Assembly: GCA_017302795.1 (NCBI GenBank)
Contig: JAFLCB010000003.1
Coordinates: 152,650 to 216,649, forward strand
Length of the DNA stretch: 64,000 bases
Reading direction: 5' to 3'
Origin: Deltaproteobacteria bacterium
Lineage (GTDB): Bacteria; Bdellovibrionota; Bdellovibrionia; Bdellovibrionales; JAMPXM01
A program made the position numbers and the translations under genes. This document shows positions 1 through 64,000 of the stretch, in pieces. A model generated the notes under the pieces. That model searched no databases. It worked only from the letters and a program-made list of their open reading frames with translations, and had not been told where the DNA came from. How positions within the stretch are numbered: the first letter of the stretch is position 1; the number at the start of each line of letters is the position of its first letter.

Positions 1-1
1 T

Positions 2-1369
2 GCTGAAACGGAAAAAGCGAAAACTTTTTTGATCGCAACTGTTAAAGGCGATGTCCACGATATTGGAAAAAATATTGTGGGTGTGGTTCTTCAGTGCAAT
101 GGTTACCGCGTGGTCGACCTGGGAGTCATGGTTTCTACTTCTAAGATCGTGGACGCGATTCGTTCGGAAAAAGCCGACATTGTCGGTTTAAGTGGTTTGA
201 TCACTCCGTCACTCGATGAAATGCGTTTGAATTTGGAAGAGTTCGAGCGAGTGGGATTAAAGCTGCCGGTGTTGATTGGTGGCGCGACGACGTCAGGTCT
301 TCACACGGCCGTGAAACTTGATCCTTTTTATTCGGGCGCAGTTTCGCACGTCTTGGATGCATCGCGAGTGGTGGAAGTTTGTCAGCGATTTTTATCTGAG
401 GATGAAGCCGAGCGGGAAAAAGCCGTGCAGGCAGTTAAGGAATCCAATCTGCGAACGCGGGAAGAATACCTAGGTAAAGCTTCTTCGCGTAAGGTTTTGT
501 CGGCAGAAGCAGCCCGGGCGCGAAAGTTTTTTTGTGATTGGTCAAATACAGACATCGCTGTGCCCGATCGCACTGGTGTGTTTGACTGGGCAGTGTCGGT
601 CGGTGAGCTTGTAGAATTCATTGATTGGAGCCCACTTTTTTGGTCTTGGGAACTAAAGGGCCTTTATCCGAAAATTTTCGAGCACCCTAAGTATGGCGAT
701 CAAGCAAAGCAACTTTTTGCCGACGCGAAAGGTTTGTTGGATCGGATCGTTCGGGAAAATCGTTTTCATCCCCGGGTTTTGGTTGGCTTTTTCCCAGCCG
801 TCACGGACGGAGCTGAAACAGTTTCGATTCGTGACCGAGAAGGAAAAGTTCTTGATACCATCACATTCGAGCGCCAGCTTGATGAAGAGGTAGCCGCCGA
901 TGGTACGCCGGCGCGTCGCTATAGTTTGGCGGACTTTGTCGCCCCGTCGTCGTTAGGACGAGAAGATTACATCGGTATGTTTGCGGTCACCGCAGGACGC
1001 GATGTCGAAACTTTTGCTCAAAGTTTTCTTCGTCAGCATGATGATTACCAGTCGATCCTCGTCAAAGCTTTGGCTGATCGGATCGCGGAAGCTGCAGCTG
1101 AGTGGGCGCACAAGCGAGCGCGTGATTTTTGCGGGTTTGGACGGACAGAAAATCTGGCGCTTGAAGACCTATTGAAAGAGAAATACCGCGGAATTCGGCC
1201 AGCGCCTGGCTACTCGGCTTGCCCATCGCATGCCCACAAACGGAAAATTTGGAAACTGATGCAGGTGAAAGAACGGGTTGGTATTTCGCTGACCGAAAGC
1301 GACATGATGGATCCCGCCGCAAGTGTCTCTGGGTTTTATTTCAATCACCCAGAGGCAAGGTACTTCTAG
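2..1369 (+). CDS. metH: Methionine synthase, cobalamin-dependent, C-terminal part (5' end outside window)
   Basis: The frame is open to the left edge, so this is the 3' part of a longer gene. The visible part starts in the B12-binding domain: GDVHDIGKN carries the DxHxxG motif whose His is the lower cobalt ligand, followed by LSGLITPS and IGGATTS as in MetH. From about residue 170 comes the AdoMet-binding reactivation domain, with RPAPGY and, near the end, VGISLTESDMM and VSGFYFNHPEARYF. The enzyme methylates homocysteine using methyl-tetrahydrofolate in the cytoplasm; this C-terminal half carries B12 and re-methylates it with AdoMet. The stop codon touches the first base of a long hairpin. 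The usual ACPDH-type segment reads ACPSHAHK here, a small deviation. The substrate-binding N-terminal half is not visible. Confidence 0.95.
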   Translation, partial: AETEKAKTFLIATVKGDVHDIGKNIVGVVLQCNGYRVVDLGVMVSTSKIVDAIRSEKADIVGLSGLITPSLDEMRLNLEEFERVGLKLPVLIGGATTSGLHTAVKLDPFYSGAVSHVLDASRVVEVCQRFLSEDEAEREKAVQAVKESNLRTREEYLGKASSRKVLSAEAARARKFFCDWSNTDIAVPDRTGVFDWAVSVGELVEFIDWSPLFWSWELKGLYPKIFEHPKYGDQAKQLFADAKGLLDRIVRENRFHPRVLVGFFPAVTDGAETVSIRDREGKVLDTITFERQLDEEVAADGTPARRYSLADFVAPSSLGREDYIGMFAVTAGRDVETFAQSFLRQHDDYQSILVKALADRIAEAAAEWAHKRARDFCGFGRTENLALEDLLKEKYRGIRPAPGYSACPSHAHKRKIWKLMQVKERVGISLTESDMMDPAASVSGFYFNHPEARYF

Positions 1370-1422
1370 GTACCGCCTACATTTTGGTAACGCAGGTGCG
1401 CTACCAAAATGTAGGTGGTACC
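1369..1422. repeat. GGTACC-bounded hairpin, copy A
   Basis: Two 25-base arms (two mismatches) surround the loop AGGT; the outer ends are GGTACC. It begins at the metH stop codon and lies between convergent genes. It is nearly identical to the element at 15015-15076. No run of T follows the stem, so it is not a classical intrinsic terminator, although the very long stem could stop transcription in both directions. Confidence 0.85.
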
Positions 1423-1436
1423 CCCGGCCCCTCGGG

Positions 1437-2000
1437 CTACTTTCGAAACTTAATGGTCGTGTGGATTTCGTTGCAGGGAAATGTCCACGCGAAATATTTT
1501 TCGTATTTTCGCGGCGACAGTTTATAGATCAACATTCCTGGCAGATCAAAAAGCGAACCCGTGAATTTTAAACGGTTCTCGACGACTTCATACTTTCCAT
1601 CGCCAATCGCTTGCTGAAACAGCTGCGGGATCGATCCAAGAGCAAAGTGATGGACGTGCGTGGGGTCTCCCCAGCTTGCGTAGGAGCTATAGTGGGGCGT
1701 AATGAAACTCACAGTCGCTCCGTCCTTACACACACGGTACATTTCGCGAGCGACTGTGTGGCATTCGCGAAAATGTTCGATCGCATGTTGGCAGCGAACA
1801 AATTCGAAGCGATTTGCATCTAGGGGCCACGGCGCTTGATTCACATCGTGAACGACGTCCACCTTAGGCGTTGGAAATTGATCAATTCCAACAGCGCCAT
1901 CGAGGCGGTGATTTCCGCAACCAACATCAAGTTTCTTGAGTTCTGGAAGTCTAAGTTCTGACATGTGCGGATCATAATCCGAAAGGTTGCATGTCTGCAT
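1437..2000 (-). CDS. Class I SAM-dependent methyltransferase (Methyltransf_11-like)
   Basis: A 187-residue protein with a Rossmann-type SAM-binding motif I (LDVGCGN, residues 24-30), an acidic residue at the end of strand 2 (VGIDQFP, D40), and the later segment FVRCQHAIEHF typical of small methyltransferases that precede a substrate loop (WGDPTHVHHF). The substrate is unknown; next to a glycosyltransferase gene, a role in glycan or lipid modification is possible but only inferred. ATG 2000 is preceded by AAGGAGG only 3 bases away, inside a 24-bp hairpin stem; the internal ATG at 1964 (MSELRL) is an alternative start. It probably follows the glycosyltransferase gene in the same transcript. Confidence 0.8.
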   Translation of the reverse strand: MQTCNLSDYDPHMSELRLPELKKLDVGCGNHRLDGAVGIDQFPTPKVDVVHDVNQAPWPLDANRFEFVRCQHAIEHFRECHTVAREMYRVCKDGATVSFITPHYSSYASWGDPTHVHHFALGSIPQLFQQAIGDGKYEVVENRLKFTGSLFDLPGMLIYKLSPRKYEKYFAWTFPCNEIHTTIKFRK

Positions 2001-2051
2001 GTACCTCCTTCATTTTTGAAACGCGGCGCGTTTCAAAAATGAAGGAGGTAC
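2001..2051. repeat. Perfect 24-bp hairpin, copy B of the GGTACC family
   Basis: Perfect 24-base arms (2001-2024 and 2028-2051) with the loop GGC. The stem sequence differs from copies A and C, but the right edge GGTACCTTTGGG is the same as at copy C. Both arms contain AAGGAGG read on one strand or the other; the minus-strand one lies just before the methyltransferase ATG, so the fold would hide a ribosome-binding site. Confidence 0.85.
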
Positions 2052-2061
2052 CTTTGGGCGG

Positions 2062-3378
2062 TTAGAGAACAAGACCCGCAGTGCGCTTGGCGGCATGGCG
2101 ATAGATTTCGACCAATTTGCCTTGGAAAGTTTCAGCATTGTGGAAGCGCTCAAGCATGTAACGGGCGTTTCCGAGCAACATGTCGCGAAGAGCTTTGTCG
2201 TTTCGGATATCGTTGAGTGCGGTGGCAAAGGTTTTCGGATCATTTGGATCGAAGAGAAGCGCGGCTTGGTGCTTAAGAAAACTTTGATGTGCCGGCACGT
2301 TTGATAGGAGGCAAACGCACCCTGCGGCCATCGCATTGAGGGTTCCGTAAATTTGCCCGTCGCCGGTCGATGTGCTAACGAACACGTCCAGCGAATACAG
2401 CCATTTGGATGAATCAGTCATTGGGCCGGCGATTTCTAACGTGGCAGGAGGTGCGCCGAATTTGACAACTTTGTCCCGCGTAAGGCCGGCGCAAGACCAC
2501 TTGCCTTGATTTTCGGTATCTTTCGCCAGTTTTAAAAATACGTCATGCCCGCGCGTACTTTCTGGCCGAAGGAAGCCGCCAATTTGAATTTGTGTCAGAG
2601 TTTCTGGGCGATTGCGATCGACTTTACTGAATGGCGAGTAATTGGTTTTCCGTTTTGGGTACTTGGATAAATCAATAGAACTTTCAATGAGCATTGTTTC
2701 GTGTTCAGTCGAGATTAGCTTTTTATTCAAGGCGCGCTCTTTTTCGGCCAGCGAACCGACAACGGGAGTGAACCGAGAGATTCCAAGCAATTGGTCCACA
2801 AACAACCGAAACTTTCCGGCGACTGTTTTTTCGTTCGGAATGCCGTGAAAGCTATGAATGACAGAAACTTTGGTCATAATTCCTAGTAATCGAGAATAGA
2901 CCCCAGCGGTTCTCCCGTGGGAGTGAATAACATTGATTCCATATTTTAGGATTTGCCGGCGAAGTCGGAACAACGCACCAATTGAAAAATCACGAGCGGG
3001 AATGTTGATCAACTTATCGGCGGCGCGTTTCAATTCGAAGCCGAACGGGGGGCTCATTGGTGACGCGATGAAACATTTTATGCCCGAAGGTCGAATAACA
3101 TTTACGATATCGATGATTTGCTTTGGTGCGATTCCTCCGTCTGTGCGTGTGCAGATAAACAAGATTGTTGTCGGTCCTGGAAAACCATCGGGAACGTGAC
3201 CATCCCGCATGAGCTTTCGCATTTCCACCGAGTCCGTAGTGGCCGGCGGTGGAACCTGCCACGCCTCTGGCTTCGGCGCGCCAGCGGCCTGGATCGGTGC
3301 GCGCATTTGCCCGCTGGTTACAGCGGGCTCTTGAAAATTAGGCTTTTTGACGTTGCTAGGTGGTTTTGAGGAAGACAT
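2062..3378 (-). CDS. Glycosyltransferase, GT4-like (GT-B fold)
   Basis: 438 residues. A Pro/Ala-rich N-terminal stretch of about 65 residues comes before the first Rossmann half (ILFICTRTDGG; then INVIHSHGRTAGVYS, typical of GT4 N-domains). The C-domain has IGGFLRPESTRGHD and FVSTSTGDGQIYGTLNAMAAG. In classical GT4 enzymes the latter segment carries an E-x7-E pair that binds the sugar nucleotide; here it reads D-x7-N, so the donor site may be altered. No membrane helix is seen, so it is probably cytoplasmic and acts on polysaccharide or LPS. ATG 3378 is the chosen start. It lies between the methyltransferase and the RCC1 lipoprotein, all on the minus strand. Confidence 0.8.
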   Translation of the reverse strand: MSSSKPPSNVKKPNFQEPAVTSGQMRAPIQAAGAPKPEAWQVPPPATTDSVEMRKLMRDGHVPDGFPGPTTILFICTRTDGGIAPKQIIDIVNVIRPSGIKCFIASPMSPPFGFELKRAADKLINIPARDFSIGALFRLRRQILKYGINVIHSHGRTAGVYSRLLGIMTKVSVIHSFHGIPNEKTVAGKFRLFVDQLLGISRFTPVVGSLAEKERALNKKLISTEHETMLIESSIDLSKYPKRKTNYSPFSKVDRNRPETLTQIQIGGFLRPESTRGHDVFLKLAKDTENQGKWSCAGLTRDKVVKFGAPPATLEIAGPMTDSSKWLYSLDVFVSTSTGDGQIYGTLNAMAAGCVCLLSNVPAHQSFLKHQAALLFDPNDPKTFATALNDIRNDKALRDMLLGNARYMLERFHNAETFQGKLVEIYRHAAKRTAGLVL

Positions 3379-3484
3379 ATCTCTCTCAATTATGCGCTGA
3401 ATAGATGCTGAACCAACAGCAATTGGTAAGCGTGCATCAATTCAGACCACAGTCGTGGTGACCTTGGGCCAGCGGAATCGGTAT

Positions 3485-6400
3485 CTAGTCCAAGCTGCAA
3501 AGTGGTTCCAAGTTTTCCAGTTTCAAAACTCCGTAAGCGCCCCCGAAAGATACGCCCGAACCAATGCCACCGCTTACAAACATCATTGGCGTTGTGCTGG
3601 ATTGGGCGTTGCATTGAAGAACTTCAATCGCACCGCCTCCTCCACCACCGGATGAAAATCCGGCCTTGCCATCGCCGCCGTTTGCGAAAAGAGAGATAGA
3701 TGCCACTTCGATTCTTCTACTGGCGAGTCCGATCGTTCCTCCTCCGCCTCCGCCTCCTCCAACGGCCGTGCCCAATCCATTCGAACCTTTGGCTGTGATC
3801 GATAGGTTGCCAGAGCCACGGATTTCTTTTGCGTAAACCAAAATGATCCCGCCACCATTTCCACCGTATTGATCTCCGGAACCACCGCCTCCGCCATTAA
3901 ACGTTTTTTGTTCTGTGACAGGAAGTGGGTAAAGCTGGTCTCTGACCTTCCCCGGAGTAGATTGATTAGTGAAACCACCAATTCCAAGTTGCCCGCTTTC
4001 GCTATTTCCCCAGCAGTAACTTGTTTGGTTATTGAGATGGACAGCACAGGCGTGAGTTGAGCCTGCAGAAACCTGCTTGAATTTGATTCCACCTGGAATC
4101 AGCGTTGGTTCGCTTCGCGAGGTGAATGTTGAGTCCCCAAGCTGACCACTGATGTTATGTCCCCAACAATAGATGTCATCTGTTAGCGAGAGTGCACAGG
4201 TGTGAACGGTGCCGGCAGTGATCGATTTGTATTTGATTCCACCGGTATTTGCGGCAGTAGGAACAAGTATAAACGAAGGAGCCGCGCCAGTACCTAGCTG
4301 ACCGAACGATCCACTTCCCCAGCACTTCACATCGTCGGTCGAAGTGATTCCGCAAGTATGGCTTCCCCCAGCGGCGACGTCTTTGTAGGTAACCCCTGTA
4401 TCGATCAGAATAGGCACCGTCGTAGAAGTTTGCGAGCCATCACCAAGGCGACCGCTACCATTGTTACCCCAGCAATAAACCTGATTGCCAGTTGTGACTC
4501 CACATGCGTGCGACTGTCCCGCTGAGATTTTCTTGAACAAAAAGCCGCCACTAATTGCCGTCGGTATCAATCGATCAGTAAGGGAGGAATTCCCAAGCTG
4601 ACCGCCTGAGCCTTCTCCCCAGCAATATCCGAGTGGGGTAGACGCTGCGACGGCGCACGTGAAATTTCCATCTGGTGAAGCGGTGATCTGGGAATAAGCC
4701 CGAGCCCCATTCGCAGCAATGGGAACACCTGAACTGGTGACCGCGTTGTGGCCAAGCTGTCCTGATGAGCCAAGCCCCCAGCAGAAGGCGAAGCGATCAG
4801 AGTTCCTTAATGCACAAGAGTGACGGTAACCCGCGACAACACTTGTAAAAGAGCCGGACGAGTCAATCGCATGCGGAGTAGAAAACACGCTCGCAAGCGT
4901 TGGTCCCATTCCAAGTTGAAGGGATTGACCATCGCCGAAGCACTTGACTCTTCCACTGGTGGTGATGCCACAACTGTGAAGGTTTCCACCTGAAATCGAC
5001 GCAAACGATTCCGCTTGACCGTGGGTAAGCGGAGTTCCGCCGCGAGGTCGGCCAGTCGGCGTACCTTCAAGTCCGCCTTCGCCTGCACCTGCGCCACCAC
5101 CGCCGCCGACCGCACTGATGAGCGCTCCGCCGCCATTTCCGGCTGGGTTCGCTAATCCAAAGCCGCCAAATCCAGAAAGTCCGTTACCGGAGTAAGTAGG
5201 TGCGCCGCCCAGAAAACCTCTCCCTGTTGCAGACAGGGTGAGTGTACCATCGATGTCGAGTCGTTTTGCTCTCAGAACAAGCGTTCCGCCAGTGCCTTGC
5301 TCTTGGTCAAAGGCTTTTGGGAAAATGTCCAAACTCGAACTATTTTCGATATCAATTTCATCGAAATTTGAGACTCGTGTGATTGCGATTCGGCAAAATC
5401 CAGGCGAGAAGTTTGTTGGTGCCGCCAGCAAAGAGTTTCGTACCTGACCCGGGTTTTCAGCGATCGAAGTCGATAGACGTAATTCGTCGGTCGCAGTTAC
5501 TGCTTCAATTTTGGCAAAACCATATCGGCCGAGGTAAAGTCCGCCGCCGCACGCGCCCGTGACTGGATCATCCGGTGGACCTGGGATCGCGTTTCCGCTG
5601 GATACATGCCAAATCACCTCGTCACCGACGTCGAACTCATTGGCTGTAAACGGAGTCGCGACTTTCAGCAGTCTGCCTGCGTAGGCTCCTGTTGTGGCGA
5701 CTTCTGTGACACGTCGATCAGAGCCGAGGATTTTTGTTGAAGGAACGCCGCCGGATTTCGGTGTGTGCATGAGCCCTGGCGATGGTGTGCCGACGGCAGT
5801 ATAATACTGAAAAAGGTAGTGATTGCCAGACGTGGTCGAAAGACTGCCGTCGTTTGTGTTTCCGAACGTGATCGTCGTGGTCCCGCCACCGCCTCCTCCA
5901 CCACCGCCATTGACGAAGCTACATGTAGAAATCTTTTTGTCCACATTGAGGCTTGCGACGATGTTGAGGGTCGATTCACCAGCAGGAATATCCGCTCGCT
6001 GAGACGCAATCAAGAAGGGTTCAGAAAGGTTTGTTTCGTCGATCTCAGTGTTTTGAAAGCTCGAACAGGCGGCAGCCGTTGCAGAGCGCAGTCCTATCAC
6101 ATGAAAAACGCGGTCGGGCCCAGCGGGCACCTCAAGCCGAACAGTCGCACCACTTGGAACAAATCCGATGTGTGGGCCGAAGGTGATTTCTCGCTCCACT
6201 CCGCTATCAGTGACCGAGCAGGAATTGCCACTAAGATTTGGTCCGCCAACGAACACGGCAAAGCAATTTATCTGGGATCCAGCGGTGGGGTTCAGTGCTG
6301 TGTTCCAATCGGGAAGCTCCTGTGAGGAACTTGCCGAAACGGTTTTCCGACTAACATTCTGGACCATTTTCTGAAGCGCTTTTTGTTCGGTTTTTTGCAA

Positions 6401-6571
6401 TTGACCGTTGTCGAAGTTAGAAATTGATTGCGGCATCACAAGGTTGATGGTCGCTGATTCCTGTTTTTTAGTGCAGCTGATAAGCGTCGCGGAGACTGCA
6501 AGCGCCAACACGAATGATTGCGGTCGTGACACGCCCGCGTTGTAGAAAATCGGTTTTGAAGAAGTATTCAT
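3485..6571 (-). CDS. Large surface lipoprotein: Gly-rich domain with seven RCC1 repeats inside
   Basis: From ATG 6571 (1028 aa) there is a lipoprotein signal ending in LISC; in-frame starts further up (6643, 6598) would add a poor leader. A CTKKQ-type N-terminus and a region of unclear fold are followed by a poly-Gly stretch near residue 230. A Gly-rich domain (about 460-500) precedes seven RCC1-like repeats (about 525-875), each with H-x-C-A/G ... C-W/F-G ... G-Q/R/S-L-G; the first is CFGDG rather than CWG. A second Gly-rich part (about 890-1005, GGGGSG, GGNGGGIILVYAKEI) closes the protein. RCC1 repeats form beta-propellers used for protein contacts. Paired Cys in the repeats fit an oxidising, exported location. 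Function unknown; surface display or adhesion is inferred. Confidence 0.8.
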   Translation of the reverse strand: MNTSSKPIFYNAGVSRPQSFVLALAVSATLISCTKKQESATINLVMPQSISNFDNGQLQKTEQKALQKMVQNVSRKTVSASSSQELPDWNTALNPTAGSQINCFAVFVGGPNLSGNSCSVTDSGVEREITFGPHIGFVPSGATVRLEVPAGPDRVFHVIGLRSATAAACSSFQNTEIDETNLSEPFLIASQRADIPAGESTLNIVASLNVDKKISTCSFVNGGGGGGGGGTTTITFGNTNDGSLSTTSGNHYLFQYYTAVGTPSPGLMHTPKSGGVPSTKILGSDRRVTEVATTGAYAGRLLKVATPFTANEFDVGDEVIWHVSSGNAIPGPPDDPVTGACGGGLYLGRYGFAKIEAVTATDELRLSTSIAENPGQVRNSLLAAPTNFSPGFCRIAITRVSNFDEIDIENSSSLDIFPKAFDQEQGTGGTLVLRAKRLDIDGTLTLSATGRGFLGGAPTYSGNGLSGFGGFGLANPAGNGGGALISAVGGGGGAGAGEGGLEGTPTGRPRGGTPLTHGQAESFASISGGNLHSCGITTSGRVKCFGDGQSLQLGMGPTLASVFSTPHAIDSSGSFTSVVAGYRHSCALRNSDRFAFCWGLGSSGQLGHNAVTSSGVPIAANGARAYSQITASPDGNFTCAVAASTPLGYCWGEGSGGQLGNSSLTDRLIPTAISGGFLFKKISAGQSHACGVTTGNQVYCWGNNGSGRLGDGSQTSTTVPILIDTGVTYKDVAAGGSHTCGITSTDDVKCWGSGSFGQLGTGAAPSFILVPTAANTGGIKYKSITAGTVHTCALSLTDDIYCWGHNISGQLGDSTFTSRSEPTLIPGGIKFKQVSAGSTHACAVHLNNQTSYCWGNSESGQLGIGGFTNQSTPGKVRDQLYPLPVTEQKTFNGGGGGSGDQYGGNGGGIILVYAKEIRGSGNLSITAKGSNGLGTAVGGGGGGGGTIGLASRRIEVASISLFANGGDGKAGFSSGGGGGGAIEVLQCNAQSSTTPMMFVSGGIGSGVSFGGAYGVLKLENLEPLCSLD

Positions 6572-6713
6572 CGACGTTGCCCCCGGGGATTGCGCCATTC
6601 GAGCCTGGCCGCAAAACCATGAAAATCCGAAGTATAGAGTCATTTAGTAGATCGGCATTTTCGGCATGATTCTGAGCCTTTGCCTGCCATTATCCCGTCT
6701 TGAGACAGATCGC

Positions 6714-6743
6714 TTGCGGGGTAGTTAAATTCAAGACTATAAC
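6714..6743 (+). promoter_or_regulatory. Possible sigma-70-type promoter for the rfbB operon
   Basis: TTGCGG, 18 bases, TATAAC, about 40 bases upstream of the rfbB start, in the divergent gap between the RCC1 gene and rfbB. The match is modest and rests on inspection only. Confidence 0.3.
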
Positions 6744-6784
6744 TTCTCGTTTAGAACCTCTTGCCATACGTAGGGAGTCTCAAT

Positions 6785-7867
6785 TTGAGTATCATCGTGA
6801 CGGGTGCAGCCGGATTCATTGGTAGCCAGTTCGTCGAGAATCTACTTCGAAACGCAACAAGCTTAGGATCACAAAAAGCTGGGCATCCGGAAAAAATCAC
6901 CGTTCTCGACAAACTTACGTATGCGGGAAGTCTTGCGACTCTCGATCATGCGGTTCAGCAGGCCGGTGGCGATCAAGCGCGCGCCCGCTTAGAGTTTGTG
7001 AAAGGTGATATCGCTGATCGGTCGCTTGTGTATGAACTTGTTAAGCGCGTAAAGCCGAAAGCGATTGTCAATTTCGCAGCAGAAAGTCATGTCGATCGCT
7101 CCATTGAATCGGCGGCCGAATTTATTGAAACCAATATTATGGGTGTATTCTCTTTGCTTGATGCTGCTCGCCGATATCACGAATCATTAAGCTCCTCGCC
7201 GCAAGCTTCAGCATTTCGGTTTGTTCAAGTTTCCACCGACGAAGTGTTCGGTCAGCTGGGTGAAGAAGGTGCGTTCTCCGAAGAAACACCGTATGCACCG
7301 AGCTCACCTTATTCGGCATCGAAGGCGAGCGGAGATCATTTGGTACGCGCTTGGTATCACACCTACAAACTTCCTGTCATTGTTACCAACTGTTCAAATA
7401 ACTATGGCCCTCGGCAGTATCCGGAAAAATTGATTCCGCACATGATTCATTGTGCGCTGAAAAATAAGCCGCTTCCGGTATATGGAAACGGCGGAAATGT
7501 GCGCGATTGGATTCACGTCGATGATCACGCCCGCGGAGTCGAACTAGCAATGCGTAAAGGCACTGTTGGCCAGAGCTACTGTTTTGGCGGCCGCAGTGAA
7601 CGGCGCAATCTTGACGTCGTCAAAGCGATCTGCGCTATTCTAGATGAACTTCGTCCGCGAACTTCAGGTTCCTATGGCGAACAGATCACGTTCGTTGAAG
7701 ATCGAAAAGGTCACGATTGGCGTTATGCGATTGACGACACAAAATCGGAAACGACACTAGGATTCAAACGTCGTTACGATTCGTTTGAAATGGGTCTTCG
7801 GGCGACGGTGCAGTGGTACCTTGAGAATCAGGAATGGGTTGAAGCTGTGACAAAGGAGAAAAAATGA
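6785..7867 (+). CDS. rfbB: dTDP-glucose 4,6-dehydratase
   Basis: Extended short-chain dehydrogenase of 360 residues. It shows the NAD-binding GAAGFIG at the N-terminus, the STDEVFG segment with the Asp-Glu pair used for dehydration, the catalytic YSASK, and NNYGPRQYPEKLIP typical of RmlB. It turns dTDP-glucose into dTDP-4-keto-6-deoxyglucose, the branch point for rhamnose and other deoxysugars. TTG 6785 is chosen as start because AGGGAG lies 7 bases upstream and the next residues begin the beta-strand of the Rossmann fold; the upstream TTG at 6761 has no such site. The stop overlaps the next gene's ATG by four bases, so the two are probably translated together. Confidence 0.93.
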   Translation: MSIIVTGAAGFIGSQFVENLLRNATSLGSQKAGHPEKITVLDKLTYAGSLATLDHAVQQAGGDQARARLEFVKGDIADRSLVYELVKRVKPKAIVNFAAESHVDRSIESAAEFIETNIMGVFSLLDAARRYHESLSSSPQASAFRFVQVSTDEVFGQLGEEGAFSEETPYAPSSPYSASKASGDHLVRAWYHTYKLPVIVTNCSNNYGPRQYPEKLIPHMIHCALKNKPLPVYGNGGNVRDWIHVDDHARGVELAMRKGTVGQSYCFGGRSERRNLDVVKAICAILDELRPRTSGSYGEQITFVEDRKGHDWRYAIDDTKSETTLGFKRRYDSFEMGLRATVQWYLENQEWVEAVTKEKK

Positions 7868-8742
7868 AAGGTATTGTATTGGCCGGCGGAAGCGGAACTC
7901 GTTTGTACCCATGCACGCACTCTGTTTCTAAGCAGTTACTTCCCGTTTACGATAAGCCAGCCATCTATTATCCGATTTCGGTCTTGATGCTTGCAGGCAT
8001 CAAAGAAATTTTGATTATTTCCACCCCGCGCGATTTGCCTATGATTCGGTCCTTGATGGGGACCGGGGAAGATATTGGAGTTCGCTTTGAATATGCCGAG
8101 CAAGAAAAACCAAACGGCATAGCGCAGGCTTTTGTCATTGGTGAAAAGTTCATCGCCGGCGATTCGGTTTGTTTAATTTTGGGCGATAATATCTTTTACG
8201 GCGAAGGCCTTACAAGAATGCTGGAAGCGGCGGCCGGGACAAAGTCAGGCGCAAAAGTTTTCGCTTATCACGTGAACGATCCCGAACGCTATGGTGTGGT
8301 CGAGTTTGATGCGAACTACAAAGCACTTTCTATCGAAGAAAAACCGAAGGCGCCTCGTTCCAACTGGGCAGTGACCGGGCTTTATTTTTATGACCAGCAC
8401 GTGGTCGAAATTGCAAAAGCCTTGAAACCAAGTGCGCGCGGCGAATATGAAATAACAGATGTGAATCGCGAGTATTTAAATCGCGGTCAGCTGAAGGTAG
8501 AAGCTTTCGGGCGCGGGATGGCGTGGCTAGATATGGGAACTGAAAGTGCGCTTCTAGATTCAGCAAACTTCGTTGCGACCATCGAACGCCGGCAAGGTTT
8601 AAAAATCGCATGCCTTGAAGAGATCTCCCTGTTTAAAAAGTTTCAAACGGCAGCACGGCTTCGCGTGGTCGTCGAAAAAATGCCGAAGAGCTCTTACACG
8701 ACCTATGTGCAAAAAGTCGTGGACGGCTGGCGTGACGCTTAA
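7864..8742 (+). CDS. rfbA: Glucose-1-phosphate thymidylyltransferase
   Basis: A 292-residue nucleotidyltransferase starting directly with the pyrophosphorylase signature LAGGSGTRLYP, followed by SKQLLPVYDKP and, later, LGDNIFYG and EEKPKAPRSNWAVTGLYFYD, all typical of RmlA; length is normal. It makes dTDP-glucose from dTTP and glucose-1-phosphate, the substrate of the enzyme encoded just upstream. One small change: the usual LYPIT reads LYPCT. Start ATG 7864 overlaps the rfbB stop (ATGA) and AAAGGAG lies just upstream. No rfbC or rfbD is present here, so the final sugar cannot be named. Confidence 0.95.
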   Translation: MKGIVLAGGSGTRLYPCTHSVSKQLLPVYDKPAIYYPISVLMLAGIKEILIISTPRDLPMIRSLMGTGEDIGVRFEYAEQEKPNGIAQAFVIGEKFIAGDSVCLILGDNIFYGEGLTRMLEAAAGTKSGAKVFAYHVNDPERYGVVEFDANYKALSIEEKPKAPRSNWAVTGLYFYDQHVVEIAKALKPSARGEYEITDVNREYLNRGQLKVEAFGRGMAWLDMGTESALLDSANFVATIERRQGLKIACLEEISLFKKFQTAARLRVVVEKMPKSSYTTYVQKVVDGWRDA

Positions 8743-9766
8743 TAACGGGCGCAAAGTTTTAGTTACGGGTGGCGCGGGCTATATAGGTTCCCATGTTGCC
8801 CGTGAACTAGTTGATCGCGGATTTGATGTAACAGTGATAGATCTGCTCCGCGAAAAATTTGGCACGGGCAATCGCTGGGCCGTTCCAGCGAAAGCGCGAT
8901 TTGTTCAGGGCGACTGTGGCGACCGCGCTTTGTTGAAACGTCTTTTACCTAGCGGACAGCGCTTTGATGCGGTTTTTCATTTCGCGGCCTATATCCTCGT
9001 CGAAGAATCTGTTCGTGAACCAAAGCGCTACTTTCAAAACAATGTTGAGGGCTCTCGCGCTCTGTTCGATTATGCTTTTGAAACCGGCGTCCCGGCGGTC
9101 ATCTTTTCTTCGACCGCAGCGACCTACGGTGAGCCTCAGAGCGCTCTAATAAAAGAAACAGATCCCCAGAGACCTGTAAATCCCTACGGTGAAAGTAAAC
9201 TTCAAGCAGAAAAAATTCTTAAAGAGATCGCGGATCGATATTCGAGTAGGAGTTTGAACCTGGCTTCGAAGACGGGCTATGTGGGTTTAAGATATTTCAA
9301 TCCTGCGGGAGCACATGAGTCTTTGGAAATCGGGCAGGCACGACCAGAAGCGACTCATTTGGTCAACGTGGCAGCTGAAGCTGCGATTGGCAAACGAAGT
9401 GCAGTTATGATTTTCGGTGACGACTATCCGACGGGCGACGGAACTTGTCTTCGTGACTATATCCATATTCAAGACTTGTCCGACGCTCATATAAAGGCGC
9501 TCGAATATTTGGATCGGGGCGGGGCCTCGGACTTCTTCAATGTCGGATACGGGAAGCCATATTCTGTTCGTGAAGTACTGGAATCAATGATGCGTGTATC
9601 GGGAAAAAATTTTTCAGTTGAGCTACGTTGCCGGCGAGTAGGGGATCCGGCTCAGTTGGCAGCTGATTCAACGAAAATCAAAGCGGCGATGGGGTGGCAA
9701 CCCACGCGAGACTCTTTGGATGAAATTTGCCGTTCGCAGTTTCTTTGGGAGAAAAAACGCTTATGA
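8732..9766 (+). CDS. galE: UDP-glucose 4-epimerase
   Basis: Extended SDR enzyme, 344 residues from GTG 8732, with GGAGYIGSH at the N-terminus, FHFAAYILVEES, FSSTAATYG, catalytic YGESK and LRYFNPAGAH followed by an RDYIHIQDL segment, the usual GalE order. It interconverts UDP-glucose and UDP-galactose (possibly also N-acetyl forms). The gene starts inside the end of rfbA; the GTG is chosen because in-frame starts further up would add about 40 residues translated from rfbA sequence with no SDR character. Its stop overlaps the next gene (ATGA), so it belongs to the same operon. Confidence 0.92.
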   Translation: MTLNNGRKVLVTGGAGYIGSHVARELVDRGFDVTVIDLLREKFGTGNRWAVPAKARFVQGDCGDRALLKRLLPSGQRFDAVFHFAAYILVEESVREPKRYFQNNVEGSRALFDYAFETGVPAVIFSSTAATYGEPQSALIKETDPQRPVNPYGESKLQAEKILKEIADRYSSRSLNLASKTGYVGLRYFNPAGAHESLEIGQARPEATHLVNVAAEAAIGKRSAVMIFGDDYPTGDGTCLRDYIHIQDLSDAHIKALEYLDRGGASDFFNVGYGKPYSVREVLESMMRVSGKNFSVELRCRRVGDPAQLAADSTKIKAAMGWQPTRDSLDEICRSQFLWEKKRL

Positions 9767-10269
9767 GAAGATCCATTGGAATTATCTGTTTAATTTATTT
9801 AATCTTTGGGATGTTATCACTTCAAGGTTGCGCCACCCATCGTGGCAATCGTTGGCTAGCGGCGGGCGCTGGTGTCGGCACCGGCTTTTTGGTAGGAAGT
9901 GCGACGGCTCCTGTCGGCGAACGAAAAGAATTGCACTCTGTTTACTGGGCATCGCTTTTGGGTCTAACAGCTTCCTTGATCGCGGGTGAAGTTTTTAGCG
10001 ATGAAGCTCAAGTTGCTAAATTAAGACAAGAAAATAAGAACTTGGAACTTCAGCTGGAGTTGATCCAGAGCGCTGGAACTGTTTTGCTTCGCGAAGGTAA
10101 GGGATACTTTAAATCCCCGTCCGGCGAGGAGCTATTTTCCAGTGGCAAAGCAAAATGGCGTCTTTATCAAATCGACAAGTGGGTGAGGTCCGGTCCTAAT
10201 CAGCTTTTTCACCAAGACAAAATGGTGGAGCTACTTCCACTCGCGGATGACGAGCCGGCGAAAAAATGA
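9763..10269 (+). CDS. Small predicted lipoprotein with coiled-coil segment
   Basis: 168 residues. An N-terminal Arg-Arg and hydrophobic stretch lead to a lipobox LQGC (Cys about residue 24). A Gly/Ala-rich hydrophobic part follows (AAGAGVGTGFLVGSATAP) and a second hydrophobic segment (WASLLGLTASLIAGE), then a short coiled coil (AKLRQENKNLELQLELIQ). The ATG overlaps the galE stop and the gene's own stop overlaps the next ATG, which ties it to the sugar operon. No family recognised. A structural or partner role for the next gene's membrane protein is only an inference from co-translation. Confidence 0.75.
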   Translation: MRRSIGIICLIYLIFGMLSLQGCATHRGNRWLAAGAGVGTGFLVGSATAPVGERKELHSVYWASLLGLTASLIAGEVFSDEAQVAKLRQENKNLELQLELIQSAGTVLLREGKGYFKSPSGEELFSSGKAKWRLYQIDKWVRSGPNQLFHQDKMVELLPLADDEPAKK

Positions 10270-11228
10270 CCATAACGCGCAGAAAGTTTTTAATTCTCTT
10301 TGGTGCGCTCGTCTTATCTTTAGCCAGTAATATTATTCTTTTTGTCTTACTTGATCGCGGTCGAGGGCCAGGGAGCGGGCTAGGAACGACGGAGTCTGCA
10401 GGCACAGCGTCAGAAGCCGACAACGCATTTAAAGATTTTGAAACCGTTGCGTTCGCCCGCGAATTTGCGGAACGATTCGCAAGTTTTGAAAGCGAAAGCT
10501 TTCGGTCCACCCAAACCGCACTTTCGTTCCTATTGGAAGAAAAGGAAAGAAGTCAGCGGCTTGAGGAAGTCGATCGCATCAGCGAAAAACTTGTTAAAAA
10601 GTCGGTGACTCAACGTGGGCGCCTAATGCGACTCGCACGGCGAGGCGAGGCCGAGGATGCGTTTCAGGCCGATCTCCTCGTTGATTTGTTAGAAGGAGCA
10701 AGTGCCAGCCCCAGTAAAAACCAGTTCCGCCTAAAACTTTCGTTTGATGTAAAAAAAGTCGAACGCACGGCGCAAAACCCTTGGGGATTTCTAATCGGTA
10801 ACTTGCGACAGGAAGTGATGGCAGCAGATCCGACGGAACTCGGTTCTCGAAGTATCTTGGTACGTCCACAAAGTCCGGTGCTGTTGCGATTTCCGTGCGT
10901 GATTGAAAATGTTGAGCTTCCGAAAGGAACTCCGATCCGCGTTCGCTTGACGACACTTGATGTTTCAGAGCTGCAAATGCGAACGGACGAACCTCTATTC
11001 GGGGAACATAAAATGCGCGCCGTTTGCCGCGATCGCGCGTACAGAGTTTCGCTGTCTTCAGATTTATCTGCTGCGCAAGGAGCTTATCCACTGACGTCGA
11101 TTCAGTCGTACACGATCGCACAGTCAGAAACTGCAAAGCCTATGAAAAACAATGGGCCTCGCCGGGCGAAGTCAGCCGTCGAGAAGTCGATCGAAGAGCA
11201 ACTGGGCTTTGTCATAGAGGCAGAGTAA
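10266..11228 (+). CDS. Membrane-anchored protein of unknown function
   Basis: 320 residues with one N-terminal membrane helix (about 8-29, FLILFGALVLSLASNIILFVLL) and the rest outside the cytoplasm. A helical, charged region (about 55-140) is followed by a beta-rich part with two Cys (PCVIENV, AVCRD). The anchor-plus-helix layout vaguely recalls TraE/VirB8-type periplasmic proteins, but no conserved motif confirms this and no secretion genes lie nearby. It is the last gene of the rfbB-rfbA-galE-lipoprotein chain, joined by an ATGA overlap. Its 3' end overlaps the convergent kinase gene by 17 bases. Confidence 0.7.
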   Translation: MTITRRKFLILFGALVLSLASNIILFVLLDRGRGPGSGLGTTESAGTASEADNAFKDFETVAFAREFAERFASFESESFRSTQTALSFLLEEKERSQRLEEVDRISEKLVKKSVTQRGRLMRLARRGEAEDAFQADLLVDLLEGASASPSKNQFRLKLSFDVKKVERTAQNPWGFLIGNLRQEVMAADPTELGSRSILVRPQSPVLLRFPCVIENVELPKGTPIRVRLTTLDVSELQMRTDEPLFGEHKMRAVCRDRAYRVSLSSDLSAAQGAYPLTSIQSYTIAQSETAKPMKNNGPRRAKSAVEKSIEEQLGFVIEAE

Positions 11229-12375
11229 GAGTCACCGATGTTCCGCTGGTGCGAGAACTGCGCACGCGAAGACGTCCGCCGACCGAGTTTGTCCACTCCT
11301 TCGCATGCGAGATTCCCAAACCGTTACCTCGTGACTTGCCAAATGTGAAACCGCGCTCGCCTATGCGTTGCCAGCTGGATCGGGGGATCCCTGAGCCGTT
11401 ATCAGTAATTTCAATTTCAAAGCCGTTCTGCCGTTCACGAGTAGCCACATTTACATGAAGCGCTCTGGGGGCTTCAAGAGCGTTCTGAATAAGATTCGAC
11501 ACGACTCGGGCGAGATCTTGCGGCTGAATCTGAGCTGGAAGAATCAAAGGTGAGTTGCGACTTAGGGCTTCAATTTCAGAAAGTACTAGCTGAACGCCTT
11601 TGGATTCCGCACTCAGTTTCATCTCTTCAACAACGTTTTCAACAACTCGGATAGGCGACGTCGTCGCTTCCTTGGCATTAGGACCTAAAAGGTCCTCGGT
11701 GATCTGAGAAATTCTTAAGATGCTCGAATGTAGAACCTGGACCAAAGCGCGGTTGTCGTTTGAAACATCTAAGCGAGTCCCCACAATTTTCAATGCACCC
11801 AGCGGCGATCGGAGATCATGTGCGACTTGTTTTGAGAGGCGCCCAATCGCTACTACTGTCGCAAGACTTGCACGTTCGGCATTGGTTCGACGGGTGTGCC
11901 AAATGAAGATGAGGCCCCCTAATATAATTCCAATTAAAAACACGGGTGATTGCAATGACGCTACAACCAAACGAGTGGGCGATCGGCAGACTGTTAGCCC
12001 CCCAGCGGGTGTGCCATAAAGAGTGATGGACAATGTTTGAGTCAGTTGACGATCGTGGCAGCTTTCGATGCCCCCTGATGCGCCAACGACTTCTGGAGCA
12101 AGATCAGAAACATGCGTAAGTACCTTTTCGAAAAGTTCGCGGTCGCCGGCGAGAAGGAGATTTTTCGCTATTTCTTCTTCCCAAACAGAAACGTATCGGG
12201 CAACCGAGGTTTCCGAACTCTCAAGCCTCAGAGCGGTTGCAACTGCGATCGACAGCAAAACAATCACGGCGGCCATTAGCGCATGCAAACCATTGCGCGC
12301 TAAAATTTCTAGGACGCGTTTTGCGTTCCGCGCGTAAGGTGAGATTGTCAAGTCTCTCTCAAAATCAAATTGCAT
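11212..12375 (-). CDS. Membrane sensor histidine kinase (orphan)
   Basis: About 387 residues from ATG 12375 (an upstream TTG at 12393 would add six). Numbering from 12393: membrane helices about 36-55 and 147-166 bracket a roughly 90-residue periplasmic sensor; the H box VAHDLRSPLGAL has the phospho-accepting His at 192; the N box NLIQNALEA is at 300-308; G boxes DNGSGIP and GNGLGIS complete the ATPase. All catalytic residues are present. No response regulator is adjacent, so the partner is unknown. The sensor domain contains Cys-His (SCHD) and a CRSP segment, possibly a disulphide. It overlaps the convergent gene to its left by 17 bases. Confidence 0.88.
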   Translation of the reverse strand: MQFDFERDLTISPYARNAKRVLEILARNGLHALMAAVIVLLSIAVATALRLESSETSVARYVSVWEEEIAKNLLLAGDRELFEKVLTHVSDLAPEVVGASGGIESCHDRQLTQTLSITLYGTPAGGLTVCRSPTRLVVASLQSPVFLIGIILGGLIFIWHTRRTNAERASLATVVAIGRLSKQVAHDLRSPLGALKIVGTRLDVSNDNRALVQVLHSSILRISQITEDLLGPNAKEATTSPIRVVENVVEEMKLSAESKGVQLVLSEIEALSRNSPLILPAQIQPQDLARVVSNLIQNALEAPRALHVNVATRERQNGFEIEITDNGSGIPRSSWQRIGERGFTFGKSRGNGLGISHAKEWTNSVGGRLRVRSSRTSGTSVTLTLPL

Positions 12376-12498
12376 CGACCCGAAAGGTTGCAAGCCATGA
12401 ACCGTACCGAGGGGGGCCGAAGCGGTTGTTCTGCCAATTGAAGCTGTGGAATTTCCACGACCGTCTAATGCTTATACATCCCTCTTGTCGCGAACAGG

Positions 12499-14076
12499 TC
12501 ATAGTTCAGCGGATTGTTCAGGCAAATTTTCAGTCACGTATTGCGCCAACTCGTGTGCGGCTCGCTCGACCTTTGATCCAGCACTGGCCGACCTAAATGG
12601 AGCTGTTTCGCCTACCCAAGAAACGAAGCTCGCTTTCGCTACGCGAATTTGCTCTAAACGCTTCGCTCGTTTGTCTATCCGCGCGTGACCGAGGACACCG
12701 GCCTCCGCTGAAAAAGCGTGGGGATCAGGCATGTGACCAAAATTTATATTGGTCGGCTGAAAGTGAGAGATCTTCGTTTCATCCGTAATCGCCGCGTGTA
12801 AAGAACCTAAGGCTGTGGTTCGAGGCGGCAACAAGTTTTCGCCATCGCTGTTGACCGAGACACCTAGGTCGCAGGCATCCAGCGAGTAAAGTCCTTCGAT
12901 TTTTGCACTCAAAAATCGGGCTACCAAAAGCCCCATGCAAGTGGATTCAAAGTAACCCTCAACGCCGGTGATCTGGCCTGCAAAAAACAACCAAGGATCT
13001 GCTTTCGACGAAAGGTCACGATTTAAAAGACGGGGAGTATTGAGATAAAGATTTCGATGGATGCTGCCTAGTTTTAAAAACTCAGCTTCTTCGAGACCTG
13101 GAATCAAACGAAAAACTTTTTTCTGATCCCCGTAGGCCATTTTTGTTTGGAAGCCGACCATGTTGTATGCGGTGCCCTCTCGGTTATCTTGTCGAAGTTG
13201 AACGACCGCGTAGGGTGTGTTGCCTGTGCGTGGGTCGATAAGACCTTTAGGGCTCATCGGGCCAAATCGCAGTGTCTTTGGCCCTCGCTCAAGAATGGCT
13301 TCAATAGGCATACAGCTTTCGAAGTAAGGAGTTTTATCAAAATCCTTTTCGAAATCTTTTGCTTCGATTTTTTTTGCGTCCCGAACAGCATCTATGAAAA
13401 AGTGATATTCCTTTTTCGTCAGTGGACAGTTCCAATAGTCTTTCGTTCCCTTGTCCCAGCGATCGGCTTTCCATGCGACTTTTGCGTTAATTGAATCCGC
13501 TGCAATGATCGGGGCAATAGCATCATAGAAATACAGAAACTCGCGTTTGGCGTTTCCGTCGGTCGAACGAATCAATTCAAAGTGCGACTGCATCGACTGA
13601 GCGAGGCTTTCGTGCGTCAGTGGTCCTGTCGCTATAACGGTTGGTCTTGGAACTTGGTCAAGTGACGTTATCAGTTCACGGCGAATTTCGATGTACGGGT
13701 TCTGCTTTATTTTTTCTGTGACGAGTCTCGCGAAAACCTCACGGTCCATTCCCAACGCTTGTCCTGCCGGTACCCGCGCCTCAATGGCACTCGATAAAAT
13801 TTCGGAGCCCAAATGTTCTGCTTCCCATTTCAAGAGGCCGGGCGCCGCGTGCGAGGCGAGCGATCCGAAAGAATTCGAACAAACCAACTCGGCACAATCT
13901 TCCGTTCGGTGGGCTGGAGTTGTGACCATGACTCCATTCGAACCAGACCCGCGCATTTCGTGAAGGACGATTTTAAAACCGTTGGGACCTAGAAGTTTGG
14001 CCAGCTGCAGCGCGCACTCAGAGCCAGCGAGGCCGGCTCCTACGACGTGAATCTCTGAAAAGTTATTTAAATTCAC
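12499..14076 (-). CDS. trmFO: tRNA (uracil-5-)-methyltransferase, folate/FAD-dependent
   Basis: 525 residues. An N-terminal FAD-binding motif (VVGAGLAGSECA) is followed by VLHEMRG, AELVCSNSFGS with the conserved Cys region, and GCMP-like ESCMPIEAILERG, LRFGPMSPKGL and the C-terminal INFGHMPD and RIDKRAKR that distinguish TrmFO from GidA. It makes m5U54 in the T-loop of tRNA using methylene-tetrahydrofolate. GTG 14076 is chosen: AAGGA lies 9 bases upstream and the protein then begins just before the FAD motif; the longer reading from 14172 adds an unrelated 32-residue leader. At 525 aa it is longer than most TrmFO (about 440), with extra sequence in the middle and C-terminus. Confidence 0.92.
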   Translation of the reverse strand: MNLNNFSEIHVVGAGLAGSECALQLAKLLGPNGFKIVLHEMRGSGSNGVMVTTPAHRTEDCAELVCSNSFGSLASHAAPGLLKWEAEHLGSEILSSAIEARVPAGQALGMDREVFARLVTEKIKQNPYIEIRRELITSLDQVPRPTVIATGPLTHESLAQSMQSHFELIRSTDGNAKREFLYFYDAIAPIIAADSINAKVAWKADRWDKGTKDYWNCPLTKKEYHFFIDAVRDAKKIEAKDFEKDFDKTPYFESCMPIEAILERGPKTLRFGPMSPKGLIDPRTGNTPYAVVQLRQDNREGTAYNMVGFQTKMAYGDQKKVFRLIPGLEEAEFLKLGSIHRNLYLNTPRLLNRDLSSKADPWLFFAGQITGVEGYFESTCMGLLVARFLSAKIEGLYSLDACDLGVSVNSDGENLLPPRTTALGSLHAAITDETKISHFQPTNINFGHMPDPHAFSAEAGVLGHARIDKRAKRLEQIRVAKASFVSWVGETAPFRSASAGSKVERAAHELAQYVTENLPEQSAEL

Positions 14077-14108
14077 AAGCCTGATTCCTTTTGCTAACAA
14101 GAACTTCG

Positions 14109-14528
14109 ATGGCAAAACACGAAGATCCAAAAACGCGCGCCCGCCGAGCGAAGGGGGAAGACACCCTGACACCCGCCTCAGAACTTGTAAAGGGACTGAT
14201 GCAGAATGTCCAGAATCCGCTGGCGGTTGGCTTTCTCCGCCTCAAATTAGAAGTACAGTGGGCCGAAATTGTGGGCCCGCGGATCGCAAAAATGACCGCC
14301 CCGGCGGCTTTTTTCAATGGCGTCTTAGACGTTTGGGTGGCCCATTCGGCTTGGATGCAAGAGCTCTGGTATATCAAAGATGAAATCCAAGCTAAGGTAA
14401 ATAAGTCCTTAGGCGGGAATAGCGATTCGCAAGCTTATTGTCGTGAAGTGCGTTTTACGCTGAATAAACGCCAGTCTTACGGTGGAACCATCACTCCTGT
14501 GGGTACCTCGAGCCAAACTGAGAAGTAG
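14109..14528 (+). CDS. DUF721 / DciA-like protein
   Basis: 139 residues from ATG 14109. A basic N-terminus is followed by the DUF721 core: W-A-E-I-V-G-P-R-I-A, then MTAPAAFFNGVLDVWVAHSAWMQELWYIKDEI. This is the pattern of DciA, which loads or assists the replicative helicase in bacteria lacking DnaC. It may also start at 14091. It is divergent from trmFO with only about 30 bases between the starts. The C-terminus (RQSYGGTITPVG) is unremarkable. Family assignment is good; the role in this organism follows from the family only. Confidence 0.8.
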   Translation: MAKHEDPKTRARRAKGEDTLTPASELVKGLMQNVQNPLAVGFLRLKLEVQWAEIVGPRIAKMTAPAAFFNGVLDVWVAHSAWMQELWYIKDEIQAKVNKSLGGNSDSQAYCREVRFTLNKRQSYGGTITPVGTSSQTEK

Positions 14529-14589
14529 CGCACGCCGGGATGGGATCTGGACTCGGTACCGGACTTGTTTGTGACCTATACTGATCACT

Positions 14590-15012
14590 ATGCCGTTCTA
14601 CGAATACCGTCCCAAGTCAGGGAAGTGTGAAATCTGTCGCGGTCGATTTGCCGATCTCCAGTCTATGTCGGCCAAGCCTCATAAAAATTGTCCTGACTGT
14701 GGCCAAGCGTGTGAACGAGTTTTGAGTGCACCGATGATCTCGGTGCGCGGTTCAGAGTACCGAGCTGCTGCCAATGCAGAAAATCGCAGCGAAAGTTTTC
14801 GGCGTGCTAGCGGTGAAAATCTGAAACTGCGAAACGAGACTCGTCAGAAAATGGAAGGGCACACTCATGACTGCGCCGCCGCGGGATGCTTTGGTGAGCG
14901 CGTTCGCGCCGAAGCACTTGGCGAGAAATCGTCCGAAGCTTCAACAGAGCCTGACTTGTCGAGTGCCGATCGCCCAGGGGTTTCTAGAAAGCTTCCACAC
15001 CTGGTGAAGTGA
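14590..15012 (+). CDS. FmdB-like zinc-ribbon protein
   Basis: 140 residues. It opens with MPFYEYR as in FmdB-family proteins and has two CxxC knuckles (CEIC at about 13-16, CPDC at about 35-38) that would bind one zinc. The usual YEYRCxxC is stretched here by a short insertion before the first Cys. The second half is charged and contains DCAAAGC. Known members are small, poorly characterised proteins sometimes called regulators; no function is assigned. It is followed by hairpin copy C and then the convergent mlaD. Confidence 0.75.
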   Translation: MPFYEYRPKSGKCEICRGRFADLQSMSAKPHKNCPDCGQACERVLSAPMISVRGSEYRAAANAENRSESFRRASGENLKLRNETRQKMEGHTHDCAAAGCFGERVRAEALGEKSSEASTEPDLSSADRPGVSRKLPHLVK

Positions 15013-15014
15013 CT

Positions 15015-15076
15015 CAAAGGTACCGCCTACATTTTGGTAGCGCAGGTGCGCTACCAAAATGTAGGCGGTACCTTTG
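15015..15076. repeat. GGTACC-bounded hairpin, copy C
   Basis: Perfect 29-base arms with the loop AGGT. The core is nearly identical to copy A, and the right flank GGTACCTTTGGG equals that of copy B. It sits between two convergent genes (zinc-ribbon and mlaD), as copy A does. Confidence 0.88.
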
Positions 15077-15080
15077 GGAG

Positions 15081-15890
15081 CTAGTCGGCGGACTTGATGG
15101 TTTCGCGGACCATTTCTTTCATGAACTTCCCTCGAGGCGAGGGACCCAAAAGATTTTTAAGTGACTGATGGACGCTCGGGTCGTTGATCAATTGACCCAG
15201 CGTGCCTTGGCCTTTGTCGACCTTTTCTAAAACGCTCGCAAGCGCGGCGAGGGCCTTTTTAATTTTTTTGTCTTCTGGATTTTGTCCGTTCACATCACTC
15301 AAAAGTGTATCGAGCTTCGTGATCGTAGTTTTTAATTTATCGCTCGCTTCGGTCATGTTGTTCATCATCTTGGCGGCTTTGCCGTCTTGATTAATTGTCG
15401 CTACGAGGATGTGAAGTTCTTTGACCAAATCCACCGCGCGGGCCATTCCATCTTCGCGGCTTGTGAGTAGGGTCATAAAATCTGTTTCGTCACTCGGTAG
15501 AACAGATCCATCTGCGAGCGGTTTTCCGCCGGCAGGACCAGGTTTAATGTAGATGTACTTGTCACCTAGCGCGCCTTGCGTTTTGACCTCGGCAATGGCG
15601 CCTTCCGTGATGCGAGAAGCGAATTGCGGATCAACACTCATCTCAATATCAAGTTTCAAGTCGTTGCCAAGCGTGATGTTCTTGATATTGCCGATGCGAA
15701 GGCCCGAGAGGCTGACAACCGACCCCGGAAACAGCCCTTGAACTTCGGTAAACCGTGCAACGAAGCGCGCCTGCTTTTTTAATGTAAACCGATCGCCCCC
15801 CAGAAGTAGAATCGAAAAAATGGCGCCGGCAAGTCCGATCGCGACGAAGACGCCGACGCGTAGCTCGGTTTTAGTAGTTTGTGGTTCCAT
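15081..15890 (-). CDS. mlaD: MCE-domain substrate-binding protein of a lipid ABC transporter
   Basis: 269 residues: a short cytoplasmic tail, one membrane helix (about 12-31), then an MCE domain (LKKQARFVARFTEVQGLFPGSVVSLSGLRIGNI to YIYIKPG), followed by a long helical C-terminal part with heptad-like spacing (MTEASDKLKTTITKLDTLLSDV). In the Mla system this protein forms a ring that carries phospholipid between inner and outer membrane. It is the last gene of the operon lipoprotein-mlaE-mlaF-mlaD, all on the minus strand with short gaps, which supports the call. Confidence 0.9.
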   Translation of the reverse strand: MEPQTTKTELRVGVFVAIGLAGAIFSILLLGGDRFTLKKQARFVARFTEVQGLFPGSVVSLSGLRIGNIKNITLGNDLKLDIEMSVDPQFASRITEGAIAEVKTQGALGDKYIYIKPGPAGGKPLADGSVLPSDETDFMTLLTSREDGMARAVDLVKELHILVATINQDGKAAKMMNNMTEASDKLKTTITKLDTLLSDVNGQNPEDKKIKKALAALASVLEKVDKGQGTLGQLINDPSVHQSLKNLLGPSPRGKFMKEMVRETIKSAD

Positions 15891-15927
15891 ACGTGCTCCT
15901 CAATTTACGAACTTAAAGTTCTTCCAA

Positions 15928-16695
15928 TTAAAGTTCTTCGCCTTCAATAAACCGTCCAACCCAAGAGTCTACTTTTTCAATTTCATCGCGAGTGCCAATT
16001 GCGTGAATGCGACCGTCGCGTAACACAGCAATGCGGTCACAAACTGCAAACAGCGACGGCATGTCATGAGTCACGAAAATCGCCGAGGCGCCATCGGCTT
16101 TCAATCGCAACATCATGTCGCAAATCCGCTTCGTGTTGTAAGGATCTAGACCGGCCGTTGGTTCGTCGTACAAAACCACCGAAGGTTCCATGATGATCGA
16201 GCGCGCAAGTCCGACTCGCTTTTGCATTCCTCCGGAAAGGTTTGCTGGATAAATATTTTCATTTCCAGCCAAGCCAAAGTCTTTCAGTCGACTTAAGACA
16301 CGCTCCCGAATGGCATCTTCCTTCATTCGAGTGTGTTCGCGAAGTGCGTAAGCCAAATTATCAAAAACCGACATTGAGTCAAAAAGGGCGCCGTTCTGAA
16401 AAACGTATGCAACTTTTTTTCGGATCTCGATCAATTCGGACTCTTTGAGTTTCGAGATCTCTTCGCCTTCAACAAAAATTTCGCCTTTGTCAGGCTTTTC
16501 AAGACCGACAAGGCTGCGAAGAATAACGGACTTTCCAGCTCCGGAGCCACCGATCAACCCCAGACATTCGCCGCGGTAAAGATCAAAAGTCACGTCCGAG
16601 TGAACGCGTTTAGCGCCGAAGCTTTTCGCAAAATTCCGGAACGAAACTACACTCCGTGTTTTAACCGCTGTTGCCGCGGCCCCTAAAGTAGCCAT
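15928..16695 (-). CDS. mlaF: Lipid ABC transporter, ATP-binding protein
   Basis: 255 residues from ATG 16695. Walker A is GGSGAGKS, the signature is LSGGMQKRVGLARS, Walker B is VVLYDEPTAGLDP, and the switch His is FVTHDM. The LSGGM form is typical of the MlaF/Ttg2A family. It drives phospholipid movement through MlaE. The ATG lies four bases after the mlaE stop; a TTG at 16722 inside mlaE is an alternative start and would add nine residues. Start choice is moderately secure, function good because of neighbours mlaE and mlaD. Confidence 0.92.
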   Translation of the reverse strand: MATLGAAATAVKTRSVVSFRNFAKSFGAKRVHSDVTFDLYRGECLGLIGGSGAGKSVILRSLVGLEKPDKGEIFVEGEEISKLKESELIEIRKKVAYVFQNGALFDSMSVFDNLAYALREHTRMKEDAIRERVLSRLKDFGLAGNENIYPANLSGGMQKRVGLARSIIMEPSVVLYDEPTAGLDPYNTKRICDMMLRLKADGASAIFVTHDMPSLFAVCDRIAVLRDGRIHAIGTRDEIEKVDSWVGRFIEGEEL

Positions 16696-16699
16696 CGCG

Positions 16700-17512
16700 T
16701 CAGACCTTCTCAAAGAGGACAAAGAAAAGCTTCGTCAGAAAAAAATCGCTGATCAGGATCGACATGGATGCTACGACCACGGCCTTCGTTGTTGTTAGAC
16801 CTACGCCTTGAGTTCCGCCTTGTACGTTAAGGCCGAAATAACAAGCTGAAAGGGAGATACAAAACGCGAAAAAAACTGTTTTACCTACACCAGTGAAGAG
16901 GTCCGTCATGCTAATCGTCGTGACGACTTTGTTGTAAAAAAAGAAGGGATCTAAGCCTAATTCGGCGACGCCAACGACGAGGGCTCCCGCGATTCCAACG
17001 ATGTTTCCAAGTATGCAAAGAAGTGGGAGCGCGATCAGGCATGCGAGAATTCGCGGTACGACTATGCGCTTAATTGGTGAGGTCCCTAGGACTCGAATCG
17101 CATCGATTTGCTGAGTAACGACCATCGAGGCAATTTCCGACGCAATGCCGGCACCCACTCGAGCGGCTAACATCAGAGAGCAAAAGACGGGTGCGATTTC
17201 GCGCACAATCGAGAGAGAAACAATTTTGGGGACATAGAGTTTGCCGCCAAATTTTTCCAGTCCTAGTCCGAACTGAAGCGCCATGACCATCCCAGTGAAT
17301 GCGGCTGTGATCATCACAAGCCCGGTCGAGCGAACTCCAATTTGATAAATCTGTTCAATCACCAATTGCGGGTATCTTGGCCGGGTCCAAACGTCGCGAA
17401 GAACGCTCTGAAACAAAAGCCAAACTCCGCCTAGGTTCTGCACTACTCCGGATACCCGACTTCCGAATCCGGCAACTGTCGACTGAAGGGCGAGACTGAT
17501 GGAATTCATCAT
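16700..17512 (-). CDS. mlaE: Lipid ABC transporter permease
   Basis: About 270 residues with several membrane helices and the MlaE signatures: AAFTGMVMALQFGLGLEKFG near residue 65-85, REIAPVFCSLMLAARVGAGIASEIASM, and VTQQIDAIRVLGTSPI. This permease spans the inner membrane and works with MlaF and MlaD. Start codons GTG-ATG-ATG occur in a row at 17515, 17512 and 17509, overlapping the stop of the upstream lipoprotein gene; AAGG lies shortly upstream. Translational coupling is likely. Confidence 0.93.
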   Translation of the reverse strand: MMNSISLALQSTVAGFGSRVSGVVQNLGGVWLLFQSVLRDVWTRPRYPQLVIEQIYQIGVRSTGLVMITAAFTGMVMALQFGLGLEKFGGKLYVPKIVSLSIVREIAPVFCSLMLAARVGAGIASEIASMVVTQQIDAIRVLGTSPIKRIVVPRILACLIALPLLCILGNIVGIAGALVVGVAELGLDPFFFYNKVVTTISMTDLFTGVGKTVFFAFCISLSACYFGLNVQGGTQGVGLTTTKAVVVASMSILISDFFLTKLFFVLFEKV

Positions 17513-18108
17513 CACGGCGCCTTAAAGGTGGAAATGAACTTTGAAAATTCGGCAAGATCGCCGGTTGCGGCCGGCTTGTTAGCCGTATCGGCCACGAGTG
17601 ATTTAGGAAGTGCGATAAACGTCAAAACGTAGGCGCAATCATTTTTTCGGTAAACAAGCGCACGAACGCGAGTTTGTACGCCATCGACTTTACCTTCCAT
17701 CTCAAGATCAAGTGCTTCTCGGCCATCGAAGGGGACGCGCTCGTTTTTGAGCGTTTTAGCTTGTTCGAAACCAACGAAAAGATCTTCCGCCACAGAATCG
17801 AGTGATGTTTCCGCAGCGTCGCCGCAGTTGGATTGGTAAGCGATGGTGCTACCGGTAGTGGAATTTGTCCAAACTGAATCTGCGCCGGATTTTTCTTCTG
17901 ACTTTTTCAGTGGGCGAAAGCCCGCCGCTGGAGCCTGAAATTTCACGCCGTCCGATTTTTCAACTTTTCCAGGACTGATATTGACTGAAACGCAGGCGGG
18001 TCCAGAGAGCATCGCGATGGCAGCCGTTGAGATCGTTGCAAACTTGCACAGCATTGCAATCTTACACAAGATTGCCGAGGGGATTCGTTTAGCTTTGCTG
18101 AAGTACAC
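17512..18108 (-). CDS. Exported protein, first gene of the mla operon
   Basis: 198 residues from GTG 18108, chosen because AGGAG lies about 7 bases upstream; the reading frame continues to 18357 but without supporting signals. A long hydrophobic N-terminus (IAMLCKFATISTAAIAML) ends near PACVSV, so it may be a lipoprotein, although the lipobox is not canonical. The mature part contains FQAPAAGFRPL and paired Cys. No family recognised with confidence; the position suggests an accessory component of the lipid transporter. It overlaps mlaE by a few bases. Confidence 0.7.
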   Translation of the reverse strand: MYFSKAKRIPSAILCKIAMLCKFATISTAAIAMLSGPACVSVNISPGKVEKSDGVKFQAPAAGFRPLKKSEEKSGADSVWTNSTTGSTIAYQSNCGDAAETSLDSVAEDLFVGFEQAKTLKNERVPFDGREALDLEMEGKVDGVQTRVRALVYRKNDCAYVLTFIALPKSLVADTANKPAATGDLAEFSKFISTFKAP

Positions 18109-18333
18109 GATGCTGCTCCTGTTGCCTGTTTCTATTCCGGCCCGCAAGCCAGAAAAAAATTTCCCGCTCTGGTATCGGTGTCTTTGTTGAAAAATTCTAG
18201 ACCAGTCGAGCCCAGTTTCCCTAAGTGTCAAACCGTCTACCGACCTGTCATGGTTTTGTCGATGCTTAGGGCGCAGGGTCGACATCCAGCAGGCGATTTT
18301 CACTTGAAGTTGAAATGAAGCCGACCGTCCAGT

Positions 18334-18349
18334 TGGCACCACGTGTGCA
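18334..18349 (+). promoter_or_regulatory. Candidate sigma-54 promoter of the flagellar operon
   Basis: TGGCACCACGTGTGCA fits the sigma-54 pattern TGGCAC-N5-TTGC: GG at 18335 and GC at 18347 are 12 bases apart as required. The start of transcription would fall near 18360, about 33 bases before the TPR gene. The second gene of the operon encodes a sigma-54 activator, which fits. Confidence 0.6.
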
Positions 18350-18392
18350 CAACCCATTTAAAGGAAGCTAGAAGCCAAAGGACGGGCCAAGG

Positions 18393-21377
18393 ATGGCAAG
18401 ACCAATGTCGATGAAGAGAGTGTTCAAAGTTTCGTGGGCCGTGATCGGTTTCATTGCGGCATGTTTGATTTCCGTTTTCTTTATTAGTGGCCTGGCCTCG
18501 AGTATAGCCAAAGCTGATGCCAATCAGCTTCGTGTTGAATTTTCACGCATCGGTGATGCCTCGCACTTTGAATTCGAAGGTCCAGGAGCAGATCGCTATA
18601 AAATTGAACGTTTGTCCTCGGGCGAAATTCTTTTGCGAGTCCCGGCCTTGGACGAGGCCTCGTTGCGTCGCCTGAAGTCGATGTCCGATGGACAGGTCGA
18701 AGTGAAATCTATCGACGGCAAGGGTGTTGACGGAACGGTAGAGGTCAAATTTGTTGCCTCAAAAGGTGTTGATTACTTCGATTACATATCTGACCAGCCA
18801 TCTCGACTGGTGTTAGATTTTTTTCCGGCGCAAGACGCACCGAAAGATGCCAAGCCGCTAGCGACGGCGAATGCCGATGACCCCGACGTTGTTGCCGCCG
18901 GTAAGCAACCAGCTATGCAACCAGCGAAACAGCCTGCTACTTTACCTGCCGCTACGACCGCAGCAAAAGGTCCCAAAGCGGTTCGTAACCCTGCCGGCGG
19001 CGACTTTGTGATCGTCGCCAAACAAGGACCAACCGGTGCTACAACGCTGTCTGCCGAGCCAGTGCCGTTGGCGGATCAAATCGCTGCACGCAAAGACTTT
19101 GAACGTGGAATTTTTGATGGTGGAGATCCGGAATTTAGTCGGTTTACCGTAAAGGATTACGAAATTCGCGAATCTGCGCGGATGAAATCTCGGGCGGCTT
19201 TGCGGATTCCGTTTCCAATGCTTGATCTTGGCTTTCCAAAGCTCGCAGAACTTCAAAAAGCGCCAGCTATTTACGAGATCATCCCAGGTGACACCACCGA
19301 GAACAAAGAAGCGCGTCTTTTACTGACGCTATTTAAGAACGATCGACAAGGGCTGTTCTTGGCGACGGCGAAAGAGTTTTTAAGAAAGTATCCGCAGACA
19401 AAGTATGACGAGATCATTCGTTACGCGATGGCAGATACACACTACAGTCTGTGGGTAAAAGAGCGGCAGTTTAACGAAGAAAACAAAATTAAAAGTGAAT
19501 CGAATCTTCATGACACCGACTTTGAAGAGGCGATGGGTATTTATAATAATCTTGTGGAAAAGTACCCAGACTCGCCGATGACGACACGCACGTTGCTTCT
19601 GGTCGGATACAGCTACCTCGAGCGCGGCGATAGCTTTGGGGCACTGAAGACGTTCCAAAGATTTGTGCGTTTGAAGCCAGAGTCTAAGTACGCTGGACAG
19701 GTTAAGATTTCTATTGCGCGGGCCTTCTTGTCGCTCAATCGCTGGGAAGACGCGATCAGTGAGCTTGCTTCTGTCGAAAAAAGCGCAAAGAGCATCAAAG
19801 ATCGCCAAGAGGCAAGCTATCGGCAAGGTGATGTCTATTTCCGAAAGGGAGATTTCGGCAAAGCGATTTCGGTCTATGATGCGGCAATTAAAAAGTACCC
19901 GGAGGCTACCGGCCGGTTTCCCAATGCCTTTTACAACCTAGCGGAATCTCGCTTTCGCCTGGGCGAGGAGCGCGCGGCCATCGATTCATTCCGTCAATTC
20001 TTACAAAAGTTTCCTGACCACGATCATGGCGGCTTCGCGATGACTCGCTTGGGTGAGTTGATCGAAATCCTAGTTGGTGCGGAAGATCGACGGGTCACCG
20101 GTGCATTTTTTGAATCCTACTTTCGCTTCCGCTCTACTCCAGGTGCTGACGTTGCGCGAATGCGCGTACTCACAGCTCGAATGTCTAAGATGAAGGATCG
20201 GGAACTTAAAGACGCGCTTTTAGAAATCGACGAAATCGTCGAGCGCGACGCAGATCTGCCGTTTATCAAAGAATTCCAAGTCATCTCTGTGGCGGACGCC
20301 TTTACGGAGCGAAAGGAATACGACCGAGCAACAAAAGATCTTGTGCAGTTTTACAAAGAAAACACCCAATCAAAACATCTTCCGCTCTTAAAGGGTCGAA
20401 TTGTTAGAAACCTCGCTGATAGCATTCGAAATTCAGTGGAGGATGGCGATTTTATTCAAGGCCTGCGCCTCTATTCGCGCGATCAATCAGGCTGGCTAAA
20501 AGGTGTAAAGCGAGCTGATCTTCCCTATCTCGCAGGGCGTGCATTTGAATCTGCAGGTGTATTTTCAGACGCGTCTCATAACTACAAGGAAACACTACAG
20601 CGCCTCGATGCGCAAACTCCCGATCAGCGCGATGTTTTCGAAACGCCAATTTCAAAAGAAAGCGTTCGTTTGCGTCTTGCGGCGATGGCGGCCCAGCAAA
20701 AAGATTATGCCGGGGCTGAGTCACAGTTGAAACAAATCAAAGATCTGAAGGTGCTATCAAGCAGCGAGCGAGCAGAGCGCGCGGGTCTCGCCGCTGATGT
20801 TTCGGAAGCGCGTGGGCAGGCAGAAGAAGCAAGAAAGTACCTGGCAGAAGTCATTAAATCTTTTGAGGACTCCAAGGCAGCTGCGTCATCCATTGTTCCC
20901 CTTCATCTTAGGGTCGCGAAACTTGCGGTAAAAGATCGAGACTTTAAAACGGCAGAGGCTTCGGTTGAAGCTGCCATGAAGATGATCGATGCGGACAAAG
21001 GCATTGAAGGTGCGCCGAAAGATGTTTCTCTAGCAGCAGAAAAGCACCGTGCATCAGCGCTCGAGTCGCGGGCGGAAATCATGATTGCACGCGGAAAAAA
21101 ACGTGAAGCAGTGGGGTCTTATCAAGCTCTCCTCGAGCTGCCGATCGCGAATGCTGATGCCACACGCAAAGGATATGATTCAGTTCGCTATCGTCTTGGA
21201 CAGCTGCTTTTTGAAACTGGCGATTTGAAAGGTGCAGAAAAAACCTGGGCCGGTCTTGCGGCTGATGAAAAAAATCTTTGGAAGCGGTTGGCAGCAGAGC
21301 AGATGACCGGTGCGAAATGGCGGGAAGAGTACAAAAAATATATCGAACGAATTCCTGCGGCAGCAGAAATTCGCTAG
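18393..21377 (+). CDS. Large TPR-repeat exported or membrane-anchored protein
   Basis: 994 residues. An N-terminal membrane segment (about 14-37) is followed by a beta-rich domain (LRVEFSRIGDASHFEFEG ... SRLVLDFFPA, about 45-145) resembling an AMIN domain, then a Pro/Ala/Lys-rich linker (about 150-205), and then many TPR-like helical hairpins (YNNLVEKYPDSPMTTRTLLL, AISVYDAAIKKYPEATGRFP, AIDSFRQFLQKFPDHDHG and others) to the end. It is the first gene behind the sigma-54 promoter candidate and precedes the activator and flagellar genes, so a role in motor assembly, possibly binding peptidoglycan through the AMIN-like part, is inferred. Several ATGs (18393, 18405, 18411) are possible starts. Confidence 0.8.
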   Translation: MARPMSMKRVFKVSWAVIGFIAACLISVFFISGLASSIAKADANQLRVEFSRIGDASHFEFEGPGADRYKIERLSSGEILLRVPALDEASLRRLKSMSDGQVEVKSIDGKGVDGTVEVKFVASKGVDYFDYISDQPSRLVLDFFPAQDAPKDAKPLATANADDPDVVAAGKQPAMQPAKQPATLPAATTAAKGPKAVRNPAGGDFVIVAKQGPTGATTLSAEPVPLADQIAARKDFERGIFDGGDPEFSRFTVKDYEIRESARMKSRAALRIPFPMLDLGFPKLAELQKAPAIYEIIPGDTTENKEARLLLTLFKNDRQGLFLATAKEFLRKYPQTKYDEIIRYAMADTHYSLWVKERQFNEENKIKSESNLHDTDFEEAMGIYNNLVEKYPDSPMTTRTLLLVGYSYLERGDSFGALKTFQRFVRLKPESKYAGQVKISIARAFLSLNRWEDAISELASVEKSAKSIKDRQEASYRQGDVYFRKGDFGKAISVYDAAIKKYPEATGRFPNAFYNLAESRFRLGEERAAIDSFRQFLQKFPDHDHGGFAMTRLGELIEILVGAEDRRVTGAFFESYFRFRSTPGADVARMRVLTARMSKMKDRELKDALLEIDEIVERDADLPFIKEFQVISVADAFTERKEYDRATKDLVQFYKENTQSKHLPLLKGRIVRNLADSIRNSVEDGDFIQGLRLYSRDQSGWLKGVKRADLPYLAGRAFESAGVFSDASHNYKETLQRLDAQTPDQRDVFETPISKESVRLRLAAMAAQQKDYAGAESQLKQIKDLKVLSSSERAERAGLAADVSEARGQAEEARKYLAEVIKSFEDSKAAASSIVPLHLRVAKLAVKDRDFKTAEASVEAAMKMIDADKGIEGAPKDVSLAAEKHRASALESRAEIMIARGKKREAVGSYQALLELPIANADATRKGYDSVRYRLGQLLFETGDLKGAEKTWAGLAADEKNLWKRLAAEQMTGAKWREEYKKYIERIPAAAEIR

Positions 21378-21390
21378 CGAGGCTACACGA

Positions 21391-22398
21391 ATGAAAAGTG
21401 TTGAAATTCGAACTCAAGATCCAGAAATGTTGCGCGTGCTTAGGCTCGCGGACAATGTGGCATCTAGTCGCGCGACAGTTTTGATTCAAGGCGAATCAGG
21501 GACAGGCAAAGAGCTGCTCGCAAAGTATGTACATGCTCAAAGCCCGCGTGCAAATCGACGCTTGGTCGCGATTAACTGCGCAGCGGTACCAGAAGGACTT
21601 TTGGAAAGTGAACTCTTTGGCCACGAGAAGGGTGCTTTCACCGGAGCACACCAAGCTAAGCCTGGAAAATTTGAACTAGCTCATGAGAGCACTTTGCTCC
21701 TAGACGAAATGAGCGAGATGCCTCTCTTGTTGCAAGCGAAGCTCCTTCGGGTAATTCAAGAAGGGGAAATCGAGCGCTTAGGAGCGCGTCACCCGCAAAA
21801 AGTGAACGTTCGAATTATCGCAACAACCAATCGCGATCTTGCGTCGATGGTTCGGCGCGGAGAGTTTCGCGAAGATCTTTACTATCGATTGAACGTAGTT
21901 CCACTGCGAATTCCATCTCTACGAGAGCGGCAGCAAGACATTCTTGATTTGGCGAGATTTTTTGTGGAGGTTTCCTGTCACTTGAATGGACGTCCGCTTC
22001 GTCCACTTTCTGAGGCCGCCACTTCGAAGCTTCAGTCGTGGACATGGCCTGGGAACATTCGTGAGCTTGAAAATGTAATCGAAAGAGCTGTTCTGTACGC
22101 TAGTGGCGATAAAATCGAACTGACGGATCTCGCGATCGAGGAAAATATAGGTTTGAATGCACCGAACCTGGCCCAAAGTGTGTCAGACCTACAAGCGGCG
22201 GCGCTGGCGGGTGTTTCTGGTTCCGGTGCTGGGTTCGGAGTTTCGCCGGGCATGACCGTTTCGGAAGCAGAAAAGTTGTTGATTATGAAGACTCTCGAAC
22301 ACACAGCGCAAAATAGAACGAAGGCAGCCAAACTTCTTGGCATCTCGATTCGTACTCTTCGTAACAAACTTCATGAATATGGAGTGATGCATGTCTGA
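21391..22398 (+). CDS. Sigma-54-dependent activator without receiver domain (FlrC/FleR-like)
   Basis: 335 residues from ATG 21391 (GAGG 9 bases upstream). It consists of an AAA+ domain right from the N-terminus: Walker A GESGTGKE (34-41), the sigma-54 contact loop GAFTGA (81-86), Walker B LLLDEMSE (102-109), and the WPGNIRELENV segment. After an Ala/Gly-rich linker comes a Fis-type helix-turn-helix (NRTKAAKLLGISIRTLRNKL). There is no N-terminal receiver or other sensor domain, so activity must be controlled by amount or by partner proteins. It overlaps flgB by 8 bases, and likely drives flagellar sigma-54 promoters. Confidence 0.92.
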   Translation: MKSVEIRTQDPEMLRVLRLADNVASSRATVLIQGESGTGKELLAKYVHAQSPRANRRLVAINCAAVPEGLLESELFGHEKGAFTGAHQAKPGKFELAHESTLLLDEMSEMPLLLQAKLLRVIQEGEIERLGARHPQKVNVRIIATTNRDLASMVRRGEFREDLYYRLNVVPLRIPSLRERQQDILDLARFFVEVSCHLNGRPLRPLSEAATSKLQSWTWPGNIRELENVIERAVLYASGDKIELTDLAIEENIGLNAPNLAQSVSDLQAAALAGVSGSGAGFGVSPGMTVSEAEKLLIMKTLEHTAQNRTKAAKLLGISIRTLRNKLHEYGVMHV

Positions 22399-22801
22399 TC
22401 TTTTTGACAAGACCACCCGCGCCCTAGGGGCGGCAGCAAATTTGCGTCAGACGAGACACAACGTCATTTCTAGCAACGTTGCGAATGCTGAAACACCTGG
22501 CTACCAAGCAAAGAAGCTTGATTTTGAAAACGCGCTCAGTCGCGCGCTGACGATCGAAGACATGGCGCCCAGCGGAAGTGAGCCTGGTCATTTTATGACT
22601 GGGCCCGGTGCAATTTCGAAGGTCAGAGCAGATATTTATGAAAATCCAGATGTGTCAGTGAACAACGATGGAAACACAGTCGACTTAGAACGTGAGATGA
22701 GCACGCTTGCCGAGAACTCGATCATGTACAAAGCAGCGGTGCAGCTGATAAATAAAAAAATGGCAGCACTTCGTTATGCCGCGACTGACGGCGGACGTTG
22801 A
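22391..22801 (+). CDS. flgB: Flagellar basal-body rod protein FlgB
   Basis: 136 residues. It has the rod-protein N-terminus (RHNVISSNVANAETPGYQAKKLDFENAL) with the conserved ANAxTPGY, and ends with NSIMYKAAVQLINKKMAALRYA, the usual C-terminal helix. It forms the proximal rod outside the inner membrane and is exported by the flagellar type III system without a cleaved signal. Start ATG 22391 lies within the end of the activator gene. flgC follows after 25 bases. Confidence 0.95.
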   Translation: MSDLFDKTTRALGAAANLRQTRHNVISSNVANAETPGYQAKKLDFENALSRALTIEDMAPSGSEPGHFMTGPGAISKVRADIYENPDVSVNNDGNTVDLEREMSTLAENSIMYKAAVQLINKKMAALRYAATDGGR

Positions 22802-22826
22802 TAGTACTTTTTAGAGGGGACGAGCG

Positions 22827-23264
22827 ATGGATATTCTAACTGGAATGCGAGTCAGTGCGAGTGGGATGGCGGCCCAGCGCACCCGTATGAATACGATTTC
22901 GTCGAATATCGCAAACATCAACACGACGAGATCTCCAGAGGGTGGACCTTACCGACGCAAAGATGTGGTTTTGGAATCGATGCCAGAGGCTAAGAGCTTT
23001 GGCGAGATTCTGACAAGCGCTCCGCAGCGAGATGTGCAGCGAGTGCAGGTTACGGACGTAACAGTCGACCGAAGAGCACCGCTTATGAAATACGAGCCCG
23101 ACCATGTAGATGCCGACGAAAACGGCTATGTCGCTTATCCGAATATCAATCTCATGGAAGAAATGGCAAATATGATTCAGGCAACTCGATCTTACGAAGC
23201 CAACGTGTCGGCAATGAATGCGACCAAAGATATGGCAATGACTTCTCTAGAAATCGGACGTTAA
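22827..23264 (+). CDS. flgC: Flagellar basal-body rod protein FlgC
   Basis: 145 residues. The N-terminus (RMNTISSNIANINTTRSPEGGPYRRKDV) and the C-terminus (VAYPNINLMEEMANMIQATRSYEANVSAMNATKDM) are both diagnostic for FlgC. It assembles next to FlgB in the proximal rod. ATG 22827 is preceded by GAGGGG. The 219 bases to fliE hold a weak terminator-like hairpin, the only sizeable gap in this half of the operon. Confidence 0.96.
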   Translation: MDILTGMRVSASGMAAQRTRMNTISSNIANINTTRSPEGGPYRRKDVVLESMPEAKSFGEILTSAPQRDVQRVQVTDVTVDRRAPLMKYEPDHVDADENGYVAYPNINLMEEMANMIQATRSYEANVSAMNATKDMAMTSLEIGR

Positions 23265-23297
23265 TTTTTTCGGGGCTCGACCACGGTCCGGTGAGCT

Positions 23298-23320
23298 GTC
23301 AGAACTCTGACTCTTTTTTT
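23298..23320 (+). terminator. Weak intrinsic terminator or attenuator between flgC and fliE
   Basis: A 5-bp stem GTCAG/CTGAC with the loop AACT is followed by a run of seven T. The stem is short, so partial termination is more likely than a full stop. It would set a higher level for flgB-flgC than for later genes unless a second promoter lies before fliE. Confidence 0.35.
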
Positions 23321-23483
23321 ATCGGAAACAGGGCTTCTGGCTAAGATTCAAGACTGTAAACTAAAAGAACTCGCGACTTGAAAAAAGAGAGCTAAAATAA
23401 GGTAAAGGCGATGGATTCTGCGCTAGGAAGTGTGAGAATCTTTAAACCCGAACAAGTGCCAACAGGCTAACAGGACCAAAACC

Positions 23484-23876
23484 ATGGATGGTTTGTCGAT
23501 CCGTCAGGGCCAAAATCTAATCAACACTGGCAGAACTGCTAGTGAACTTCGTGCGAGTGACTTCGCACCTCAAGGCAGTCAGAACGGAATCACGTCTCCT
23601 GCGGGTGTAGGAAATAGTTCGAACGGTATTGTCGGAACTGGCGGCGTTTCTGGTCCCGGTTCTTTTCAGAATGTCCTGCGCAATGCAATCAACGAAACGA
23701 ATGCGCTCCAAAAAAGTGCAGACGTAAAAGTTCAAGAGCTTGCGACTGGTAAAACGACCAATATTCCTGAAGTCATGATGCAAGTTGAAAAGGCGGACAT
23801 TGCGCTTCGTTTGATGACACAAGTTAGAAACAAAATCATCGATGCCTATCAAGAAATCATGAAGATGCAGGTTTAA
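23484..23876 (+). CDS. fliE: Flagellar hook-basal body protein FliE
   Basis: 130 residues. The C-terminal half has the FliE pattern: FQNVLRNAINETNALQKSADVKVQELATGKTTNIPEVMM is followed by EKADIALRLMTQVRNKIIDAYQEIMKMQV. FliE links the MS ring to the rod. The N-terminal 50 residues are Gly/Ser-rich and variable. Start ATG 23484 is reasonable, with AGGACC 10 bases upstream. fliF follows after 9 bases. Confidence 0.95.
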   Translation: MDGLSIRQGQNLINTGRTASELRASDFAPQGSQNGITSPAGVGNSSNGIVGTGGVSGPGSFQNVLRNAINETNALQKSADVKVQELATGKTTNIPEVMMQVEKADIALRLMTQVRNKIIDAYQEIMKMQV

Positions 23877-23885
23877 GGGGATTTC

Positions 23886-25535
23886 GTGCAGGGTCTTTTT
23901 CGAAACATTATAGTTCAATTTCGCGACTTTTACTCGAATCTGACTCCGGTAAAACGGATGTCAATGATTGCGATTTCTGTCATCGTTGTCATCACGGCCG
24001 GTGTCATGGTGGCATTGATGGCTGGTACGGACTACGTGCCGCTTTTGACAAATATTCCAGTTGATCAGACCGCAACGGTTGTCGAAAAGTTGCAATCTAA
24101 AAACATTCCCTTTCGAGTCCAAGACGGAGGAAAAACGGTCGTCATCCCGAAGGAGCTTTTACATTCGACGCAGATGGCACTGATGTCTGAAATTGGCTCT
24201 GGTAAAGTCGGGTCGATCGGCTTTGAGCTTTTTGACAAGCAAGACTTCGGAACCTCGTCTTACGCGCAAAGAATTAACTACCAACGTGCGCTTCAAGGGG
24301 AACTTACTCGCGCCATTAATACGCTGGATGCGGTCAAACGTTCAAAGATCATGTTGGCTCTTCCGGCAAAGAAAACCTTTCTTGAAGAGGGCGGTACAGC
24401 AACGGCCTCCGTTGTCGTCGAACTTCATGGTGGAAAAACTCTCTCCGAAGATCAGGTGCGGGGAATTCGACACTTGGTAGGCAGTGCGGTTGAAGGATTA
24501 GATCCCGATAAGGTCACTGTCGTCGATTCACGAGGAAAAATGCTTTCACGCCCGCAAGATGCAACTGGCGGCGCCAACGGAGCACTTGCGGAAGTAAAAG
24601 CGAAAATGGAAACCGATATTCAAGATCGTGTTGAGTCAATTCTTGCGAAGGTCGTTGGCCAAGGAAAAGTGATGGTTCGCGTGAACGCGGAACTCAATCA
24701 CCGACAAACCCAGACGATGGAAGAGTCCGTAGACCCAGAAAAAACTGCGCTGCTTGCAACACAGAGTGAAGAAGAGCGATTGGATGGCTCTCGTACAAAC
24801 CCTACGGGGGTGCCTGGAGCTAGGGCCAATATTCCCGGCGCGAACGAAGCAGGACAAGTCGGTTTCAGTCAGAATGTTTCTAAAGAACTTAAAACGCAAA
24901 ACTACGTAGTTCCTAAAACAGTTCGCAATGTCAGTGAGGCCGCCGGCGGACTACAGCGGATTACTGTGTCAGTAGTCGTCGACGGAGTGACCTCCGTGAA
25001 AAACAATGTTAAGGGCGAAGCCGAAGAAGCGTGGGCGCCTCGAACACCGGAAGAATTAGCGAAGTTTGAATCAATCGTAAAAAATGCTATTGGATTCAGT
25101 GATCAACGCGGCGATTCCGTAAAAATCGAAACGATGCGCTTCGAAAAAGAAGATTTTAGCGAAAGCGAAAAGTGGATGACGACGCTTGAAAGAAAGAAGC
25201 TCGTCAACGCGATTCTCAAGTGGTTGCTGCTTGGCGGAGTCCTTGCTGCTTTCTTCCTAATGGTTATTCGACCGTTCATGCGATGGATCACGGACAGCTT
25301 CCAGGATTCTGTCGATGATCTTTTGCCCCGCACGATCGAAGAGCTTGAAGAGCTTCAGTCCGTCGATAACTCCCTTCCAGGTATGTCGAGTGCACTTCCG
25401 GTTCTAGAGGAGTCGCTCGATCCGGATAAGGCAGAGTCGGAACTTCTAAAAGATCGCATTATGACTTTGATGGAGAAAGACGAAGAAAAAGCGTCTGGCG
25501 CCTTCAGCCTGTGGCTGGTTCGAAAGGATACATAG
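23886..25535 (+). CDS. fliF: Flagellar MS-ring protein FliF
   Basis: 549 residues with a membrane helix at about 25-45 (MIAISVIVVITAGVMVALMAG) and a second one near 440-460 (LLLGGVLAAFFLMVIRPF). Between them lie the ring-building domains (PFRVQDGGKTVVIPKE, YQRALQGELTRAI, VHL-like SVVVELHGGKTLSEDQVRGIRHLV, VTVVDSRG). The C-terminal tail (ESELLKDRIMTLMEKDEEKASGAFSLWL) is the FliG-binding part. GTG 23886 with AAGGGGA upstream is the start. It builds the inner-membrane ring that templates the motor. Confidence 0.96.
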   Translation: MQGLFRNIIVQFRDFYSNLTPVKRMSMIAISVIVVITAGVMVALMAGTDYVPLLTNIPVDQTATVVEKLQSKNIPFRVQDGGKTVVIPKELLHSTQMALMSEIGSGKVGSIGFELFDKQDFGTSSYAQRINYQRALQGELTRAINTLDAVKRSKIMLALPAKKTFLEEGGTATASVVVELHGGKTLSEDQVRGIRHLVGSAVEGLDPDKVTVVDSRGKMLSRPQDATGGANGALAEVKAKMETDIQDRVESILAKVVGQGKVMVRVNAELNHRQTQTMEESVDPEKTALLATQSEEERLDGSRTNPTGVPGARANIPGANEAGQVGFSQNVSKELKTQNYVVPKTVRNVSEAAGGLQRITVSVVVDGVTSVKNNVKGEAEEAWAPRTPEELAKFESIVKNAIGFSDQRGDSVKIETMRFEKEDFSESEKWMTTLERKKLVNAILKWLLLGGVLAAFFLMVIRPFMRWITDSFQDSVDDLLPRTIEELEELQSVDNSLPGMSSALPVLEESLDPDKAESELLKDRIMTLMEKDEEKASGAFSLWLVRKDT

Positions 25536-25538
25536 TCG

Positions 25539-26591
25539 ATGTCTAACAGCAATGCAGTCAGACTTCAGAAACAAGAGAACTTTGACTATGAAAGTCTTCG
25601 CGGCTTTGAAAAGGCGGCGATTCTGGTGAATTACCTCGGCCCCGAAGCCGCAAAGGTTTTGCTGAAGCGCATGGACGACGGAGATATTCGCAAGCTTCTT
25701 ACCGTGATGAGCAAGTATCGAATCGTGCCGATCGCGATAACAAAAAAAGTTTTGGAAGAGTATTACGAGCTCGTTAGCGAATCTGAGGATTACATTTTCT
25801 CCGACAAGACGACGGCGAAAGAAACGGTCATCGATGCTTTAGGTGAGGAGCGTGCGCGCGGCGTTCTTGGGCATTTAAGCACCTCGAGCACGGCGCGGCC
25901 TCAACTTGAATCCCTGGAAGCAGTCGATGCGAAATCACTTGCAAACTTTTTGGTGAATGAACATCCCCAAACGGTTTCGGTCATTCTCGCCCATCTTGAG
26001 CCCGAGAAAAAGGGAGAAGTCTTAAAGCGGCTTCCGGAAGCGTTTCAAGCAGAGGTCGTTCTACGTATGGCGAACCTCGAACATGTTGCGCCAGAACTTA
26101 TTGCGGAAGTCGACCGTGTTCTGAAGGAAGAGCTGTCCAGTGTCGGAACGACAGAGGCTGCAGCACTTGGTGGTGTGCAGCCAGTTGCTGAAATGCTTAA
26201 TGTTATGGATAAAAATACTGAGAAAGCGATCATGGCACGGATCGAAGAAAAAGATCCAATTCTTGCAGAAGAAATTCGTAAGCTTATGTTCGTTTTCGAA
26301 GACATTATCAAAATCGACGACAAGGGAATTCAAGCACTTCTCAAAGAAGTACCAAACGACAAGCTTTTGTTGGCCCTCAAAACTGCAAACGAAGAAATTC
26401 GAAACAAAATCTTCAAGAATATCTCGCAGCGTGCCGCGCAGATGCTCAAGGACGATCTTTCAAATTTGGGTCCCTCGCGTCTTTCCGATGTCGAAGGAGC
26501 ACAGGTCGAAATCGTCAACGTCGCGCGCCGCTTAGAGGCCGAGGGCAAGATCATGATAGCGCGAGGCGGAAGCGAAGATGCGATGGTTTAA
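25539..26591 (+). CDS. fliG: Flagellar motor switch protein FliG
   Basis: 350 residues. N-domain: LRGFEKAAILVNYLGPEAAKVLLKRM. Middle domain: LANFLVNEHPQTVSVILAHL with the EHPQT motif. C-domain: the torque helix region IRKLMFVFEDIIKIDDKGIQALLKEV with conserved charged residues, and a C-terminus that is somewhat longer than usual. It binds FliF and FliM and contacts the stator. It begins 3 bases after fliF and is of normal size. Confidence 0.97.
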   Translation: MSNSNAVRLQKQENFDYESLRGFEKAAILVNYLGPEAAKVLLKRMDDGDIRKLLTVMSKYRIVPIAITKKVLEEYYELVSESEDYIFSDKTTAKETVIDALGEERARGVLGHLSTSSTARPQLESLEAVDAKSLANFLVNEHPQTVSVILAHLEPEKKGEVLKRLPEAFQAEVVLRMANLEHVAPELIAEVDRVLKEELSSVGTTEAAALGGVQPVAEMLNVMDKNTEKAIMARIEEKDPILAEEIRKLMFVFEDIIKIDDKGIQALLKEVPNDKLLLALKTANEEIRNKIFKNISQRAAQMLKDDLSNLGPSRLSDVEGAQVEIVNVARRLEAEGKIMIARGGSEDAMV

Positions 26592-26600
26592 GGAGTCGGC

Positions 26601-27401
26601 GTGCAGACAATAGGACAGCGGATTTTATCGAAGAGCGAGGCGGAATCAAAGGCGGTGGAATATTCGCCGCGTGAAATTCCCGCGAAGCCGGCCGATGCGG
26701 CCATCGAATTTGTTCGAATGCGCACGGAACACGAAAATCCTGAATTTCGTATTGATCGAGTTGTTTCAATCACCGCTGGAATCGACGAACTTGAAAAGAT
26801 GTCGCTTTCGGAGCGAGTGGAAAGCGAAGCGCTCGAGCGCCTGAAGTCGATGCAGGAAGAAGCCTATAACCAAGGCTACGACTTGGGTCGGGACGAAGGG
26901 CAGGAATCTGCTTTTCGAGAAATGAGTGAAGCCATCTCCAAACGAATTGCGAGCGTTGATAAAGTTGTAAGTGGATTCGAGTCTCTGAAAGTTGATCTTG
27001 TTCGTCAGAACGAGGCCTCACTTGTGTCTCTTGTTTATCAATTGGCGACGCGGATTGCGATGACTGAAATCAAATCGAATAAAGAAACTATTCTAGAGGT
27101 CTTGAGGCAAGCCGCGACTGAGGCTCAAGGCGAAGAAAGCTTTGCAATTCGGCTCTCAAATCAAGATCTTGAGTTCATCGAAAGTATGAAAGAGCGACTT
27201 GGCAAAGAGTTCGAATTTATTAAGCGCGCAAAGCTTGAGGGCAGTGATGAAATCCGGCCCGGTGGTTGTGTGATTGTCACTAATTTTGGCCAAGTAGACG
27301 CGACTTTAGAAAAGCGTCTCGAGAAGGTATGGGCAGCGTTATCAGAAGTTCGTCCTAAGACAGAAGATGTTTTGACCCCTTCGTCAAATGACGGGTCATA
27401 G
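26601..27401 (+). CDS. fliH: Flagellar assembly protein FliH
   Basis: 266 residues from GTG 26601 (AGGAG 6 bases upstream). A variable, acidic N-terminus is followed by a helical part with GYDLGRDEGQE and a C-terminal domain (VYQLATRIAMTEIKSNKETILEVLRQAATEA ... GGCVIVTNFGQVDATLEKRLEKV) matching FliH/YscL. It regulates and docks the export ATPase FliI, encoded directly downstream (2-base gap). Confidence 0.92.
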   Translation: MQTIGQRILSKSEAESKAVEYSPREIPAKPADAAIEFVRMRTEHENPEFRIDRVVSITAGIDELEKMSLSERVESEALERLKSMQEEAYNQGYDLGRDEGQESAFREMSEAISKRIASVDKVVSGFESLKVDLVRQNEASLVSLVYQLATRIAMTEIKSNKETILEVLRQAATEAQGEESFAIRLSNQDLEFIESMKERLGKEFEFIKRAKLEGSDEIRPGGCVIVTNFGQVDATLEKRLEKVWAALSEVRPKTEDVLTPSSNDGS

Positions 27402-27403
27402 CT

Positions 27404-28747
27404 ATGACAAACGGTCCATTCAGTTTCGAATTGGATTTAACGCGATACAAAGCCGCAATTGATCGGCAACGATTTACAGAAGATGCAGGCAAGGTCACTC
27501 AAGTCGTCGGTCCGACGATGCTAGGATTTCTTCCTGGCTCGTCAGTTGGCTCTACCTGCCGAGTTTACCCCAGTGCCAGCACTGAAAGTTTTTTGGCCGA
27601 AGTTGTTGGATTCCGCGATCGCCAAGTGATCATGATGCCACTAGGAGAAATGAAGGGTGTGGGGCTTGGCTCACGCGTAGTCCTTGAGCAGTCAATTGCA
27701 ACGGTCAAAGCTGGCTACGGCCTTCTTGGGCGAGTTGTCGATGGTTTGGGCCAGCCGATCGATGGCCATGGCCCAATTGAGGCAGTGGACGAGTGTTCCC
27801 TCTACGCGTCTTCGGTGAATCCTTTGGACCGAGAACCGATTCGAGAAATATCTGATCTTGGAGTTAGGGCGATTAATGCCATGACGACGGTGGGTCGCGG
27901 GCAACGAATGGGAATCATGGCGGGGTCGGGCGTCGGCAAGTCCGTGTTAATGGGTATGATGGCCCGCTCCTCAAATGCAGACGTCAACGTCATTGCGATG
28001 ATTGGTGAGCGTGGACGAGAGGTCAAAGAGTTCATTGAAGATGTGCTCGGGCCGGAGGGTCTTAAGCGATCGGTTGTTGTTTGTTCGACCAGCGACAAGA
28101 GTCCGTTGTTGAGGATGCGCGGTGCCTACGTGGCGACAACGATTGCGGAGTACTTTGCTTCGCAGGGTAAACACGTCCTCTTGATGATGGATTCGGTGAC
28201 GAGGTTTGCAATGTCCGCTAGGGAGATCGGTTTAGCTGCCGGCGAACCGCCGGCCTCAAAAGGATATACACCAAGCGTGTTTGCCGCGTTGCCTAAGCTG
28301 TTAGAGCGCGCTGGCTCGTTTCAAAACGGCGGAAGTATTACCGGCCTCTACACTGTGCTCGTTGAAGGCGATGATATGAATGACGTCATTGGCGATGCAG
28401 TTCGATCGATTGTAGATGGACATTTGGTTTTGGATCGTAAAATTGCAGCGCGTGGACATTTTCCTGCTATTGATGTTTTACCCAGTACAAGTCGAGTGAT
28501 GCGCCAGATTGTTCCGAAAGAGTTCATGGATCTATCTCGTAGAATGCGCGAACTGATCGCAGTTTATAGAGACGCAGAAGATCTGATCAACATTGGGGCA
28601 TATAAGCCTGGGTCGAATTCGAAAATCGACGAATCTATTCGGCTCTACCCTGAAATCGAAAGTTTCCTACGCCAAGAAGTTGAAGAATCGACCTCCATTG
28701 AAGACTGCGCTCGGCGCATGGTGCAAATTCTTGGTAGGGGGCGCTGA
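27404..28747 (+). CDS. fliI: Flagellum-specific ATPase FliI
   Basis: 447 residues. Walker A GSGVGKS is at about 174-180, the catalytic Glu is in MIGERGREVKEF, and Walker B is HVLLMMDSVTRFAMSAREIGLAAGEPPASKGY. The C-terminal region (LSRRMRELIAVYRDAEDLINIGAYKPGSN) is typical. It is the hexameric ATPase of the flagellar type III export apparatus on the cytoplasmic side. The start is ATG 27404, two bases after the fliH stop. Confidence 0.97.
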   Translation: MTNGPFSFELDLTRYKAAIDRQRFTEDAGKVTQVVGPTMLGFLPGSSVGSTCRVYPSASTESFLAEVVGFRDRQVIMMPLGEMKGVGLGSRVVLEQSIATVKAGYGLLGRVVDGLGQPIDGHGPIEAVDECSLYASSVNPLDREPIREISDLGVRAINAMTTVGRGQRMGIMAGSGVGKSVLMGMMARSSNADVNVIAMIGERGREVKEFIEDVLGPEGLKRSVVVCSTSDKSPLLRMRGAYVATTIAEYFASQGKHVLLMMDSVTRFAMSAREIGLAAGEPPASKGYTPSVFAALPKLLERAGSFQNGGSITGLYTVLVEGDDMNDVIGDAVRSIVDGHLVLDRKIAARGHFPAIDVLPSTSRVMRQIVPKEFMDLSRRMRELIAVYRDAEDLINIGAYKPGSNSKIDESIRLYPEIESFLRQEVEESTSIEDCARRMVQILGRGR

Positions 28748-28750
28748 TAG

Positions 28751-29206
28751 ATGAAGTTCAAGTTTCGTTTACAAAAAGTGCTTGAGCATCGTTCGCGCCT
28801 CGAAGACGAGGCAAAGCGAAACTACTTCGAAGCTCAGGCGAAAACCAGGGAAGCACTCGACAAGCTAGAATCTCTTTATTCTGCAATCGATGATGTCCGT
28901 ACTCGCGCAAACAAGCTGCAGTCGGCAGGCGGCGGAGCTCAGACGATTTTTTCCCTACAAGACACAGATCTCTTCATTCGTGGACAGAAACTTCGAATTG
29001 AAGCACAGAGAAAAGTCGTGCGTGAATTTAAACAAGCTGAAGAGCAAGAGCAGGAAATACTTATTGCTCGTGCGATGGACCGAAAGGCCCTCGAAAAGTT
29101 AAAAGAGAAGCGGTTGCAAGAATTTCGCGCTGAGATCGAGCGTAAAGAAGCAGCCGAGGCGGATGATATGAATGTCATACGGTATAAACGCGCCGAAGGT
29201 CCTTGA
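28751..29206 (+). CDS. fliJ: Flagellar export protein FliJ
   Basis: 151 residues, almost all alpha-helical coiled coil, beginning KFKFRLQKVLEHRSRLEDEAKRNYFEA, which is the normal start of FliJ. It forms the central stalk in the FliI hexamer and helps to hand over chaperones. Sequence alone is weakly conserved in this family, but position after fliI and the N-terminal pattern make the call firm. Confidence 0.9.
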   Translation: MKFKFRLQKVLEHRSRLEDEAKRNYFEAQAKTREALDKLESLYSAIDDVRTRANKLQSAGGGAQTIFSLQDTDLFIRGQKLRIEAQRKVVREFKQAEEQEQEILIARAMDRKALEKLKEKRLQEFRAEIERKEAAEADDMNVIRYKRAEGP

Positions 29207-29256
29207 TTTGTCGCCTGGCCTTGTGATTTTCCGCTCCCACAAAGCATTCTAAGGGT

Positions 29257-30213
29257 ATGAAGATGAACGGTTACCAAAAGTTTTTTCAAGAGGCGAAAAA
29301 GTCAGCGGTCAATCCCGCATCGAAGCCATTGCCGAAGTCGACATCGGCGTCGTCGAGTCGCCAAGCTACGAATACGAAATCTCCGGAAGACCTGGTGCGT
29401 GACCACCTCGCTAGTCGCATGCAAACTCGCCGGAGGGACAAGCGCGAAGCTGCGAATAAGCGGTCTCGCCAGGCCCCTGTGTTCGCAATTCTGCTTTTGA
29501 TCTGCGCATTGGGTGCAGGCACAATTGGCTACCTGTACCCAGAATCGCTCGACGATCTTGAGATACCCACGGTCAGCAACCTTTTCCCCGCATTTAAAAT
29601 TGGTTTCCTGGGAAGCGCCACCGCCGCAGCTGGAAGTAAGTCCGAGGCAGCGAAAGCTCTACCGGCGGAAAAAGTTGCCGCGTCGGATGCGGCAACAACA
29701 GCCCCTTCGGGCAACACCTCGACCGACGGAAAGGCTGAAGCAATCGTCGACGTGAAAGCATGGACCGCGGAAGAACTTAGTTTTTTCAAGAAGTTAAATG
29801 AGCGGAAAGCCGAACTTGATCGCCGAGAGGCTGAAGTTGCGAAGTTGGAAGAAGAATTGCAGAAGCAGAGAGATGGGATCGAGGAACGAATCAAGCAATT
29901 GGAGACTATGCGAAAGCAAATCTCAGAGACTTTGAAAGGTCGAGTCGAACACGACCAAGAAAAAGTTGCGAAGCTTGTGGATGTTTATTCGAACATGAAA
30001 CCGAGCCAAGCCTCGCGAGTGATCGAAACGTTGAACGAGGATTTGGCTGTTACGATTTTAGACAGGATGAAGAAAAAGAATGCTGCCGAAATTTTGAATA
30101 CGATGTCGGCGGGCAAGGCAAGAAAACTTTCGGAGATGTTGACCGGGTATCGTGAGCCAGCATCATCGGAAAGTAAGGGCGGCGAGAAGAACGAAAGTGG
30201 ATCGCCGAACTGA
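29257..30213 (+). CDS. MotE-like protein (MgtE_N-type flagellar protein)
   Basis: 318 residues. A basic N-terminal region is followed by one membrane helix (about 72-93, APVFAILLLICALGAGTIGYL), an Ala-rich low-complexity stretch, a coiled coil (about 180-235, ERKAELDRREAEVAKLEEELQKQ), and a compact C-terminal domain (KLVDVYSNMKPSQASRVIETLNEDLAVTILDRMKKKNAAEILNTM) that matches the MgtE N-terminal-like domain of MotE. In Campylobacter-type motors MotE is a chaperone of the disc protein MotC. Here the anchor and position between fliJ and fliK agree. A separate motC was not found in the window. Confidence 0.8.
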   Translation: MKMNGYQKFFQEAKKSAVNPASKPLPKSTSASSSRQATNTKSPEDLVRDHLASRMQTRRRDKREAANKRSRQAPVFAILLLICALGAGTIGYLYPESLDDLEIPTVSNLFPAFKIGFLGSATAAAGSKSEAAKALPAEKVAASDAATTAPSGNTSTDGKAEAIVDVKAWTAEELSFFKKLNERKAELDRREAEVAKLEEELQKQRDGIEERIKQLETMRKQISETLKGRVEHDQEKVAKLVDVYSNMKPSQASRVIETLNEDLAVTILDRMKKKNAAEILNTMSAGKARKLSEMLTGYREPASSESKGGEKNESGSPN

Positions 30214-30264
30214 TGTAGATTTGAAATATTGAGTGATGCTTCGAGATTGCCATGGAGGGCTATC

Positions 30265-32094
30265 GTGAAGATTGGTGGACTCGGAACGGTTGAAGGATTC
30301 AACCGACCGAACTTAGAGACAAAGAAATCAGGGGTGCCGCGCGCTTCTGATTCGCTTTTGTCTTTGGGTGGCCCATCTAAATCCCAGCCTTCTGAAGCTT
30401 CATCGACAAAAACGGAAAAAGACTTTAGTTCCATTTTAAAAGAAAAAGCGTCAAACCTGAAATCGGCGCCTCAACTGAATGATCGAAACGAACAAGCCGA
30501 AACTTTGGCTGGCGCATCAATGACCGTGCAGTCAACGCAGGTACCCCCCGAAAAAGTTCAGCCTATCGAGCCTGGGAATGAATCAGCTGTCGATTCTACT
30601 TCTCCTGTTTCGGGCACCTCTCGGCCAAGCCGTTCGAAAGAGCCCAATGCACCAGAGCTGAAATCGGTGGAGCCTGGATCGGATGTCGCCACGATTGAAT
30701 CTGGCGAGATTTCGCAAAAAGTTATTGATCAGGTTTTGGGGGAACTAGTTGCTGATCTTTCGATGGCCTCGCAGTCAGAAGAATTTATCCGCAGTTCATC
30801 GATGCAAGATTTCCTCTCGCAGATGAAATCTGAGTTCGGAATAACACCAGAAGCCGTTATTAAGGCATTTGCAAACCTGTCTCCTGCTTCTTTGGCTGCT
30901 TCGCCGGAAGAGTCCGCACAGGAGTTGCTCACGGGGTTAGGGCTAAAGCCAGAACAGATGCCCAAGGCTGAGCGGATGTATCGCGACATGCTTAACGTTA
31001 CCGGCGAAAGCGCGCTGAACGAAACAATGGCTGGAGTCGGTGCAGGCGTGACAATGAAGGTCTTGAGCGAACAAGAGGTCGCTCTCGAAAAGTTGCAGAA
31101 GTCGATCACGTCTCTCAATGACTCTTTCGCTATTCGCCCCCCAGCCTCCGACCCCACGGTCATCCCTGTTGATAACGCTATGGCCGACGCAGGCGCTACC
31201 GCAGTTGAAACGACAGTTCCGAGCCAAGCAAAACGTGATATCGGAACTTCCCTGAAAGAAGCACTTGAAACTTCGGACCCCTCGTCGACCCACGGTCAGA
31301 TGAAATCTGATCTCGGGATCGCAAGCGTCCTGGCCTCTGCTTCGGCAGGCGCCTCGATGATGAGTGGTAAGCATTCTGGAGGCGGCCAAACCTCCCAAGA
31401 TGCCGGTAAAGATACGTCACGTCCGGCGTCGGACAACAAACTTGAATCGATCGAATCTGCATTGCGGGATGCAGGATTTGCCATTCCGACGACTGCAGAA
31501 AAACCAGCTACCCCACTGGCGGCTGGAACTTCGACCGCACTTGCGACAGCGATGATGAGTAATTCGGATGACGCTTCAATGAAGGCCAATGCGCAGGAAG
31601 TTGTGCGTAATGCACAACTTCTTTTGCGCAATGGCGGTGGCGAAATGAAAATGCAGCTAAAGCCTGAAGGTGTAGGCGAAATTCATCTGAAGGTCGCTGT
31701 GAAGAACGGTCAGGTTGCGGTTCAAATGTTGACCGAATCTGACTCTGCCAAAAAGCTTCTTGAAAATGGTATTGAGGATCTGAAGACTTCGCTGGCGCAA
31801 AACAAGCTTCACGTGGATGCATTAAAAATTGAAGTCGGAACGGAAATGGCGAAGCAGCGGTTTGAACAATCGCAGCAAGAATCCGGACGCGAGCAAGCGC
31901 GTCAGCTTGCACAAGACTTCCTTGGTTCGTTCCGTCAGGATCGCGAAGCCTTCCGCCACGGATTCGCTGATCAATCGGGCTTTAGGTCTTACGGTCAGCC
32001 TCGGCGACCAACGCCTCCCGAGATGGAGCAGGTAGCGTCCACATCGAATTCGAAAAAAGAGAAAAACTCTCGTCGACTAGATTTAGTCGCATAG
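30265..32094 (+). CDS. fliK: Flagellar hook-length control protein FliK
   Basis: 609 residues from GTG 30265, chosen because GGAGG lies 6 bases upstream; the frame is open to 30229. The N-terminal four fifths are low complexity, rich in Ser, Ala, Glu and Pro, as expected for the ruler part. The C-terminal Flg_hook domain (about 455-530 of the protein) has GEMKMQLKPEGVGEIHLKV and LKTSLAQNKLHVDALKIEVG. It ends with a Gln-rich basic tail. It measures hook length and switches export to filament proteins. It is followed by flgD after 13 bases. Confidence 0.9.
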   Translation: MKIGGLGTVEGFNRPNLETKKSGVPRASDSLLSLGGPSKSQPSEASSTKTEKDFSSILKEKASNLKSAPQLNDRNEQAETLAGASMTVQSTQVPPEKVQPIEPGNESAVDSTSPVSGTSRPSRSKEPNAPELKSVEPGSDVATIESGEISQKVIDQVLGELVADLSMASQSEEFIRSSSMQDFLSQMKSEFGITPEAVIKAFANLSPASLAASPEESAQELLTGLGLKPEQMPKAERMYRDMLNVTGESALNETMAGVGAGVTMKVLSEQEVALEKLQKSITSLNDSFAIRPPASDPTVIPVDNAMADAGATAVETTVPSQAKRDIGTSLKEALETSDPSSTHGQMKSDLGIASVLASASAGASMMSGKHSGGGQTSQDAGKDTSRPASDNKLESIESALRDAGFAIPTTAEKPATPLAAGTSTALATAMMSNSDDASMKANAQEVVRNAQLLLRNGGGEMKMQLKPEGVGEIHLKVAVKNGQVAVQMLTESDSAKKLLENGIEDLKTSLAQNKLHVDALKIEVGTEMAKQRFEQSQQESGREQARQLAQDFLGSFRQDREAFRHGFADQSGFRSYGQPRRPTPPEMEQVASTSNSKKEKNSRRLDLVA

Positions 32095-32107
32095 GTGGGA
32101 ATTTAGA

Positions 32108-33100
32108 ATGTCAGTAATGGGTGTAAAACGCGGAACTCAAATGTGGTCGGAGAACAAAAACGACCAAGCGGCCATACGCCAAGGTGCGACTCAGGATGCG
32201 CCTTCAGCGAACACAGCTGCCGCAGGCGACTTCCAAAAAGCCTACGGTGATCAGGCGATCGGCGATGTACTTAACAAGATTGCAGATCCAAACTGGGTCG
32301 ATCCGGCTCGCAAAGTTCGGACGACTGGAAGTAACGAACTTGATAAAGATGCATTTTTTAAACTGATGCTCACGCAGATGAAAAACCAAGATCCTACAAA
32401 CCCGATGCAGTCGCACGAGATGGCAGCACAGCTTGCTCAGTTCTCGTCGCTTGAACAATTAAACAATATCGGCACGGGTGTCGAGAATTTAGCCAAGGCG
32501 CAGACGGGTCAAGGTAACTTCGGCGCACTCGCCTTCATCGGAAAAAGAGTGACTGGCGACGCTTCAAAAATTTCGCGTGCTTCTGGTGACACTGAGCATG
32601 GATTTAACTTTAGCCTCGCGCAAGATGCGACGAAATCGAAAATTACGATAAAAGATATTACCGGAAAAACTGTTCGCGTGCTTGAACTTGCCGCGCTAAA
32701 AAAAGGCGCAAACTCTATCAAGTGGAATGGTATAACGGATGAAGGTCTTCCAGCGCGAGCCGGAGAATATAAATTTTCAGTAGAAGCGACTGGTTCAAAT
32801 GGCGGCAAAGTCTATGCGCAGAGTTCTTTCGAAGGAAGAATTTCTGGAGTCGACTTTACACCGCAGGGACCAATGGTCATCGTGAACGGACAGTCGATCA
32901 GACTCTCAGATGTAAAAAAGATCGAAGATCCAGTTTTGGCAGAGCCATTTGAAAACCGGACTTCCGCTACTCCACTGAGTGTCGGACAATCTAAGAAGGA
33001 GTTCATTCCACCAGCGCCGGAAGAGAGCGTTATAGATAACCTCGATTCCATCCCGATGGCGGGCGATCTCCTAGCAAAAGTACAAAAAGAATCGAAGTAA
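32108..33100 (+). CDS. flgD: Flagellar hook cap protein FlgD
   Basis: 330 residues. The FlgD N-terminal signature KDAFFKLMLTQMKNQDPTNPMQSHEMAAQLAQFSSLEQLNNI lies at about 79-120. A FLIK/FlgD Ig-like domain (NSIKWNGITDEGLPARAGEYKFSVEATG) follows. It caps the growing hook. The C-terminal 60 residues (SVIDNLDSIPMAGDLLAKV) are an extra tail not found in short FlgDs. The N-terminal 75 residues are also an extension relative to E. coli. Confidence 0.94.
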   Translation: MSVMGVKRGTQMWSENKNDQAAIRQGATQDAPSANTAAAGDFQKAYGDQAIGDVLNKIADPNWVDPARKVRTTGSNELDKDAFFKLMLTQMKNQDPTNPMQSHEMAAQLAQFSSLEQLNNIGTGVENLAKAQTGQGNFGALAFIGKRVTGDASKISRASGDTEHGFNFSLAQDATKSKITIKDITGKTVRVLELAALKKGANSIKWNGITDEGLPARAGEYKFSVEATGSNGGKVYAQSSFEGRISGVDFTPQGPMVIVNGQSIRLSDVKKIEDPVLAEPFENRTSATPLSVGQSKKEFIPPAPEESVIDNLDSIPMAGDLLAKVQKESK

Positions 33101-33109
33101 GGAAATAGT

Positions 33110-33568
33110 GTGAGTCAATTTGCAGTTGCGAAAAACATCGGTTCAGGAGCTAGCGCGGTCGGAGGAATTACCTCTGCACGCGAAGGCGTTGAGTCGACCC
33201 GCAACCGTGAAAAAATCGGATCCGACTTTAAGAACGCTCTTCGGGATACTATTACTTCTGCAGGCAGCCCCACGGTCATGGGTGAGGCGGAAGAGCAAGC
33301 AGGGAAGAACGTCGACAATCTCCGGTTTTCGGCCCACGCAGTGGACAGAATGAAATCACGCGGGATTTCTTTTGCGCCAGATATGATGAAGAACATTGAA
33401 AGCGCTGTTGCAAGAGCGGCATCAAAAGGGTCGAGAGACACTTTAGTTCTTGCGGGCGACAACGCTTTGATTGTGAGTGTGAAGAATAACACGGTCGTGA
33501 CGGTGATGGATCGTGCAGCGATGCGCGAGAATGTATTTACCAACATCGATTCGACAGTGGTCGTATAA
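33110..33568 (+). CDS. Flagellar operon protein, TIGR02530 family
   Basis: 152 residues from GTG 33110. After a variable N-terminus, the core FSAHAVDRMKSRGISFAPDMMKNIESAVARAASKGSRDTLVLAGDNALIVSVKNNTVVTVMDR matches a small family regularly found between flgD and flgE in operons of spirochaetes, Firmicutes and delta-type bacteria. The molecular role is not settled. Its location, 9 bases after flgD, is as expected. The 192 bases to flgE contain no further gene. Confidence 0.85.
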   Translation: MSQFAVAKNIGSGASAVGGITSAREGVESTRNREKIGSDFKNALRDTITSAGSPTVMGEAEEQAGKNVDNLRFSAHAVDRMKSRGISFAPDMMKNIESAVARAASKGSRDTLVLAGDNALIVSVKNNTVVTVMDRAAMRENVFTNIDSTVVV

Positions 33569-33760
33569 GACAGCCTAGAAGGGGCAGTCTTTTGCGGTTT
33601 CGAAATTATGAGTACGGGCTGGTCTCTTGAGCATGAAGAGGCGTTTGACTAACGCTGAAGGCACAAGGGAAGCCCTCCCTGCGACTGATTGATTGACGTC
33701 GCAGAAACTAAACTCACTTGGCTAGAATGGCTAAGTGAAAATGTAACCTAGGAGGGGTTC

Positions 33761-35047
33761 ATGGGAGTTCTTTCATCACTTTATACAGGCGTGTCTGGTT
33801 TGACCGCACAGGGCGAGGCCCTTGGCGTCATCGGCGATAACATCGCTAACGCTAATACGACAGGTTTCAAAGCCAGCCGAGCAGAGTTTCAGGACATCAT
33901 TTCAAAAAATTTGAAAGGGATCTTGGGCGGCAACCAAATCGGACGCGGTGTAAAGATCGGAGCCGTGAACCCAATTCTAACTCAAGGTAACGTCGATGCG
34001 ACAGACAAGTCGACGGATCTTGCGATTTCCGGAGACGGATACTTTGTTCTTCGTGGGACAGACGGCGAATCTTACAGCCGTGATGGCTCTTTCCACTTTG
34101 ATCGTGAAGGCTATCTTGTGTCTAACGATGGTCAGCGTGTTCAAGGTTTTGAGGCGGACGAAAAGGGTCGCATTATCAACAAAACAGGCGACATCAAATT
34201 TCCTCGGGCGATGATTCCTGCAAAGGGAACGCAAGAGGTTGTTCTTGATTTGAACCTTGATTCTCGCGTTGAAACTGGAAAAGTATTTAATGCTGAAGAC
34301 CCTTACGGCACTTCACACTATTCAACTGGCGTAGAGGTTTTCGACTCGCAAGGTAACAAACACTTAATGACCTTATTCTTTAACAAATCGGCGGATCGTC
34401 AGTGGGACGTCCGTGGTATGGTGGACGGAAAGGAAGTTGTTGGTGGCCAGCCTGGCAAAATGTCGGAAGTTATGACGGCTAAACTGACCTTCACGGTTGA
34501 CGGGAAATTGGACACAGAGCAAATCACAAAGCAGGCGTTCAACTTCGCTGGTGGTGCTTTACAAAACCAAACGCTCAAAGTTGATTTCGGTGATTCGATC
34601 ACGACGGATAAAGGTAAGGGCCTGAACGGCACGAAGCAGTACGGAAAAGAATCCGATTTGATTTCGTGGCGCCAAGACGGTGCTGCGGCCGGGACAATCA
34701 CAAACATGTCGTTCAACGACGAAGGGGTTTTGACCGCGCTGTACACGAATGGACAGGCACAGGATCTTGGCCAGGTTGCCCTAGCGAAATTCGAAAACCC
34801 AGAAGCACTCTTCAAAGTTGGTAACAACCGCTTGAAGGAATCGCGCGATTCTGGTGCGGGCGCGATAGGGAAAGCACGACACGCGGGCCGCGGTCAGCTG
34901 TTCGCGAAGTCTATAGAAAGATCGACTGTCGATCTCGCGACAGAGTTCGTGAACCTGATCCAGAACCAACGGGGTTTCCAGGCAAACGCGAAGACCATCA
35001 CGACAACCGATGAACTTCTGAACGAAGTCATTCAGTTGAAGCGATAA
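33761..35047 (+). CDS. flgE: Flagellar hook protein FlgE
   Basis: 428 residues. The N-terminus LYTGVSGLTAQGEALGVIGDNIANANTTGFKASRAEFQD and the C-terminus TEFVNLIQNQRGFQANAKTITTTDELLNEVIQLKR are both diagnostic. A central domain (GYFVLRGTDGESYSRDGSFHFDREGYLVSNDGQRVQGF) is normal. It polymerises into the hook. AGGAGGGG lies 6 bases before ATG 33761. It is the last gene of the motility operon visible here; a RAYT gene and palindromes follow. Confidence 0.96.
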   Translation: MGVLSSLYTGVSGLTAQGEALGVIGDNIANANTTGFKASRAEFQDIISKNLKGILGGNQIGRGVKIGAVNPILTQGNVDATDKSTDLAISGDGYFVLRGTDGESYSRDGSFHFDREGYLVSNDGQRVQGFEADEKGRIINKTGDIKFPRAMIPAKGTQEVVLDLNLDSRVETGKVFNAEDPYGTSHYSTGVEVFDSQGNKHLMTLFFNKSADRQWDVRGMVDGKEVVGGQPGKMSEVMTAKLTFTVDGKLDTEQITKQAFNFAGGALQNQTLKVDFGDSITTDKGKGLNGTKQYGKESDLISWRQDGAAAGTITNMSFNDEGVLTALYTNGQAQDLGQVALAKFENPEALFKVGNNRLKESRDSGAGAIGKARHAGRGQLFAKSIERSTVDLATEFVNLIQNQRGFQANAKTITTTDELLNEVIQLKR

Positions 35048-35087
35048 TTCTAGCTCGACGTTGATATCCAAAAAACCAACATGACTT

Positions 35088-35109
35088 TGGGTCAATAGAC
35101 CCACGGTCA
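35088..35109. repeat. Palindrome with 12-mer at the 3' side of the RAYT gene
   Basis: TGGGTC-AATA-GACCCA (35088-35103) forms a hairpin, and the 12-mer GACCCACGGTCA occupies 35098-35109. The same 12-mer builds the palindrome on the other side of the gene, at 35825-35849. Confidence 0.75.
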
Positions 35110-35147
35110 TCGCGGAGTCTCGCGCCTAGTCAGCGCAGTTTAGAGAC

Positions 35148-35732
35148 CTAAGGGCCTCCGAACTGACTCCGCGCCCTCCTTGCCAGAAATTCATCGGCAA
35201 AGATTGCGACTACTCTGCGCCAATTCTTTGTTTTGTTGAGTGGAATGAGGCCGGTTGTTTGCAAGAAATTGTAGGCGAAATAGTCTTTGAGCTGTCTGTA
35301 GTCTGAACCCCAGTTTACCGCACGGGTAAACGGGCGTGCGTTCCAGAATGTTGGTTGCGATGGACTTTTTTTGAATCCGACAATGCTCGCAATTCCGCCA
35401 GTGATTCCGGAAATAAAACCTTTCCAGGATGAGACATTGGTAAGTCTCAATGAGATGTGAATGTGATTACCTACATTTACTAGTCGATAGACGCGGACAC
35501 TTCTTTTAAATCCCGTTTTGAAAATTAACCTTCGGATTTTTTCCTGATGTCGCCTCAAGTTAAAGTTCCCCTTTGCTAAATCACTTTTGATCACCACATG
35601 CATGGATCGGTCGGTACTGCGGGGGCGTCTTCCGCGAGAATGCATAGTTTTCCGTGCGCCCGGACTGAAAACAAGATTGTGTTTTAAGGATCGAGTCCGG
35701 CGTTCGTCTATTGTGTGATTGAGTGTCTTCAT
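35148..35732 (-). CDS. RAYT-like single-domain transposase (Y1_Tnp / IS200-like fold)
   Basis: 194 residues from ATG 35732 (AGGAG 7 bases upstream; the frame is open to 35792). It shows RSMHVVIKSD at the first strand, the HUH-type metal site GNHIHISLRL (His-Ile-His), and a downstream helix with the probable catalytic Tyr (QLKDYFAYNFLQ). Such REP-associated tyrosine transposases are single-copy, immobile-looking genes that process nearby palindromic repeats. The gene is flanked by palindromes that share a 12-mer, which supports the call. There is no second IS gene. It lies between flgE and the liv genes. Confidence 0.85.
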   Translation of the reverse strand: MKTLNHTIDERRTRSLKHNLVFSPGARKTMHSRGRRPRSTDRSMHVVIKSDLAKGNFNLRRHQEKIRRLIFKTGFKRSVRVYRLVNVGNHIHISLRLTNVSSWKGFISGITGGIASIVGFKKSPSQPTFWNARPFTRAVNWGSDYRQLKDYFAYNFLQTTGLIPLNKTKNWRRVVAIFADEFLARRARSQFGGP

Positions 35733-35824
35733 TTCCGACTCCTGCTTCAAAAGAAGTTTAGGAGTGGTTTTCAGTTCACAATCTGTGCGCAAATTTATTC
35801 GGTTGCGTTTGTTCTATTTTTTTT

Positions 35825-35849
35825 GACCCACGGTCAATGACCGTGGGTC
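35825..35849. repeat. Perfect 12-bp palindrome at the 5' side of the RAYT gene
   Basis: GACCCACGGTCA, one central A, TGACCGTGGGTC. It is a REP-like hairpin that also sits just after the livF stop (convergent side). The half-site equals the 12-mer at 35098-35109 and at 31287-31298 in fliK. Confidence 0.85.
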
Positions 35850-35860
35850 CCCGGAAGGAG

Positions 35861-36589
35861 TTAATGGCCGCCGAGATAGGATTCGACAATGCGAGGGTCG
35901 TTAAGGAGGCCTTTTCCAGTTCCAGAGAGGGTGATTTTTCCAGTCTCGACGCAGTAAGCGCGGTGTGACACTTTTAGCGCCATCCGGGCATTCTGTTCGA
36001 CAAGTAGAATAGTCATTCCCTCTGAGTTCAGCTTTTTTATGATCTCAAAAATTTGCGCAACAATAAGCGGGGCGAGGCCGAGGCTTGGCTCATCTAATAA
36101 AAGGAGTGAGGGCTTGGACATGATCGCACGACTAATTGCGACCATCTGCTGCTCTCCTCCGCTTAAGGTGCCAGCCTTTTGGCGAATACGCTCCTTCAAA
36201 CGCGGGAAAAGTTCAAAGCAGTGCTCCAGGTCTTGAGCAATGGCTTCCTTATCATTTCGTGCGAATGCACCAAGACTTAAATTCTCGAGTACCGTGAGAT
36301 TGGGAAAAATGCCTCGGCCTTCTGGTGCGTGTGCGAGACCAAGTCGAACAATTTCGTGGCGAGCTATTGTGGCTAGGTCTAGCGTATTTCCGTCATTTGA
36401 AGAAAATTCGATTTTTCCGGTGAACGCGACAAGGCCCGAAATGGCACGGAGAGTTGTTGTTTTGCCTGCTCCATTTGCGCCAATCAACGAAACGATTTCT
36501 CCTTTTTTTACCTCAAACGACAAGCCCTTCAATGCAAGGATTCCACCGTATCGAACTTCAAGGTCTTTGACCGTTAAAACTGTACTCAT
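35861..36589 (-). CDS. livF: Branched-chain amino acid ABC transporter ATP-binding protein LivF
   Basis: 242 residues. Walker A is GANGAGKTT, the signature is LSGGEQQMVAISRA, Walker B is LLLLDEPSLGLAP and the switch His region reads LLVEQN, the form characteristic of LivF. Together with LivG it powers uptake of branched-chain amino acids or related substrates. ATG 36589 overlaps the livG stop by four bases. It is the last gene of livH-livM-livG-livF on the minus strand. Confidence 0.95.
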   Translation of the reverse strand: MSTVLTVKDLEVRYGGILALKGLSFEVKKGEIVSLIGANGAGKTTTLRAISGLVAFTGKIEFSSNDGNTLDLATIARHEIVRLGLAHAPEGRGIFPNLTVLENLSLGAFARNDKEAIAQDLEHCFELFPRLKERIRQKAGTLSGGEQQMVAISRAIMSKPSLLLLDEPSLGLAPLIVAQIFEIIKKLNSEGMTILLVEQNARMALKVSHRAYCVETGKITLSGTGKGLLNDPRIVESYLGGH

Positions 36590-37362
36590 ACCGTTTCCTC
36601 GGTTCCGAGGTAGGCAGCGATGACCTTGGGGTCGGATTTGATTTCAGCCGGGCTGCCCTCAGCAATCAGAGTGCCGTGATCGAGGACAAGAATTCTTTCG
36701 CATATCCCCATGACCAGTTTCATATCGTGCTCGATTAACAATACGGTTAGGCGGAAATCTTTACGAATTTTTGCAATCGTGTTCATTAGATCTTCGGTTT
36801 CCTTGTTGTTCATTCCGGCTGCCGGTTCGTCCAACAATATCGTGCGCGGCTCTGTTGCTAATGCACGAACGATTTCAAGGCGCCTCTGTTCGCCATACGG
36901 AAGACTGCCTGAAACCAACTCAGCTTTGTCTTGAAGATTGAATATTGCCAACAATTCAAGTGCACGCTCTTTTAGCCGTGCCTCCTCGATGTAATGACGT
37001 GGTGACCGTAGGATCGAGTCGAACAAGGTGTGCCGTGTATGTTGTAGGCCTGCGACAATGACATTGTCCAAAACGGTAAGGTCTTTAAACAGCCGAATAT
37101 TTTGAAATGTCCTGGTCATTCCGAGTTTCGAAATTTGCCAAGGCTTCATGCCTTTAGTATCGATACCGCGAATCTCCACAGATCCGCTGGTTGGCGTGTA
37201 AACGCTTGTTAGACAGTTAAAACAGGTGGTTTTTCCTGCACCATTGGGCCCGATGAGACCAACAAGTTCTCCTGACCGTAGGGTCAAATTAAAGGAGTCA
37301 ACTGCACGGAGGCCGCCGAATTGCATGGTCATGTTCGTAGCTTTTAGAAGCACTTCACTCAT
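36586..37362 (-). CDS. livG: Branched-chain amino acid ABC transporter ATP-binding protein LivG
   Basis: 258 residues. It has Walker A GPNGAGKTT, the LivG-type long insert (GMTRTFQNIRLFKDLTVLDNVIVAG), signature LPYGEQRRLEIVRALA and Walker B ILLDEPAAGMN. The C-terminus carries the LivG-specific VLDHGTLIAEGSPAEIKSDPKVIAAYLG. It pairs with LivF. The livM gene ends only 6 bases upstream. Confidence 0.95.
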   Translation of the reverse strand: MSEVLLKATNMTMQFGGLRAVDSFNLTLRSGELVGLIGPNGAGKTTCFNCLTSVYTPTSGSVEIRGIDTKGMKPWQISKLGMTRTFQNIRLFKDLTVLDNVIVAGLQHTRHTLFDSILRSPRHYIEEARLKERALELLAIFNLQDKAELVSGSLPYGEQRRLEIVRALATEPRTILLDEPAAGMNNKETEDLMNTIAKIRKDFRLTVLLIEHDMKLVMGICERILVLDHGTLIAEGSPAEIKSDPKVIAAYLGTEETV

Positions 37363-37368
37363 ATAGAC

Positions 37369-38406
37369 CTACGTAGCTTTCGACTTGGAACGAAATGATT
37401 TAAATATATCAGTCGCTTCGCGCGTGCCGAGAATTCCTGCTGGGCGAAGTATCATGAATAAAATAAGCATCAACGAATAGATGACCATTCGCAGATCAAC
37501 ACCTGTGATTTGCTGTAGTTCTCGTAAAACCATTTCTGGTAAAACAGTGATAATTGCCGCGGCGATCACCGAGCCAGAAAAGCTTCCCATTCCACCCAAT
37601 ACGATCATGATTATTATATCTACGGACTTCGTGAACGTAAAAGTTGCGGGATTCAAATACTTCACTGAATGCGCAAACAATGCGCCCCCAACTCCGGCGA
37701 AAAATGCGGAGATCACAAACGCACGAACCTTTGTCTGTGTGATGTTAATTCCCATGGCTTCCGCAGCGATTTCATCTTCTCGTACACTTAAGAAAGCGCG
37801 ACCTTTTGAGCTGTGGACGATTCTCCAAAGAGTGACGAACGTAACAACTGTCCAAATAGATGCGACCGAAAACTGCGCAACAAACTCTGACATTCCAAGA
37901 CTTGGTACGGCTGCGGTTGAAGGAATTCCGTACATTCCGCGCGCACCGCCGACCGCATCAGAGTTTAGCAAAATAACCCGGATGATTTCGCCAAATCCCA
38001 ACGTCACGATAGCGAGGTAGTCGCCGCGAAGTCTGAGCGATGGAAGGCCGACGATATAGCCCGCGACGGCTGCTAAAAGTCCGGCAGCAATTGGCAGAAG
38101 CAGAAATCGCAGATAGTCAGGCAAAACAGCGAGTTCAGGACGAGTAACTAGCCACGCCGAAGTATAGGCACCGACCGCCATGAATCCGGCATGACCAAGG
38201 GAAAACTGACCGGTGAAGCCGTTGACGAGATTGAGTGAAGTCGCGAGTACAACATTTGTCAAAATTAGTAACATTACAAACTGCGTATAGGGATTTGATG
38301 TGGCATCGAGTCCGTACCCGACGCCGATCAACAGGACGGCAGCAAAGATTGGTGCCCCAATAGATTTAATGGCTTCTGATCGGGCCTGGCGGTCTTGCAG
38401 CACCAT
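37369..38406 (-). CDS. livM: Branched-chain amino acid ABC transporter permease LivM
   Basis: 345 residues with about nine membrane helices. Diagnostic parts are NLVNGFTGQFSLGHAGFMAVGAY, LRLRGDYLAIVTLGFGEIIRV and IMIVLGGMGSFSGSVIAAAIITVLPE. It is one of two permease subunits. Its start overlaps the livH stop by one base. The C-terminal tail is Lys/Ser-rich. A 179-aa open frame on the opposite strand is a shadow of this gene. Confidence 0.95.
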   Translation of the reverse strand: MVLQDRQARSEAIKSIGAPIFAAVLLIGVGYGLDATSNPYTQFVMLLILTNVVLATSLNLVNGFTGQFSLGHAGFMAVGAYTSAWLVTRPELAVLPDYLRFLLLPIAAGLLAAVAGYIVGLPSLRLRGDYLAIVTLGFGEIIRVILLNSDAVGGARGMYGIPSTAAVPSLGMSEFVAQFSVASIWTVVTFVTLWRIVHSSKGRAFLSVREDEIAAEAMGINITQTKVRAFVISAFFAGVGGALFAHSVKYLNPATFTFTKSVDIIIMIVLGGMGSFSGSVIAAAIITVLPEMVLRELQQITGVDLRMVIYSLMLILFMILRPAGILGTREATDIFKSFRSKSKAT

Positions 38407-39323
38407 TATACTTTCTCCCTTACAACGCTGCCAAGAAGGCCTGCCGGTCTGAAAAGTAAAATGACAATCAAGACTCCGAACGCAAGTGCGTCGCGATACG
38501 TGCTGGAAAGATACCCGACCACCATTTCCTCACACAAACCGAGTATCACTCCGCCAAGCATCGCTCCAGGAAGACTACCTATTCCGCCAAGTACCGCTGC
38601 GACAAACGCCTTAATTCCAAAAAGCATTCCCATCAGCGGATCGATCTTCGGGTACTTCAATCCAACCAAAACCGACGCTATTCCTGCGAGCGACGAACCA
38701 ATGACAAATGTGTAGGTTATAATTCGATCGACGTTGATGCCCATCAGACTAGCAACATTGCTGTTTGAGCTGACCGCGCGCATCGCAGTTCCGATTTTCG
38801 TGTGATGTACCAAGAAGTGAAGACCGCCCATAACCAGTGTGGAAACAATGAGGATCGTAATGTCGAGAGATCTTACTTCCACCGAGCCAATTTCGAAGAG
38901 CGAAGAGTCTTTAATGACTTCAGGGAACAGCTTCGGATCGGCACCAAAAATAATTTGTCCGGAATACTGAAGCAGAAGGCTGACACCAATCGCTGTGATA
39001 AGGATGTTAAGCTTCGGAGCCTTTCGAAGCGGTCGATAGGCAAGTCGTTCGATTGTGATACCCAGTAGTGAACACGCAGCCACTGCCGCAATAAGCAGAA
39101 TAAATAGCGACAGAACTCCCGGATGTTGGTCGAGCCCGAACTGCCGCCCCGTGTAGTAAGCCGCAAAAGCGCCAACCATATATACTTCACTGTGGGCAAA
39201 ATTTATGAGCTGGAGAATGCCATAAACCATCGTGTAGCCCAGCGCGATCAAAGCGTAAATGCTTCCGAGGCTGATTCCGTTGATTAAGTGCTGAATAAAT
39301 TCTTGTGTATGACCTTGGTCCAA
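38406..39323 (-). CDS. livH: Branched-chain amino acid ABC transporter permease LivH
   Basis: 305 residues with about eight membrane helices. It shows LINGISLGSIYALIALGYTMVYGILQLINFAHSEVYMVGAF and AAVLGGIGSLPGAMLGGVILGLCEE, both typical of LivH. The start is TTG 39323, supported by GGAG 8 bases upstream. It is the first gene of the livHMGF operon. The binding protein gene (livK) that normally lies next to it is 5 kb away, beyond an accessory segment. Confidence 0.95.
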   Translation of the reverse strand: MDQGHTQEFIQHLINGISLGSIYALIALGYTMVYGILQLINFAHSEVYMVGAFAAYYTGRQFGLDQHPGVLSLFILLIAAVAACSLLGITIERLAYRPLRKAPKLNILITAIGVSLLLQYSGQIIFGADPKLFPEVIKDSSLFEIGSVEVRSLDITILIVSTLVMGGLHFLVHHTKIGTAMRAVSSNSNVASLMGINVDRIITYTFVIGSSLAGIASVLVGLKYPKIDPLMGMLFGIKAFVAAVLGGIGSLPGAMLGGVILGLCEEMVVGYLSSTYRDALAFGVLIVILLFRPAGLLGSVVREKV

Positions 39324-39390
39324 CAGACATCTCCAGAGTGATTCCTCTTAGTAGACGCAAATTCGTTCTTGAGGTCAAAGAATGTTCGAA

Positions 39391-39975
39391 TTAATCAATA
39401 CTCGACTCGATAAATGAGATTGCCTGCGGAAGCTTCGAAAGAGGAATGCGAAAGATCGTCGGCTTGCTTTCCGACGACGTTAAATATCCCTGCCAAGCAT
39501 GTTCGTGCACCTTAACTTCATAGCTAAGCTTCTGCAGAAACTGGAGGCGCTTAGAATTGCTCAGCGCTGTTCCAAAAAGAAAATCAGTTGGCTTATTGAG
39601 GCTAAGCAAAAATCGGAATACTTCGGCGCGGAGCTTCATATTCAGGCCACACCCCTGATGGCTTTTCGCGGTGGCAGCGCGCGATAGCACATAGCAGGGT
39701 AGAGCCGAGAAAGGGTCGTTCGCCGGAAATTGCAACATCGTCTCGAAGCGACCCGCGGTCGAAACGCGAGTGAGCCGGACAGTCGAAACAAGTCGTCCCT
39801 CCGCGAGTGCGCCGAAATGATAACTATCATCATCGTGAAGATTCCAGCTTAGTCCATCAGGAGTTACGTTTGAAATAAACTTAAGATCGTAGGATTGTTG
39901 TCTAAGCGTCGCGATTTGCTGCTTGAGTTCTTCGGTCAGAAAAAGCTTGGTTATGACTGTTGAATTCACGATCAA
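39391..39975 (-). CDS. GNAT-fold acyltransferase-like protein (FeeM/autoinducer-synthase type possible)
   Basis: 194 residues from TTG 39975 or GTG 39969. It has a strand pattern of acyltransferases: HFGALAEGRLVSTVRLTRV, then CYVLSRAATAKSHQGCGLNMKLRAEVFRFLL, in which SHQGCG stands where the acyl-CoA-binding R/Q-x-x-G-x-G loop is expected (first residue Ser). The spacing of VRLTRVS and LSRAA resembles N-acyl amino acid synthases and acyl-homoserine-lactone synthases rather than typical GNATs. Substrate unknown. It lies 67 bases upstream of livH in the same direction, facing away from the biosynthetic-looking operon on its other side. Confidence 0.55.
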   Translation of the reverse strand: MIVNSTVITKLFLTEELKQQIATLRQQSYDLKFISNVTPDGLSWNLHDDDSYHFGALAEGRLVSTVRLTRVSTAGRFETMLQFPANDPFSALPCYVLSRAATAKSHQGCGLNMKLRAEVFRFLLSLNKPTDFLFGTALSNSKRLQFLQKLSYEVKVHEHAWQGYLTSSESKPTIFRIPLSKLPQAISFIESSID

Positions 39976-40502
39976 AATCTATCAGGACTTCCAGATAAAA
40001 AAAAGCAGATGTTTTTGCGTTTTTGAGCGAACCAGAGAACTGAGCATTCGGTCAACTTTCGGTTCGGCGCAAACAAGTAGGAGCGGGAAGTAAAACCAAA
40101 AGTTCACACCCAAAAATAGAAAACGCCTAGCTGGAATACTAACGTCGCGAGCCGAAATACAGCCCATAAGCTTCTAATGATTTTCAAAAGCTAGAATGGG
40201 GCGAAGATCAGTACGACGAAGCCGAGAGCAAAATTGAAATTCGGTCTTTCGGTTATTGTCATGCAATGTTCGGAAAAGCTTCGATCGCAAACTGGGCCCT
40301 GCAATCGGCTTTCGCGCAACAGGAAATTAATTAATCTAGGAGTGCAAATTTCCTCGGCACTTTTGGATGTTATGGGCGTTGAAGCGTCTAGAGGGGCTTG
40401 GGAATATTGAGTTTTCATGGACGACGATAAACAAGGATATTTTAAATTCAAAGTTTGATTTCACAACAATATCTGACAAAGGTCCGGTGCCAGTTGTTTT
40501 TG

Positions 40503-40550
40503 GAAGATCGAGCAAAGATCCACGCCCGTTGTGGGCGATGGCCGATCTTC
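40503..40550. other. Nested inverted repeat (possible structured RNA or operator)
   Basis: Outer arms GAAGATCG/CGATCTTC (8 bp) enclose inner arms CGCCC/GGGCG. It is in the non-coding gap, about 230 bases before the first gene of the accessory operon. No family recognised. Confidence 0.4.
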
Positions 40551-40612
40551 TGCGATTCGGGATCCGCCAAGCTTACTTGGTTGAGGGAAGGTGTCCCAAA
40601 GTTAGCTGCAGC

Positions 40613-40641
40613 TAGACGTTTGTATTGATTTGATACGTCTA
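40613..40641. promoter_or_regulatory. Candidate operator: 7-bp inverted repeat
   Basis: TAGACGT, 15 bases, ACGTCTA. The perfect 7-bp dyad of 29 bases total lies about 140 bases before the accessory operon and has the size of a dimeric repressor site. No binding protein can be named. Confidence 0.35.
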
Positions 40642-40783
40642 AAGAGGTGTACTTTTACGAAGACGATTACAAATCAATGTATGCAAACGATTTGAATGAT
40701 AGTGTGAGGGTGATTGATGTCTAGGCGTCATTCGGTTATCGTTTAAAGAGTGAATAGTACCCTCGGAAATGGGGCATCTTTGT

Positions 40784-41206
40784 ATGTTTGAAAAACGATA
40801 CTTAAATAGACGAAATTTAATGGCTTATGGCCTTGGCCTTCTTGCTATCAAGTTGCCCCTCAGTAAAATTGCAGCCGAGCCATCGGCAAGTGCTGTTGTC
40901 GATCTAAAGATTGATTTTCCTGAGGGATATACGATGGAAAATTATGAATTCGATGTTCCGGTTTGGGCGAATAATGAAAAGGTTCGAGAATACATCCGCT
41001 CTTTCGTCAGTACCGGTCAGCTAGTCGAATACAAAAAGGTTGGCGTTGAGCGCGGAGTGAACTACCGCTTCGTTTTCAAAACCCCTGAAGATCTTAAATC
41101 TTTCGTATTAGGAGTCCGCAACCAACAGCTTGTCGATTTCGAGAGGCGTTCAAGTCGTGGCCTCACGACGAAGATGTTTGTGAGCGGCACCGAAATTAAA
41201 TGCTAG
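40784..41206 (+). CDS. Unknown exported protein, first gene of the accessory operon
   Basis: 140 residues from ATG 40784 (ATG 40769 would add five). The N-terminus has two Arg before a hydrophobic stretch (NRRNLMAYGLGLLAIKLPL), similar to a Tat or Sec signal, with AAEPSA as a possible cleavage site. The mature part is a small mixed alpha/beta domain (VPVWANNEKVREYIRSFVSTGQL, FKTPEDLKSFVLGVRNQQ) ending in a single Cys. No family recognised. Its stop overlaps the next gene by seven bases. It could be a secreted partner of the operon's enzymes or a substrate; the sequence does not decide. Confidence 0.65.
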   Translation: MFEKRYLNRRNLMAYGLGLLAIKLPLSKIAAEPSASAVVDLKIDFPEGYTMENYEFDVPVWANNEKVREYIRSFVSTGQLVEYKKVGVERGVNYRFVFKTPEDLKSFVLGVRNQQLVDFERRSSRGLTTKMFVSGTEIKC

Positions 41207-41802
41207 AGGACGGAGCCCATCGGGCGAATGGTCTTTCACTTGAACAACAAACTCACTTACAGCTGCTGCTGGCAGACCTTCCACAAAATAAGAGATTCAA
41301 TCACGAAAAGTATTTTAGAAATGATCCACTTTTCGATCTCTACTTCGTTTCGGAAAGTAGCGAAATTAGATACTGTTTGGGGATCGGCCGCTGGCGACAA
41401 ATGCCCTACTTCTCGCTCCTCGATTTTCGAAATACTCTTTCCGACACGCCATTCCGTCGTCGAGACCGCAAACTAATTAACTCTTTGTTCTCCACCGCTT
41501 TCGTCGACCTTCATTCTGAAGGTAAGTTTACTTTTGTGTATGCGACCCGGGTTCGTCCTTTCCCCGTTCGCCACCTCAAGTCCTCTGGAGTTCTTGCTCC
41601 TGTTCGCGGTGTTCCGATTTTCGATCGCTACGATTTTGCCATCGAGGCCGAAGTTCCAATAGGCGGTGTGCCACAGTTTCCCTACCAAGAAGCCTTAATT
41701 AGATTGATGTCACGGTCCTTCGATTATTGGATAAAGCGAGGTACATTAAAGCTCAGCTACATGGCGGAATATCTTCCGTCATTGGCAAAGGAAAAACCGT
41801 GA
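41200..41802 (+). CDS. Unknown protein, second gene of the accessory operon
   Basis: 200 residues, no membrane helix or signal peptide. It has alternating strands and helices (LFDLYFVSESSEIRYCLGIG, KFTFVYATRVRPFPV, YDFAIEAEVPIGG), which loosely recalls an acyltransferase (GNAT/FeeM) fold, but no acyl-CoA loop can be pointed to. It overlaps the genes on both sides (start inside the 3' end of the previous gene; stop TGA overlapping the GTG of the next), so it is almost certainly expressed with them. Confidence 0.6.
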   Translation: MLEDGAHRANGLSLEQQTHLQLLLADLPQNKRFNHEKYFRNDPLFDLYFVSESSEIRYCLGIGRWRQMPYFSLLDFRNTLSDTPFRRRDRKLINSLFSTAFVDLHSEGKFTFVYATRVRPFPVRHLKSSGVLAPVRGVPIFDRYDFAIEAEVPIGGVPQFPYQEALIRLMSRSFDYWIKRGTLKLSYMAEYLPSLAKEKP

Positions 41803-42596
41803 ACAACGCGAAATCCTTAAACACAGATCGCAGCCCCGAGTTTAGCGATCATCTGTATGCCCCTCACACTCATTGGGTGAAACCTGCTTTGAAGTGGATG
41901 AAACTTCCACCGCTCTATTCCTTTGATCTAGAAGAGGCACGCCGCGAATTCGAGTTGATTAGGAAAGACTTTCCATTGAAACCGTTTGAGGTTTCTTCGA
42001 AATCGGGAAGAACGCGACCGCGACTAAGCTATCGCGGCCTCGGGTTAACTGCGCGCGCGAACGCAGAAGAGCCGCTGTATGATGCTTTGTCGCTGTATGG
42101 CCCAGGAGATAAGAAGCTTTCGATCTTCCACACATTTGAAAAAGTGTCGGATAAAAAAGAACCAGATGAACGAGTTATCGAAACGTTAGATGAAAGTGGT
42201 TTCAATCAAGAGACTCAAGCCTGTCGTCCGTATTTTTCTAAATTGCTGGAAAAGTTCAAATCGCCGACCACGAAGGTGCGATTTTTGGAAATGACTCCCG
42301 GAGGATATATTCCACCGCACGTCGATTTTCCGTTTTACCACGGAATCCGTGTTCATGCGTGTTTGTATTCCAATCCCGATGTTGTTTGGGAAGTTGAGGG
42401 CGAGCAGTTTACCATTCCTTGCGATGGGAATTTCTATTGGTTCGATACCGGCCGGTATCATGCCGTTCGGAATAACAGTGATGAAAGCCGAGTTGTGTTC
42501 TCGGTTAACTTAACCCCGTATTTTGATCGCACCGGCCAGCCGCGTTTGGCACCGTCTACCGACCTCATTGAACTTATTCGCAGCGGCGGTGTTTAA
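41799..42596 (+). CDS. Fe(II)/2-oxoglutarate hydroxylase, Asp/Asn beta-hydroxylase-like
   Basis: 265 residues from GTG 41799 (AAAGGA about 7 bases upstream; the frame is open to 41727). The C-terminal cupin carries an iron site PPHVDFPFYHG (His-x-Asp) with the distal His in FDTGRYHAVRNNS, followed by Arg in ESRVVFSVNL, as in aspartyl/asparaginyl beta-hydroxylases that bind 2-oxoglutarate. The N-terminal 90 residues are of unknown role. Substrate (free amino acid, peptide or acylated amino acid) is unknown. The stop overlaps the desaturase ATG by one base. Confidence 0.75.
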   Translation: MNNAKSLNTDRSPEFSDHLYAPHTHWVKPALKWMKLPPLYSFDLEEARREFELIRKDFPLKPFEVSSKSGRTRPRLSYRGLGLTARANAEEPLYDALSLYGPGDKKLSIFHTFEKVSDKKEPDERVIETLDESGFNQETQACRPYFSKLLEKFKSPTTKVRFLEMTPGGYIPPHVDFPFYHGIRVHACLYSNPDVVWEVEGEQFTIPCDGNFYWFDTGRYHAVRNNSDESRVVFSVNLTPYFDRTGQPRLAPSTDLIELIRSGGV

Positions 42597-43384
42597 TGGG
42601 AGTCCTGTCTCGCCTTCCTTTTAATGTTAGAACTTTGCAGGGGCTCTGCTTGATTTTGGGTGTCGGTTTTTTGGTTCTCAATCCTGACCGGCTTCATCTT
42701 TTGGGCTTTGGTTTTCTAGTTTACGCAGTGTTTTTGATTTTTGGCGTGGCGATCGGCTATCACAGAGGGCTTTCGCATAGGCTTTTGGATCTTGAGTCGC
42801 CGCTTGCATGGTTTTCTCTCGGCGTCGGCACATTGTCATCGTTAGGTAAGCCGGTCGAGTGGGCTCTCATTCATCGTCTTCACCATCAACACTCGGATGA
42901 AACAGCTGATCCGCATTCTCCTGTGCAGCAGGGATTTTGGACGGTTTTTCTTAATCGCTGGCGATTGCCGGCCGAGACCGCGAAACCTCGGATAAGTTTA
43001 GTTCGAGATCTTGTTGCATCAAGAAACGTTCAGTTCTATCAAAAGCGGTACTATGCAGTCATAGCGGTTTATGTTCTTCTCCTTGCTGCCGCCGCCGGCA
43101 TGCCGGGCGTCATATTCGGCTATTGCTGGCCGGTGGTATTAAGTGTGCTTGCGACTTCGCTGGTAAACTCCGTTTGTCACGTGGGTGGCGTACCACGTGA
43201 TTCGTTTTGGATCGCACTTTTCACCTTTGGAGAGGGGATTCATGGTCGCCACCACCTTGAGCCCAAGACCATCAATCTTAGCTACGCACAATACTTTGAC
43301 CTATCAGGCTGGTTACTCGCTAAACTGTCGGTACGTCACGAAGGAGTCGCATGGGCAACACGGCGAAAAAATCCGAAGCAGTAA
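42596..43384 (+). CDS. Fatty-acid (acyl-CoA) desaturase
   Basis: 262 residues with four membrane-spanning stretches and the histidine boxes of the di-iron desaturases: HRGLSH, HRLHHQHSDETADPH and GRHHLEP. Spacing fits delta-9-type acyl-CoA desaturases, although the protein is short. It introduces a double bond in a fatty acyl chain at the inner membrane. Its place inside a tight operon with a hydroxylase, unknown proteins and a radical SAM enzyme suggests a special acyl product rather than bulk lipid; this is inference. The 3' end overlaps the next gene by 34 bases. Confidence 0.88.
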   Translation: MGVLSRLPFNVRTLQGLCLILGVGFLVLNPDRLHLLGFGFLVYAVFLIFGVAIGYHRGLSHRLLDLESPLAWFSLGVGTLSSLGKPVEWALIHRLHHQHSDETADPHSPVQQGFWTVFLNRWRLPAETAKPRISLVRDLVASRNVQFYQKRYYAVIAVYVLLLAAAAGMPGVIFGYCWPVVLSVLATSLVNSVCHVGGVPRDSFWIALFTFGEGIHGRHHLEPKTINLSYAQYFDLSGWLLAKLSVRHEGVAWATRRKNPKQ

Positions 43385-44277
43385 ATTTGGGTGAGGAACC
43401 GACCTTACATTATTTTGAAGTCGAGCCCGAGCAGAGCCGGTTTTACACCATCGGAGTAGATGTCACGCATCGATGCAATATGGAGTGTGCCAATTGCTAT
43501 AGCCCAATTCGCAACCTGCCCGATGTTTCAAAGGAAGATCTCATCAAGTTTTTTTCTCGACTTGGGCGAAAGACTGAAGTGCGCCTGACGGGTGGAGAGC
43601 CGACGCTTCGGTCAGATCTTCCAGAGTTGATTCGCGCGATCAATCAGTATGGCCACCGGGCTGCGATTATGACAAATGGTTTGCGCCTTGCTGATCGAGA
43701 GTATGCTCAATCGCTTTTTGATGCTGGATTAAAATTCGTGTGTATCTCGGTGAACGGCGCAGATGACGACACTGTCTACAAAAAGACCGATGGAATTGCC
43801 TGTGCAGAAAAAAAAATGCGCGCGCTTCAGAACTGCGCTGAAATTGGTTTTTTTCTCAACATGAACTGCATTTTGATCAAGGGTGTAAATGAGCACATTC
43901 CTGCGCGTTTGAATCAAGTCTTGCGCGACATGAAAGTGAACGGAGTTCTAAGATTCCGCAACATCGGAAAACTTGGGCGCTACATGCAGCAAGACAACTT
44001 CACCTTTGATGAAATGATTGGCCTTGTGACAAAGGCGTTTGGCGTCGATCGCGCACTTGCCGATGAATCACACAAAGTGAATGGTTATGAGGAAGAGCAC
44101 AACGTCTTGTTCCCTGTAGATCCGAAGAAGAAGTTCAGCACGACTTGGATAAAAATCACCGACTGGCGACCAAATGAAAATTCGATCCCAGATCCCGACA
44201 GCGCTCGCCGTGGTCGAATGACAAAAGACTTCAAAGTCGCGCCATTTTTCGAACACGCAAAACTCAACGGCTACTAG
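43351..44277 (+). CDS. Radical SAM enzyme of unknown substrate
   Basis: 308 residues. The iron-sulphur motif is CNMECANC (CxxxCxxC), followed by LTGGEPTLRSDL (GGE motif for SAM), SVNGADDDTV and NCILIKGVNE, a normal half-barrel. The C-terminus has no extra Cys cluster, so no SPASM domain. Sequence style is that of MoaA/peptide-modifying radical SAM enzymes, but the substrate is unknown. ATG 43351 with AAGGAG 8 bases upstream lies within the desaturase end. It is the last gene of the operon and ends 14 bases from the convergent livK. Confidence 0.88.
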   Translation: MGNTAKKSEAVNLGEEPTLHYFEVEPEQSRFYTIGVDVTHRCNMECANCYSPIRNLPDVSKEDLIKFFSRLGRKTEVRLTGGEPTLRSDLPELIRAINQYGHRAAIMTNGLRLADREYAQSLFDAGLKFVCISVNGADDDTVYKKTDGIACAEKKMRALQNCAEIGFFLNMNCILIKGVNEHIPARLNQVLRDMKVNGVLRFRNIGKLGRYMQQDNFTFDEMIGLVTKAFGVDRALADESHKVNGYEEEHNVLFPVDPKKKFSTTWIKITDWRPNENSIPDPDSARRGRMTKDFKVAPFFEHAKLNGY

Positions 44278-44291
44278 CCAATAGCGACACC

Positions 44292-45458
44292 CTAAGGCGT
44301 GATGGTCTTCACGAAGCGATTAATTTTCCCGTCGACTTGAACAACAACCGCGCTTTTCGTCGCGTTTCGTTTCTCGTCAATGCTGATTACGCCGGTTACG
44401 CCCACAAAGTTTTTGGTCTTTGCAAGTTCGTCGCGAATAGCAGTCGGTGTGATCTCGGTCGTCCGTTCCATCGCGGCAATCAAAATCTTTGCCGCGTCAT
44501 AGCCAAGAGCTGCGAGTCCATCGGGCGTTTTTCCGCTGTAAGAATCGCGGTATTTTTTGATAAAATCCACAACCGCGGGCTCTGTGCTTTCTGTCGTGTA
44601 ATGATTCGAAAAATAGCTTCCCTTAATGGCGTCTTGTCCCAGTTCTGAGAGTTTTTCTGAATCCCATCCGTCGCCTCCAAGAAGCGGAATATTCATACCG
44701 AGCTGGCGTGTTTGACGCGCGATCAGCCCTACTTCTGTGTAGTAACCGGGGACAAAAATGGCGTCCGGTTTTTTTCCTTTGATTTGCGTTAGTTGCGCTT
44801 TGAAATCAGTTTCTCCCGCTTGGTAGGACTCGTCGGCGACAATTTCACCGCCCATTTTTTTGAATTCCGCGACGAACACATCGGCGAGGCCTGTCGAATA
44901 ATCAGACTTCACGTCACGAAGTATGGCGACTTTCCCCTTTTTTATTTCGTTTCGAGCGAATTTCGCCATGACCAGGCCCTGGAACGGATCAATGAAGCAG
45001 ACTCGAAAAATATAATCGCCCACTTCGGTCACTTTGGGATTGGTGGATGACGGGCTGATCATTGGGACTTTGTATTGCTGAGCGACGGGAGCGGCGGCGA
45101 GTGAGCGGCTACTTGCCACTTCGCCGATCACGGCAACGACGCGATCTTGAGTGATCAGGCGCTGAACGGCAGCGCGAGCTTCTTCTGGTTTTCCTTGGTT
45201 ATCGAGAGTGATCAGCTTTAGTTTTTTGCCTTTTACTCCGCCAATTTTATTTTGTTCTGAGAAGGCGAGATTCACACCCTCTGATGTTGATTGGCCGAAA
45301 GTGGCTTCGCTTCCTGTGAGCGATCCATATTCACCAACGAGAATCTCATTCGCACTATCCGCTGATTTTTTTGTGCAGCCAGTTGTGCTAAACGTCGTGG
45401 CTCCCAATGTCGTTGATAGGAAAAAAACGGCGGCCATTCGGCGGTAGACGTGGTTCAA
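44292..45458 (-). CDS. livK: Branched-chain amino acid ABC transporter binding lipoprotein
   Basis: 388 residues from TTG 45458 (AGGGGGA upstream). A signal peptide ends with the lipobox TTGC. The body is a type I periplasmic binding protein of the Leu/Ile/Val family (ILVGEYGSLTGSEATFGQS, VIGEVASSRSLAAAPVAQQYKVPMISPSSTNP, LLGGDGWDSEKL). It delivers substrate to LivHM. It is on the same strand as livHMGF but separated by about 5 kb of accessory genes, most on the opposite strand. Confidence 0.93.
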   Translation of the reverse strand: MNHVYRRMAAVFFLSTTLGATTFSTTGCTKKSADSANEILVGEYGSLTGSEATFGQSTSEGVNLAFSEQNKIGGVKGKKLKLITLDNQGKPEEARAAVQRLITQDRVVAVIGEVASSRSLAAAPVAQQYKVPMISPSSTNPKVTEVGDYIFRVCFIDPFQGLVMAKFARNEIKKGKVAILRDVKSDYSTGLADVFVAEFKKMGGEIVADESYQAGETDFKAQLTQIKGKKPDAIFVPGYYTEVGLIARQTRQLGMNIPLLGGDGWDSEKLSELGQDAIKGSYFSNHYTTESTEPAVVDFIKKYRDSYSGKTPDGLAALGYDAAKILIAAMERTTEITPTAIRDELAKTKNFVGVTGVISIDEKRNATKSAVVVQVDGKINRFVKTITP

Positions 45459-45611
45459 GAGATCCCCCTAGGTGCTGGTATCTAAAAGCAAATGCCTGAA
45501 ACAGATATTAGAGGCGATACAATTAACAAGTCGCGGTCTAACCCGTCAATTTCGCACCGCACAAGGCTCCGCCAAATCCCACACGGCGCTCGTAAGACTA
45601 AAAAGATAAAG

Positions 45612-45665
45612 GTCTTTCCGCGCGACTGCACGGAAAGCAGGGAAGGGCGGAGCCCGTAGCGACAT
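45612..45665. repeat. Repeat unit 1 next to pfkA
   Basis: CTTTCCGCGCGACTGCACGG, then GAAGGGCGGAGCCCGTAGCG and ACAT. The first part can fold (CTTTCCG/CGGAAAG); the second contains GGGC-GGA-GCCC. A second copy starts 62 bases later, and an inverted copy lies on the far side of pfkA. Confidence 0.8.
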
Positions 45666-45673
45666 TGCCCAAA

Positions 45674-45760
45674 TCTTTCCGCGCGACTGCACGGAACGAG
45701 GGTGAGAGCTTCGAAGGAGCGAGGCTCACCCGAGACGAAGGGCGGAGCCCGTAGCGACAT
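45674..45760. repeat. Repeat unit 2, abutting the pfkA stop
   Basis: It has the same two blocks as unit 1 (identical 20-base starts and ends), with about 30 extra bases between them. It ends 2 bases before the pfkA stop codon. Role unknown; it may act as terminator-like structure or be a REP-type repeat. Confidence 0.8.
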
Positions 45761-45761
45761 A

Positions 45762-46784
45762 TTAGTTCGAGAGGGTTTGCGCGAGTCGAATCCACTCGTC
45801 GGGAACTCGTTTGTGCCGTCCGATCACTTCGCGAAGTGGAATTCCTTCTATTCGCCCGCGAACGTATCCCATCATTGCGTCACAGTATCCGCGGCGAAGA
45901 GCCTCGACAGCTGCCGCGCCCATTCGAGAGGCGAGGTTTCGATCGAACGCCGATGGAGCGCCTCCGCGAAGGACGTGACCGAGGATGCAGACTTTGGATT
46001 CATAGCCGCTTTTTTTTCGGATGCTTTCTGCCAGATCATAAGCCCGGCCTGGCTTCTGCCCCTCGGCCGCAATCAATATTGAACTCTTTTTACCGCTCGC
46101 GATGCCGCGCCGGATGTGATCAATCGCGTCGTCAACAGTTACCGGGTTATCGGCAAAGAAAATTTCCTCTGCTCCACCGGCAAGACCGGTTTCTATGGCG
46201 ATGAAGCCAGAATCGCGGCCCATGACTTCGACGATAAACAAGCGGTCATGTGAATCTGCGGTGTCGCGAATTCGGTCGATGGCTTGAACAGCAGAGTTTA
46301 CTGCCGTATCGAATCCAACGGTTGCCTCTGTTCCAGCGATGTCGTTGTCGATCGTAGCGGGAATTCCGACGATTGGAATTCCGTGTTCAGTCCAAAGAAG
46401 TCGGGCGCCAGTGAACGACCCGTCACCGCCAATGCAAACGAGCGCATCAAATCCAGCTTCCCTAATTTTTACGGCAGCTTTGGTGCGCGTCGTAGGTTCT
46501 TTAAATTCTGGGAGCCTTGCGGTTTTCAGAAATGTTCCACCGCGCTGAAGAATGTTGCCCATGGATCTGGAATCTAAAATTTCGAATTCGCCATTCAAAA
46601 TTCCCCGGTAGCCGTGTTTGATCCCGGTGACTTTAATCCCGGTTTGAAGTGCTGATCGAACGACCGCGCGAATCGCAGCATTCATTCCTGGCGCGTCGCC
46701 ACCGCTGGTGAATACGCCGATGTGATTGAGCTGTGCGGGCTGGCCTTGGGGCGCGAAGCGATCTAGAGGCGGAGACTGACTCAT
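45762..46784 (-). CDS. pfkA: 6-phosphofructokinase
   Basis: 340 residues. It has FTSGGDAPGMNAAIRAVV at the N-terminus (phosphate loop), CIGGDGSFTGA, the catalytic PATIDNDI, VEVMGRDSGFIA, and LGHVLRGGAPSAFDR. The GGDGS form is that of ATP-dependent enzymes. It phosphorylates fructose-6-phosphate in glycolysis in the cytoplasm. The N-terminal 20 residues are an unusual Pro/Gln-rich extension. The gene is flanked on both sides by copies of one repeat in inverted order. Confidence 0.94.
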   Translation of the reverse strand: MSQSPPLDRFAPQGQPAQLNHIGVFTSGGDAPGMNAAIRAVVRSALQTGIKVTGIKHGYRGILNGEFEILDSRSMGNILQRGGTFLKTARLPEFKEPTTRTKAAVKIREAGFDALVCIGGDGSFTGARLLWTEHGIPIVGIPATIDNDIAGTEATVGFDTAVNSAVQAIDRIRDTADSHDRLFIVEVMGRDSGFIAIETGLAGGAEEIFFADNPVTVDDAIDHIRRGIASGKKSSILIAAEGQKPGRAYDLAESIRKKSGYESKVCILGHVLRGGAPSAFDRNLASRMGAAAVEALRRGYCDAMMGYVRGRIEGIPLREVIGRHKRVPDEWIRLAQTLSN

Positions 46785-46823
46785 GTTAATAGTCTTGATC
46801 GAGTCGGAGGGGAATGGAAATAA

Positions 46824-46849
46824 AAAGAGCGGCGATTAAGCCGCTCTTT
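46824..46849 (-). terminator. Intrinsic terminator after the HU gene
   Basis: A 10-bp stem AAAGAGCGGC/GCCGCTCTTT with the loop GATTAA, followed on the minus strand by T-rich sequence (TTTTTATTT counting the last stem bases). It would stop transcripts from the HU gene before they reach pfkA. Confidence 0.8.
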
Positions 46850-46877
46850 GGGTGTCGATTCGTGCGCCGCCCGAATC

Positions 46878-46925
46878 TGCTTTCCGTGCAGTGGCGCGGA
46901 AAGATTTCGGGTGTCGCGCCGGGCG
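46878..46925. repeat. Inverted copy of the pfkA-flanking repeat
   Basis: TGCTTTCCGTGCAGTGGCGC and onward is the reverse complement of unit 1 with a single change in the first 27 bases; further similarity continues through a TGTCGC-CGGGC part. It lies between the HU stop and its terminator. Confidence 0.75.
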
Positions 46926-46978
46926 ACCAGTCATGAAAGTGAGATCGTCCATGACCCCACAAAGAGTGACAGTATTAT

Positions 46979-47251
46979 CTAGCGAACGATGTCTTTGAAT
47001 TCTGCGCCTGGGCGGAATTTTGGGTAAGACATTGCTGGAATTTTGATCGCTTTGCCAGTTTGTGGGTTGCGACCCATGCGAGCTTTGCGTTTTGCTTTAG
47101 TGAATGTTCCGAAGCCAACGAGTTTTACTTCGTCGCCTTTTTTAACAGTCTTTTTGATTGCTTCAATTGTCGTGTCGAGCATGCGCTCAGTTTGCGCTTT
47201 AGTCATTTTGCATTCGCCAGCGATGAGCTCGATGAGTTCTGCTTTGTTCAT
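46979..47251 (-). CDS. HU family histone-like DNA-binding protein
   Basis: 90 residues, the full HU length. It begins MNKAELIELIAGECKMTKAQ and has VKLVGFGTFTKAKRKARMGRNPQTGKAIKIPA, in which RNPQTG with its Pro forms the tip of the DNA-binding arm. It bends and packs DNA. AGGAGAG precedes ATG 47251. The leader on the minus strand is rich in CAA/ACA triplets, which would be poorly structured and may favour translation. A terminator follows at 46824-46849. Confidence 0.95.
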   Translation of the reverse strand: MNKAELIELIAGECKMTKAQTERMLDTTIEAIKKTVKKGDEVKLVGFGTFTKAKRKARMGRNPQTGKAIKIPAMSYPKFRPGAEFKDIVR

Positions 47252-47420
47252 TCTCTCTCCTGTTGTTGTACTTGATGTCGTACTTGTTGTTATTCGTGTT
47301 GTCGTAACCTGTTGTTCACTAAAACTTGCGTTCGCTTGAATTCAACCTCGACCATTTTAAGGTCGTCAACACAAAAAAGCGCGCCGACAAGGCCACCCGC
47401 GGCGCAACCGCTCTTTGCGA

Positions 47421-47699
47421 CTACTCCTCGGGCGGTATGTTTTGATCTTCGCCCAATGTTTCGGAAAGAAGATTTGCCTCTTCCTCCGTCATCTCTGAGG
47501 GCTCTGCGGGAACCGCGTATTTTCCTTCGGCCCATGCGCCAAGATCTGACGTCCGACATCGTTCCGAGCAAAAGGGTCGATCTGGATTTCGCGGCGAGTA
47601 TTCCGTGCTTTTGCGGCACTGAGGGCAGCGAACAATGCGCGCAACAACCGTTGCAATAGTATCATCTTTAGAAGAGTTCGAGCTTTTGTCGTCGGTCAT
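47421..47699 (-). CDS. yacG: DNA gyrase inhibitor YacG-like zinc protein
   Basis: 92 residues. The zinc site CPQC (25-28) with PFCSERCRTSDLGAWAEGKYAVP matches the YacG family, where CxxC-x15-CxxxC binds zinc. In E. coli YacG inhibits gyrase by binding GyrB. Here the N-terminus is longer (about 20 residues rich in Asp, Ser and Lys) and the acidic tail is normal. The gene is on the minus strand, upstream of the HU gene, with which it may share a transcript. A 109-aa frame overlapping it in another phase is a shadow. Confidence 0.9.
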   Translation of the reverse strand: MTDDKSSNSSKDDTIATVVARIVRCPQCRKSTEYSPRNPDRPFCSERCRTSDLGAWAEGKYAVPAEPSEMTEEEANLLSETLGEDQNIPPEE

Positions 47700-47769
47700 C
47701 GTGACTTGAAAATTGCTCGATTCAGCTGTGACTGGTCAAGCTCCGTCGAGGTTTTTTAAAAAAGCAAAA

Positions 47770-47795
47770 ACCGCGCACCGTAAGCGGCGCGCGGT
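47770..47795 (-). terminator. Intrinsic terminator after the 254-residue lipoprotein gene
   Basis: A 7-bp GC-rich stem (ACCGCGC/GCGCGGT) is followed on the minus strand by TTTTTGCTTTTTT. It lies between the lipoprotein gene and yacG. Confidence 0.75.
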
Positions 47796-47838
47796 CTTTG
47801 TGTGGAAAGCAGTGGCGACCTGAGGCGGAACGCCGTCT

Positions 47839-48603
47839 TTAGTACCGGGTGAGCGTGCCGGTCGCGAAAATCACTCCGTTGTATTGGAGGTCGACATTCA
47901 TCTGATATGAGTTTCCAGGGAGTCCGTTGTTGACGATGAAGCGGAATCCACCTGGGAGGCCATTGCTTGTCGCCGGTGTACCTGTGAATCCGAGACTATT
48001 GTTTGCCGGGCCAATGTTGGCGAAAAAGCTTCGTTCTTTAGTGCCAGGAGTAGTCCAAGATCCACCCGTATTGGCTTGGTTTGGACCAGGCGCACCTGCG
48101 CCTACCCAAGCAGTAGCCTGAGTCGGCAAGGTCGCACCTGAAAGTACTCCGGGAAACTGAACTGCCAAATATCCTGCATGCGAGTAGTTATCGCAAGAGG
48201 TGTTGCCCCAGTTTACTCCGATTATGATGGGATCACATAAGCCAGAATTTTGAAGCAAAAGTTCAAACGTAGGACGACTTGTAATTCGAAGGCTTGTTAG
48301 AAAAACAGTTCCGCTTGATGAGTTCGATATCGTGCCAGGAATACAACGGCCTTCAGCTGGAACCCAGCCGAAACCGTTTTGACAGCTCTGCTGATACAAG
48401 CAGCCGTGAGTCGTCGTGTAGATTTGATTTGCTTGGCAGGTTTGAAGTGGAAGTATCGAAGTTCCGCCAGGTGGCAATGCCGTACCGTTGTTGTTTTCAG
48501 AGGCGCAACCAACTAAAATGGCTGATAGAGCAACCATCGCAAACATGCCGATGGCGAAGCCGAATTTACGCGATTCGCTTTTGTGCATTGGGACGGTCAT
48601 CAT
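47839..48603 (-). CDS. Predicted lipoprotein of unknown function
   Basis: 254 residues (ATG 48603 or 48600; AGGAGG 5-8 bases upstream). The signal ends in the lipobox LVGC (Cys about 33). The mature protein starts with a Gly/Pro/Asn-rich linker, then a Cys-rich stretch (TCQANQIYTTTHGCLYQQSCQNGFGWVPAEGRC) with pairs that may form disulphides, and then a beta-rich domain. No family recognised. Exported, probably on the outer membrane. Monocistronic with its own terminator. Confidence 0.7.
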   Translation of the reverse strand: MMTVPMHKSESRKFGFAIGMFAMVALSAILVGCASENNNGTALPPGGTSILPLQTCQANQIYTTTHGCLYQQSCQNGFGWVPAEGRCIPGTISNSSSGTVFLTSLRITSRPTFELLLQNSGLCDPIIIGVNWGNTSCDNYSHAGYLAVQFPGVLSGATLPTQATAWVGAGAPGPNQANTGGSWTTPGTKERSFFANIGPANNSLGFTGTPATSNGLPGGFRFIVNNGLPGNSYQMNVDLQYNGVIFATGTLTRY

Positions 48604-49003
48604 AAAATCCTCCTAGTTCCATGGCCCGATAATCACCAATCTGACAATCACGGTCCGTGCCGTCGCCAACTCGCAATACATGCAATTTGTTCTATTTATG
48701 TGACGACGAACGTCACTTTAACGAGGGGAGGAGCGCCGGAAATGGTCCATGGGAATCTGCAGACATCGCAAGCAGGGTGGCCAACGCTGCCACCCAAAAC
48801 ATTCGGGGAAATGAAGAACTTTTCGTCAAGTAGGAAGGGTTACTGGCCACATCTATGTATCGGTAAGAAACGTTCTTGGTTCGACATGAAACATCCCGTT
48901 GTCTCAGCCTGAGACAGGTCTAGCTCGGCTTCAGCCCAGCACTAGCCTCGCCGATAGGCTGAATGGACCTCTCAGAAGGTCGAGTTGAACGTCGGGAGGA
49001 TTC
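48604..49003. other. 400-base gap with three hairpins
   Basis: Divergent gap between the lipoprotein gene and the subtilase-PilZ gene. It holds inverted repeats GTGACG/CGTCAC (48700-48716), GGGTGGC/GCCACCC (48775-48795) and TGTCTCA/TGAGACA (48900-48916). No protein gene is supported. A structured leader or small RNA is possible but unproven. Confidence 0.45.
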
Positions 49004-50953
49004 ATGGCGGGCATTGCGGCGGGATCGAAGAGAGTGTGCTACGGCGCACGTCAAAATTCTTCGATTATGAAGCGTCAGGCTTCGGCGTATTTTGTTCTTA
49101 CCCTCGCCATAATTCTCGGTTTGAATTTGCCGTCGGCATCAGCCCAATCTACGACCCAGGAGTATGTTCCCGGCGAAATTATAGTGAAACTTAAAGGCAG
49201 TGCGAAAACCCTGAAGTCGCAGGCGTTCATTGGAAAGTCTGTTGCGGAAAAGTCGATGACGTTAAAGGGCTCGTGGTCGGGTCTTAATATGCATCACTTT
49301 AAACTCTCTTCCGATGCAGAGATGAAGCAGACGCTGAATGACTTGAAAAACGATCCAGACGTCGAATACGCCGAGCCTAATTATATTTTGCGTTCGCCGG
49401 GTAAGGCCACCGCAGAAGCCTTTATGACACTCAATGAAGCTCGCGGCACCGTCGGCGCGAACTCCTCTGTCGGAGCACTTGCGCAAACCAACGCGCCCAT
49501 TCAGCTTGCCAATGCGTGGTCGGCAACGACTTCAGGCCAAACACCGCCGATCGTTGCAGTTATCGATACCGGCGTTGATTACAATCACGAAATTTTTCTG
49601 GACTCCGGTGCGATCTGGACAAATCCAGGTGAGGTTGCAGGGAACGGAATTGATGACGACGGCAACGGTTATGTCGACGATGTTCATGGCTGGAATTTCG
49701 TTACTAATACGAACAACCCAATGGATGACGACAATCACGGAACTCACGTCGCCGGAATCGTTCTTGGTACCACTCAAGATATTTTGGCTTACCCAATGGA
49801 GCCGGCAAAAATCAGAATTATGGCCTTGAAGTTTTTAGACGCCAACGGTGTCGGTACAACTTCCGATGCAGTGAAATGCATTTACTACGCTGTTAACAAC
49901 GGCGCCCGAGTTTTAAATAACTCATGGGGCGGTGGGGGATTTTCGAACTCATTGGTCGATGCAGTTGCATTTGCATATTCGCGGCGAGTAGTCTTTGTCG
50001 CCGCGGCTGGAAATAGTTCGCTCAACAACGATCTCTCGCCAACGTACCCTGCCAGCTATTCCGTTCCTGGTGTCATTTCAGTTGCAGCTACGACAGACTC
50101 CGATGGTCTCGCGTCTTATTCAAACTATGGTGCCTCGACGGTTCACATGGGTTCGCCTGGCAGCGGAATTTGGAGCAGCCTCCCGAATCAAACTTACGGT
50201 CGATCATCGGGAACTTCGATGGCGACGCCATTTGTTTCGGGATTAGCAGCGTTGATGCTACGAGAAAACTCCGCGCTCTCTGCCTATCAAATAAAACAAC
50301 TGATTTTTTCTGGAGCTCAGCAGGTCCCAAGCTTGCTTTCAAAAACGATCACGAAGTCACGAATGAATGCTTACAACTCTGTTGTATCAGCAAAAACAAC
50401 CACCCCTGATTCAGAACAGCCATCGTTTACAGCTGCTTCGCGCGCGCCAGCAAGCGAAGAGGCGGCTGTTGGTGGCTGTGGTTTAGTCAAAGCGCTTGTT
50501 GAAGATGCGGCGGGCCCTAGCGGACCGAATCGCAATGTTGCTTTCTTTGGTTTACTATTGCTATTCGCTGCACCGATTCTGATTGCCTATAGCTTGCGGC
50601 AGAAAACAGGGAAGTCTCGACGACGCTATCCGCGCTATCAAATTGCGTCGCAAGTTAAACTCAGTGTCGGTGGGCGTGAGCTGACTGGAAATGTGAGTTC
50701 GATCTCAATGGGCGGTGTGTCGCTAGCGACCGACATGAATCCAGATTCTGCAAATCCAGAGGCTTGGCTCGAAAACGGTGGTGTCGTGTCGATGACAATC
50801 AAGAGCCCGGACGGAAAAGAAGAAATTCAGGTTGCCGGGAAAGTCGTATGGAGCGAAGAGAAGAAGCGCTTCGGTGTCGCGTTCGAGGGAGCCGACTCGA
50901 GTGTCCTCAACTCGATCGGTCGATGGACCGCAGGGCTATTGAAGGCGTCTTAG
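49004..50953 (+). CDS. Subtilisin-like (S8) protease with C-terminal membrane helix and PilZ domain
   Basis: 649 residues from ATG 49004 (GGGAGGA just upstream). A Sec signal lies at about 22-48. An I9-like propeptide (EYVPGEIIVKLKG to DVEYAEPNYIL, 53-129) is followed by the S8 domain with the full triad: Asp188 (AVIDTGVDYNH), His245 (NHGTHVAGI), Ser405 (GTSMATP), plus oxyanion Asn337 (AAAGN). A Ca-site-like DDDGNGYVDD lies at 217-226. A membrane helix (about 512-530) precedes a PilZ-like domain: R540-x3-R544 and S566-I-S-M-G-G, where the first position, usually Asp or Asn, is Ser. Topology suggests an exported protease controlled by a cytoplasmic c-di-GMP-type domain. This fusion is unusual. 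It converges on the receiver/PilZ gene with a gap of 6 bases. Confidence 0.88.
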   Translation: MAGIAAGSKRVCYGARQNSSIMKRQASAYFVLTLAIILGLNLPSASAQSTTQEYVPGEIIVKLKGSAKTLKSQAFIGKSVAEKSMTLKGSWSGLNMHHFKLSSDAEMKQTLNDLKNDPDVEYAEPNYILRSPGKATAEAFMTLNEARGTVGANSSVGALAQTNAPIQLANAWSATTSGQTPPIVAVIDTGVDYNHEIFLDSGAIWTNPGEVAGNGIDDDGNGYVDDVHGWNFVTNTNNPMDDDNHGTHVAGIVLGTTQDILAYPMEPAKIRIMALKFLDANGVGTTSDAVKCIYYAVNNGARVLNNSWGGGGFSNSLVDAVAFAYSRRVVFVAAAGNSSLNNDLSPTYPASYSVPGVISVAATTDSDGLASYSNYGASTVHMGSPGSGIWSSLPNQTYGRSSGTSMATPFVSGLAALMLRENSALSAYQIKQLIFSGAQQVPSLLSKTITKSRMNAYNSVVSAKTTTPDSEQPSFTAASRAPASEEAAVGGCGLVKALVEDAAGPSGPNRNVAFFGLLLLFAAPILIAYSLRQKTGKSRRRYPRYQIASQVKLSVGGRELTGNVSSISMGGVSLATDMNPDSANPEAWLENGGVVSMTIKSPDGKEEIQVAGKVVWSEEKKRFGVAFEGADSSVLNSIGRWTAGLLKAS

Positions 50954-50959
50954 CCAGTA

Positions 50960-53041
50960 CTAACCAGTCGACTCTTTTTTATGAACGTAATCTTCGCGAA
51001 TCCAAGTACGGATTCGCTTGTGTAGTTCATCCGAACAGCCAAAGAAAACGAAATGACATTTGTACATCGGATCATCCGCCGTCCCACCAATAGAAGCAGC
51101 GCAACGAGCAAGAACACCATCACTGATGTTGCCAAACAGCGGCGAGAAAAATCTCATGAACGAACGCGATTTAAACGGCGTCGGGTGCAAGACTGTCAAT
51201 CCGTACTCTGAAAGCTCCTCAAGCTTAACCGTTTTGCAAACCTGCGCTGTCAGTTCGCACGGTACGAATGGCGATGCATCCGGTAATACAGACCTACTAA
51301 CTTGCGGTAGAGCAACTGCAAGTTTGTCGACGAAGAGCTTTCGATCCAGCGGTTTGTACACGTAGTCTGCGATGCCTTTGTGATTGAAATCTCCGGGCTG
51401 AATTCGCGCTTCCTCGTCCGCAAGAATGAAAATCTTTGGCAGCGGTTCTGAGGGGATAATGACACGAGCCCTCGACAGTGCGCCGTGGAGTCCATCCAGC
51501 CACTCCGCCGCGGTAGATCGTATAAGGCCACCATCGATAATTAGCGCATCGAACCTATATTGATCCGGGGTCGCACCTTTGGCCACCATCCGATTGAGAT
51601 CAATCCACGCCGCCCGATCGATTTGTTTTAATTCCAGTTTTAAGGTGGCCGGAACTTCCGGACCAGAGCTTGGAATCAAGCGTCCCTTGACTTCCGCAAA
51701 CACAAAAAGCCCCTGGTTATCAACAAATCTGACACCCGTTACACCTTGGCCGCCGGTCGCGGTGTAGCTGAGAAATTCGTTGAAATCTTCGAGGTCTGAT
51801 TTTGGGACTGAATAAAACCAGTCGAGCGGGCGAGAAAGCCAATCTTCCGCCTTTTTGCCCAGAAACGTGTCGTTCGCAGAAAGTGGCGGCTCGAAACTGA
51901 CAAGCTCGTGTTCGCCCTCGGTGATGATCAAGGTGGTGCGCCCCCCGGGGATTCCGCCCTCGCTGGCCGATACTGCGTCGTCGTCATCACCTTGTGGCGC
52001 GGTCCCCCCTTGTTGACCAGAGAGTTTTGCGAGCCCCGAAAGGAAACGCGTGTAGGACGGAAAGAGAATTGCGGCAGTGCGATCGAAGTTTTCCTCAATG
52101 CAGCCCTGCGCCTGCGCCAAAATATCTCGGTCGAGATCGATGACCGCGATTCGATGTCGCGGAGGAAGTTTTTCTTTTACCTTGGAAGAATTTGACCGTC
52201 CGGTCTGCCCACGACTGCGTCCTGGCATTTGGCGATTTCGAATGAATTTACGAAGCTCTGTAAGTTGCGCGCTATTTATTCCGAAAAGCGTGAATCGGAC
52301 CAACCAGAGCCCCTCGTACTGAGGGTGGCGAACAGAAGCGTAGCAGCGCCCAAGCATTCGGCTAGTGATGATCGTGTTGCCGAAGATCGTTGAATGAATG
52401 ACGGCGAAAACACCATCCGCGAGGGGGGCCGGGTTTCGAATGCTAATTGCGAAATCCGAAATCTCGTCAATGATGGTGTCCTTGCCGATTTCGATATCAT
52501 CTTCGGCGCGCGCGCGAAACAAAAACGAAGGTGCAATGTCAGGTTTGTCGGCCAAAAGAAGCTCGACTTTTTGCAGAAGGAGCTGCTGATCAAGCGGTTT
52601 AAGTGCCATGTCGTCAATCGCGTCGTGACGAAATCGATCGGGTCGCAAGTTTGGATCGTCGTATCCAAGAACCAATGTCTTGAAACCGGTTGCATCGGCA
52701 ATGTGGCCAAGATCTCTTAGTTTCGCCAGGGTTGAAACTAGCCAGTCGAGCGGCCGACTGGTGACGGTGTCCAAGTCGACAATTAAAAGCCGAATAGGCG
52801 TTAGCTCCGCTTCAACTTCTAGCAGTTGTGCTTTTGATTTTTCGTCCTGATCATCCTCCGTTACTGCGTCGCTGTCATCGATCAGGAGGTCCCGTTGCTT
52901 CAGCACCGAGCTGTATTTTTTTTCGAACGCGGCAACACTGGTGCAGATTTCCAGGTATGGTTGATTTTCAAATAAACGAAACCACCCGCGCATTTGCGTG
53001 GCCGATCGGCTGTCGTTTGAAATCAAAACGCATTTGTGCAT
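50960..53041 (-). CDS. Tandem receiver-like / PilZ-like protein
   Basis: 693 residues without signal peptide or membrane helix. Two similar halves: a receiver-like domain (IRLLIVDLD near 84-91 and MALKPLD near 145-151), then a PilZ-like domain (about 175-275, DEISDFAISI, LGRCYASVRHP, LWLVRFTLFG); and again a receiver-like part (RIAVIDLD 297-304, ALIIDGG 499-505, YVYKPLD 560-566), then a PilZ-like domain (about 595-685, LEELSEYGLTVLHP, LARCAASIGG, CHFVFFGCS). A long insert (about 345-490) with an acidic stretch sits in the second receiver. The KPLD element repeats in both halves, so an internal duplication is likely. Role unknown; a signalling scaffold is inferred. Confidence 0.65.
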   Translation of the reverse strand: MHKCVLISNDSRSATQMRGWFRLFENQPYLEICTSVAAFEKKYSSVLKQRDLLIDDSDAVTEDDQDEKSKAQLLEVEAELTPIRLLIVDLDTVTSRPLDWLVSTLAKLRDLGHIADATGFKTLVLGYDDPNLRPDRFRHDAIDDMALKPLDQQLLLQKVELLLADKPDIAPSFLFRARAEDDIEIGKDTIIDEISDFAISIRNPAPLADGVFAVIHSTIFGNTIITSRMLGRCYASVRHPQYEGLWLVRFTLFGINSAQLTELRKFIRNRQMPGRSRGQTGRSNSSKVKEKLPPRHRIAVIDLDRDILAQAQGCIEENFDRTAAILFPSYTRFLSGLAKLSGQQGGTAPQGDDDDAVSASEGGIPGGRTTLIITEGEHELVSFEPPLSANDTFLGKKAEDWLSRPLDWFYSVPKSDLEDFNEFLSYTATGGQGVTGVRFVDNQGLFVFAEVKGRLIPSSGPEVPATLKLELKQIDRAAWIDLNRMVAKGATPDQYRFDALIIDGGLIRSTAAEWLDGLHGALSRARVIIPSEPLPKIFILADEEARIQPGDFNHKGIADYVYKPLDRKLFVDKLAVALPQVSRSVLPDASPFVPCELTAQVCKTVKLEELSEYGLTVLHPTPFKSRSFMRFFSPLFGNISDGVLARCAASIGGTADDPMYKCHFVFFGCSDELHKRIRTWIREDYVHKKESTG

Positions 53042-53170
53042 CCAACTTACATTCTAGGGGTTTCGCGCATAGAGTCACAAGAAGAGTCACTCGACGGGTT
53101 CACAAAGTAACTTGCGATACGACCAACAGCGAGTTTGTCAAAAACGCTTAACAATAATAGCCTTTGCGAA

Positions 53171-53848
53171 ATGAAGTCGCTGCGAATCGCTATTTTATCC
53201 CACAGTGCCGGCACGCGCCCGGATGCGTTGGTGGACTGGGCTTTTGACCGTGGCCACGCGCCTAATGTTTGTGCCCTTTACAAGGGCGATTCTTGTCCCT
53301 CGCTCGATGAGTTTGATTTCTTGGTTTCGACGGGCGGGCCAATGAATTGCTTGGAGGACGAGCGTTTTCCATTTTTAGCAGACGAGGTAAAGCTTCTTGA
53401 GCGCGCGATCGTTGCGGGGAAGGGTGTATTAGGCCTTTGCCTTGGAGGGCAGCTCATCGCGCGTGCAACTGGCGCACAAGTTAAGAAGCACGACCACTGG
53501 GAAGTCGGGTGGCACAAGGTGCGCTTGGACGACCAGATGCTTGGAAAAGGCGAAATTATGGCGTTTCAGTGGCATCAAGACACCTTTGAACTGCCCGATG
53601 GTGCCCGGCGAATTGCCTCAAATCCAATCACTTCTGAGCAAGGCTTTCGATTGTCGAGCCGGGTCATTGGGCTTCAATTTCACCCAGAAGCGACGGTTCA
53701 ATGGATCCGAGAGTGCCTGGAAGACAAACCCTATCCCTCGGGTCCTTATGTGCAAAATCAGGAAGAAATCGTTCAAGGCTTGATTCATCAACCAGCCATG
53801 AACTATTGGTTTAGAAGACTCCTACAACAGATTGAAGGTGAGCTGTGA
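53171..53848 (+). CDS. Class I glutamine amidotransferase-like protein (GATase1)
   Basis: 225 residues from ATG 53171. It has the nucleophile in VLGLCLGGQLIA (Cys elbow), FQWHQDTFELP, and the His-Glu pair in GLQFHPEAT, all as in GMP-synthase-type GATase1 proteins. STGGPMNCLED marks the oxyanion strand. It lacks any synthetase domain, so it is a stand-alone amidotransferase or gamma-glutamyl hydrolase-type enzyme with unknown substrate. The next gene overlaps its stop (GTGA), so they form a pair. Confidence 0.85.
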   Translation: MKSLRIAILSHSAGTRPDALVDWAFDRGHAPNVCALYKGDSCPSLDEFDFLVSTGGPMNCLEDERFPFLADEVKLLERAIVAGKGVLGLCLGGQLIARATGAQVKKHDHWEVGWHKVRLDDQMLGKGEIMAFQWHQDTFELPDGARRIASNPITSEQGFRLSSRVIGLQFHPEATVQWIRECLEDKPYPSGPYVQNQEEIVQGLIHQPAMNYWFRRLLQQIEGEL

Positions 53849-54264
53849 TTTTACGCTTTGCTAAAGAACAGACGCAGGCGCTGCGTGACGAAAAATTTCG
53901 CGAATTCTGCGATCTCACAAGCCAGGCGCTTAATGTCTCAATTGAAAATGCAAAGACGAAAGAGATCGCTGGAGCCGGCGATTACCTTCTGATTGGGACA
54001 CACATTGATTCGACTCTCGAACTTGATCTCGACAGCGAAGAGCCGATTCGCCTGGATGGGTTTGAATGTATTTATGTTCCGCGAGCAGAAGCTGACGCCC
54101 GAGAGCTCCGTTCGAACGATGAATGGAGCCGTCGATTTGCTACGACTTCCGTCGATCGAAATTTCGCAGGTCTGAAGCTGCATGAATTTATAATGTCCGA
54201 AGTTTCCAACGCCGGCGAATCTGCCGACAAGTACCAGTTTGTGATTAAGATCATCGGTACCTAA
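53845..54264 (+). CDS. Unknown small cytoplasmic protein
   Basis: 139 residues from GTG 53845, overlapping the amidotransferase stop by four bases. It is mixed alpha/beta and acidic (HIDSTLELDLDSEEPIRLDGFECIYVPRAEADARELRSN), with no signal or membrane segment and no Cys pairs. No family recognised. Co-translation with the amidotransferase suggests a partner role. A bidirectional terminator follows. Confidence 0.6.
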   Translation: MILRFAKEQTQALRDEKFREFCDLTSQALNVSIENAKTKEIAGAGDYLLIGTHIDSTLELDLDSEEPIRLDGFECIYVPRAEADARELRSNDEWSRRFATTSVDRNFAGLKLHEFIMSEVSNAGESADKYQFVIKIIGT

Positions 54265-54271
54265 AAATAAA

Positions 54272-54296
54272 AAGCGAGCGCTTTTGTCGCTCGCTT
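54272..54296. terminator. Bidirectional intrinsic terminator
   Basis: A 9-bp stem AAGCGAGCG/CGCTCGCTT with the loop CTTTTGT. A-rich sequence on the left side gives a T run for the minus strand (after hpt); the plus strand ends with the amidotransferase pair. The hpt stop codon overlaps the right arm. Confidence 0.75.
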
Positions 54297-54837
54297 AGTT
54301 GAGAGATTCCACTCGTGCGATGTAGGGAAGGTTTCTATAGAAACCTTGGTAGTCTAGGCCGTAGCCGATCACAAAGTCGTTTGAAATTTTAAATCCGACA
54401 TAGTCAGGTTTGAACTCTACTTTCAGAGCGTCCGGCTTAAACAAAAGAGAGCAAGTAAGGATTTTTTTCGGTTTTCTCGCCTTGAGGGTGTTCATCAAGA
54501 ATTCCATCGTTAAGCCGGTATCGACAATGTCTTCAACGAGGAGAACAGTTTTTCCTTCAATCGAAGTCGTAAGATCGAGCGTCAACTTTACTTCGCCGCT
54601 GGATTGCAATGCATTCCCGTAACTGGCAACTCCGAGGAATTCCGAAGTTACATCGGCTTCAATGTGACGAATAAGATCAGAGTAAAAAACAAAGGAACCC
54701 TTCAGAACGCAGACTGCGATGACGGGTTCCTTCTGGCAAATGGAAGTAATCTCAGCGCCGAGCTCTTTCACTCGCTTGGCAAGATCTGCTTCGGTAATCA
54801 TCTTAGAGAATTTCAGGGGTGCAGTTGAAGCAGCCAT
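54295..54837 (-). CDS. hpt: Hypoxanthine phosphoribosyltransferase
   Basis: 180 residues. The PRPP-binding motif is VLLVEDIVDTGLTM (acidic pair Glu-Asp), preceded by LKGSFVFYSDLIRHI and followed by PDYVGFKISNDFVIGYGLDYQGFYRNLPYIARV, all diagnostic of bacterial Hpt. It salvages hypoxanthine and guanine to nucleotides in the cytoplasm. Length is normal. ATG 54837 has AGGAC upstream. Confidence 0.95.
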   Translation of the reverse strand: MAASTAPLKFSKMITEADLAKRVKELGAEITSICQKEPVIAVCVLKGSFVFYSDLIRHIEADVTSEFLGVASYGNALQSSGEVKLTLDLTTSIEGKTVLLVEDIVDTGLTMEFLMNTLKARKPKKILTCSLLFKPDALKVEFKPDYVGFKISNDFVIGYGLDYQGFYRNLPYIARVESLN

Positions 54838-54873
54838 TGGATGAGGTCCTTTCGATGAACGTCACCCGATTTA

Positions 54874-55827
54874 CTAATCGTTTTCCCAGCGGGGCAAGAT
54901 GAAAACAACATTTTCAGTACCTTGGGACGAGATTGAGGGTCCCATGGGGACGATGGCGCCAGTGCCTTTCAGTAATGAAGCAGTCGTGGTTGCGGGAGCC
55001 CGGATCTCGCCGTGTGCCGACTTAAATTGCGCAGTAAAGCCGCCGGTAATTGCTTTCGATCGAACTGAGATCGGCTCAAAAAAGACAGTTTGATCGGCTT
55101 TTGTGATGACCACGGGCTCGGCATCATCTGTTAAGCGTCGGCGCGTCACATCGATAATCCGGAAAGATCCAGCAGACTGGCGCAATTTAGTTTCGAGGCC
55201 GGGAATTTGGTGAAATCCTGGCTCAGTGGCGCCAAGAGCCTGAAGCCACTCTTTTGATACTTCTGCCCAGGCAAAAACCACCAAAAGTCCAGGATTCGTG
55301 GTGGCTGATGGGCTTGCCTGGGGAACTCCGGTCGCCAATGCTGCCGTTCTGCCCGCTTTCCGAAATGCTAATGGAGGAGCTTGTGGGGTCGGCTGAATGG
55401 TGAGCGAAGCATCATTTTGCGATTTGTAAGCTTGGCCTTCATCGCGATCGGCGACGACGGCTTGCGCGTTTGAGTTTTCAGCGGCCTTCAGATTTTCAGC
55501 AACTGAGTTAGAGGCTTTTGCACTAAGGCGCGATTTCGTTCGTGCATCCGAATCACTGCCGACTGAATTGCTTTCGACGAAGGCATTTTCTGAATTTTGA
55601 GCCGAGCTTCTGTAGCCTGCATAGCCGATTCCCCCTAGCAAAATCACGAACCCCGCAATCACTGCCGGATTTTTAAACATTCCCTTGAGGCCCGACGACT
55701 TCTTTAACGTCTTCGCCATATCCACGCCGCACTTGGCGCAATATTGATCAACGGGTTGCTCGAAACCGCACTTCGGACAGTTCATCATTTGCTCGCCATT
55801 TGATGGCGTAATTTCGTTTTCGCTCAC
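54874..55827 (-). CDS. Zinc-ribbon membrane protein of unknown function
   Basis: 317 residues. An N-terminal zinc ribbon (CPKCGFEQPVDQYCAKCG, two CxxC) precedes one membrane helix (about 54-72, NPAVIAGFVILLGGIGYAG). The rest, Ser/Ala/Asn-rich with a folded C-terminal part (LLVVFAWAEVSKEWLQALGATEPGF ... SIRS-like ISVRSKAITGGFTAQFKS), would lie outside the cytoplasm. No family recognised beyond the ribbon. It precedes hpt on the same strand with a 36-base gap, and is divergent from mraZ. Confidence 0.7.
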   Translation of the reverse strand: MSENEITPSNGEQMMNCPKCGFEQPVDQYCAKCGVDMAKTLKKSSGLKGMFKNPAVIAGFVILLGGIGYAGYRSSAQNSENAFVESNSVGSDSDARTKSRLSAKASNSVAENLKAAENSNAQAVVADRDEGQAYKSQNDASLTIQPTPQAPPLAFRKAGRTAALATGVPQASPSATTNPGLLVVFAWAEVSKEWLQALGATEPGFHQIPGLETKLRQSAGSFRIIDVTRRRLTDDAEPVVITKADQTVFFEPISVRSKAITGGFTAQFKSAHGEIRAPATTTASLLKGTGAIVPMGPSISSQGTENVVFILPRWEND

Positions 55828-55950
55828 GGCCTTCTCTGGTTAGATCAAGATTGATCAGGTTTCTAGCACAGTCTGCGTTAAGATCGCGAAACGTATCAGC
55901 TCTTTTAATCCTAGCACGGCTAAAATCGGGTCCAAAATAGATTCGTTTTC

Positions 55951-55979
55951 TTGACGTCGATCTCTGGCCCACATAGCAT
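55951..55979 (+). promoter_or_regulatory. Candidate mraZ (dcw) promoter
   Basis: TTGACG, 17 bases, TAGCAT. The start of transcription would fall near 55986, at the first MraZ repeat, giving a leader of about 135 bases. Confidence 0.5.
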
Positions 55980-55984
55980 TAAAA

Positions 55985-56015
55985 GTGGCAAGAAGTGGCA
56001 AGAAGTGGGAAGTGG
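55985..56015 (+). promoter_or_regulatory. MraZ operator repeats
   Basis: GTGGC at 55985 and 55995 and GTGGG at 56005 are spaced exactly 10 bases apart (unit AGTGGCAAGA), with one more GTGG at 56012. This is the arrangement to which MraZ binds in other bacteria to control its own operon. Confidence 0.75.
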
Positions 56016-56121
56016 CGCTCGGATTTCGTGCAGATCGCAGCCTCCTTACTGCCAAGGTCTAGTCGAGATATGCGGTCGAGGTGTCCACGGATGGGCACTT
56101 CATTTTAGAGAGGCCTTCAGG

Positions 56122-56619
56122 ATGAAATCCGGCCGTGAGAAAAACAAATCTGTCGACCGCTTTCGCGGCCGCTTCGAAGTGAAAGTCGACCCAAAAGGTC
56201 GATTGTCACTTCCTCCGGGGCTTCGCGTTTCAGATCAGTTGGTGGTAACCAACCATCGACTCTCGGGGCGGAACGCCTTGCACGTTTACACACTAGATCA
56301 ATGGGAGCGCTTGGAAAATCGTGTTTCGCGTCTTTCGCAATTGGATGCATCGGTTCAAGCCTTTATTCGCTTTTATATTTCTGGCGGACAAGTGGTGGAG
56401 CTCGACGCGCAGGGACGCTTTCTTCTGCCAGTGGGACTGCGCAAGTTTTCAGGTATTGAAGGTGAAGCGGTTTTGGTCGGGCTTGGCGACAAATTGGAAG
56501 TCTGGTCGACACCGATGTGGGAGACTTTGTTCCATGAAATGACCGCGGAGTTTGATCGCATTCAGGCCGACGTTTCGGTCTTGGTGCGGGCGAGCCTGGA
56601 ATCGGAGGATGAGAGTTGA
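56122..56619 (+). CDS. mraZ: Transcriptional regulator MraZ
   Basis: 165 residues from ATG 56122 (GAGAGG 8-13 bases upstream). Two SpoVT/AbrB-like halves: FRGRFEVKVDPKGRLSLPPGLR and GQVVELDAQGRFLLPVGLRKF, each with the D-x-x-G-R motif that contacts DNA. It regulates the division and cell-wall cluster, beginning with itself. The typical MraZ repeats lie about 110-140 bases upstream. The open frame reaches back to 55951 but that part is leader, not protein. The stop overlaps the rsmH start. Confidence 0.93.
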   Translation: MKSGREKNKSVDRFRGRFEVKVDPKGRLSLPPGLRVSDQLVVTNHRLSGRNALHVYTLDQWERLENRVSRLSQLDASVQAFIRFYISGGQVVELDAQGRFLLPVGLRKFSGIEGEAVLVGLGDKLEVWSTPMWETLFHEMTAEFDRIQADVSVLVRASLESEDES

Positions 56620-57632
56620 GCGAAACGTTGAATCAAAATCCTGCTCATACTCCCGTGCTTCTGCGCGAAGTACTCGAGCAAGCAAGGGCGACGGTGGCTG
56701 ATTTGGGTCGACCGCTTCGCTTTGGTTTTGACGGAACGTTTGGGCGTGGCGGGCACACCAACGCCCTTCTCAAAGATCATCCAGAGCTTGTCATGATTGC
56801 ATTTGATCAAGATGCACAAGCCATCGAATTTGGAAAACAGGTCTACGCAGCTGAGATCGCTTCGCATCGACTTCAGTTAGTGCGCGCCAATTTTGAAAAC
56901 ATTCCTGGCGAAATTCCTTTCTTCGACTTTATGCTTCTTGATCTAGGCGTTTCTTCACCTCAATTGGATGTTGCAGAGCGGGGATTTTCTTTTTACCACG
57001 ACGGGCCATTGGACATGCGGATGGATGACCGCATTGAACTGACTGCAGCCAAAATTATTAACGAATGGGCCGAACAAGATCTTGCGCGAATTTTCATTGG
57101 TCACGGAGAGGTTGAGCGCCCTTTTAAGGTGATCCGCGCAATCTTGCAGGACCGAGACGCAAAACCTTTCACCTCCACGAAACAGCTGGCGCAGCTCATT
57201 GAGCGTGTTGATGGTTGGGTAAAAAAAGGTTTTCATCCAGCGACGCGGTATTTTATGGCACTGCGATTGGAGATTAATCGCGAGCTCGATGTGGTCGAGA
57301 AAGTGATGCCCGCGGCAGTGAAGCGACTTTCGCCGGGCGGCAGATTGGCCGTAATCACTTTTCATTCCTTGGAAGACAGGATCGTAAAGAATTTCATTCG
57401 CGCGGTCGAGGATGAAGGAGTTTTGGGACCAGACTTCGGGGAAAGTGTAAAGCGAAAGCCAATTGTTCCTTCGGAATCAGAAGTAAAACTAAACCCGCGC
57501 TCGCGCAGCGCGAAGCTTCGAATGTTCCGTCGCTACAAGGATGGCGAACTAAAAGGGCCGAAAAATAAATATGCTCACCTCGCGGCTATTCGCCACGGCG
57601 AACCACCAGATGAAAGTGAAGGAGAAGAATGA
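56616..57632 (+). CDS. rsmH: 16S rRNA (cytosine-1402-N4)-methyltransferase
   Basis: 338 residues from TTG 56616. It has HTPVLLREVLEQA, the SAM motif FDGTFGRGGHTNALL (a variant of the usual DxTxGxGGHS), LLDLGVSSPQLDVAERGFSF, MRMD, and the C-terminal ISFHSLEDRIVK-like VITFHSLEDRIVKNF. It methylates C1402 of 16S rRNA. Length and neighbours (mraZ, ftsL) are as usual for the dcw cluster. The start overlaps the mraZ stop, and the stop overlaps the next ATG by four bases. Confidence 0.95.
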   Translation: MSETLNQNPAHTPVLLREVLEQARATVADLGRPLRFGFDGTFGRGGHTNALLKDHPELVMIAFDQDAQAIEFGKQVYAAEIASHRLQLVRANFENIPGEIPFFDFMLLDLGVSSPQLDVAERGFSFYHDGPLDMRMDDRIELTAAKIINEWAEQDLARIFIGHGEVERPFKVIRAILQDRDAKPFTSTKQLAQLIERVDGWVKKGFHPATRYFMALRLEINRELDVVEKVMPAAVKRLSPGGRLAVITFHSLEDRIVKNFIRAVEDEGVLGPDFGESVKRKPIVPSESEVKLNPRSRSAKLRMFRRYKDGELKGPKNKYAHLAAIRHGEPPDESEGEE

Positions 57633-57988
57633 AACGAGATAGCGTGATGTGGGTGTCGGCGACAACGCCGAGCGCCTCCACGAAAGATTTTTCAGATGTG
57701 AAGTGGGCGGATCTTGCGCCATTTATAAGTGTTGCCGTGATCGCCATGAGTTTGTTTTTTATTGCCTTTGCCAAGATGGAAGTACGCCGCCTTGGCTACG
57801 GAGTCTTAAAGCTGTCGCGAGAAGAGCGCTCATTGAGAGACCAAGAGCGAGATGTGACTGTGCGATTGGCGAAAGCGACGAGGCCCGAACGCTTGGCTTT
57901 AGTCGCGGAAAGTCGACTGACATTGCGACGTGCGGAAAAGGGTCAGATTATTCATATGACTGAAACAGGATTGGCTCTCGAACAGTGA
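57629..57988 (+). CDS. ftsL: Cell-division protein FtsL-like
   Basis: 119 residues. One membrane helix (about 30-47, PFISVAVIAMSLFFIAFAKMEV) is followed by a periplasmic coiled coil (VLKLSREERSLRDQERDVTVRLAKATRPERLALVAESRLTLRRAEKGQIIHM), the layout of FtsL. Sequence conservation in FtsL is low; identification rests on topology and on the position between rsmH and ftsI. It works in the divisome with FtsB and FtsQ. Confidence 0.85.
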   Translation: MKRDSVMWVSATTPSASTKDFSDVKWADLAPFISVAVIAMSLFFIAFAKMEVRRLGYGVLKLSREERSLRDQERDVTVRLAKATRPERLALVAESRLTLRRAEKGQIIHMTETGLALEQ

Positions 57989-60192
57989 AATCGCACCGCT
58001 CTCGCTTGCTCTTATTATTTTTCGCGTTCACATGTCTGTGGGCTTGTCTCGTGGCGCGGGCAGCATGGATTCAGTTGATCCCCAATCAGCGGCTTGAAGC
58101 ACTCAAGCGGCGACAGTTTGAAACGACAATTACCCTTGGCAATCGGCGAGGTGAGATACTTGATCGCAACGGCAATGAGCTAGCGACTTCTGCGCCTGCG
58201 TGGTCGCTTTTCGCCGACCCGAAAGTAATCGAAAATTCGAAAGATGCTTCTCGCCAGTTGGCGGCGGTTTTTCGTAAAAAGCATCCGATCTCTGAGCAGC
58301 GACGAGTGGCACGTCAGCTAAATGAAAAGATCAAGAACAAGCGGCGGCGCTTTGTCTGGATTGAACGCCAGATGGCCACCGACAGAAAAATCGAAATCGA
58401 GAAGTTAAAAATAAAGGGCTTAGGTTTCATTGAAGAACCGCGGCGAATTTATCCCAATGAAAAACTGTTGGCCAACGTCTTGGGATTTGTTGGTCAAGAG
58501 GGCCGCGGACTTGAAGGGCTCGAATTGAAATACAACAGCGCTCTTTCTGGCGAGCGAAGAAAAGTAGCACTCCAGAAAGATGCTAGGGGGCGGCCGCTCG
58601 TCATAAACGGTCGGCTCTTTACAGAAGTTCCGGATGGCGCCACCATTGAGCTTACGATCGATCGCGATTTGCAGTTCGTCGTTGAGCGGGAGTTAGCAGA
58701 GGCCGTTTCCGAGCATGAGGCGTCGGCTGGTACAGCAGTCGTCTTGGATGCGCAGACGTCGGAAATTCTGGCAATGGCGACACTACCAACTTTCAATTCA
58801 AATGAAGGAGCCAGGTATTTACCGGAAGTTCGCCGCAATCGTTCGGTGACGGATTTATTTGAACCCGGCTCTACGTTAAAGACATTCGTCATGGCCGCCG
58901 CGATCGAGAGTTCCAAAATTCAGCCGAATACCAAGATCTTTGGTGAATGGGGACAGATGAAGCTTGGCGATCGCGTGATTCGCGAGGCCGACGCGAAACA
59001 TAAATTCGGAATGATCACGGTCACAGAATCCTTGGCCTACTCATCTAATATTGGCTCGGCAAAAGTGGCGAAAATGGTGGGTGATGCGGGCCTTCGCGAA
59101 GCCTATTTAAAGTTTGGCTTCGGCGAGCCGTCCGGGGTTGATTTACCGGGCGAGGCGCGCGGTTTGTTGCAGCCTCTTCCGTGGCGAGATCACTTGCTAG
59201 CAAATATTTCTTTTGGTCACGGTATCGCTGTAACGCCGCTTCAGGTAGCGAATGCTTACGCTGCAATCGCAAATGGCGGTACGTTGAAACAGCCTTACAT
59301 TGTAAAGTCCGTGCGCGATTCTGAAAGTGGCGAAGTCACCTACGAGCAACCGAAAATTATTCGCCGCGCATTGGGTCCCGAGGCGGCCGCCAAAATGCGA
59401 CTGATGCTTTCAGCGACAACCATTGGCGATGGCACTGGGATCAATGCGCGGGTGCCGGGCTTCCCGGTCGCAGGAAAAACCGGAACAGCGCAGCGTGTCC
59501 TCGAAGGGGGACGCGGTTATGAGGCGGGCGCCTACGTTTCAAGCTTCGTTGGTTTCTTGCCCGTGAACGATCCTAAGTATGTGATATTTGTTGCTCTCGA
59601 TAAGCCGCAGAAAAATTATTATGGAAGCGCCGTCGCTGCGCCGGTGTTTGCACGAATCGCACGCTATGCAGTGACTCGTGCCGGACTTTCACCAGTATTG
59701 ATCTCGGCCAAAAATGTGGTGCCCGCTGGGGCCGCCGAAAAGGCTAGAAACCCAAAAGCGGACGCGACCGCTTGGCGCGCTGAACACGGGTTGTTCTCAG
59801 AAAAAGAGCGGCGCAGAGATGAAGCGCGACGCGCGGCTGTACGGGCGTCTGAACTTTCAGTTTTGTCTTCTGGATTCGAATCTGGTCGGGGCTCCTTCGG
59901 TGCCCAAGTCCTGTCTCCGGGTTTGCCGTCCGTTTTATCAGTCACTGCACCGGAGCATTTTCCCGATGAGGCCGATGAATCGGGCGTCCCGATTGTGCGC
60001 GTACCCGACGTCATCGGATTAAGTCTTCGCGAGGCGATGGAGGCAATGGAAAAAGCCGGCATTCCCTGGCGACAGGTTGAGGCGAAAGGCCATGGTTTTG
60101 TGGCAAACCAGAGTCCTGACTCGGGCGCCAAGCACAAAGGCGTGAGCTCTCGGATCAAGCTCGATCTCGATCTTTTTCAGCAAGAAGACTAG
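57985..60192 (+). CDS. ftsI: Penicillin-binding protein FtsI (PBP3-type) with PASTA domain
   Basis: 735 residues from GTG 57985. A membrane anchor (about 7-27), the N-terminal module (RRGEILDRNGNELATSAP), and the transpeptidase with Ser296-x-x-Lys299 (GSTLK), Ser353-Ser-Asn355, and Lys498-Thr-Gly500. The C-terminal 60 residues (about 672-732, VPDVIGLSLREAMEAMEKAGIPWR) form a PASTA domain, joined by a long Ala/Arg-rich linker. It cross-links septal peptidoglycan. PASTA at this place is common outside the gamma-proteobacteria. The gene ends one base from the convergent regulator gene. Confidence 0.95.
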   Translation: MKSHRSRLLLLFFAFTCLWACLVARAAWIQLIPNQRLEALKRRQFETTITLGNRRGEILDRNGNELATSAPAWSLFADPKVIENSKDASRQLAAVFRKKHPISEQRRVARQLNEKIKNKRRRFVWIERQMATDRKIEIEKLKIKGLGFIEEPRRIYPNEKLLANVLGFVGQEGRGLEGLELKYNSALSGERRKVALQKDARGRPLVINGRLFTEVPDGATIELTIDRDLQFVVERELAEAVSEHEASAGTAVVLDAQTSEILAMATLPTFNSNEGARYLPEVRRNRSVTDLFEPGSTLKTFVMAAAIESSKIQPNTKIFGEWGQMKLGDRVIREADAKHKFGMITVTESLAYSSNIGSAKVAKMVGDAGLREAYLKFGFGEPSGVDLPGEARGLLQPLPWRDHLLANISFGHGIAVTPLQVANAYAAIANGGTLKQPYIVKSVRDSESGEVTYEQPKIIRRALGPEAAAKMRLMLSATTIGDGTGINARVPGFPVAGKTGTAQRVLEGGRGYEAGAYVSSFVGFLPVNDPKYVIFVALDKPQKNYYGSAVAAPVFARIARYAVTRAGLSPVLISAKNVVPAGAAEKARNPKADATAWRAEHGLFSEKERRRDEARRAAVRASELSVLSSGFESGRGSFGAQVLSPGLPSVLSVTAPEHFPDEADESGVPIVRVPDVIGLSLREAMEAMEKAGIPWRQVEAKGHGFVANQSPDSGAKHKGVSSRIKLDLDLFQQED

Positions 60193-60193
60193 T

Positions 60194-61021
60194 TCAATTT
60201 TGACGATGCGGAAAAAGCTGAATGTTCAGCTGGACAACCTGTTCTGCGGGTTCGGCATTTGTCATGTTCATCAAATCATCGATCCAGTTGGCAATTCGGT
60301 CTTGCAGAACGTCAAGCGAATGCTTCGCAATCGTAAAGGTGTTGCAATAGAACTTAGCATCCTTGGCGTAACGGGTATCCAGTGCGCGCATTGATTCTTG
60401 GAGTTGAGATTTGAGATAGCGTTTTTGATTTGAACTTCGGGATTGTCTGTCTTGAAACTGAATATAGCGATCAGTTAGTTCATACCGTTGATCAACAACA
60501 GAAACTAATTTTTCTCGCATTAAAGTTTCCACAATGGCCGCAACAGTTTCTTTTCTTGCTCCCGACCGGGTGGCAACAGACGCGAAACCGTCGTCCACGT
60601 GCAAGCCATCGAGACACACGATCACAGCTATCGTCACTGGGGAATCGAGCAGGGCGGTTGAAGATGATTTGCGAATGGTCGAAGGGCTTTTCATTGACGT
60701 GAGTTCAGAAAGGCGTGCGCGGTAATAGGCTTTTTCGCTATTTGATTCGGCTTGATTAAACAAGACGAGCGCTTCGAAGTAGCGCGTTTCGCTAGGAGTG
60801 AGATCAAGAGCAACGCTGAAGCGGTGAATGTTCGCGATCGTCAGCGCGCGGTCACCGTCGATCACTAATTTTAAATAGTTGGGGGAGCCGAGCTCAGCCG
60901 CTTCGGCAAATCGCTTGTAAGAATAAGCGGGATCATTTTTCTTTCTCAGGGTGTAGCAATCGAAAAGGAAACGGCGAAAGTCGTCATAACGGTAGAGATC
61001 TGGCGTGTAATTCGGTTTCAT
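60194..61021 (-). CDS. TIGR02147-family protein (probable regulator)
   Basis: 275 residues. The N-terminus has YRYDDFRRFLFDCYTLRKKNDPAYSYKRFAEAAELGSPNYLKLVIDGDRALTIANIHRFSVALDLTPSETRYFEALVLFNQA, the hallmark of the TIGR02147 family, with a helix-turn-helix-like region. The rest is helical with a winged-helix-like part (VAAIVETLMREKLVSVVDQRYELTD). The family is expanded in Bdellovibrio and Fibrobacter; function is probably DNA binding. It is on the minus strand and interrupts the dcw cluster between ftsI and murE. Confidence 0.85.
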   Translation of the reverse strand: MKPNYTPDLYRYDDFRRFLFDCYTLRKKNDPAYSYKRFAEAAELGSPNYLKLVIDGDRALTIANIHRFSVALDLTPSETRYFEALVLFNQAESNSEKAYYRARLSELTSMKSPSTIRKSSSTALLDSPVTIAVIVCLDGLHVDDGFASVATRSGARKETVAAIVETLMREKLVSVVDQRYELTDRYIQFQDRQSRSSNQKRYLKSQLQESMRALDTRYAKDAKFYCNTFTIAKHSLDVLQDRIANWIDDLMNMTNAEPAEQVVQLNIQLFPHRQN

Positions 61022-61204
61022 TTAGGCACCTCGACGGGGAAAAAGTCATCAAGCAGCACCACCTTTAACAGAAAGTTAAAGCTAACGCCAAATGACAACG
61101 TGAGAAGGGTTGAAACTTTCGGAGTTGGAGTTAGAACGATGGAGAAGTTCGAACTCGGCATTTAAAAAATGATTTTTAACTATAAAGAAAGTGTGGGGAA
61201 TTTT

Positions 61205-61663
61205 ATGAAAGCGAAATTGGTTTTATTGTTGGCGACCCTGTTTGTTGGATCGGGAATCTTGATGACAGAAAAAGCAGCCGCTCAATTGGCTCCGGCTCCA
61301 GTTGAAATCGCAGACTGCTGGCTTGAAAGCGGGATGGACATCGCCGACGGAGAATTTATCGTTCAGATCGAGACCTCTAAAGTGACGAAAGCACAGCTTC
61401 TAAAAATTCTTTCGGGACTCAATGGACGTAACCTCACAGCGGCAGCTTACCCTCTGATATTTGACAAATCGACTTTCGTTCACGTGAAAGCGGTGGACTA
61501 CGGCTTCGGTGCTTCTAAACTGAGTCGTGAGGACCTAAAATTGGCGGTTTACCTCGAACTCACTGAGGTATTGACTTACGGCGCTGCCAAAAAGGACTAC
61601 GGCACCTCTGCGGCATGCAATCATAACTCCTATCCGGCGCCTGCCGTCGGCGTTCGTAACTAA
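61205..61663 (+). CDS. Small secreted protein of unknown function
   Basis: 152 residues from ATG 61205 (GGGGA 6 bases upstream). A clear signal peptide (MKAKLVLLLATLFVGSGILM, probable cut after AAA in EKAAAQ). The mature protein has two Cys (DCWLES and AACNHNS) that may pair. No family recognised. It is divergent from the TIGR02147 gene, a frequent arrangement for a regulator and its target, but that is inference. murE follows after about 50 bases. Confidence 0.7.
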   Translation: MKAKLVLLLATLFVGSGILMTEKAAAQLAPAPVEIADCWLESGMDIADGEFIVQIETSKVTKAQLLKILSGLNGRNLTAAAYPLIFDKSTFVHVKAVDYGFGASKLSREDLKLAVYLELTEVLTYGAAKKDYGTSAACNHNSYPAPAVGVRN

Positions 61664-61716
61664 ACTCTTCAACTAAATAGTTGCCCCGCTGGTTCGACTT
61701 CACGACAATCAGGATT

Positions 61717-63318
61717 GTGAAGTTAAATCAGCTCATCTCTCAATGCCCAAGTTTGTCGATAGTCGGGTCTCCTCAAGACTGCGACGCGACGGGAATTTTT
61801 TTCGACGATCGCAAAGTTCTGCCGGGATCGATCTTCGTTGCCATTCGCGGGGCGCAGACCGATGGACACAAGTTCTTACAAGCGGCCATCGAGGCCGGAG
61901 CGTCTGCAGTCGTTGTCGAGGCCGATAACGCGGACAAAGCTCGGGCCCTTTGTGAGGACGCGGCACACGATACAGCTAACTTCGAAAAAGTGACCATCGG
62001 GTTTGCCGCTTCTACGCGCCTCGCGCTGGCGGAATTGGCTGCCGCGTTTCAAGGTTTCCCATCCCGCGGGCTTTTCACAGCTGCAGTGACAGGTACCAAC
62101 GGAAAAACGACCTCAACCTACATGATCGAACACGTATTAAACTTGGGCGGCTTACCGACCGGAGTCATTGGGACGATCGACCACCATCTTGGTTCGAAGG
62201 TCTGGCCGACGTCGATGACGACTCCTGACCCAGTTGAATTTCAACTTCGCCTGAAAGAATTCCTTCAGAATGGGGCACTTGCGGTTTCACTCGAGGCTTC
62301 AAGCCATGCTCTTGATCAGCGCCGGCTAGATAGTGTTGATTTTGATTTTGCCGTTTTTACAAATCTCACTCGCGATCACCTCGATTATCACCAGGCGATG
62401 GACGAGTACTTCATGGCAAAACACCGTCTTTTTTCTGAACTATTAGCAAGTTCGATTAAACCGAACCGAGTGGCACTTTTTAACGCCATGGATCCCTGGT
62501 CAATGCGGTCTTACGAGCTACTTTTGAATTCGAAAGACAGTCGACTTTCGAATCTGAAGATTTTTACTTTTGGAGACATGGGTGTAGCGCCGAATTCCGA
62601 TTTTCGATATCAGATTCTTTCACAAGGATTCGACGGAGTTAAGTTCGCCCTCACTTCGCAAAGCGGAAGTTTTGAAATAAAGATTTCGATGCCCGGGATT
62701 CACAATGTGCAAAACGCGGTTGGTGCTTTTGTGGCGGGGATTTCTGCGGGGCTTACGCCGTCCGCGATCGCTCACGCATTGACGCAAATGCGAGGCGTTC
62801 CGGGCCGCCTCGAGCGGGTACCGAATGACAAAGGAATCCATATCTTTGTCGACTACGCCCATACGGACGATGCATTGCGGGCCATTTTAGCAATGCTGGG
62901 CTCTGTACGATCTCAGGCGAAAGCGTCGAACTCGAGCCGGGATGCAAATGCCAATTTGATTACTTTATTCGGTTGCGGCGGCGACCGCGACCGCGGCAAA
63001 AGACCACTGATGATGCGTGTAGCGTTGGACGGCTCTGATAGCGTTGTGCTGACTTCCGACAACCCGCGTACTGAAGATCCCGAACAGATTCTCGACGACG
63101 CGATGGCAGCGGTGCAGGTCAATGAGCACGGAAAAGTCCGTCGTTACGTTGATCGTCGAATTGCGATCGAGAAAGCGTTGCAGTCGGCGAAACCTGGTGA
63201 CGTGGTTTTGATTGCCGGTAAAGGTCACGAAGTGACGCAGCAAATTGGTACTGTCAAATATCCGTTTTCAGATGTGAAAGTCGTGCTGGAAATTTTGGAA
63301 GGGAAATCCAATGGCTGA
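61717..63318 (+). CDS. murE: UDP-MurNAc-tripeptide synthetase, meso-DAP type
   Basis: 533 residues from GTG 61717 (TTG 61681 is an alternative). Mur-ligase ATP loop GTNGKTTSTY at 126-135, TTPDPVEFQ, LEASSHALDQ, LTRDHLDYH and the specificity motif Asp448-Asn-Pro-Arg451 (SDNPRTEDP), which selects meso-diaminopimelate rather than lysine. GKGHE near the end is typical. It adds the third amino acid to the peptidoglycan precursor in the cytoplasm. The stop overlaps the murF start by 8 bases. Confidence 0.95.
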   Translation: MKLNQLISQCPSLSIVGSPQDCDATGIFFDDRKVLPGSIFVAIRGAQTDGHKFLQAAIEAGASAVVVEADNADKARALCEDAAHDTANFEKVTIGFAASTRLALAELAAAFQGFPSRGLFTAAVTGTNGKTTSTYMIEHVLNLGGLPTGVIGTIDHHLGSKVWPTSMTTPDPVEFQLRLKEFLQNGALAVSLEASSHALDQRRLDSVDFDFAVFTNLTRDHLDYHQAMDEYFMAKHRLFSELLASSIKPNRVALFNAMDPWSMRSYELLLNSKDSRLSNLKIFTFGDMGVAPNSDFRYQILSQGFDGVKFALTSQSGSFEIKISMPGIHNVQNAVGAFVAGISAGLTPSAIAHALTQMRGVPGRLERVPNDKGIHIFVDYAHTDDALRAILAMLGSVRSQAKASNSSRDANANLITLFGCGGDRDRGKRPLMMRVALDGSDSVVLTSDNPRTEDPEQILDDAMAAVQVNEHGKVRRYVDRRIAIEKALQSAKPGDVVLIAGKGHEVTQQIGTVKYPFSDVKVVLEILEGKSNG

Positions 63319-64000
63319 ATGGAGTCTATCGGTTCAAGAGGCGGCCGCAGCAATGAATGGCCGCCTTGAGGTTATGGGCGGCGGTGGGCTGAATGACTTG
63401 GTATTCAGAGGCGTCGGAACTGATACTCGCTTGGATCTGCATGGCCTACTATTTTTTGCGCTGGTAGGCGACGTTCACGATGCTCATGTTCATCTGAAGT
63501 CGGCGATCGAAAAGGGAGCGACGGGCTTGGTTATTCATCGACCCCTCAATGAGACCGAGCGTTCGCAAATCAAAACCCGCGTCGAAGCAACGGGATTTCC
63601 CGTCGCGGTCGTTGTCGTTGAAAACACTTTGACGGCGCTACAAAACCTGTCTCGCCACTGGCGCCACAAATGTCGCGCCATGATTTTAGGAATTACCGGC
63701 ACCAATGGCAAAACCACGACAAAGGAATTTGCAGCGGCGATGATCAGTACGCGCTTAAAGGTTCAGTGGTCGAAAGGGAGTTTCAATAATCACTGGGGAG
63801 TTCCGATCTCTCTTCTTTCGATTGCTCCGGAGCACGATGTCGCCGTGATCGAAATGGGAATGAATCACCCTGGCGAGCTAAAAACACTTTCCCACCTTGC
63901 TGATGCGGACGCCGTCGTATGTACCATGGTAGGGCGCGGTCACCTTGAGGGTGTAGGGTCTGTTGAAGGTGTGGCTCGTGCAAAATCCGAAATTTACGAA
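63311..64000 (+). CDS. murF: UDP-MurNAc-tripeptide-D-Ala-D-Ala ligase (3' end outside window)
   Basis: The first 230 residues are visible; the frame is open to the right edge. It has the N-domain start WSLSVQEAAAAMNGRLEV, TDTRLDLHGLLFFALVGDVHDAHVH, the ATP loop GITGTNGKTTTKEF (130-136 region), SFNNHWGVPISLL and IEMGMNHPGEL, all diagnostic of MurF. It adds D-Ala-D-Ala to the precursor. ATG 63311 overlaps the murE stop. Confidence 0.95.
   Translation, partial: MAEWSLSVQEAAAAMNGRLEVMGGGGLNDLVFRGVGTDTRLDLHGLLFFALVGDVHDAHVHLKSAIEKGATGLVIHRPLNETERSQIKTRVEATGFPVAVVVVENTLTALQNLSRHWRHKCRAMILGITGTNGKTTTKEFAAAMISTRLKVQWSKGSFNNHWGVPISLLSIAPEHDVAVIEMGMNHPGELKTLSHLADADAVVCTMVGRGHLEGVGSVEGVARAKSEIYE

Follow-up and report, generated by a model that had tools for sequence, protein, structure and literature searches.

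Five overlapping genes on the plus strand of the window (the whole stretch of 64,000 nucleotides of DNA analysed here) are a co-inherited, horizontally moving unit, and the livH-livJ locus is an exchange site for related islands. We tentatively read the five genes, at a little short of even confidence, as a mobile gene set that would make a lipid-like small molecule, i.e., an acyl amino acid, an acyl amine or a lipid, that is oxidatively tailored. What is new is the link to phages, together with the swapping of related islands at a single locus. The features are:

40784..41206, plus strand: P1, 140 aa, with RR in an N-terminal hydrophobic segment (Tat-like by eye) and no Pfam, NCBIfam or PHROG match
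41200..41802, plus strand: P2, 200 aa, a predicted divergent GNAT-fold acyltransferase (AF2 model, Foldseek, VIA), proposed to be an N-acyltransferase
41799..42596, plus strand, GTG start: HYD, Fe(II)/2-oxoglutarate hydroxylase of the Asp_Arg_Hydrox family (PF05118, E 8.7e-13)
42596..43384, plus strand: DES, membrane fatty-acid-desaturase family protein (PF00487, E 2.1e-13; three His boxes)
43351..44277, plus strand: rSAM, radical SAM enzyme with a single cluster and a C-terminal motif specific to its family (PF04055, E 3.1e-22)
39391..39975, minus strand: P6, GNAT-like, loosely associated, with a weak match to FeeM (N-acyl amino acid synthase; E 3e-4, below cut-off)
40409..40588, plus strand: remnant (C-terminal piece only) of a rhodanese-like companion gene, similar to L195:1253-2344

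As the initial annotation had stated, the five genes overlap each other, by 7 (P1/P2), 4 (P2/HYD), 1 (HYD/DES) and 34 bases (DES/rSAM), and a single P1-P2-HYD-DES-rSAM transcript would follow from these overlaps only; the ORF calls also confirm that P6 faces away from the set. The HxD...H iron site, the desaturase His boxes and the radical SAM Cys cluster that had been claimed are present in HYD, DES and rSAM, whose Pfam matches all exceed the curated cut-offs, while the same search gave no accepted match for P1 or P2. H174, D176, H221 and R231 of HYD are invariant in a 6-row alignment, as are C42, C46 and C49 of rSAM in an 8-row alignment; the DES boxes read HRGLSH, HRLHH and HGRHH. The rhodanese-like remnant matches, at 54.8% over 62 aa (E 2.9e-15), a 364-aa rhodanese-like protein (PF00581, E 1.6e-6) whose gene stands ahead of P1 in a related genome, G002.

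The five genes recur in identical order in another genus (G012), away from its liv locus, which is uninterrupted, and are followed there by a holo-ACP-synthase-like gene. In G002, P2-HYD-DES-rSAM share a contig, and a second contig ends with P1 and the start of P2; in G001, DES-rSAM adjoins livJ and P2 adjoins livH, the contig being broken between them. As far as broken contigs show, two congeners hold the five genes at the same livH-livJ site, a third has a different but related gene set there, and in a fourth, as in six other family members, livH and livJ are directly adjacent and the site is empty. DES orthologues lie between HYD and rSAM in G002 (62%) and G012 (42%) and before rSAM in G001 (52%). 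Relatives of P1 stand directly 5' of P2 in G002 (54%), G012 (36%, E 8e-22) and G004 (29%, pairwise E 2e-5), and those in G085, G052 and G278 are weaker or recognised by eye only. In G004, two desaturases and a B12-type rSAM accompany P2-like and P1-like proteins and a fusion of a fatty acid hydroxylase with a HYD-type domain. Among the 368 genomes of the phylum, P2 was found in nine and the HYD subfamily in four; a search of 98 relatives gave six copies of the HYD subfamily, each at most 1.7 kb from an rSAM-family copy. Every broad family represented here is common on its own, and unrelated housekeeping genes could be neighbours by chance; the conserved order in another genus, the sites found empty or exchanged, the rarity of P2 and of the HYD subfamily, and co-location contradict this explanation, which we regard as very improbable. 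The proposal that the genes form one system is thus borne out, and the caveat attached to it, that homologues might not co-occur elsewhere, falls away with G012, G002 and G001. P6 is a member only in a loose sense: among the loci examined, its relatives are found in G052 alone, one inside the operon (a relative with 25% identity, L065:13809-14438, lies within the G052 cluster).

Structure prediction had been suggested for the two proteins without matches. The AF2 model of P1 was poor (pLDDT 50), too poor to search; that of P2 (pLDDT 82.7, pTM 0.81) found RimI as its best PDB match with Foldseek (E 4.0e-6) and GCN5, RimI and AAC rows with VIA (Z up to 10.5 over 153 residues), and P2 thus models as a divergent GNAT acyltransferase fold. 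The P2 profile had no match among PDB sequences. The [RQ]xxGx[GA] CoA-loop motif is absent from the window P2 and missing in four of the five P2 rows, with the match in the fifth sitting inside helix 3; it is also missing in nearly all rows of P6, F2 and F14 (a virus GNAT-like family), and therefore does not separate the families. With hhalign, the P2 profile showed no relation to F2 or P6 and a weak match to F14 (probability 58%). P6 matched the FeeM profile (PF21926) at 21.1 bits against a cut-off of 27, in one of three family members, and Acetyltransf_1 at E 0.011, below cut-off; P2 did not match FeeM, and no PF13444 (OlsB type) match turned up at E up to 1 in P2, P6 or the other four proteins.

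The best PDB profile matches of rSAM are a tetraether lipid synthase (7tol, E 2.4e-27) and MoaA (2fb2, E 1.4e-21), and its family carries the C-terminal motif WIKITDW...IPDP.S.RRGR.T...APFFEH. No Cys is invariant in the C-terminal half across 8 rows, which argues that there is no SPASM-type cluster. A MoaA- or PqqE-type enzyme with auxiliary clusters was rejected on the lack of conserved C-terminal Cys ligands and on MoaA models far below cut-off; among the matches listed, the rSAM subfamily reached the cut-off of no NCBIfam model.

The rSAM and HYD families are rare in bacterial genomes, yet many IMG/VR virus contigs carry both, and some of these contigs also have T4-type capsid and terminase genes. 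rSAM loci numbered 13 in genomes and 62 on virus contigs; among the records covered for the latter, terminase (PF03237) was present in 8 of 47 and Gp23 (PF07068) in 7 of 40, and the other contigs, among them L090 and L091, which are long, are putatively viral. HYD as an independent query returned 14 virus loci, 11 with rSAM adjacent (the near-copies L150 and L151 have none within 6 kb, and L157 is truncated by the end of its contig). DES as a single-sequence query of virus contigs found no relative, HYD had one weak match in phage records (Pelagibacter phage Mosig), and rSAM retrieved from plasmid and phage records only radical SAM relatives below 60% identity, several annotated MoaA. In an rSAM tree of 66 rows, the five Bdellovibrionota rows of window type group together (97/99), as do the five Alpha/Gammaproteobacteria rows (99/99); the tree does not resolve the deep branching and hence gives no direction of transfer between phages and bacteria.

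Across 60 virus loci (L111 and L145, like the bacterial L077 and L079, were dropped because no rSAM ORF passed the ORF filter), ACP lies within 5 kb of rSAM in 14, accompanied by DES in 13, F14 in 12 and AcpS in 6, identities that were checked by Pfam for one ACP and one AcpS. The ACP-bearing sets are a minority, which speaks against our reading; many of the others have TauD-type oxygenases and F2, a family of no named function, instead. When sequence within 4 kb of rSAM (335 kb in total) was compared with more distant sequence (365 kb in total) in 47 virus loci, 13 near-duplicates picked by eye being left out, ACP (11 vs 0), AcpS (4 vs 0) and F14 (9 vs 0) were confined to the near part. The enrichment of F2, F4, F6, F13 and F14 is partly circular, as these families were chosen for their recurrence in these loci. 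HYD (25 vs 10) was enriched and DES (16 vs 11) only mildly so; the models of both were built from bacterial sequences. ACP and AcpS neighbours are circumstantial for an ACP-bound donor.

In the pathway we propose, P2 would take a fatty acyl group, with acyl-ACP as the probable donor, and attach it to an amino acid at its amine or to another amine; the window set contains no ACP and no holo-ACP synthase, and the donor in the bacterium would be the host's own ACP. DES would desaturate the acyl chain, HYD would hydroxylate either this chain or the amino-acid part, rSAM would add a further radical-based change to the same molecule, and P1, probably Tat-exported, would handle the product outside the cytoplasm. 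Weighing against this pathway are the missing ACP and holo-ACP synthase, the weak F14-P2 match, the sub-threshold FeeM match, the lack of a PF13444 match, the failure of DES to retrieve a virus relative and its mild enrichment, and four Alpha/Gammaproteobacteria loci in which rSAM adjoins a giant protein in place of lipid genes. An acylated amino acid or peptide had been proposed as the product. The former fits the neighbours found elsewhere (ACP, holo-ACP synthase, several desaturases, a fusion of a fatty acid hydroxylase with an Asp/Arg-type hydroxylase, and a PP-loop-like protein); the latter lost ground for want of a conserved short ORF. Other islands lack this rSAM or have in its place a PP-loop-like protein, a B12-type rSAM or a fatty acid hydroxylase, which would make the product differ between islands.

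The same enzymes could instead tailor a membrane lipid, altering the acyl chain of an existing aminolipid, lipid A-like lipid or phospholipid and making no new backbone. The desaturase, the fused hydroxylases, the tetraether lipid synthase as nearest PDB relative of rSAM and a weak match of HYD to LpxO are consistent with this; the LpxO match reaches 21.6 bits (E 9.5e-5) against an NCBIfam equivalog cut-off of 500, on which HYD was rejected as a lipid A hydroxylase and which counts against lipid tailoring, and the GNAT fold and the ACP, holo-ACP synthase and PP-loop-like proteins of related sets suggest synthesis and not tailoring alone. We consider this alternative unlikely. Ornithine-lipid systems (OlsB, OlsE, OlsC) offer a parallel, pairing an acyl-ACP N-acyltransferase with hydroxylases that act on the acyl chain or the amino-acid head group. 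The G004 fusion presumably joins two hydroxylase types of such systems. Unlike that pathway, the six proteins show no match to a PF13444 N-acyltransferase or an OlsA-type O-acyltransferase, and rSAM and the desaturase are extra.

Alternatively, rSAM and HYD might modify a ribosomal peptide or a protein, be it P1 or the giant proteins of Alpha/Gammaproteobacteria. Both enzyme types meet in a proteusin pathway that, in the part of the account available, has an Asp/Asn beta-hydroxylase-family enzyme (EreI), an rSAM epimerase (EreD) and a B12 rSAM methyltransferase (EreB; PMC9259500). Moreover, in four Alpha/Gammaproteobacteria loci (L078, L080, L081, L083) a GNAT-HYD-rSAM set stands ahead of a giant protein, which rSAM adjoins in place of lipid genes; Pfam, applied to the giant protein of L078, places it in the RTX type. 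Against this, the 31 unclaimed small ORFs (20-75 aa) of five Bdellovibrionota loci include neither a proteusin-type precursor near rSAM nor a conserved short ORF, those of the 118 small ORFs around 16 virus loci that recur do so in groups of 2-4 from close relatives, rSAM lacks a SPASM-type cluster, and the ACP and desaturases are left unaccounted for. Peptide or protein modification therefore seems to us decidedly unlikely.

Several desaturases acting on an ACP-bound chain, with the other enzymes decorating it, would suggest a polyyne- or alkyne-like pathway. JamABC comprises an acyl-AMP ligase, a desaturase and an ACP, to which polyyne clusters add two desaturases, a thioesterase and a rubredoxin, according to the portion of PMC8406139 at hand. 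Some virus sets similarly pair membrane desaturases with a dedicated ACP: 13 of the 60 virus loci hold both, and three (L148, with AcpS) and two (L153) desaturases stand beside ACP. By contrast, rSAM and Fe/2OG enzymes are present here, ligase, thioesterase and rubredoxin were not recognised in a non-exhaustive look at the ACP loci (for the ligase, an unsystematic one in which AMP-binding matched only in an L108-type set), and the window holds one desaturase. We think a polyyne-like product improbable.

FeeM clusters are also among the known systems nearest to the set, although none of the known families compared fits it in full. In the excerpts available, these clusters (N-acyl tyrosines, stieleriacines) combine a GNAT-type N-acyltransferase using an ACP-bound donor with adjacent tailoring genes (PMC11631085, PMC12479983); OlsB, which uses acyl-ACP, and FeeM are treated together as N-acyltransferases, and ACP binding by FeeM is given by a title cited in PMC11631085. 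The likeness lies in the modelled GNAT fold of P2 and the weak FeeM match of P6, but P2 itself does not match FeeM, P6 stays below cut-off, and the tailoring genes described there are of the ThiF and nitroreductase families rather than rSAM, hydroxylase and desaturase. Pelagimyophages have radical-SAM cassettes and a core Asp/Asn beta-hydroxylase, and their radical SAM proteins may belong to the present rSAM family; the partial account gives these cassettes no function, ACP or GNAT association, or link to bacterial chromosomes. The open-licence literature, covered mostly by title, yielded no description of a phage acyl-ACP/desaturase/rSAM set or of Bdellovibrio N-acyl amino acids.

It is possible, if on balance doubtful, that exchangeable islands making oxidatively tailored acyl-amino-acid or lipid metabolites are common to bacterial chromosomes and T4-type phages, some of which would have nearly complete pathways with their own ACP and holo-ACP synthase. 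If so, tailed phages and Bdellovibrionota would have a common family of lipid-like natural-product pathways, which phages may use to compete, to exclude superinfecting phages or to remodel membranes. Such pathways would be hard to spot by standard names, since P2 lacks a Pfam match and the rSAM subfamily, among the matches listed, an NCBIfam match at cut-off; the window locus is a small, cloneable five-gene system for a direct product search. The swapping of related islands at one chromosomal site suggests that the locus is under diversifying pressure.

The six open reading frames of the initial annotation, with their strands and overlaps, are borne out on re-reading of the window sequence, which belongs to a 4.23-Mb draft genome (G000). 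Matches of the hydroxylase HYD to Asp_Arg_Hydrox, the desaturase DES to FA_desaturase and the radical SAM protein rSAM to Radical_SAM exceed the Pfam cut-offs; the 140-residue P1 and 200-residue P2 have no accepted Pfam match, and the GNAT-like P6 matches FeeM and Acetyltransf_1, both sub-threshold. A further feature precedes P1:

40409-40588, plus strand: rhodanese-like gene remnant; its intact relative (L195:1253-2344) precedes P1 in the congener G002

Distant relatives of this remnant are found in the island of G004, another congener, and in the own genome's second set.

The five-gene set is a unit, and its genes co-occur elsewhere, as expected of the single system initially proposed. In G012, from another genus, all five genes stand in the order P1-P2-HYD-DES-rSAM, and a holo-ACP-synthase-like gene (family checked against Pfam on a virus member) comes next. 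Among 98 relatives, the HYD subfamily (E <=1e-40) has six copies in four genomes, every one within 1.7 kb of a member of the rSAM family (E <=1e-70), which is present in six genomes. Of 368 genomes from the phylum, 4 carry the HYD subfamily (E <=1e-25) and 9 carry P2 (E <=1e-6); close to P2 on the same contig lie DES in 8/9 and a HYD-family protein in 7/9 (G000, G002, G012, G052, G085, G004, G278). The other two P2 genomes are G001, whose locus is cut by a contig end, and G311, where a 5.5-kb contig holds DES but no HYD. P1 relatives are sequence-supported in G002 (54%), G012 (36%) and G004 (29%); weak candidates come from G085 and G052, at blastp E 0.10 and 1.7, and that in G278 was assigned by eye, the P1 profile giving no match.

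The liv locus is an exchange site for islands. The window set sits between two liv genes, taken to be livH and livJ (the latter for the binding protein), which are directly adjacent in G003 (same genus) and in G005, G008, G009, G010, G011 and G012 (same family; G007 was left out of the count). A window-type set lies beside the same liv genes in G001 and G002, the liv gap of G006 holds two ORFs matching none of the families, and that of G004 holds another set: a fatty acid hydroxylase-HYD-type fusion, a B12-type rSAM, two desaturases, P2-like and P1-like genes and, on the opposite strand, a rhodanese-like gene. At the liv site of G011 (L170), the substrate-binding-protein gene is present in three tandem copies. 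The fusion and other bacterial sets are as follows:

L164:2824-4338 (G004): fusion protein; PF04116 fatty acid hydroxylase plus Asp/Arg-type hydroxylase domain (E 1.7e-12 with the HYD profile)
L067:1309-7126 (G000:C1): divergent second set of the own genome; HYD, rhodanese-like gene, membrane protein, rSAM (43%), enoyl-CoA-hydratase-like, desaturase-like
L191 (G278): large related island; HYD, three desaturases, P2, PP-loop-like protein, class I/II aminotransferase
L078, L080, L081, L083 (uncultured Pseudomonadales bacterium, uncultured Rhodospirillales bacterium, Labrenzia, Roseibium): GNAT-HYD-rSAM trio, then giant proteins of 1365-2778 aa

GNAT accompanies rSAM in five Alpha/Gammaproteobacteria loci (F40 GNAT <=5 kb); in four of these HYD lies between the two and the giant protein follows in all four, that of L078 bearing RTX repeats (Pfam).

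The C-terminal half of rSAM, used as a query, retrieved 13 loci from genome_contigs and 62 from IMG/VR virus contigs. Some of the latter are true T4-type phages, because their records carry Gp23-type capsid genes (7/40 records searched: L085, L089, L099, L105, L123, L143, L144) and terminase (8/47, L089, L099, L123, L143 and L144 among them); the other contigs are putative only. Within 5 kb of the rSAM ORF in 60 virus loci, HYD is found in 32, some HYD/F4/F6/TauD-type protein in 46, DES in 18 and ACP in 14, associations for which a near/far internal control was run. TauD was assigned by Pfam and F4 and F6 as oxygenases by eye, F6 having one sub-threshold Asp_Arg_Hydrox match. The ACP-bearing loci include DES (13/14), the GNAT-like F14 (12/14) and AcpS (6/14). 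With HYD as an independent query, rSAM adjoins HYD in 11 of 14 virus loci. L090 and L091 (IMG/VR) hold a very dense set with ACP, GNAT-like protein, three desaturases, HYD, rSAM, additional rSAMs, Rieske oxygenase and PP-loop-like proteins; neither capsid nor terminase, the two families tried, was found there, and their virus status is putative.

An acyl chain is suggested by the neighbouring desaturases, ACP, AcpS and fatty acid hydroxylase, and an amine or amide by the GNAT fold of P2 and by the PP-loop-like proteins (F13: SGGxDS motif by eye; NAD_synthase match weak, E 8.9e-5). HYD could act on either chain or amino acid, since its nearest PDB entries are named Beta-hydroxylase (7v4f, E 1e-6) and it weakly matches L-proline cis-4-hydroxylase (0.009). 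rSAM has a single cluster motif, and its invariant C-terminal residues (K268, T270, D271, W272, D281, R287, R289, T291, F300, E301) may bind substrate. Structure prediction, proposed initially for the 200-residue P2, gave a GNAT fold (pLDDT 82.7; best VIA Z 10.5, rmsd 3.8, 153 aligned). Absence of the CoA-loop motif [RQ]xxGx[GA] from P2 (P0002) would be consistent with acyl-ACP as donor, though it is no proof, because most rows of other families also lack it.

The initial interpretation is supported in part: the unit stands, and the neighbours seen elsewhere fit an acylated product; the island does not match the defining features of the FeeM (N-acyl amino acid synthase), Ols (ornithine lipids), LpxO (lipid A hydroxylase) or ribosomal-peptide systems. 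The five-gene set is a mobile biosynthetic island whose enzyme families are shared with phages.

Follow-up and report, generated by a model that had tools for sequence, protein, structure and literature searches.

How a protease that acts outside the cytoplasm might be controlled by a PilZ domain lying inside it, when both are carried on one chain, is the question raised by a gene in the window, the whole 64,000-nucleotide stretch of Bdellovibrionales DNA analysed here. In predatory bacteria, c-di-GMP controls prey entry, and we know of no output for most of their PilZ receptors. The source genome (4.23 Mb, 39 contigs) encodes six GGDEF matches; hence, the c-di-GMP machinery is present.

The pairing of S8 and PilZ domains is itself already known, since the Bdellovibrio bacteriovorus HD100 protein NP_969350.1, with the same domain pairing as the protein of the source genome, was tabulated as 'Subt-PilZ' in 2008 (PMC2605481). 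The consulted portion of that paper mentions it in a single sentence and a single table row ('signalling') and says nothing of its motifs, topology, distribution or any sorting signal. In the searched literature, outside which most subscription journals lie, there is no description of a sorting-type signal in Bdellovibrionota or of a PilZ tail on it, nor of the order-wide conservation of Subt-PilZ or of the S/T substitution in its PilZ domain.

Domain organization of the Subt-PilZ protein

The features of the gene, all on the + strand, are arranged as follows (window positions, with residue numbers where given).

48994–48999, +: Shine-Dalgarno-like GGGAGG ahead of the ATG at 49004 (sequence)
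49004–50953, +: S8 subtilase–TM–PilZ protein, 649 aa (Pfam and AF2)
49004–49144, +: signal peptide with a long n-region, cut predicted after ASA47 (sequence; AF2 helix 21–41)
49133–49381, +: propeptide, PF22148 (Fervidolysin-type), aa 44–126 (Pfam, E 8.5e-12)
49547–50320, +: Peptidase S8 domain, aa 182–439 (Pfam, E 1.6e-50; fold nearest to deseasin MCP-01)
49565–49567, +: catalytic Asp188, invariant in 56/56 aligned orthologues
49736–49738, +: catalytic His245, invariant in 56/56 aligned orthologues
50216–50218, +: catalytic Ser405, invariant in 56/56 aligned orthologues
50471–50488, +: GGC492GLV signature of a sorting-type signal, Cys codon 50477–50479 (Cys 53/53, G491 51/53, G493 52/53)
50525–50605, +: membrane helix, aa 508–534, with invariant Pro524, then Arg (AF2 and alignment)
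50618–50932, +: PilZ domain, aa 539–643 (Pfam, E 4.2e-15; AF2 fold)
50621–50635, +: RxxxR motif, R540–R544 (both Arg 53/53)
50699–50716, +: second PilZ motif SISMGG, aa 566–571, with Ser at the D/N position (alignment of 53)

The start at 49004 is retained because the alternative internal ATG at 49067 has no ribosome-binding site upstream. The subtilase domain is assigned to peptidase S8 by a profile score of 172.5 bits, against a cut-off of 21.8, and by the intact D188/H245/S405 triad, and protease activity is predicted. The closest solved fold of the protease part is that of deseasin MCP-01 (3vv3), with 42% identity.

In the full-length AF2 model, for which 53 orthologues served as input, a signal-peptide helix (residues 21–41) and a confidently folded protease are followed by a disordered linker (residues ~478–507), a single confident helix of transmembrane type (residues 508–534), and a PilZ β-barrel (residues 545–627). 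The PilZ profile scores 56.4 bits against a cut-off of 22.5, and residues 505–649 modelled alone give a pLDDT of 90.4. The best PDB fold matches of this shorter model are all PilZ structures, mostly c-di-GMP-bound, and include 4xrn, 4rt0, MapZ, MotI, BcsA, VCA0042, and YcgR. This fold search was decisive; the PilZ matches of a PDB sequence search are weak (YpfA/MotI, E 6e-4). The initial annotation had read the signal peptide, propeptide, catalytic triad, single membrane helix, and C-terminal PilZ domain from the sequence, and all the residues it named are borne out. Its fusion model, which depends on a membrane-type helix and a PilZ-folded C-terminal domain, survives, both being present in the AF2 models. 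With this layout, the protease would be situated outside and the PilZ domain inside (N-out/C-in topology).

A sorting-type signal between the protease and the PilZ domain

An additional element, missed by the initial annotation, consists of an invariant Cys (GGC492GLV), a disordered Gly-rich linker, the Pro-containing helix, and Arg, in this order. The linker between the folded domains is variable, the distance from the Cys to the helix Pro ranging from 26 to 54 residues across the 53 orthologues, yet C492 is invariant, accompanied by its flanking Gly residues, and P524 of the helix is likewise invariant.

The profile of this Cys-Gly, helix, and Arg block also matches proteins unrelated to the subtilase. 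Elsewhere in the phylum, the carriers are M10 matrixins, C25 peptidases, other S8 proteins, and several unknowns; in the source genome, the block is also found on an LPMO_10-like protein (weak Pfam match, E 0.004), which has counterparts in two congeners. Among the non-orthologous matches examined at E ≤ 0.02, nearly all are located at the extreme C-terminus, L092 being the exception, and most of these proteins have an evident signal peptide. Because the block closes unrelated exported proteins, the linker, helix, and Arg have, judged from sequence, the pattern of a modular C-terminal sorting signal on exported hydrolases. The signal lies outside the coverage of the NCBIfam models scanned and is carried by surface-type hydrolases throughout the phylum; it singles out a set of probable predator surface enzymes. 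With these profiles, only one to three carriers are found per genome, and in HD100 only the subtilase-PilZ protein. The LPMO_10-like protein, the second carrier of the source genome (L191 6335–7081, − strand; region G000:C5:234361-234495), starts with HIRI after its predicted signal peptide and ends with GCG, a helix, and Arg.

A tripartite Cys-Gly motif, helix, and Arg on exported surface hydrolases also characterizes MYXO-CTERM, the signal of the myxosortase MrtX (PMC11980579), but in the Subt-PilZ protein the tail bears a PilZ domain. The invariant Cys in a Gly/Cys motif and the subsequent membrane helix are shared with MYXO-CTERM; the position at the extreme C-terminus with a short Arg-rich tail is observed in the PilZ-less relatives, but not in the Subt-PilZ protein, in which PilZ follows. 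An internal copy of the MYXO-CTERM motif is known in M. xanthus MXAN_5598 (PMC11980579). The MYXO-CTERM model TIGR03901 gives no match to the Subt-PilZ protein, and the best tail of a relative scores 17.2 against a cut-off of 20; membership in MYXO-CTERM is thus rejected. In GlyGly-CTERM/rhombosortase, the secreted serine protease VesB likewise ends in a tripartite, glycine-rich sorting signal (PMC6219818), but it has no PilZ tail and its enzyme is a rhomboid, whereas no rhomboid is tied to the Bdellovibrionota signal beyond one adjacency. At that one site, in genome G264, a subtilase copy that has the signal but no PilZ (L190 4525–7021) overlaps a convergent zinc-ribbon rhomboid gene, whose product is a possible processing enzyme and, as a single adjacency, a lead only. 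A rhomboid as the dedicated enzyme is rejected, since rhomboids occur in 16 of 16 genomes, including five reduced ones without a subtilase match at the threshold used. Neither a CPBP/Rce1-type myxosortase (PF02517) nor an exosortase (PF09721) was found in the source genome or HD100, and both are rejected as the processing enzyme.

Distribution, gain and loss of the PilZ tail

A single-sequence scan of contigs gave only four near relatives, the named ones being Bdellovibrionales or Bdellovibrionota MAGs, and the protein is full-length in nearly all of 60 relatives. In a survey of 291 genomes of the phylum at E ≤ 1e-85, a threshold that would hide weaker fusions, about 87 of the 97 genomes of the order Bdellovibrionales (counted from the table) have matches running into PilZ, as do two genomes of a sister family in the same class; outside the class, no match at this threshold extends past residue 514. 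The S8, membrane helix, and PilZ architecture, which the initial annotation proposed to look for in other genomes, is thus widespread, usually with one PilZ-tailed copy per genome, and, being kept across the order, it cannot be a chance fusion or an assembly artefact. Of the seven genomes of the order without a match, six are no larger than 2.1 Mb.

In a family outside the class (f14), the subtilases lack PilZ and have the signal, intact or degraded, as their C-terminus, and in the S8 tree, which was built by a quick method and leaves several forks open, they fall outside the clade of PilZ-tailed proteins (96% SH-aLRT). Within this clade, four PilZ-less tips, requiring separate changes, end just after the helix and Arg; L062 and L063 belong to reduced genomes, and L055 and L155 to genomes that retain a PilZ-tailed copy. 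Since the PilZ-less members of both the outgroup and the class end at the signal, the signal and PilZ are separable modules. Most simply, PilZ would have been joined to the signal once, at its cytoplasmic end, and several later losses would have left the signal and Arg behind.

The relative genome with the orthologue L048 (2454664–2456502; 43% identical over nearly full length) is taken to be that of B. bacteriovorus HD100. Interpolation via the HD100 GGDEF positions between two map anchors, dgcC (Bd1434) and cdgA (Bd3125) (PMC3271064), puts the orthologue at about Bd2547. The sole other PilZ match nearby is 24 kb away, consistent with the pair Bd2524 and Bd2545, both of which are down-regulated on leaving the attack phase (PMC2797640). 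From its genome position, the orthologue is probably Bd2545, and its expression in the attack phase is probable.

PilZ motifs and proposed control of the protease

The subtilase's PilZ domain is the top PilZ match in both the source genome and HD100. Residues R540, R544, S568, G570, and G571 are each invariant in 53/53 orthologues, so that the RxxxR motif of PilZ c-di-GMP receptors is intact. In the second receptor motif, [D/N]xSxxG, the Ser and Gly are kept, but 51 of the 53 orthologues have S/T/C in place of D/N (residue 566: S 27, T 21, C 3, D 1, N 1); most other PilZ domains of the source genome have D or N there. The Ser that the initial annotation had pointed out at this position is therefore one instance of a family-wide substitution, which makes c-di-GMP binding uncertain; it may differ from the usual mode throughout the family. 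At the same time, a ligand or partner site seems to have been retained, given that RxxxR and SxxG are invariant. Bdellovibrio also produces 3',3'-cGAMP (PMC9140294), and the conserved S/T might shift the ligand preference, for example toward this nucleotide.

As a whole, the protein is best, if tentatively, explained by a sorting-type tether whose PilZ tail gates the tethering, processing or display of the protease. The subtilase would be exported by Sec via its signal peptide, the propeptide would remove itself, and the protease would be held in the inner membrane by the MYXO-CTERM-like signal, consisting of GGCGLV, the Gly-rich linker, the Pro-containing helix, and Arg, with the helix leaving the protease outside and PilZ inside. 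The short cytoplasmic tail normal for such a signal would here be extended by PilZ, which would bind a cyclic dinucleotide, either c-di-GMP or a relative. Depending on the ligand state, the protease would then either remain tethered or undergo processing in or close to the Cys motif, and the processed protease would be displayed or released, acting in the attack phase. The placement of PilZ, as a cytoplasmic continuation of a sorting-type tether, suggests that it controls how the protease is tethered, processed or displayed, either in place of allosteric control of catalysis or in addition to it. Where or when the protease is shown may accordingly be decided by a second messenger in the cytoplasm; the fuller proposal, in which a cyclic dinucleotide on the PilZ tail gates both the processing of the signal and the arrival of the protease at the surface in the attack phase, is rather doubtful. 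Several observations stand against the gated tether: a search for a processing enzyme with PF02517 and PF09721 found none in the source genome or HD100, rhomboids are present in all genomes tested, signal carriers are few in each genome, the MYXO-CTERM model stays below its cut-off, and the D/N residue of PilZ is replaced. If true, it would constitute a one-protein link from the cyclic-dinucleotide level to an external protease in predatory bacteria, and an instance of a protein-sorting signal placed under a second messenger.

Direct catalytic allostery, nucleotide-free docking, and a signalling stub are serious rivals. In the first, proposed by the initial annotation, the protease is permanently anchored, and c-di-GMP on PilZ alters its catalysis or oligomeric state across the membrane. 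Such inside-out control by c-di-GMP is possible, has the same topology as the gated tether, and would agree with the invariance of the key residues in both domains. It has an established counterpart in LapD-LapG, in which the cytoplasmic c-di-GMP state is coupled through the inner membrane to an extracytoplasmic protease (PMC3032545, PMC3032553); however, LapD-LapG divides the task between a membrane receptor that binds c-di-GMP and a second protein, a cysteine protease, whereas Subt-PilZ combines PilZ and a serine protease in one chain. A low-confidence linker of about 30 residues and variable length parts the protease from the helix and would transmit an allosteric change poorly, so that a PilZ effect on how the protease is tethered, processed or displayed is at least as good a fit; moreover, one helix offers no obvious lever unless the protein dimerises, and the invariant Cys motif, common to unrelated proteins, is left unexplained. 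This allosteric reading is rather unlikely. Another fusion of a membrane protease to a C-terminal PilZ domain is LIC_20173 of Leptospira (PMC12943098), but its protease, PrsW, is an unrelated membrane protease; the consulted portion of that paper reports neither a subtilase nor a sorting-type signal.

Alternatively, PilZ may be a nucleotide-free module for protein docking, by which the protease is positioned at a pole, for instance, or with an envelope machine. The loss of D/N in nearly all orthologues favors this reading, but R540, R544, S568, and G571 are invariant in the 53 sequences and the nearest folds are mostly c-di-GMP-bound PilZ structures, which makes it unlikely. An ordinary membrane-anchored housekeeping protease of the envelope, with PilZ as a minor modulator, would suit the wide conservation, the usual single PilZ-tailed copy, and the mreC/mreD/mrdA/ppiD-like neighbors in several families; it is improbable given the reduced genomes, in which the protein is missing or PilZ-less, and the probable attack-phase expression of the HD100 orthologue. 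Outside-in signalling, by a TM-PilZ stub that stays in the inner membrane once the ectodomain has been lost at the Cys motif, is very improbable: a cut at this motif would produce the stub, and the myxosortase model has cleavage distal to the Cys (PMC11980579), but no conserved partner gene adjoins the subtilase across families.

A universal operon partner is rejected because the gene surroundings differ between families. In many families (loci L035–L074), the subtilase adjoins mrdA/mreD/mreC and a ppiD-like gene, and in Bdellovibrio a DUF502-like gene and mgtE, these names being derived from sequence reading. In the window, two genes flank the subtilase.

50960–53041, −: convergent neighbor, 693 aa, no Pfam or PDB match
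47839–48603, −: lipoprotein-like gene, 254 aa, no Pfam match

The two halves of the 693-aa protein resemble each other (26% over 189 aa), and each looks like a degenerate receiver domain with an additional C-terminal domain. This gene adjoins the subtilase within the genus and in G012, and the lipoprotein-like gene keeps its place upstream of the subtilase in these congeners.
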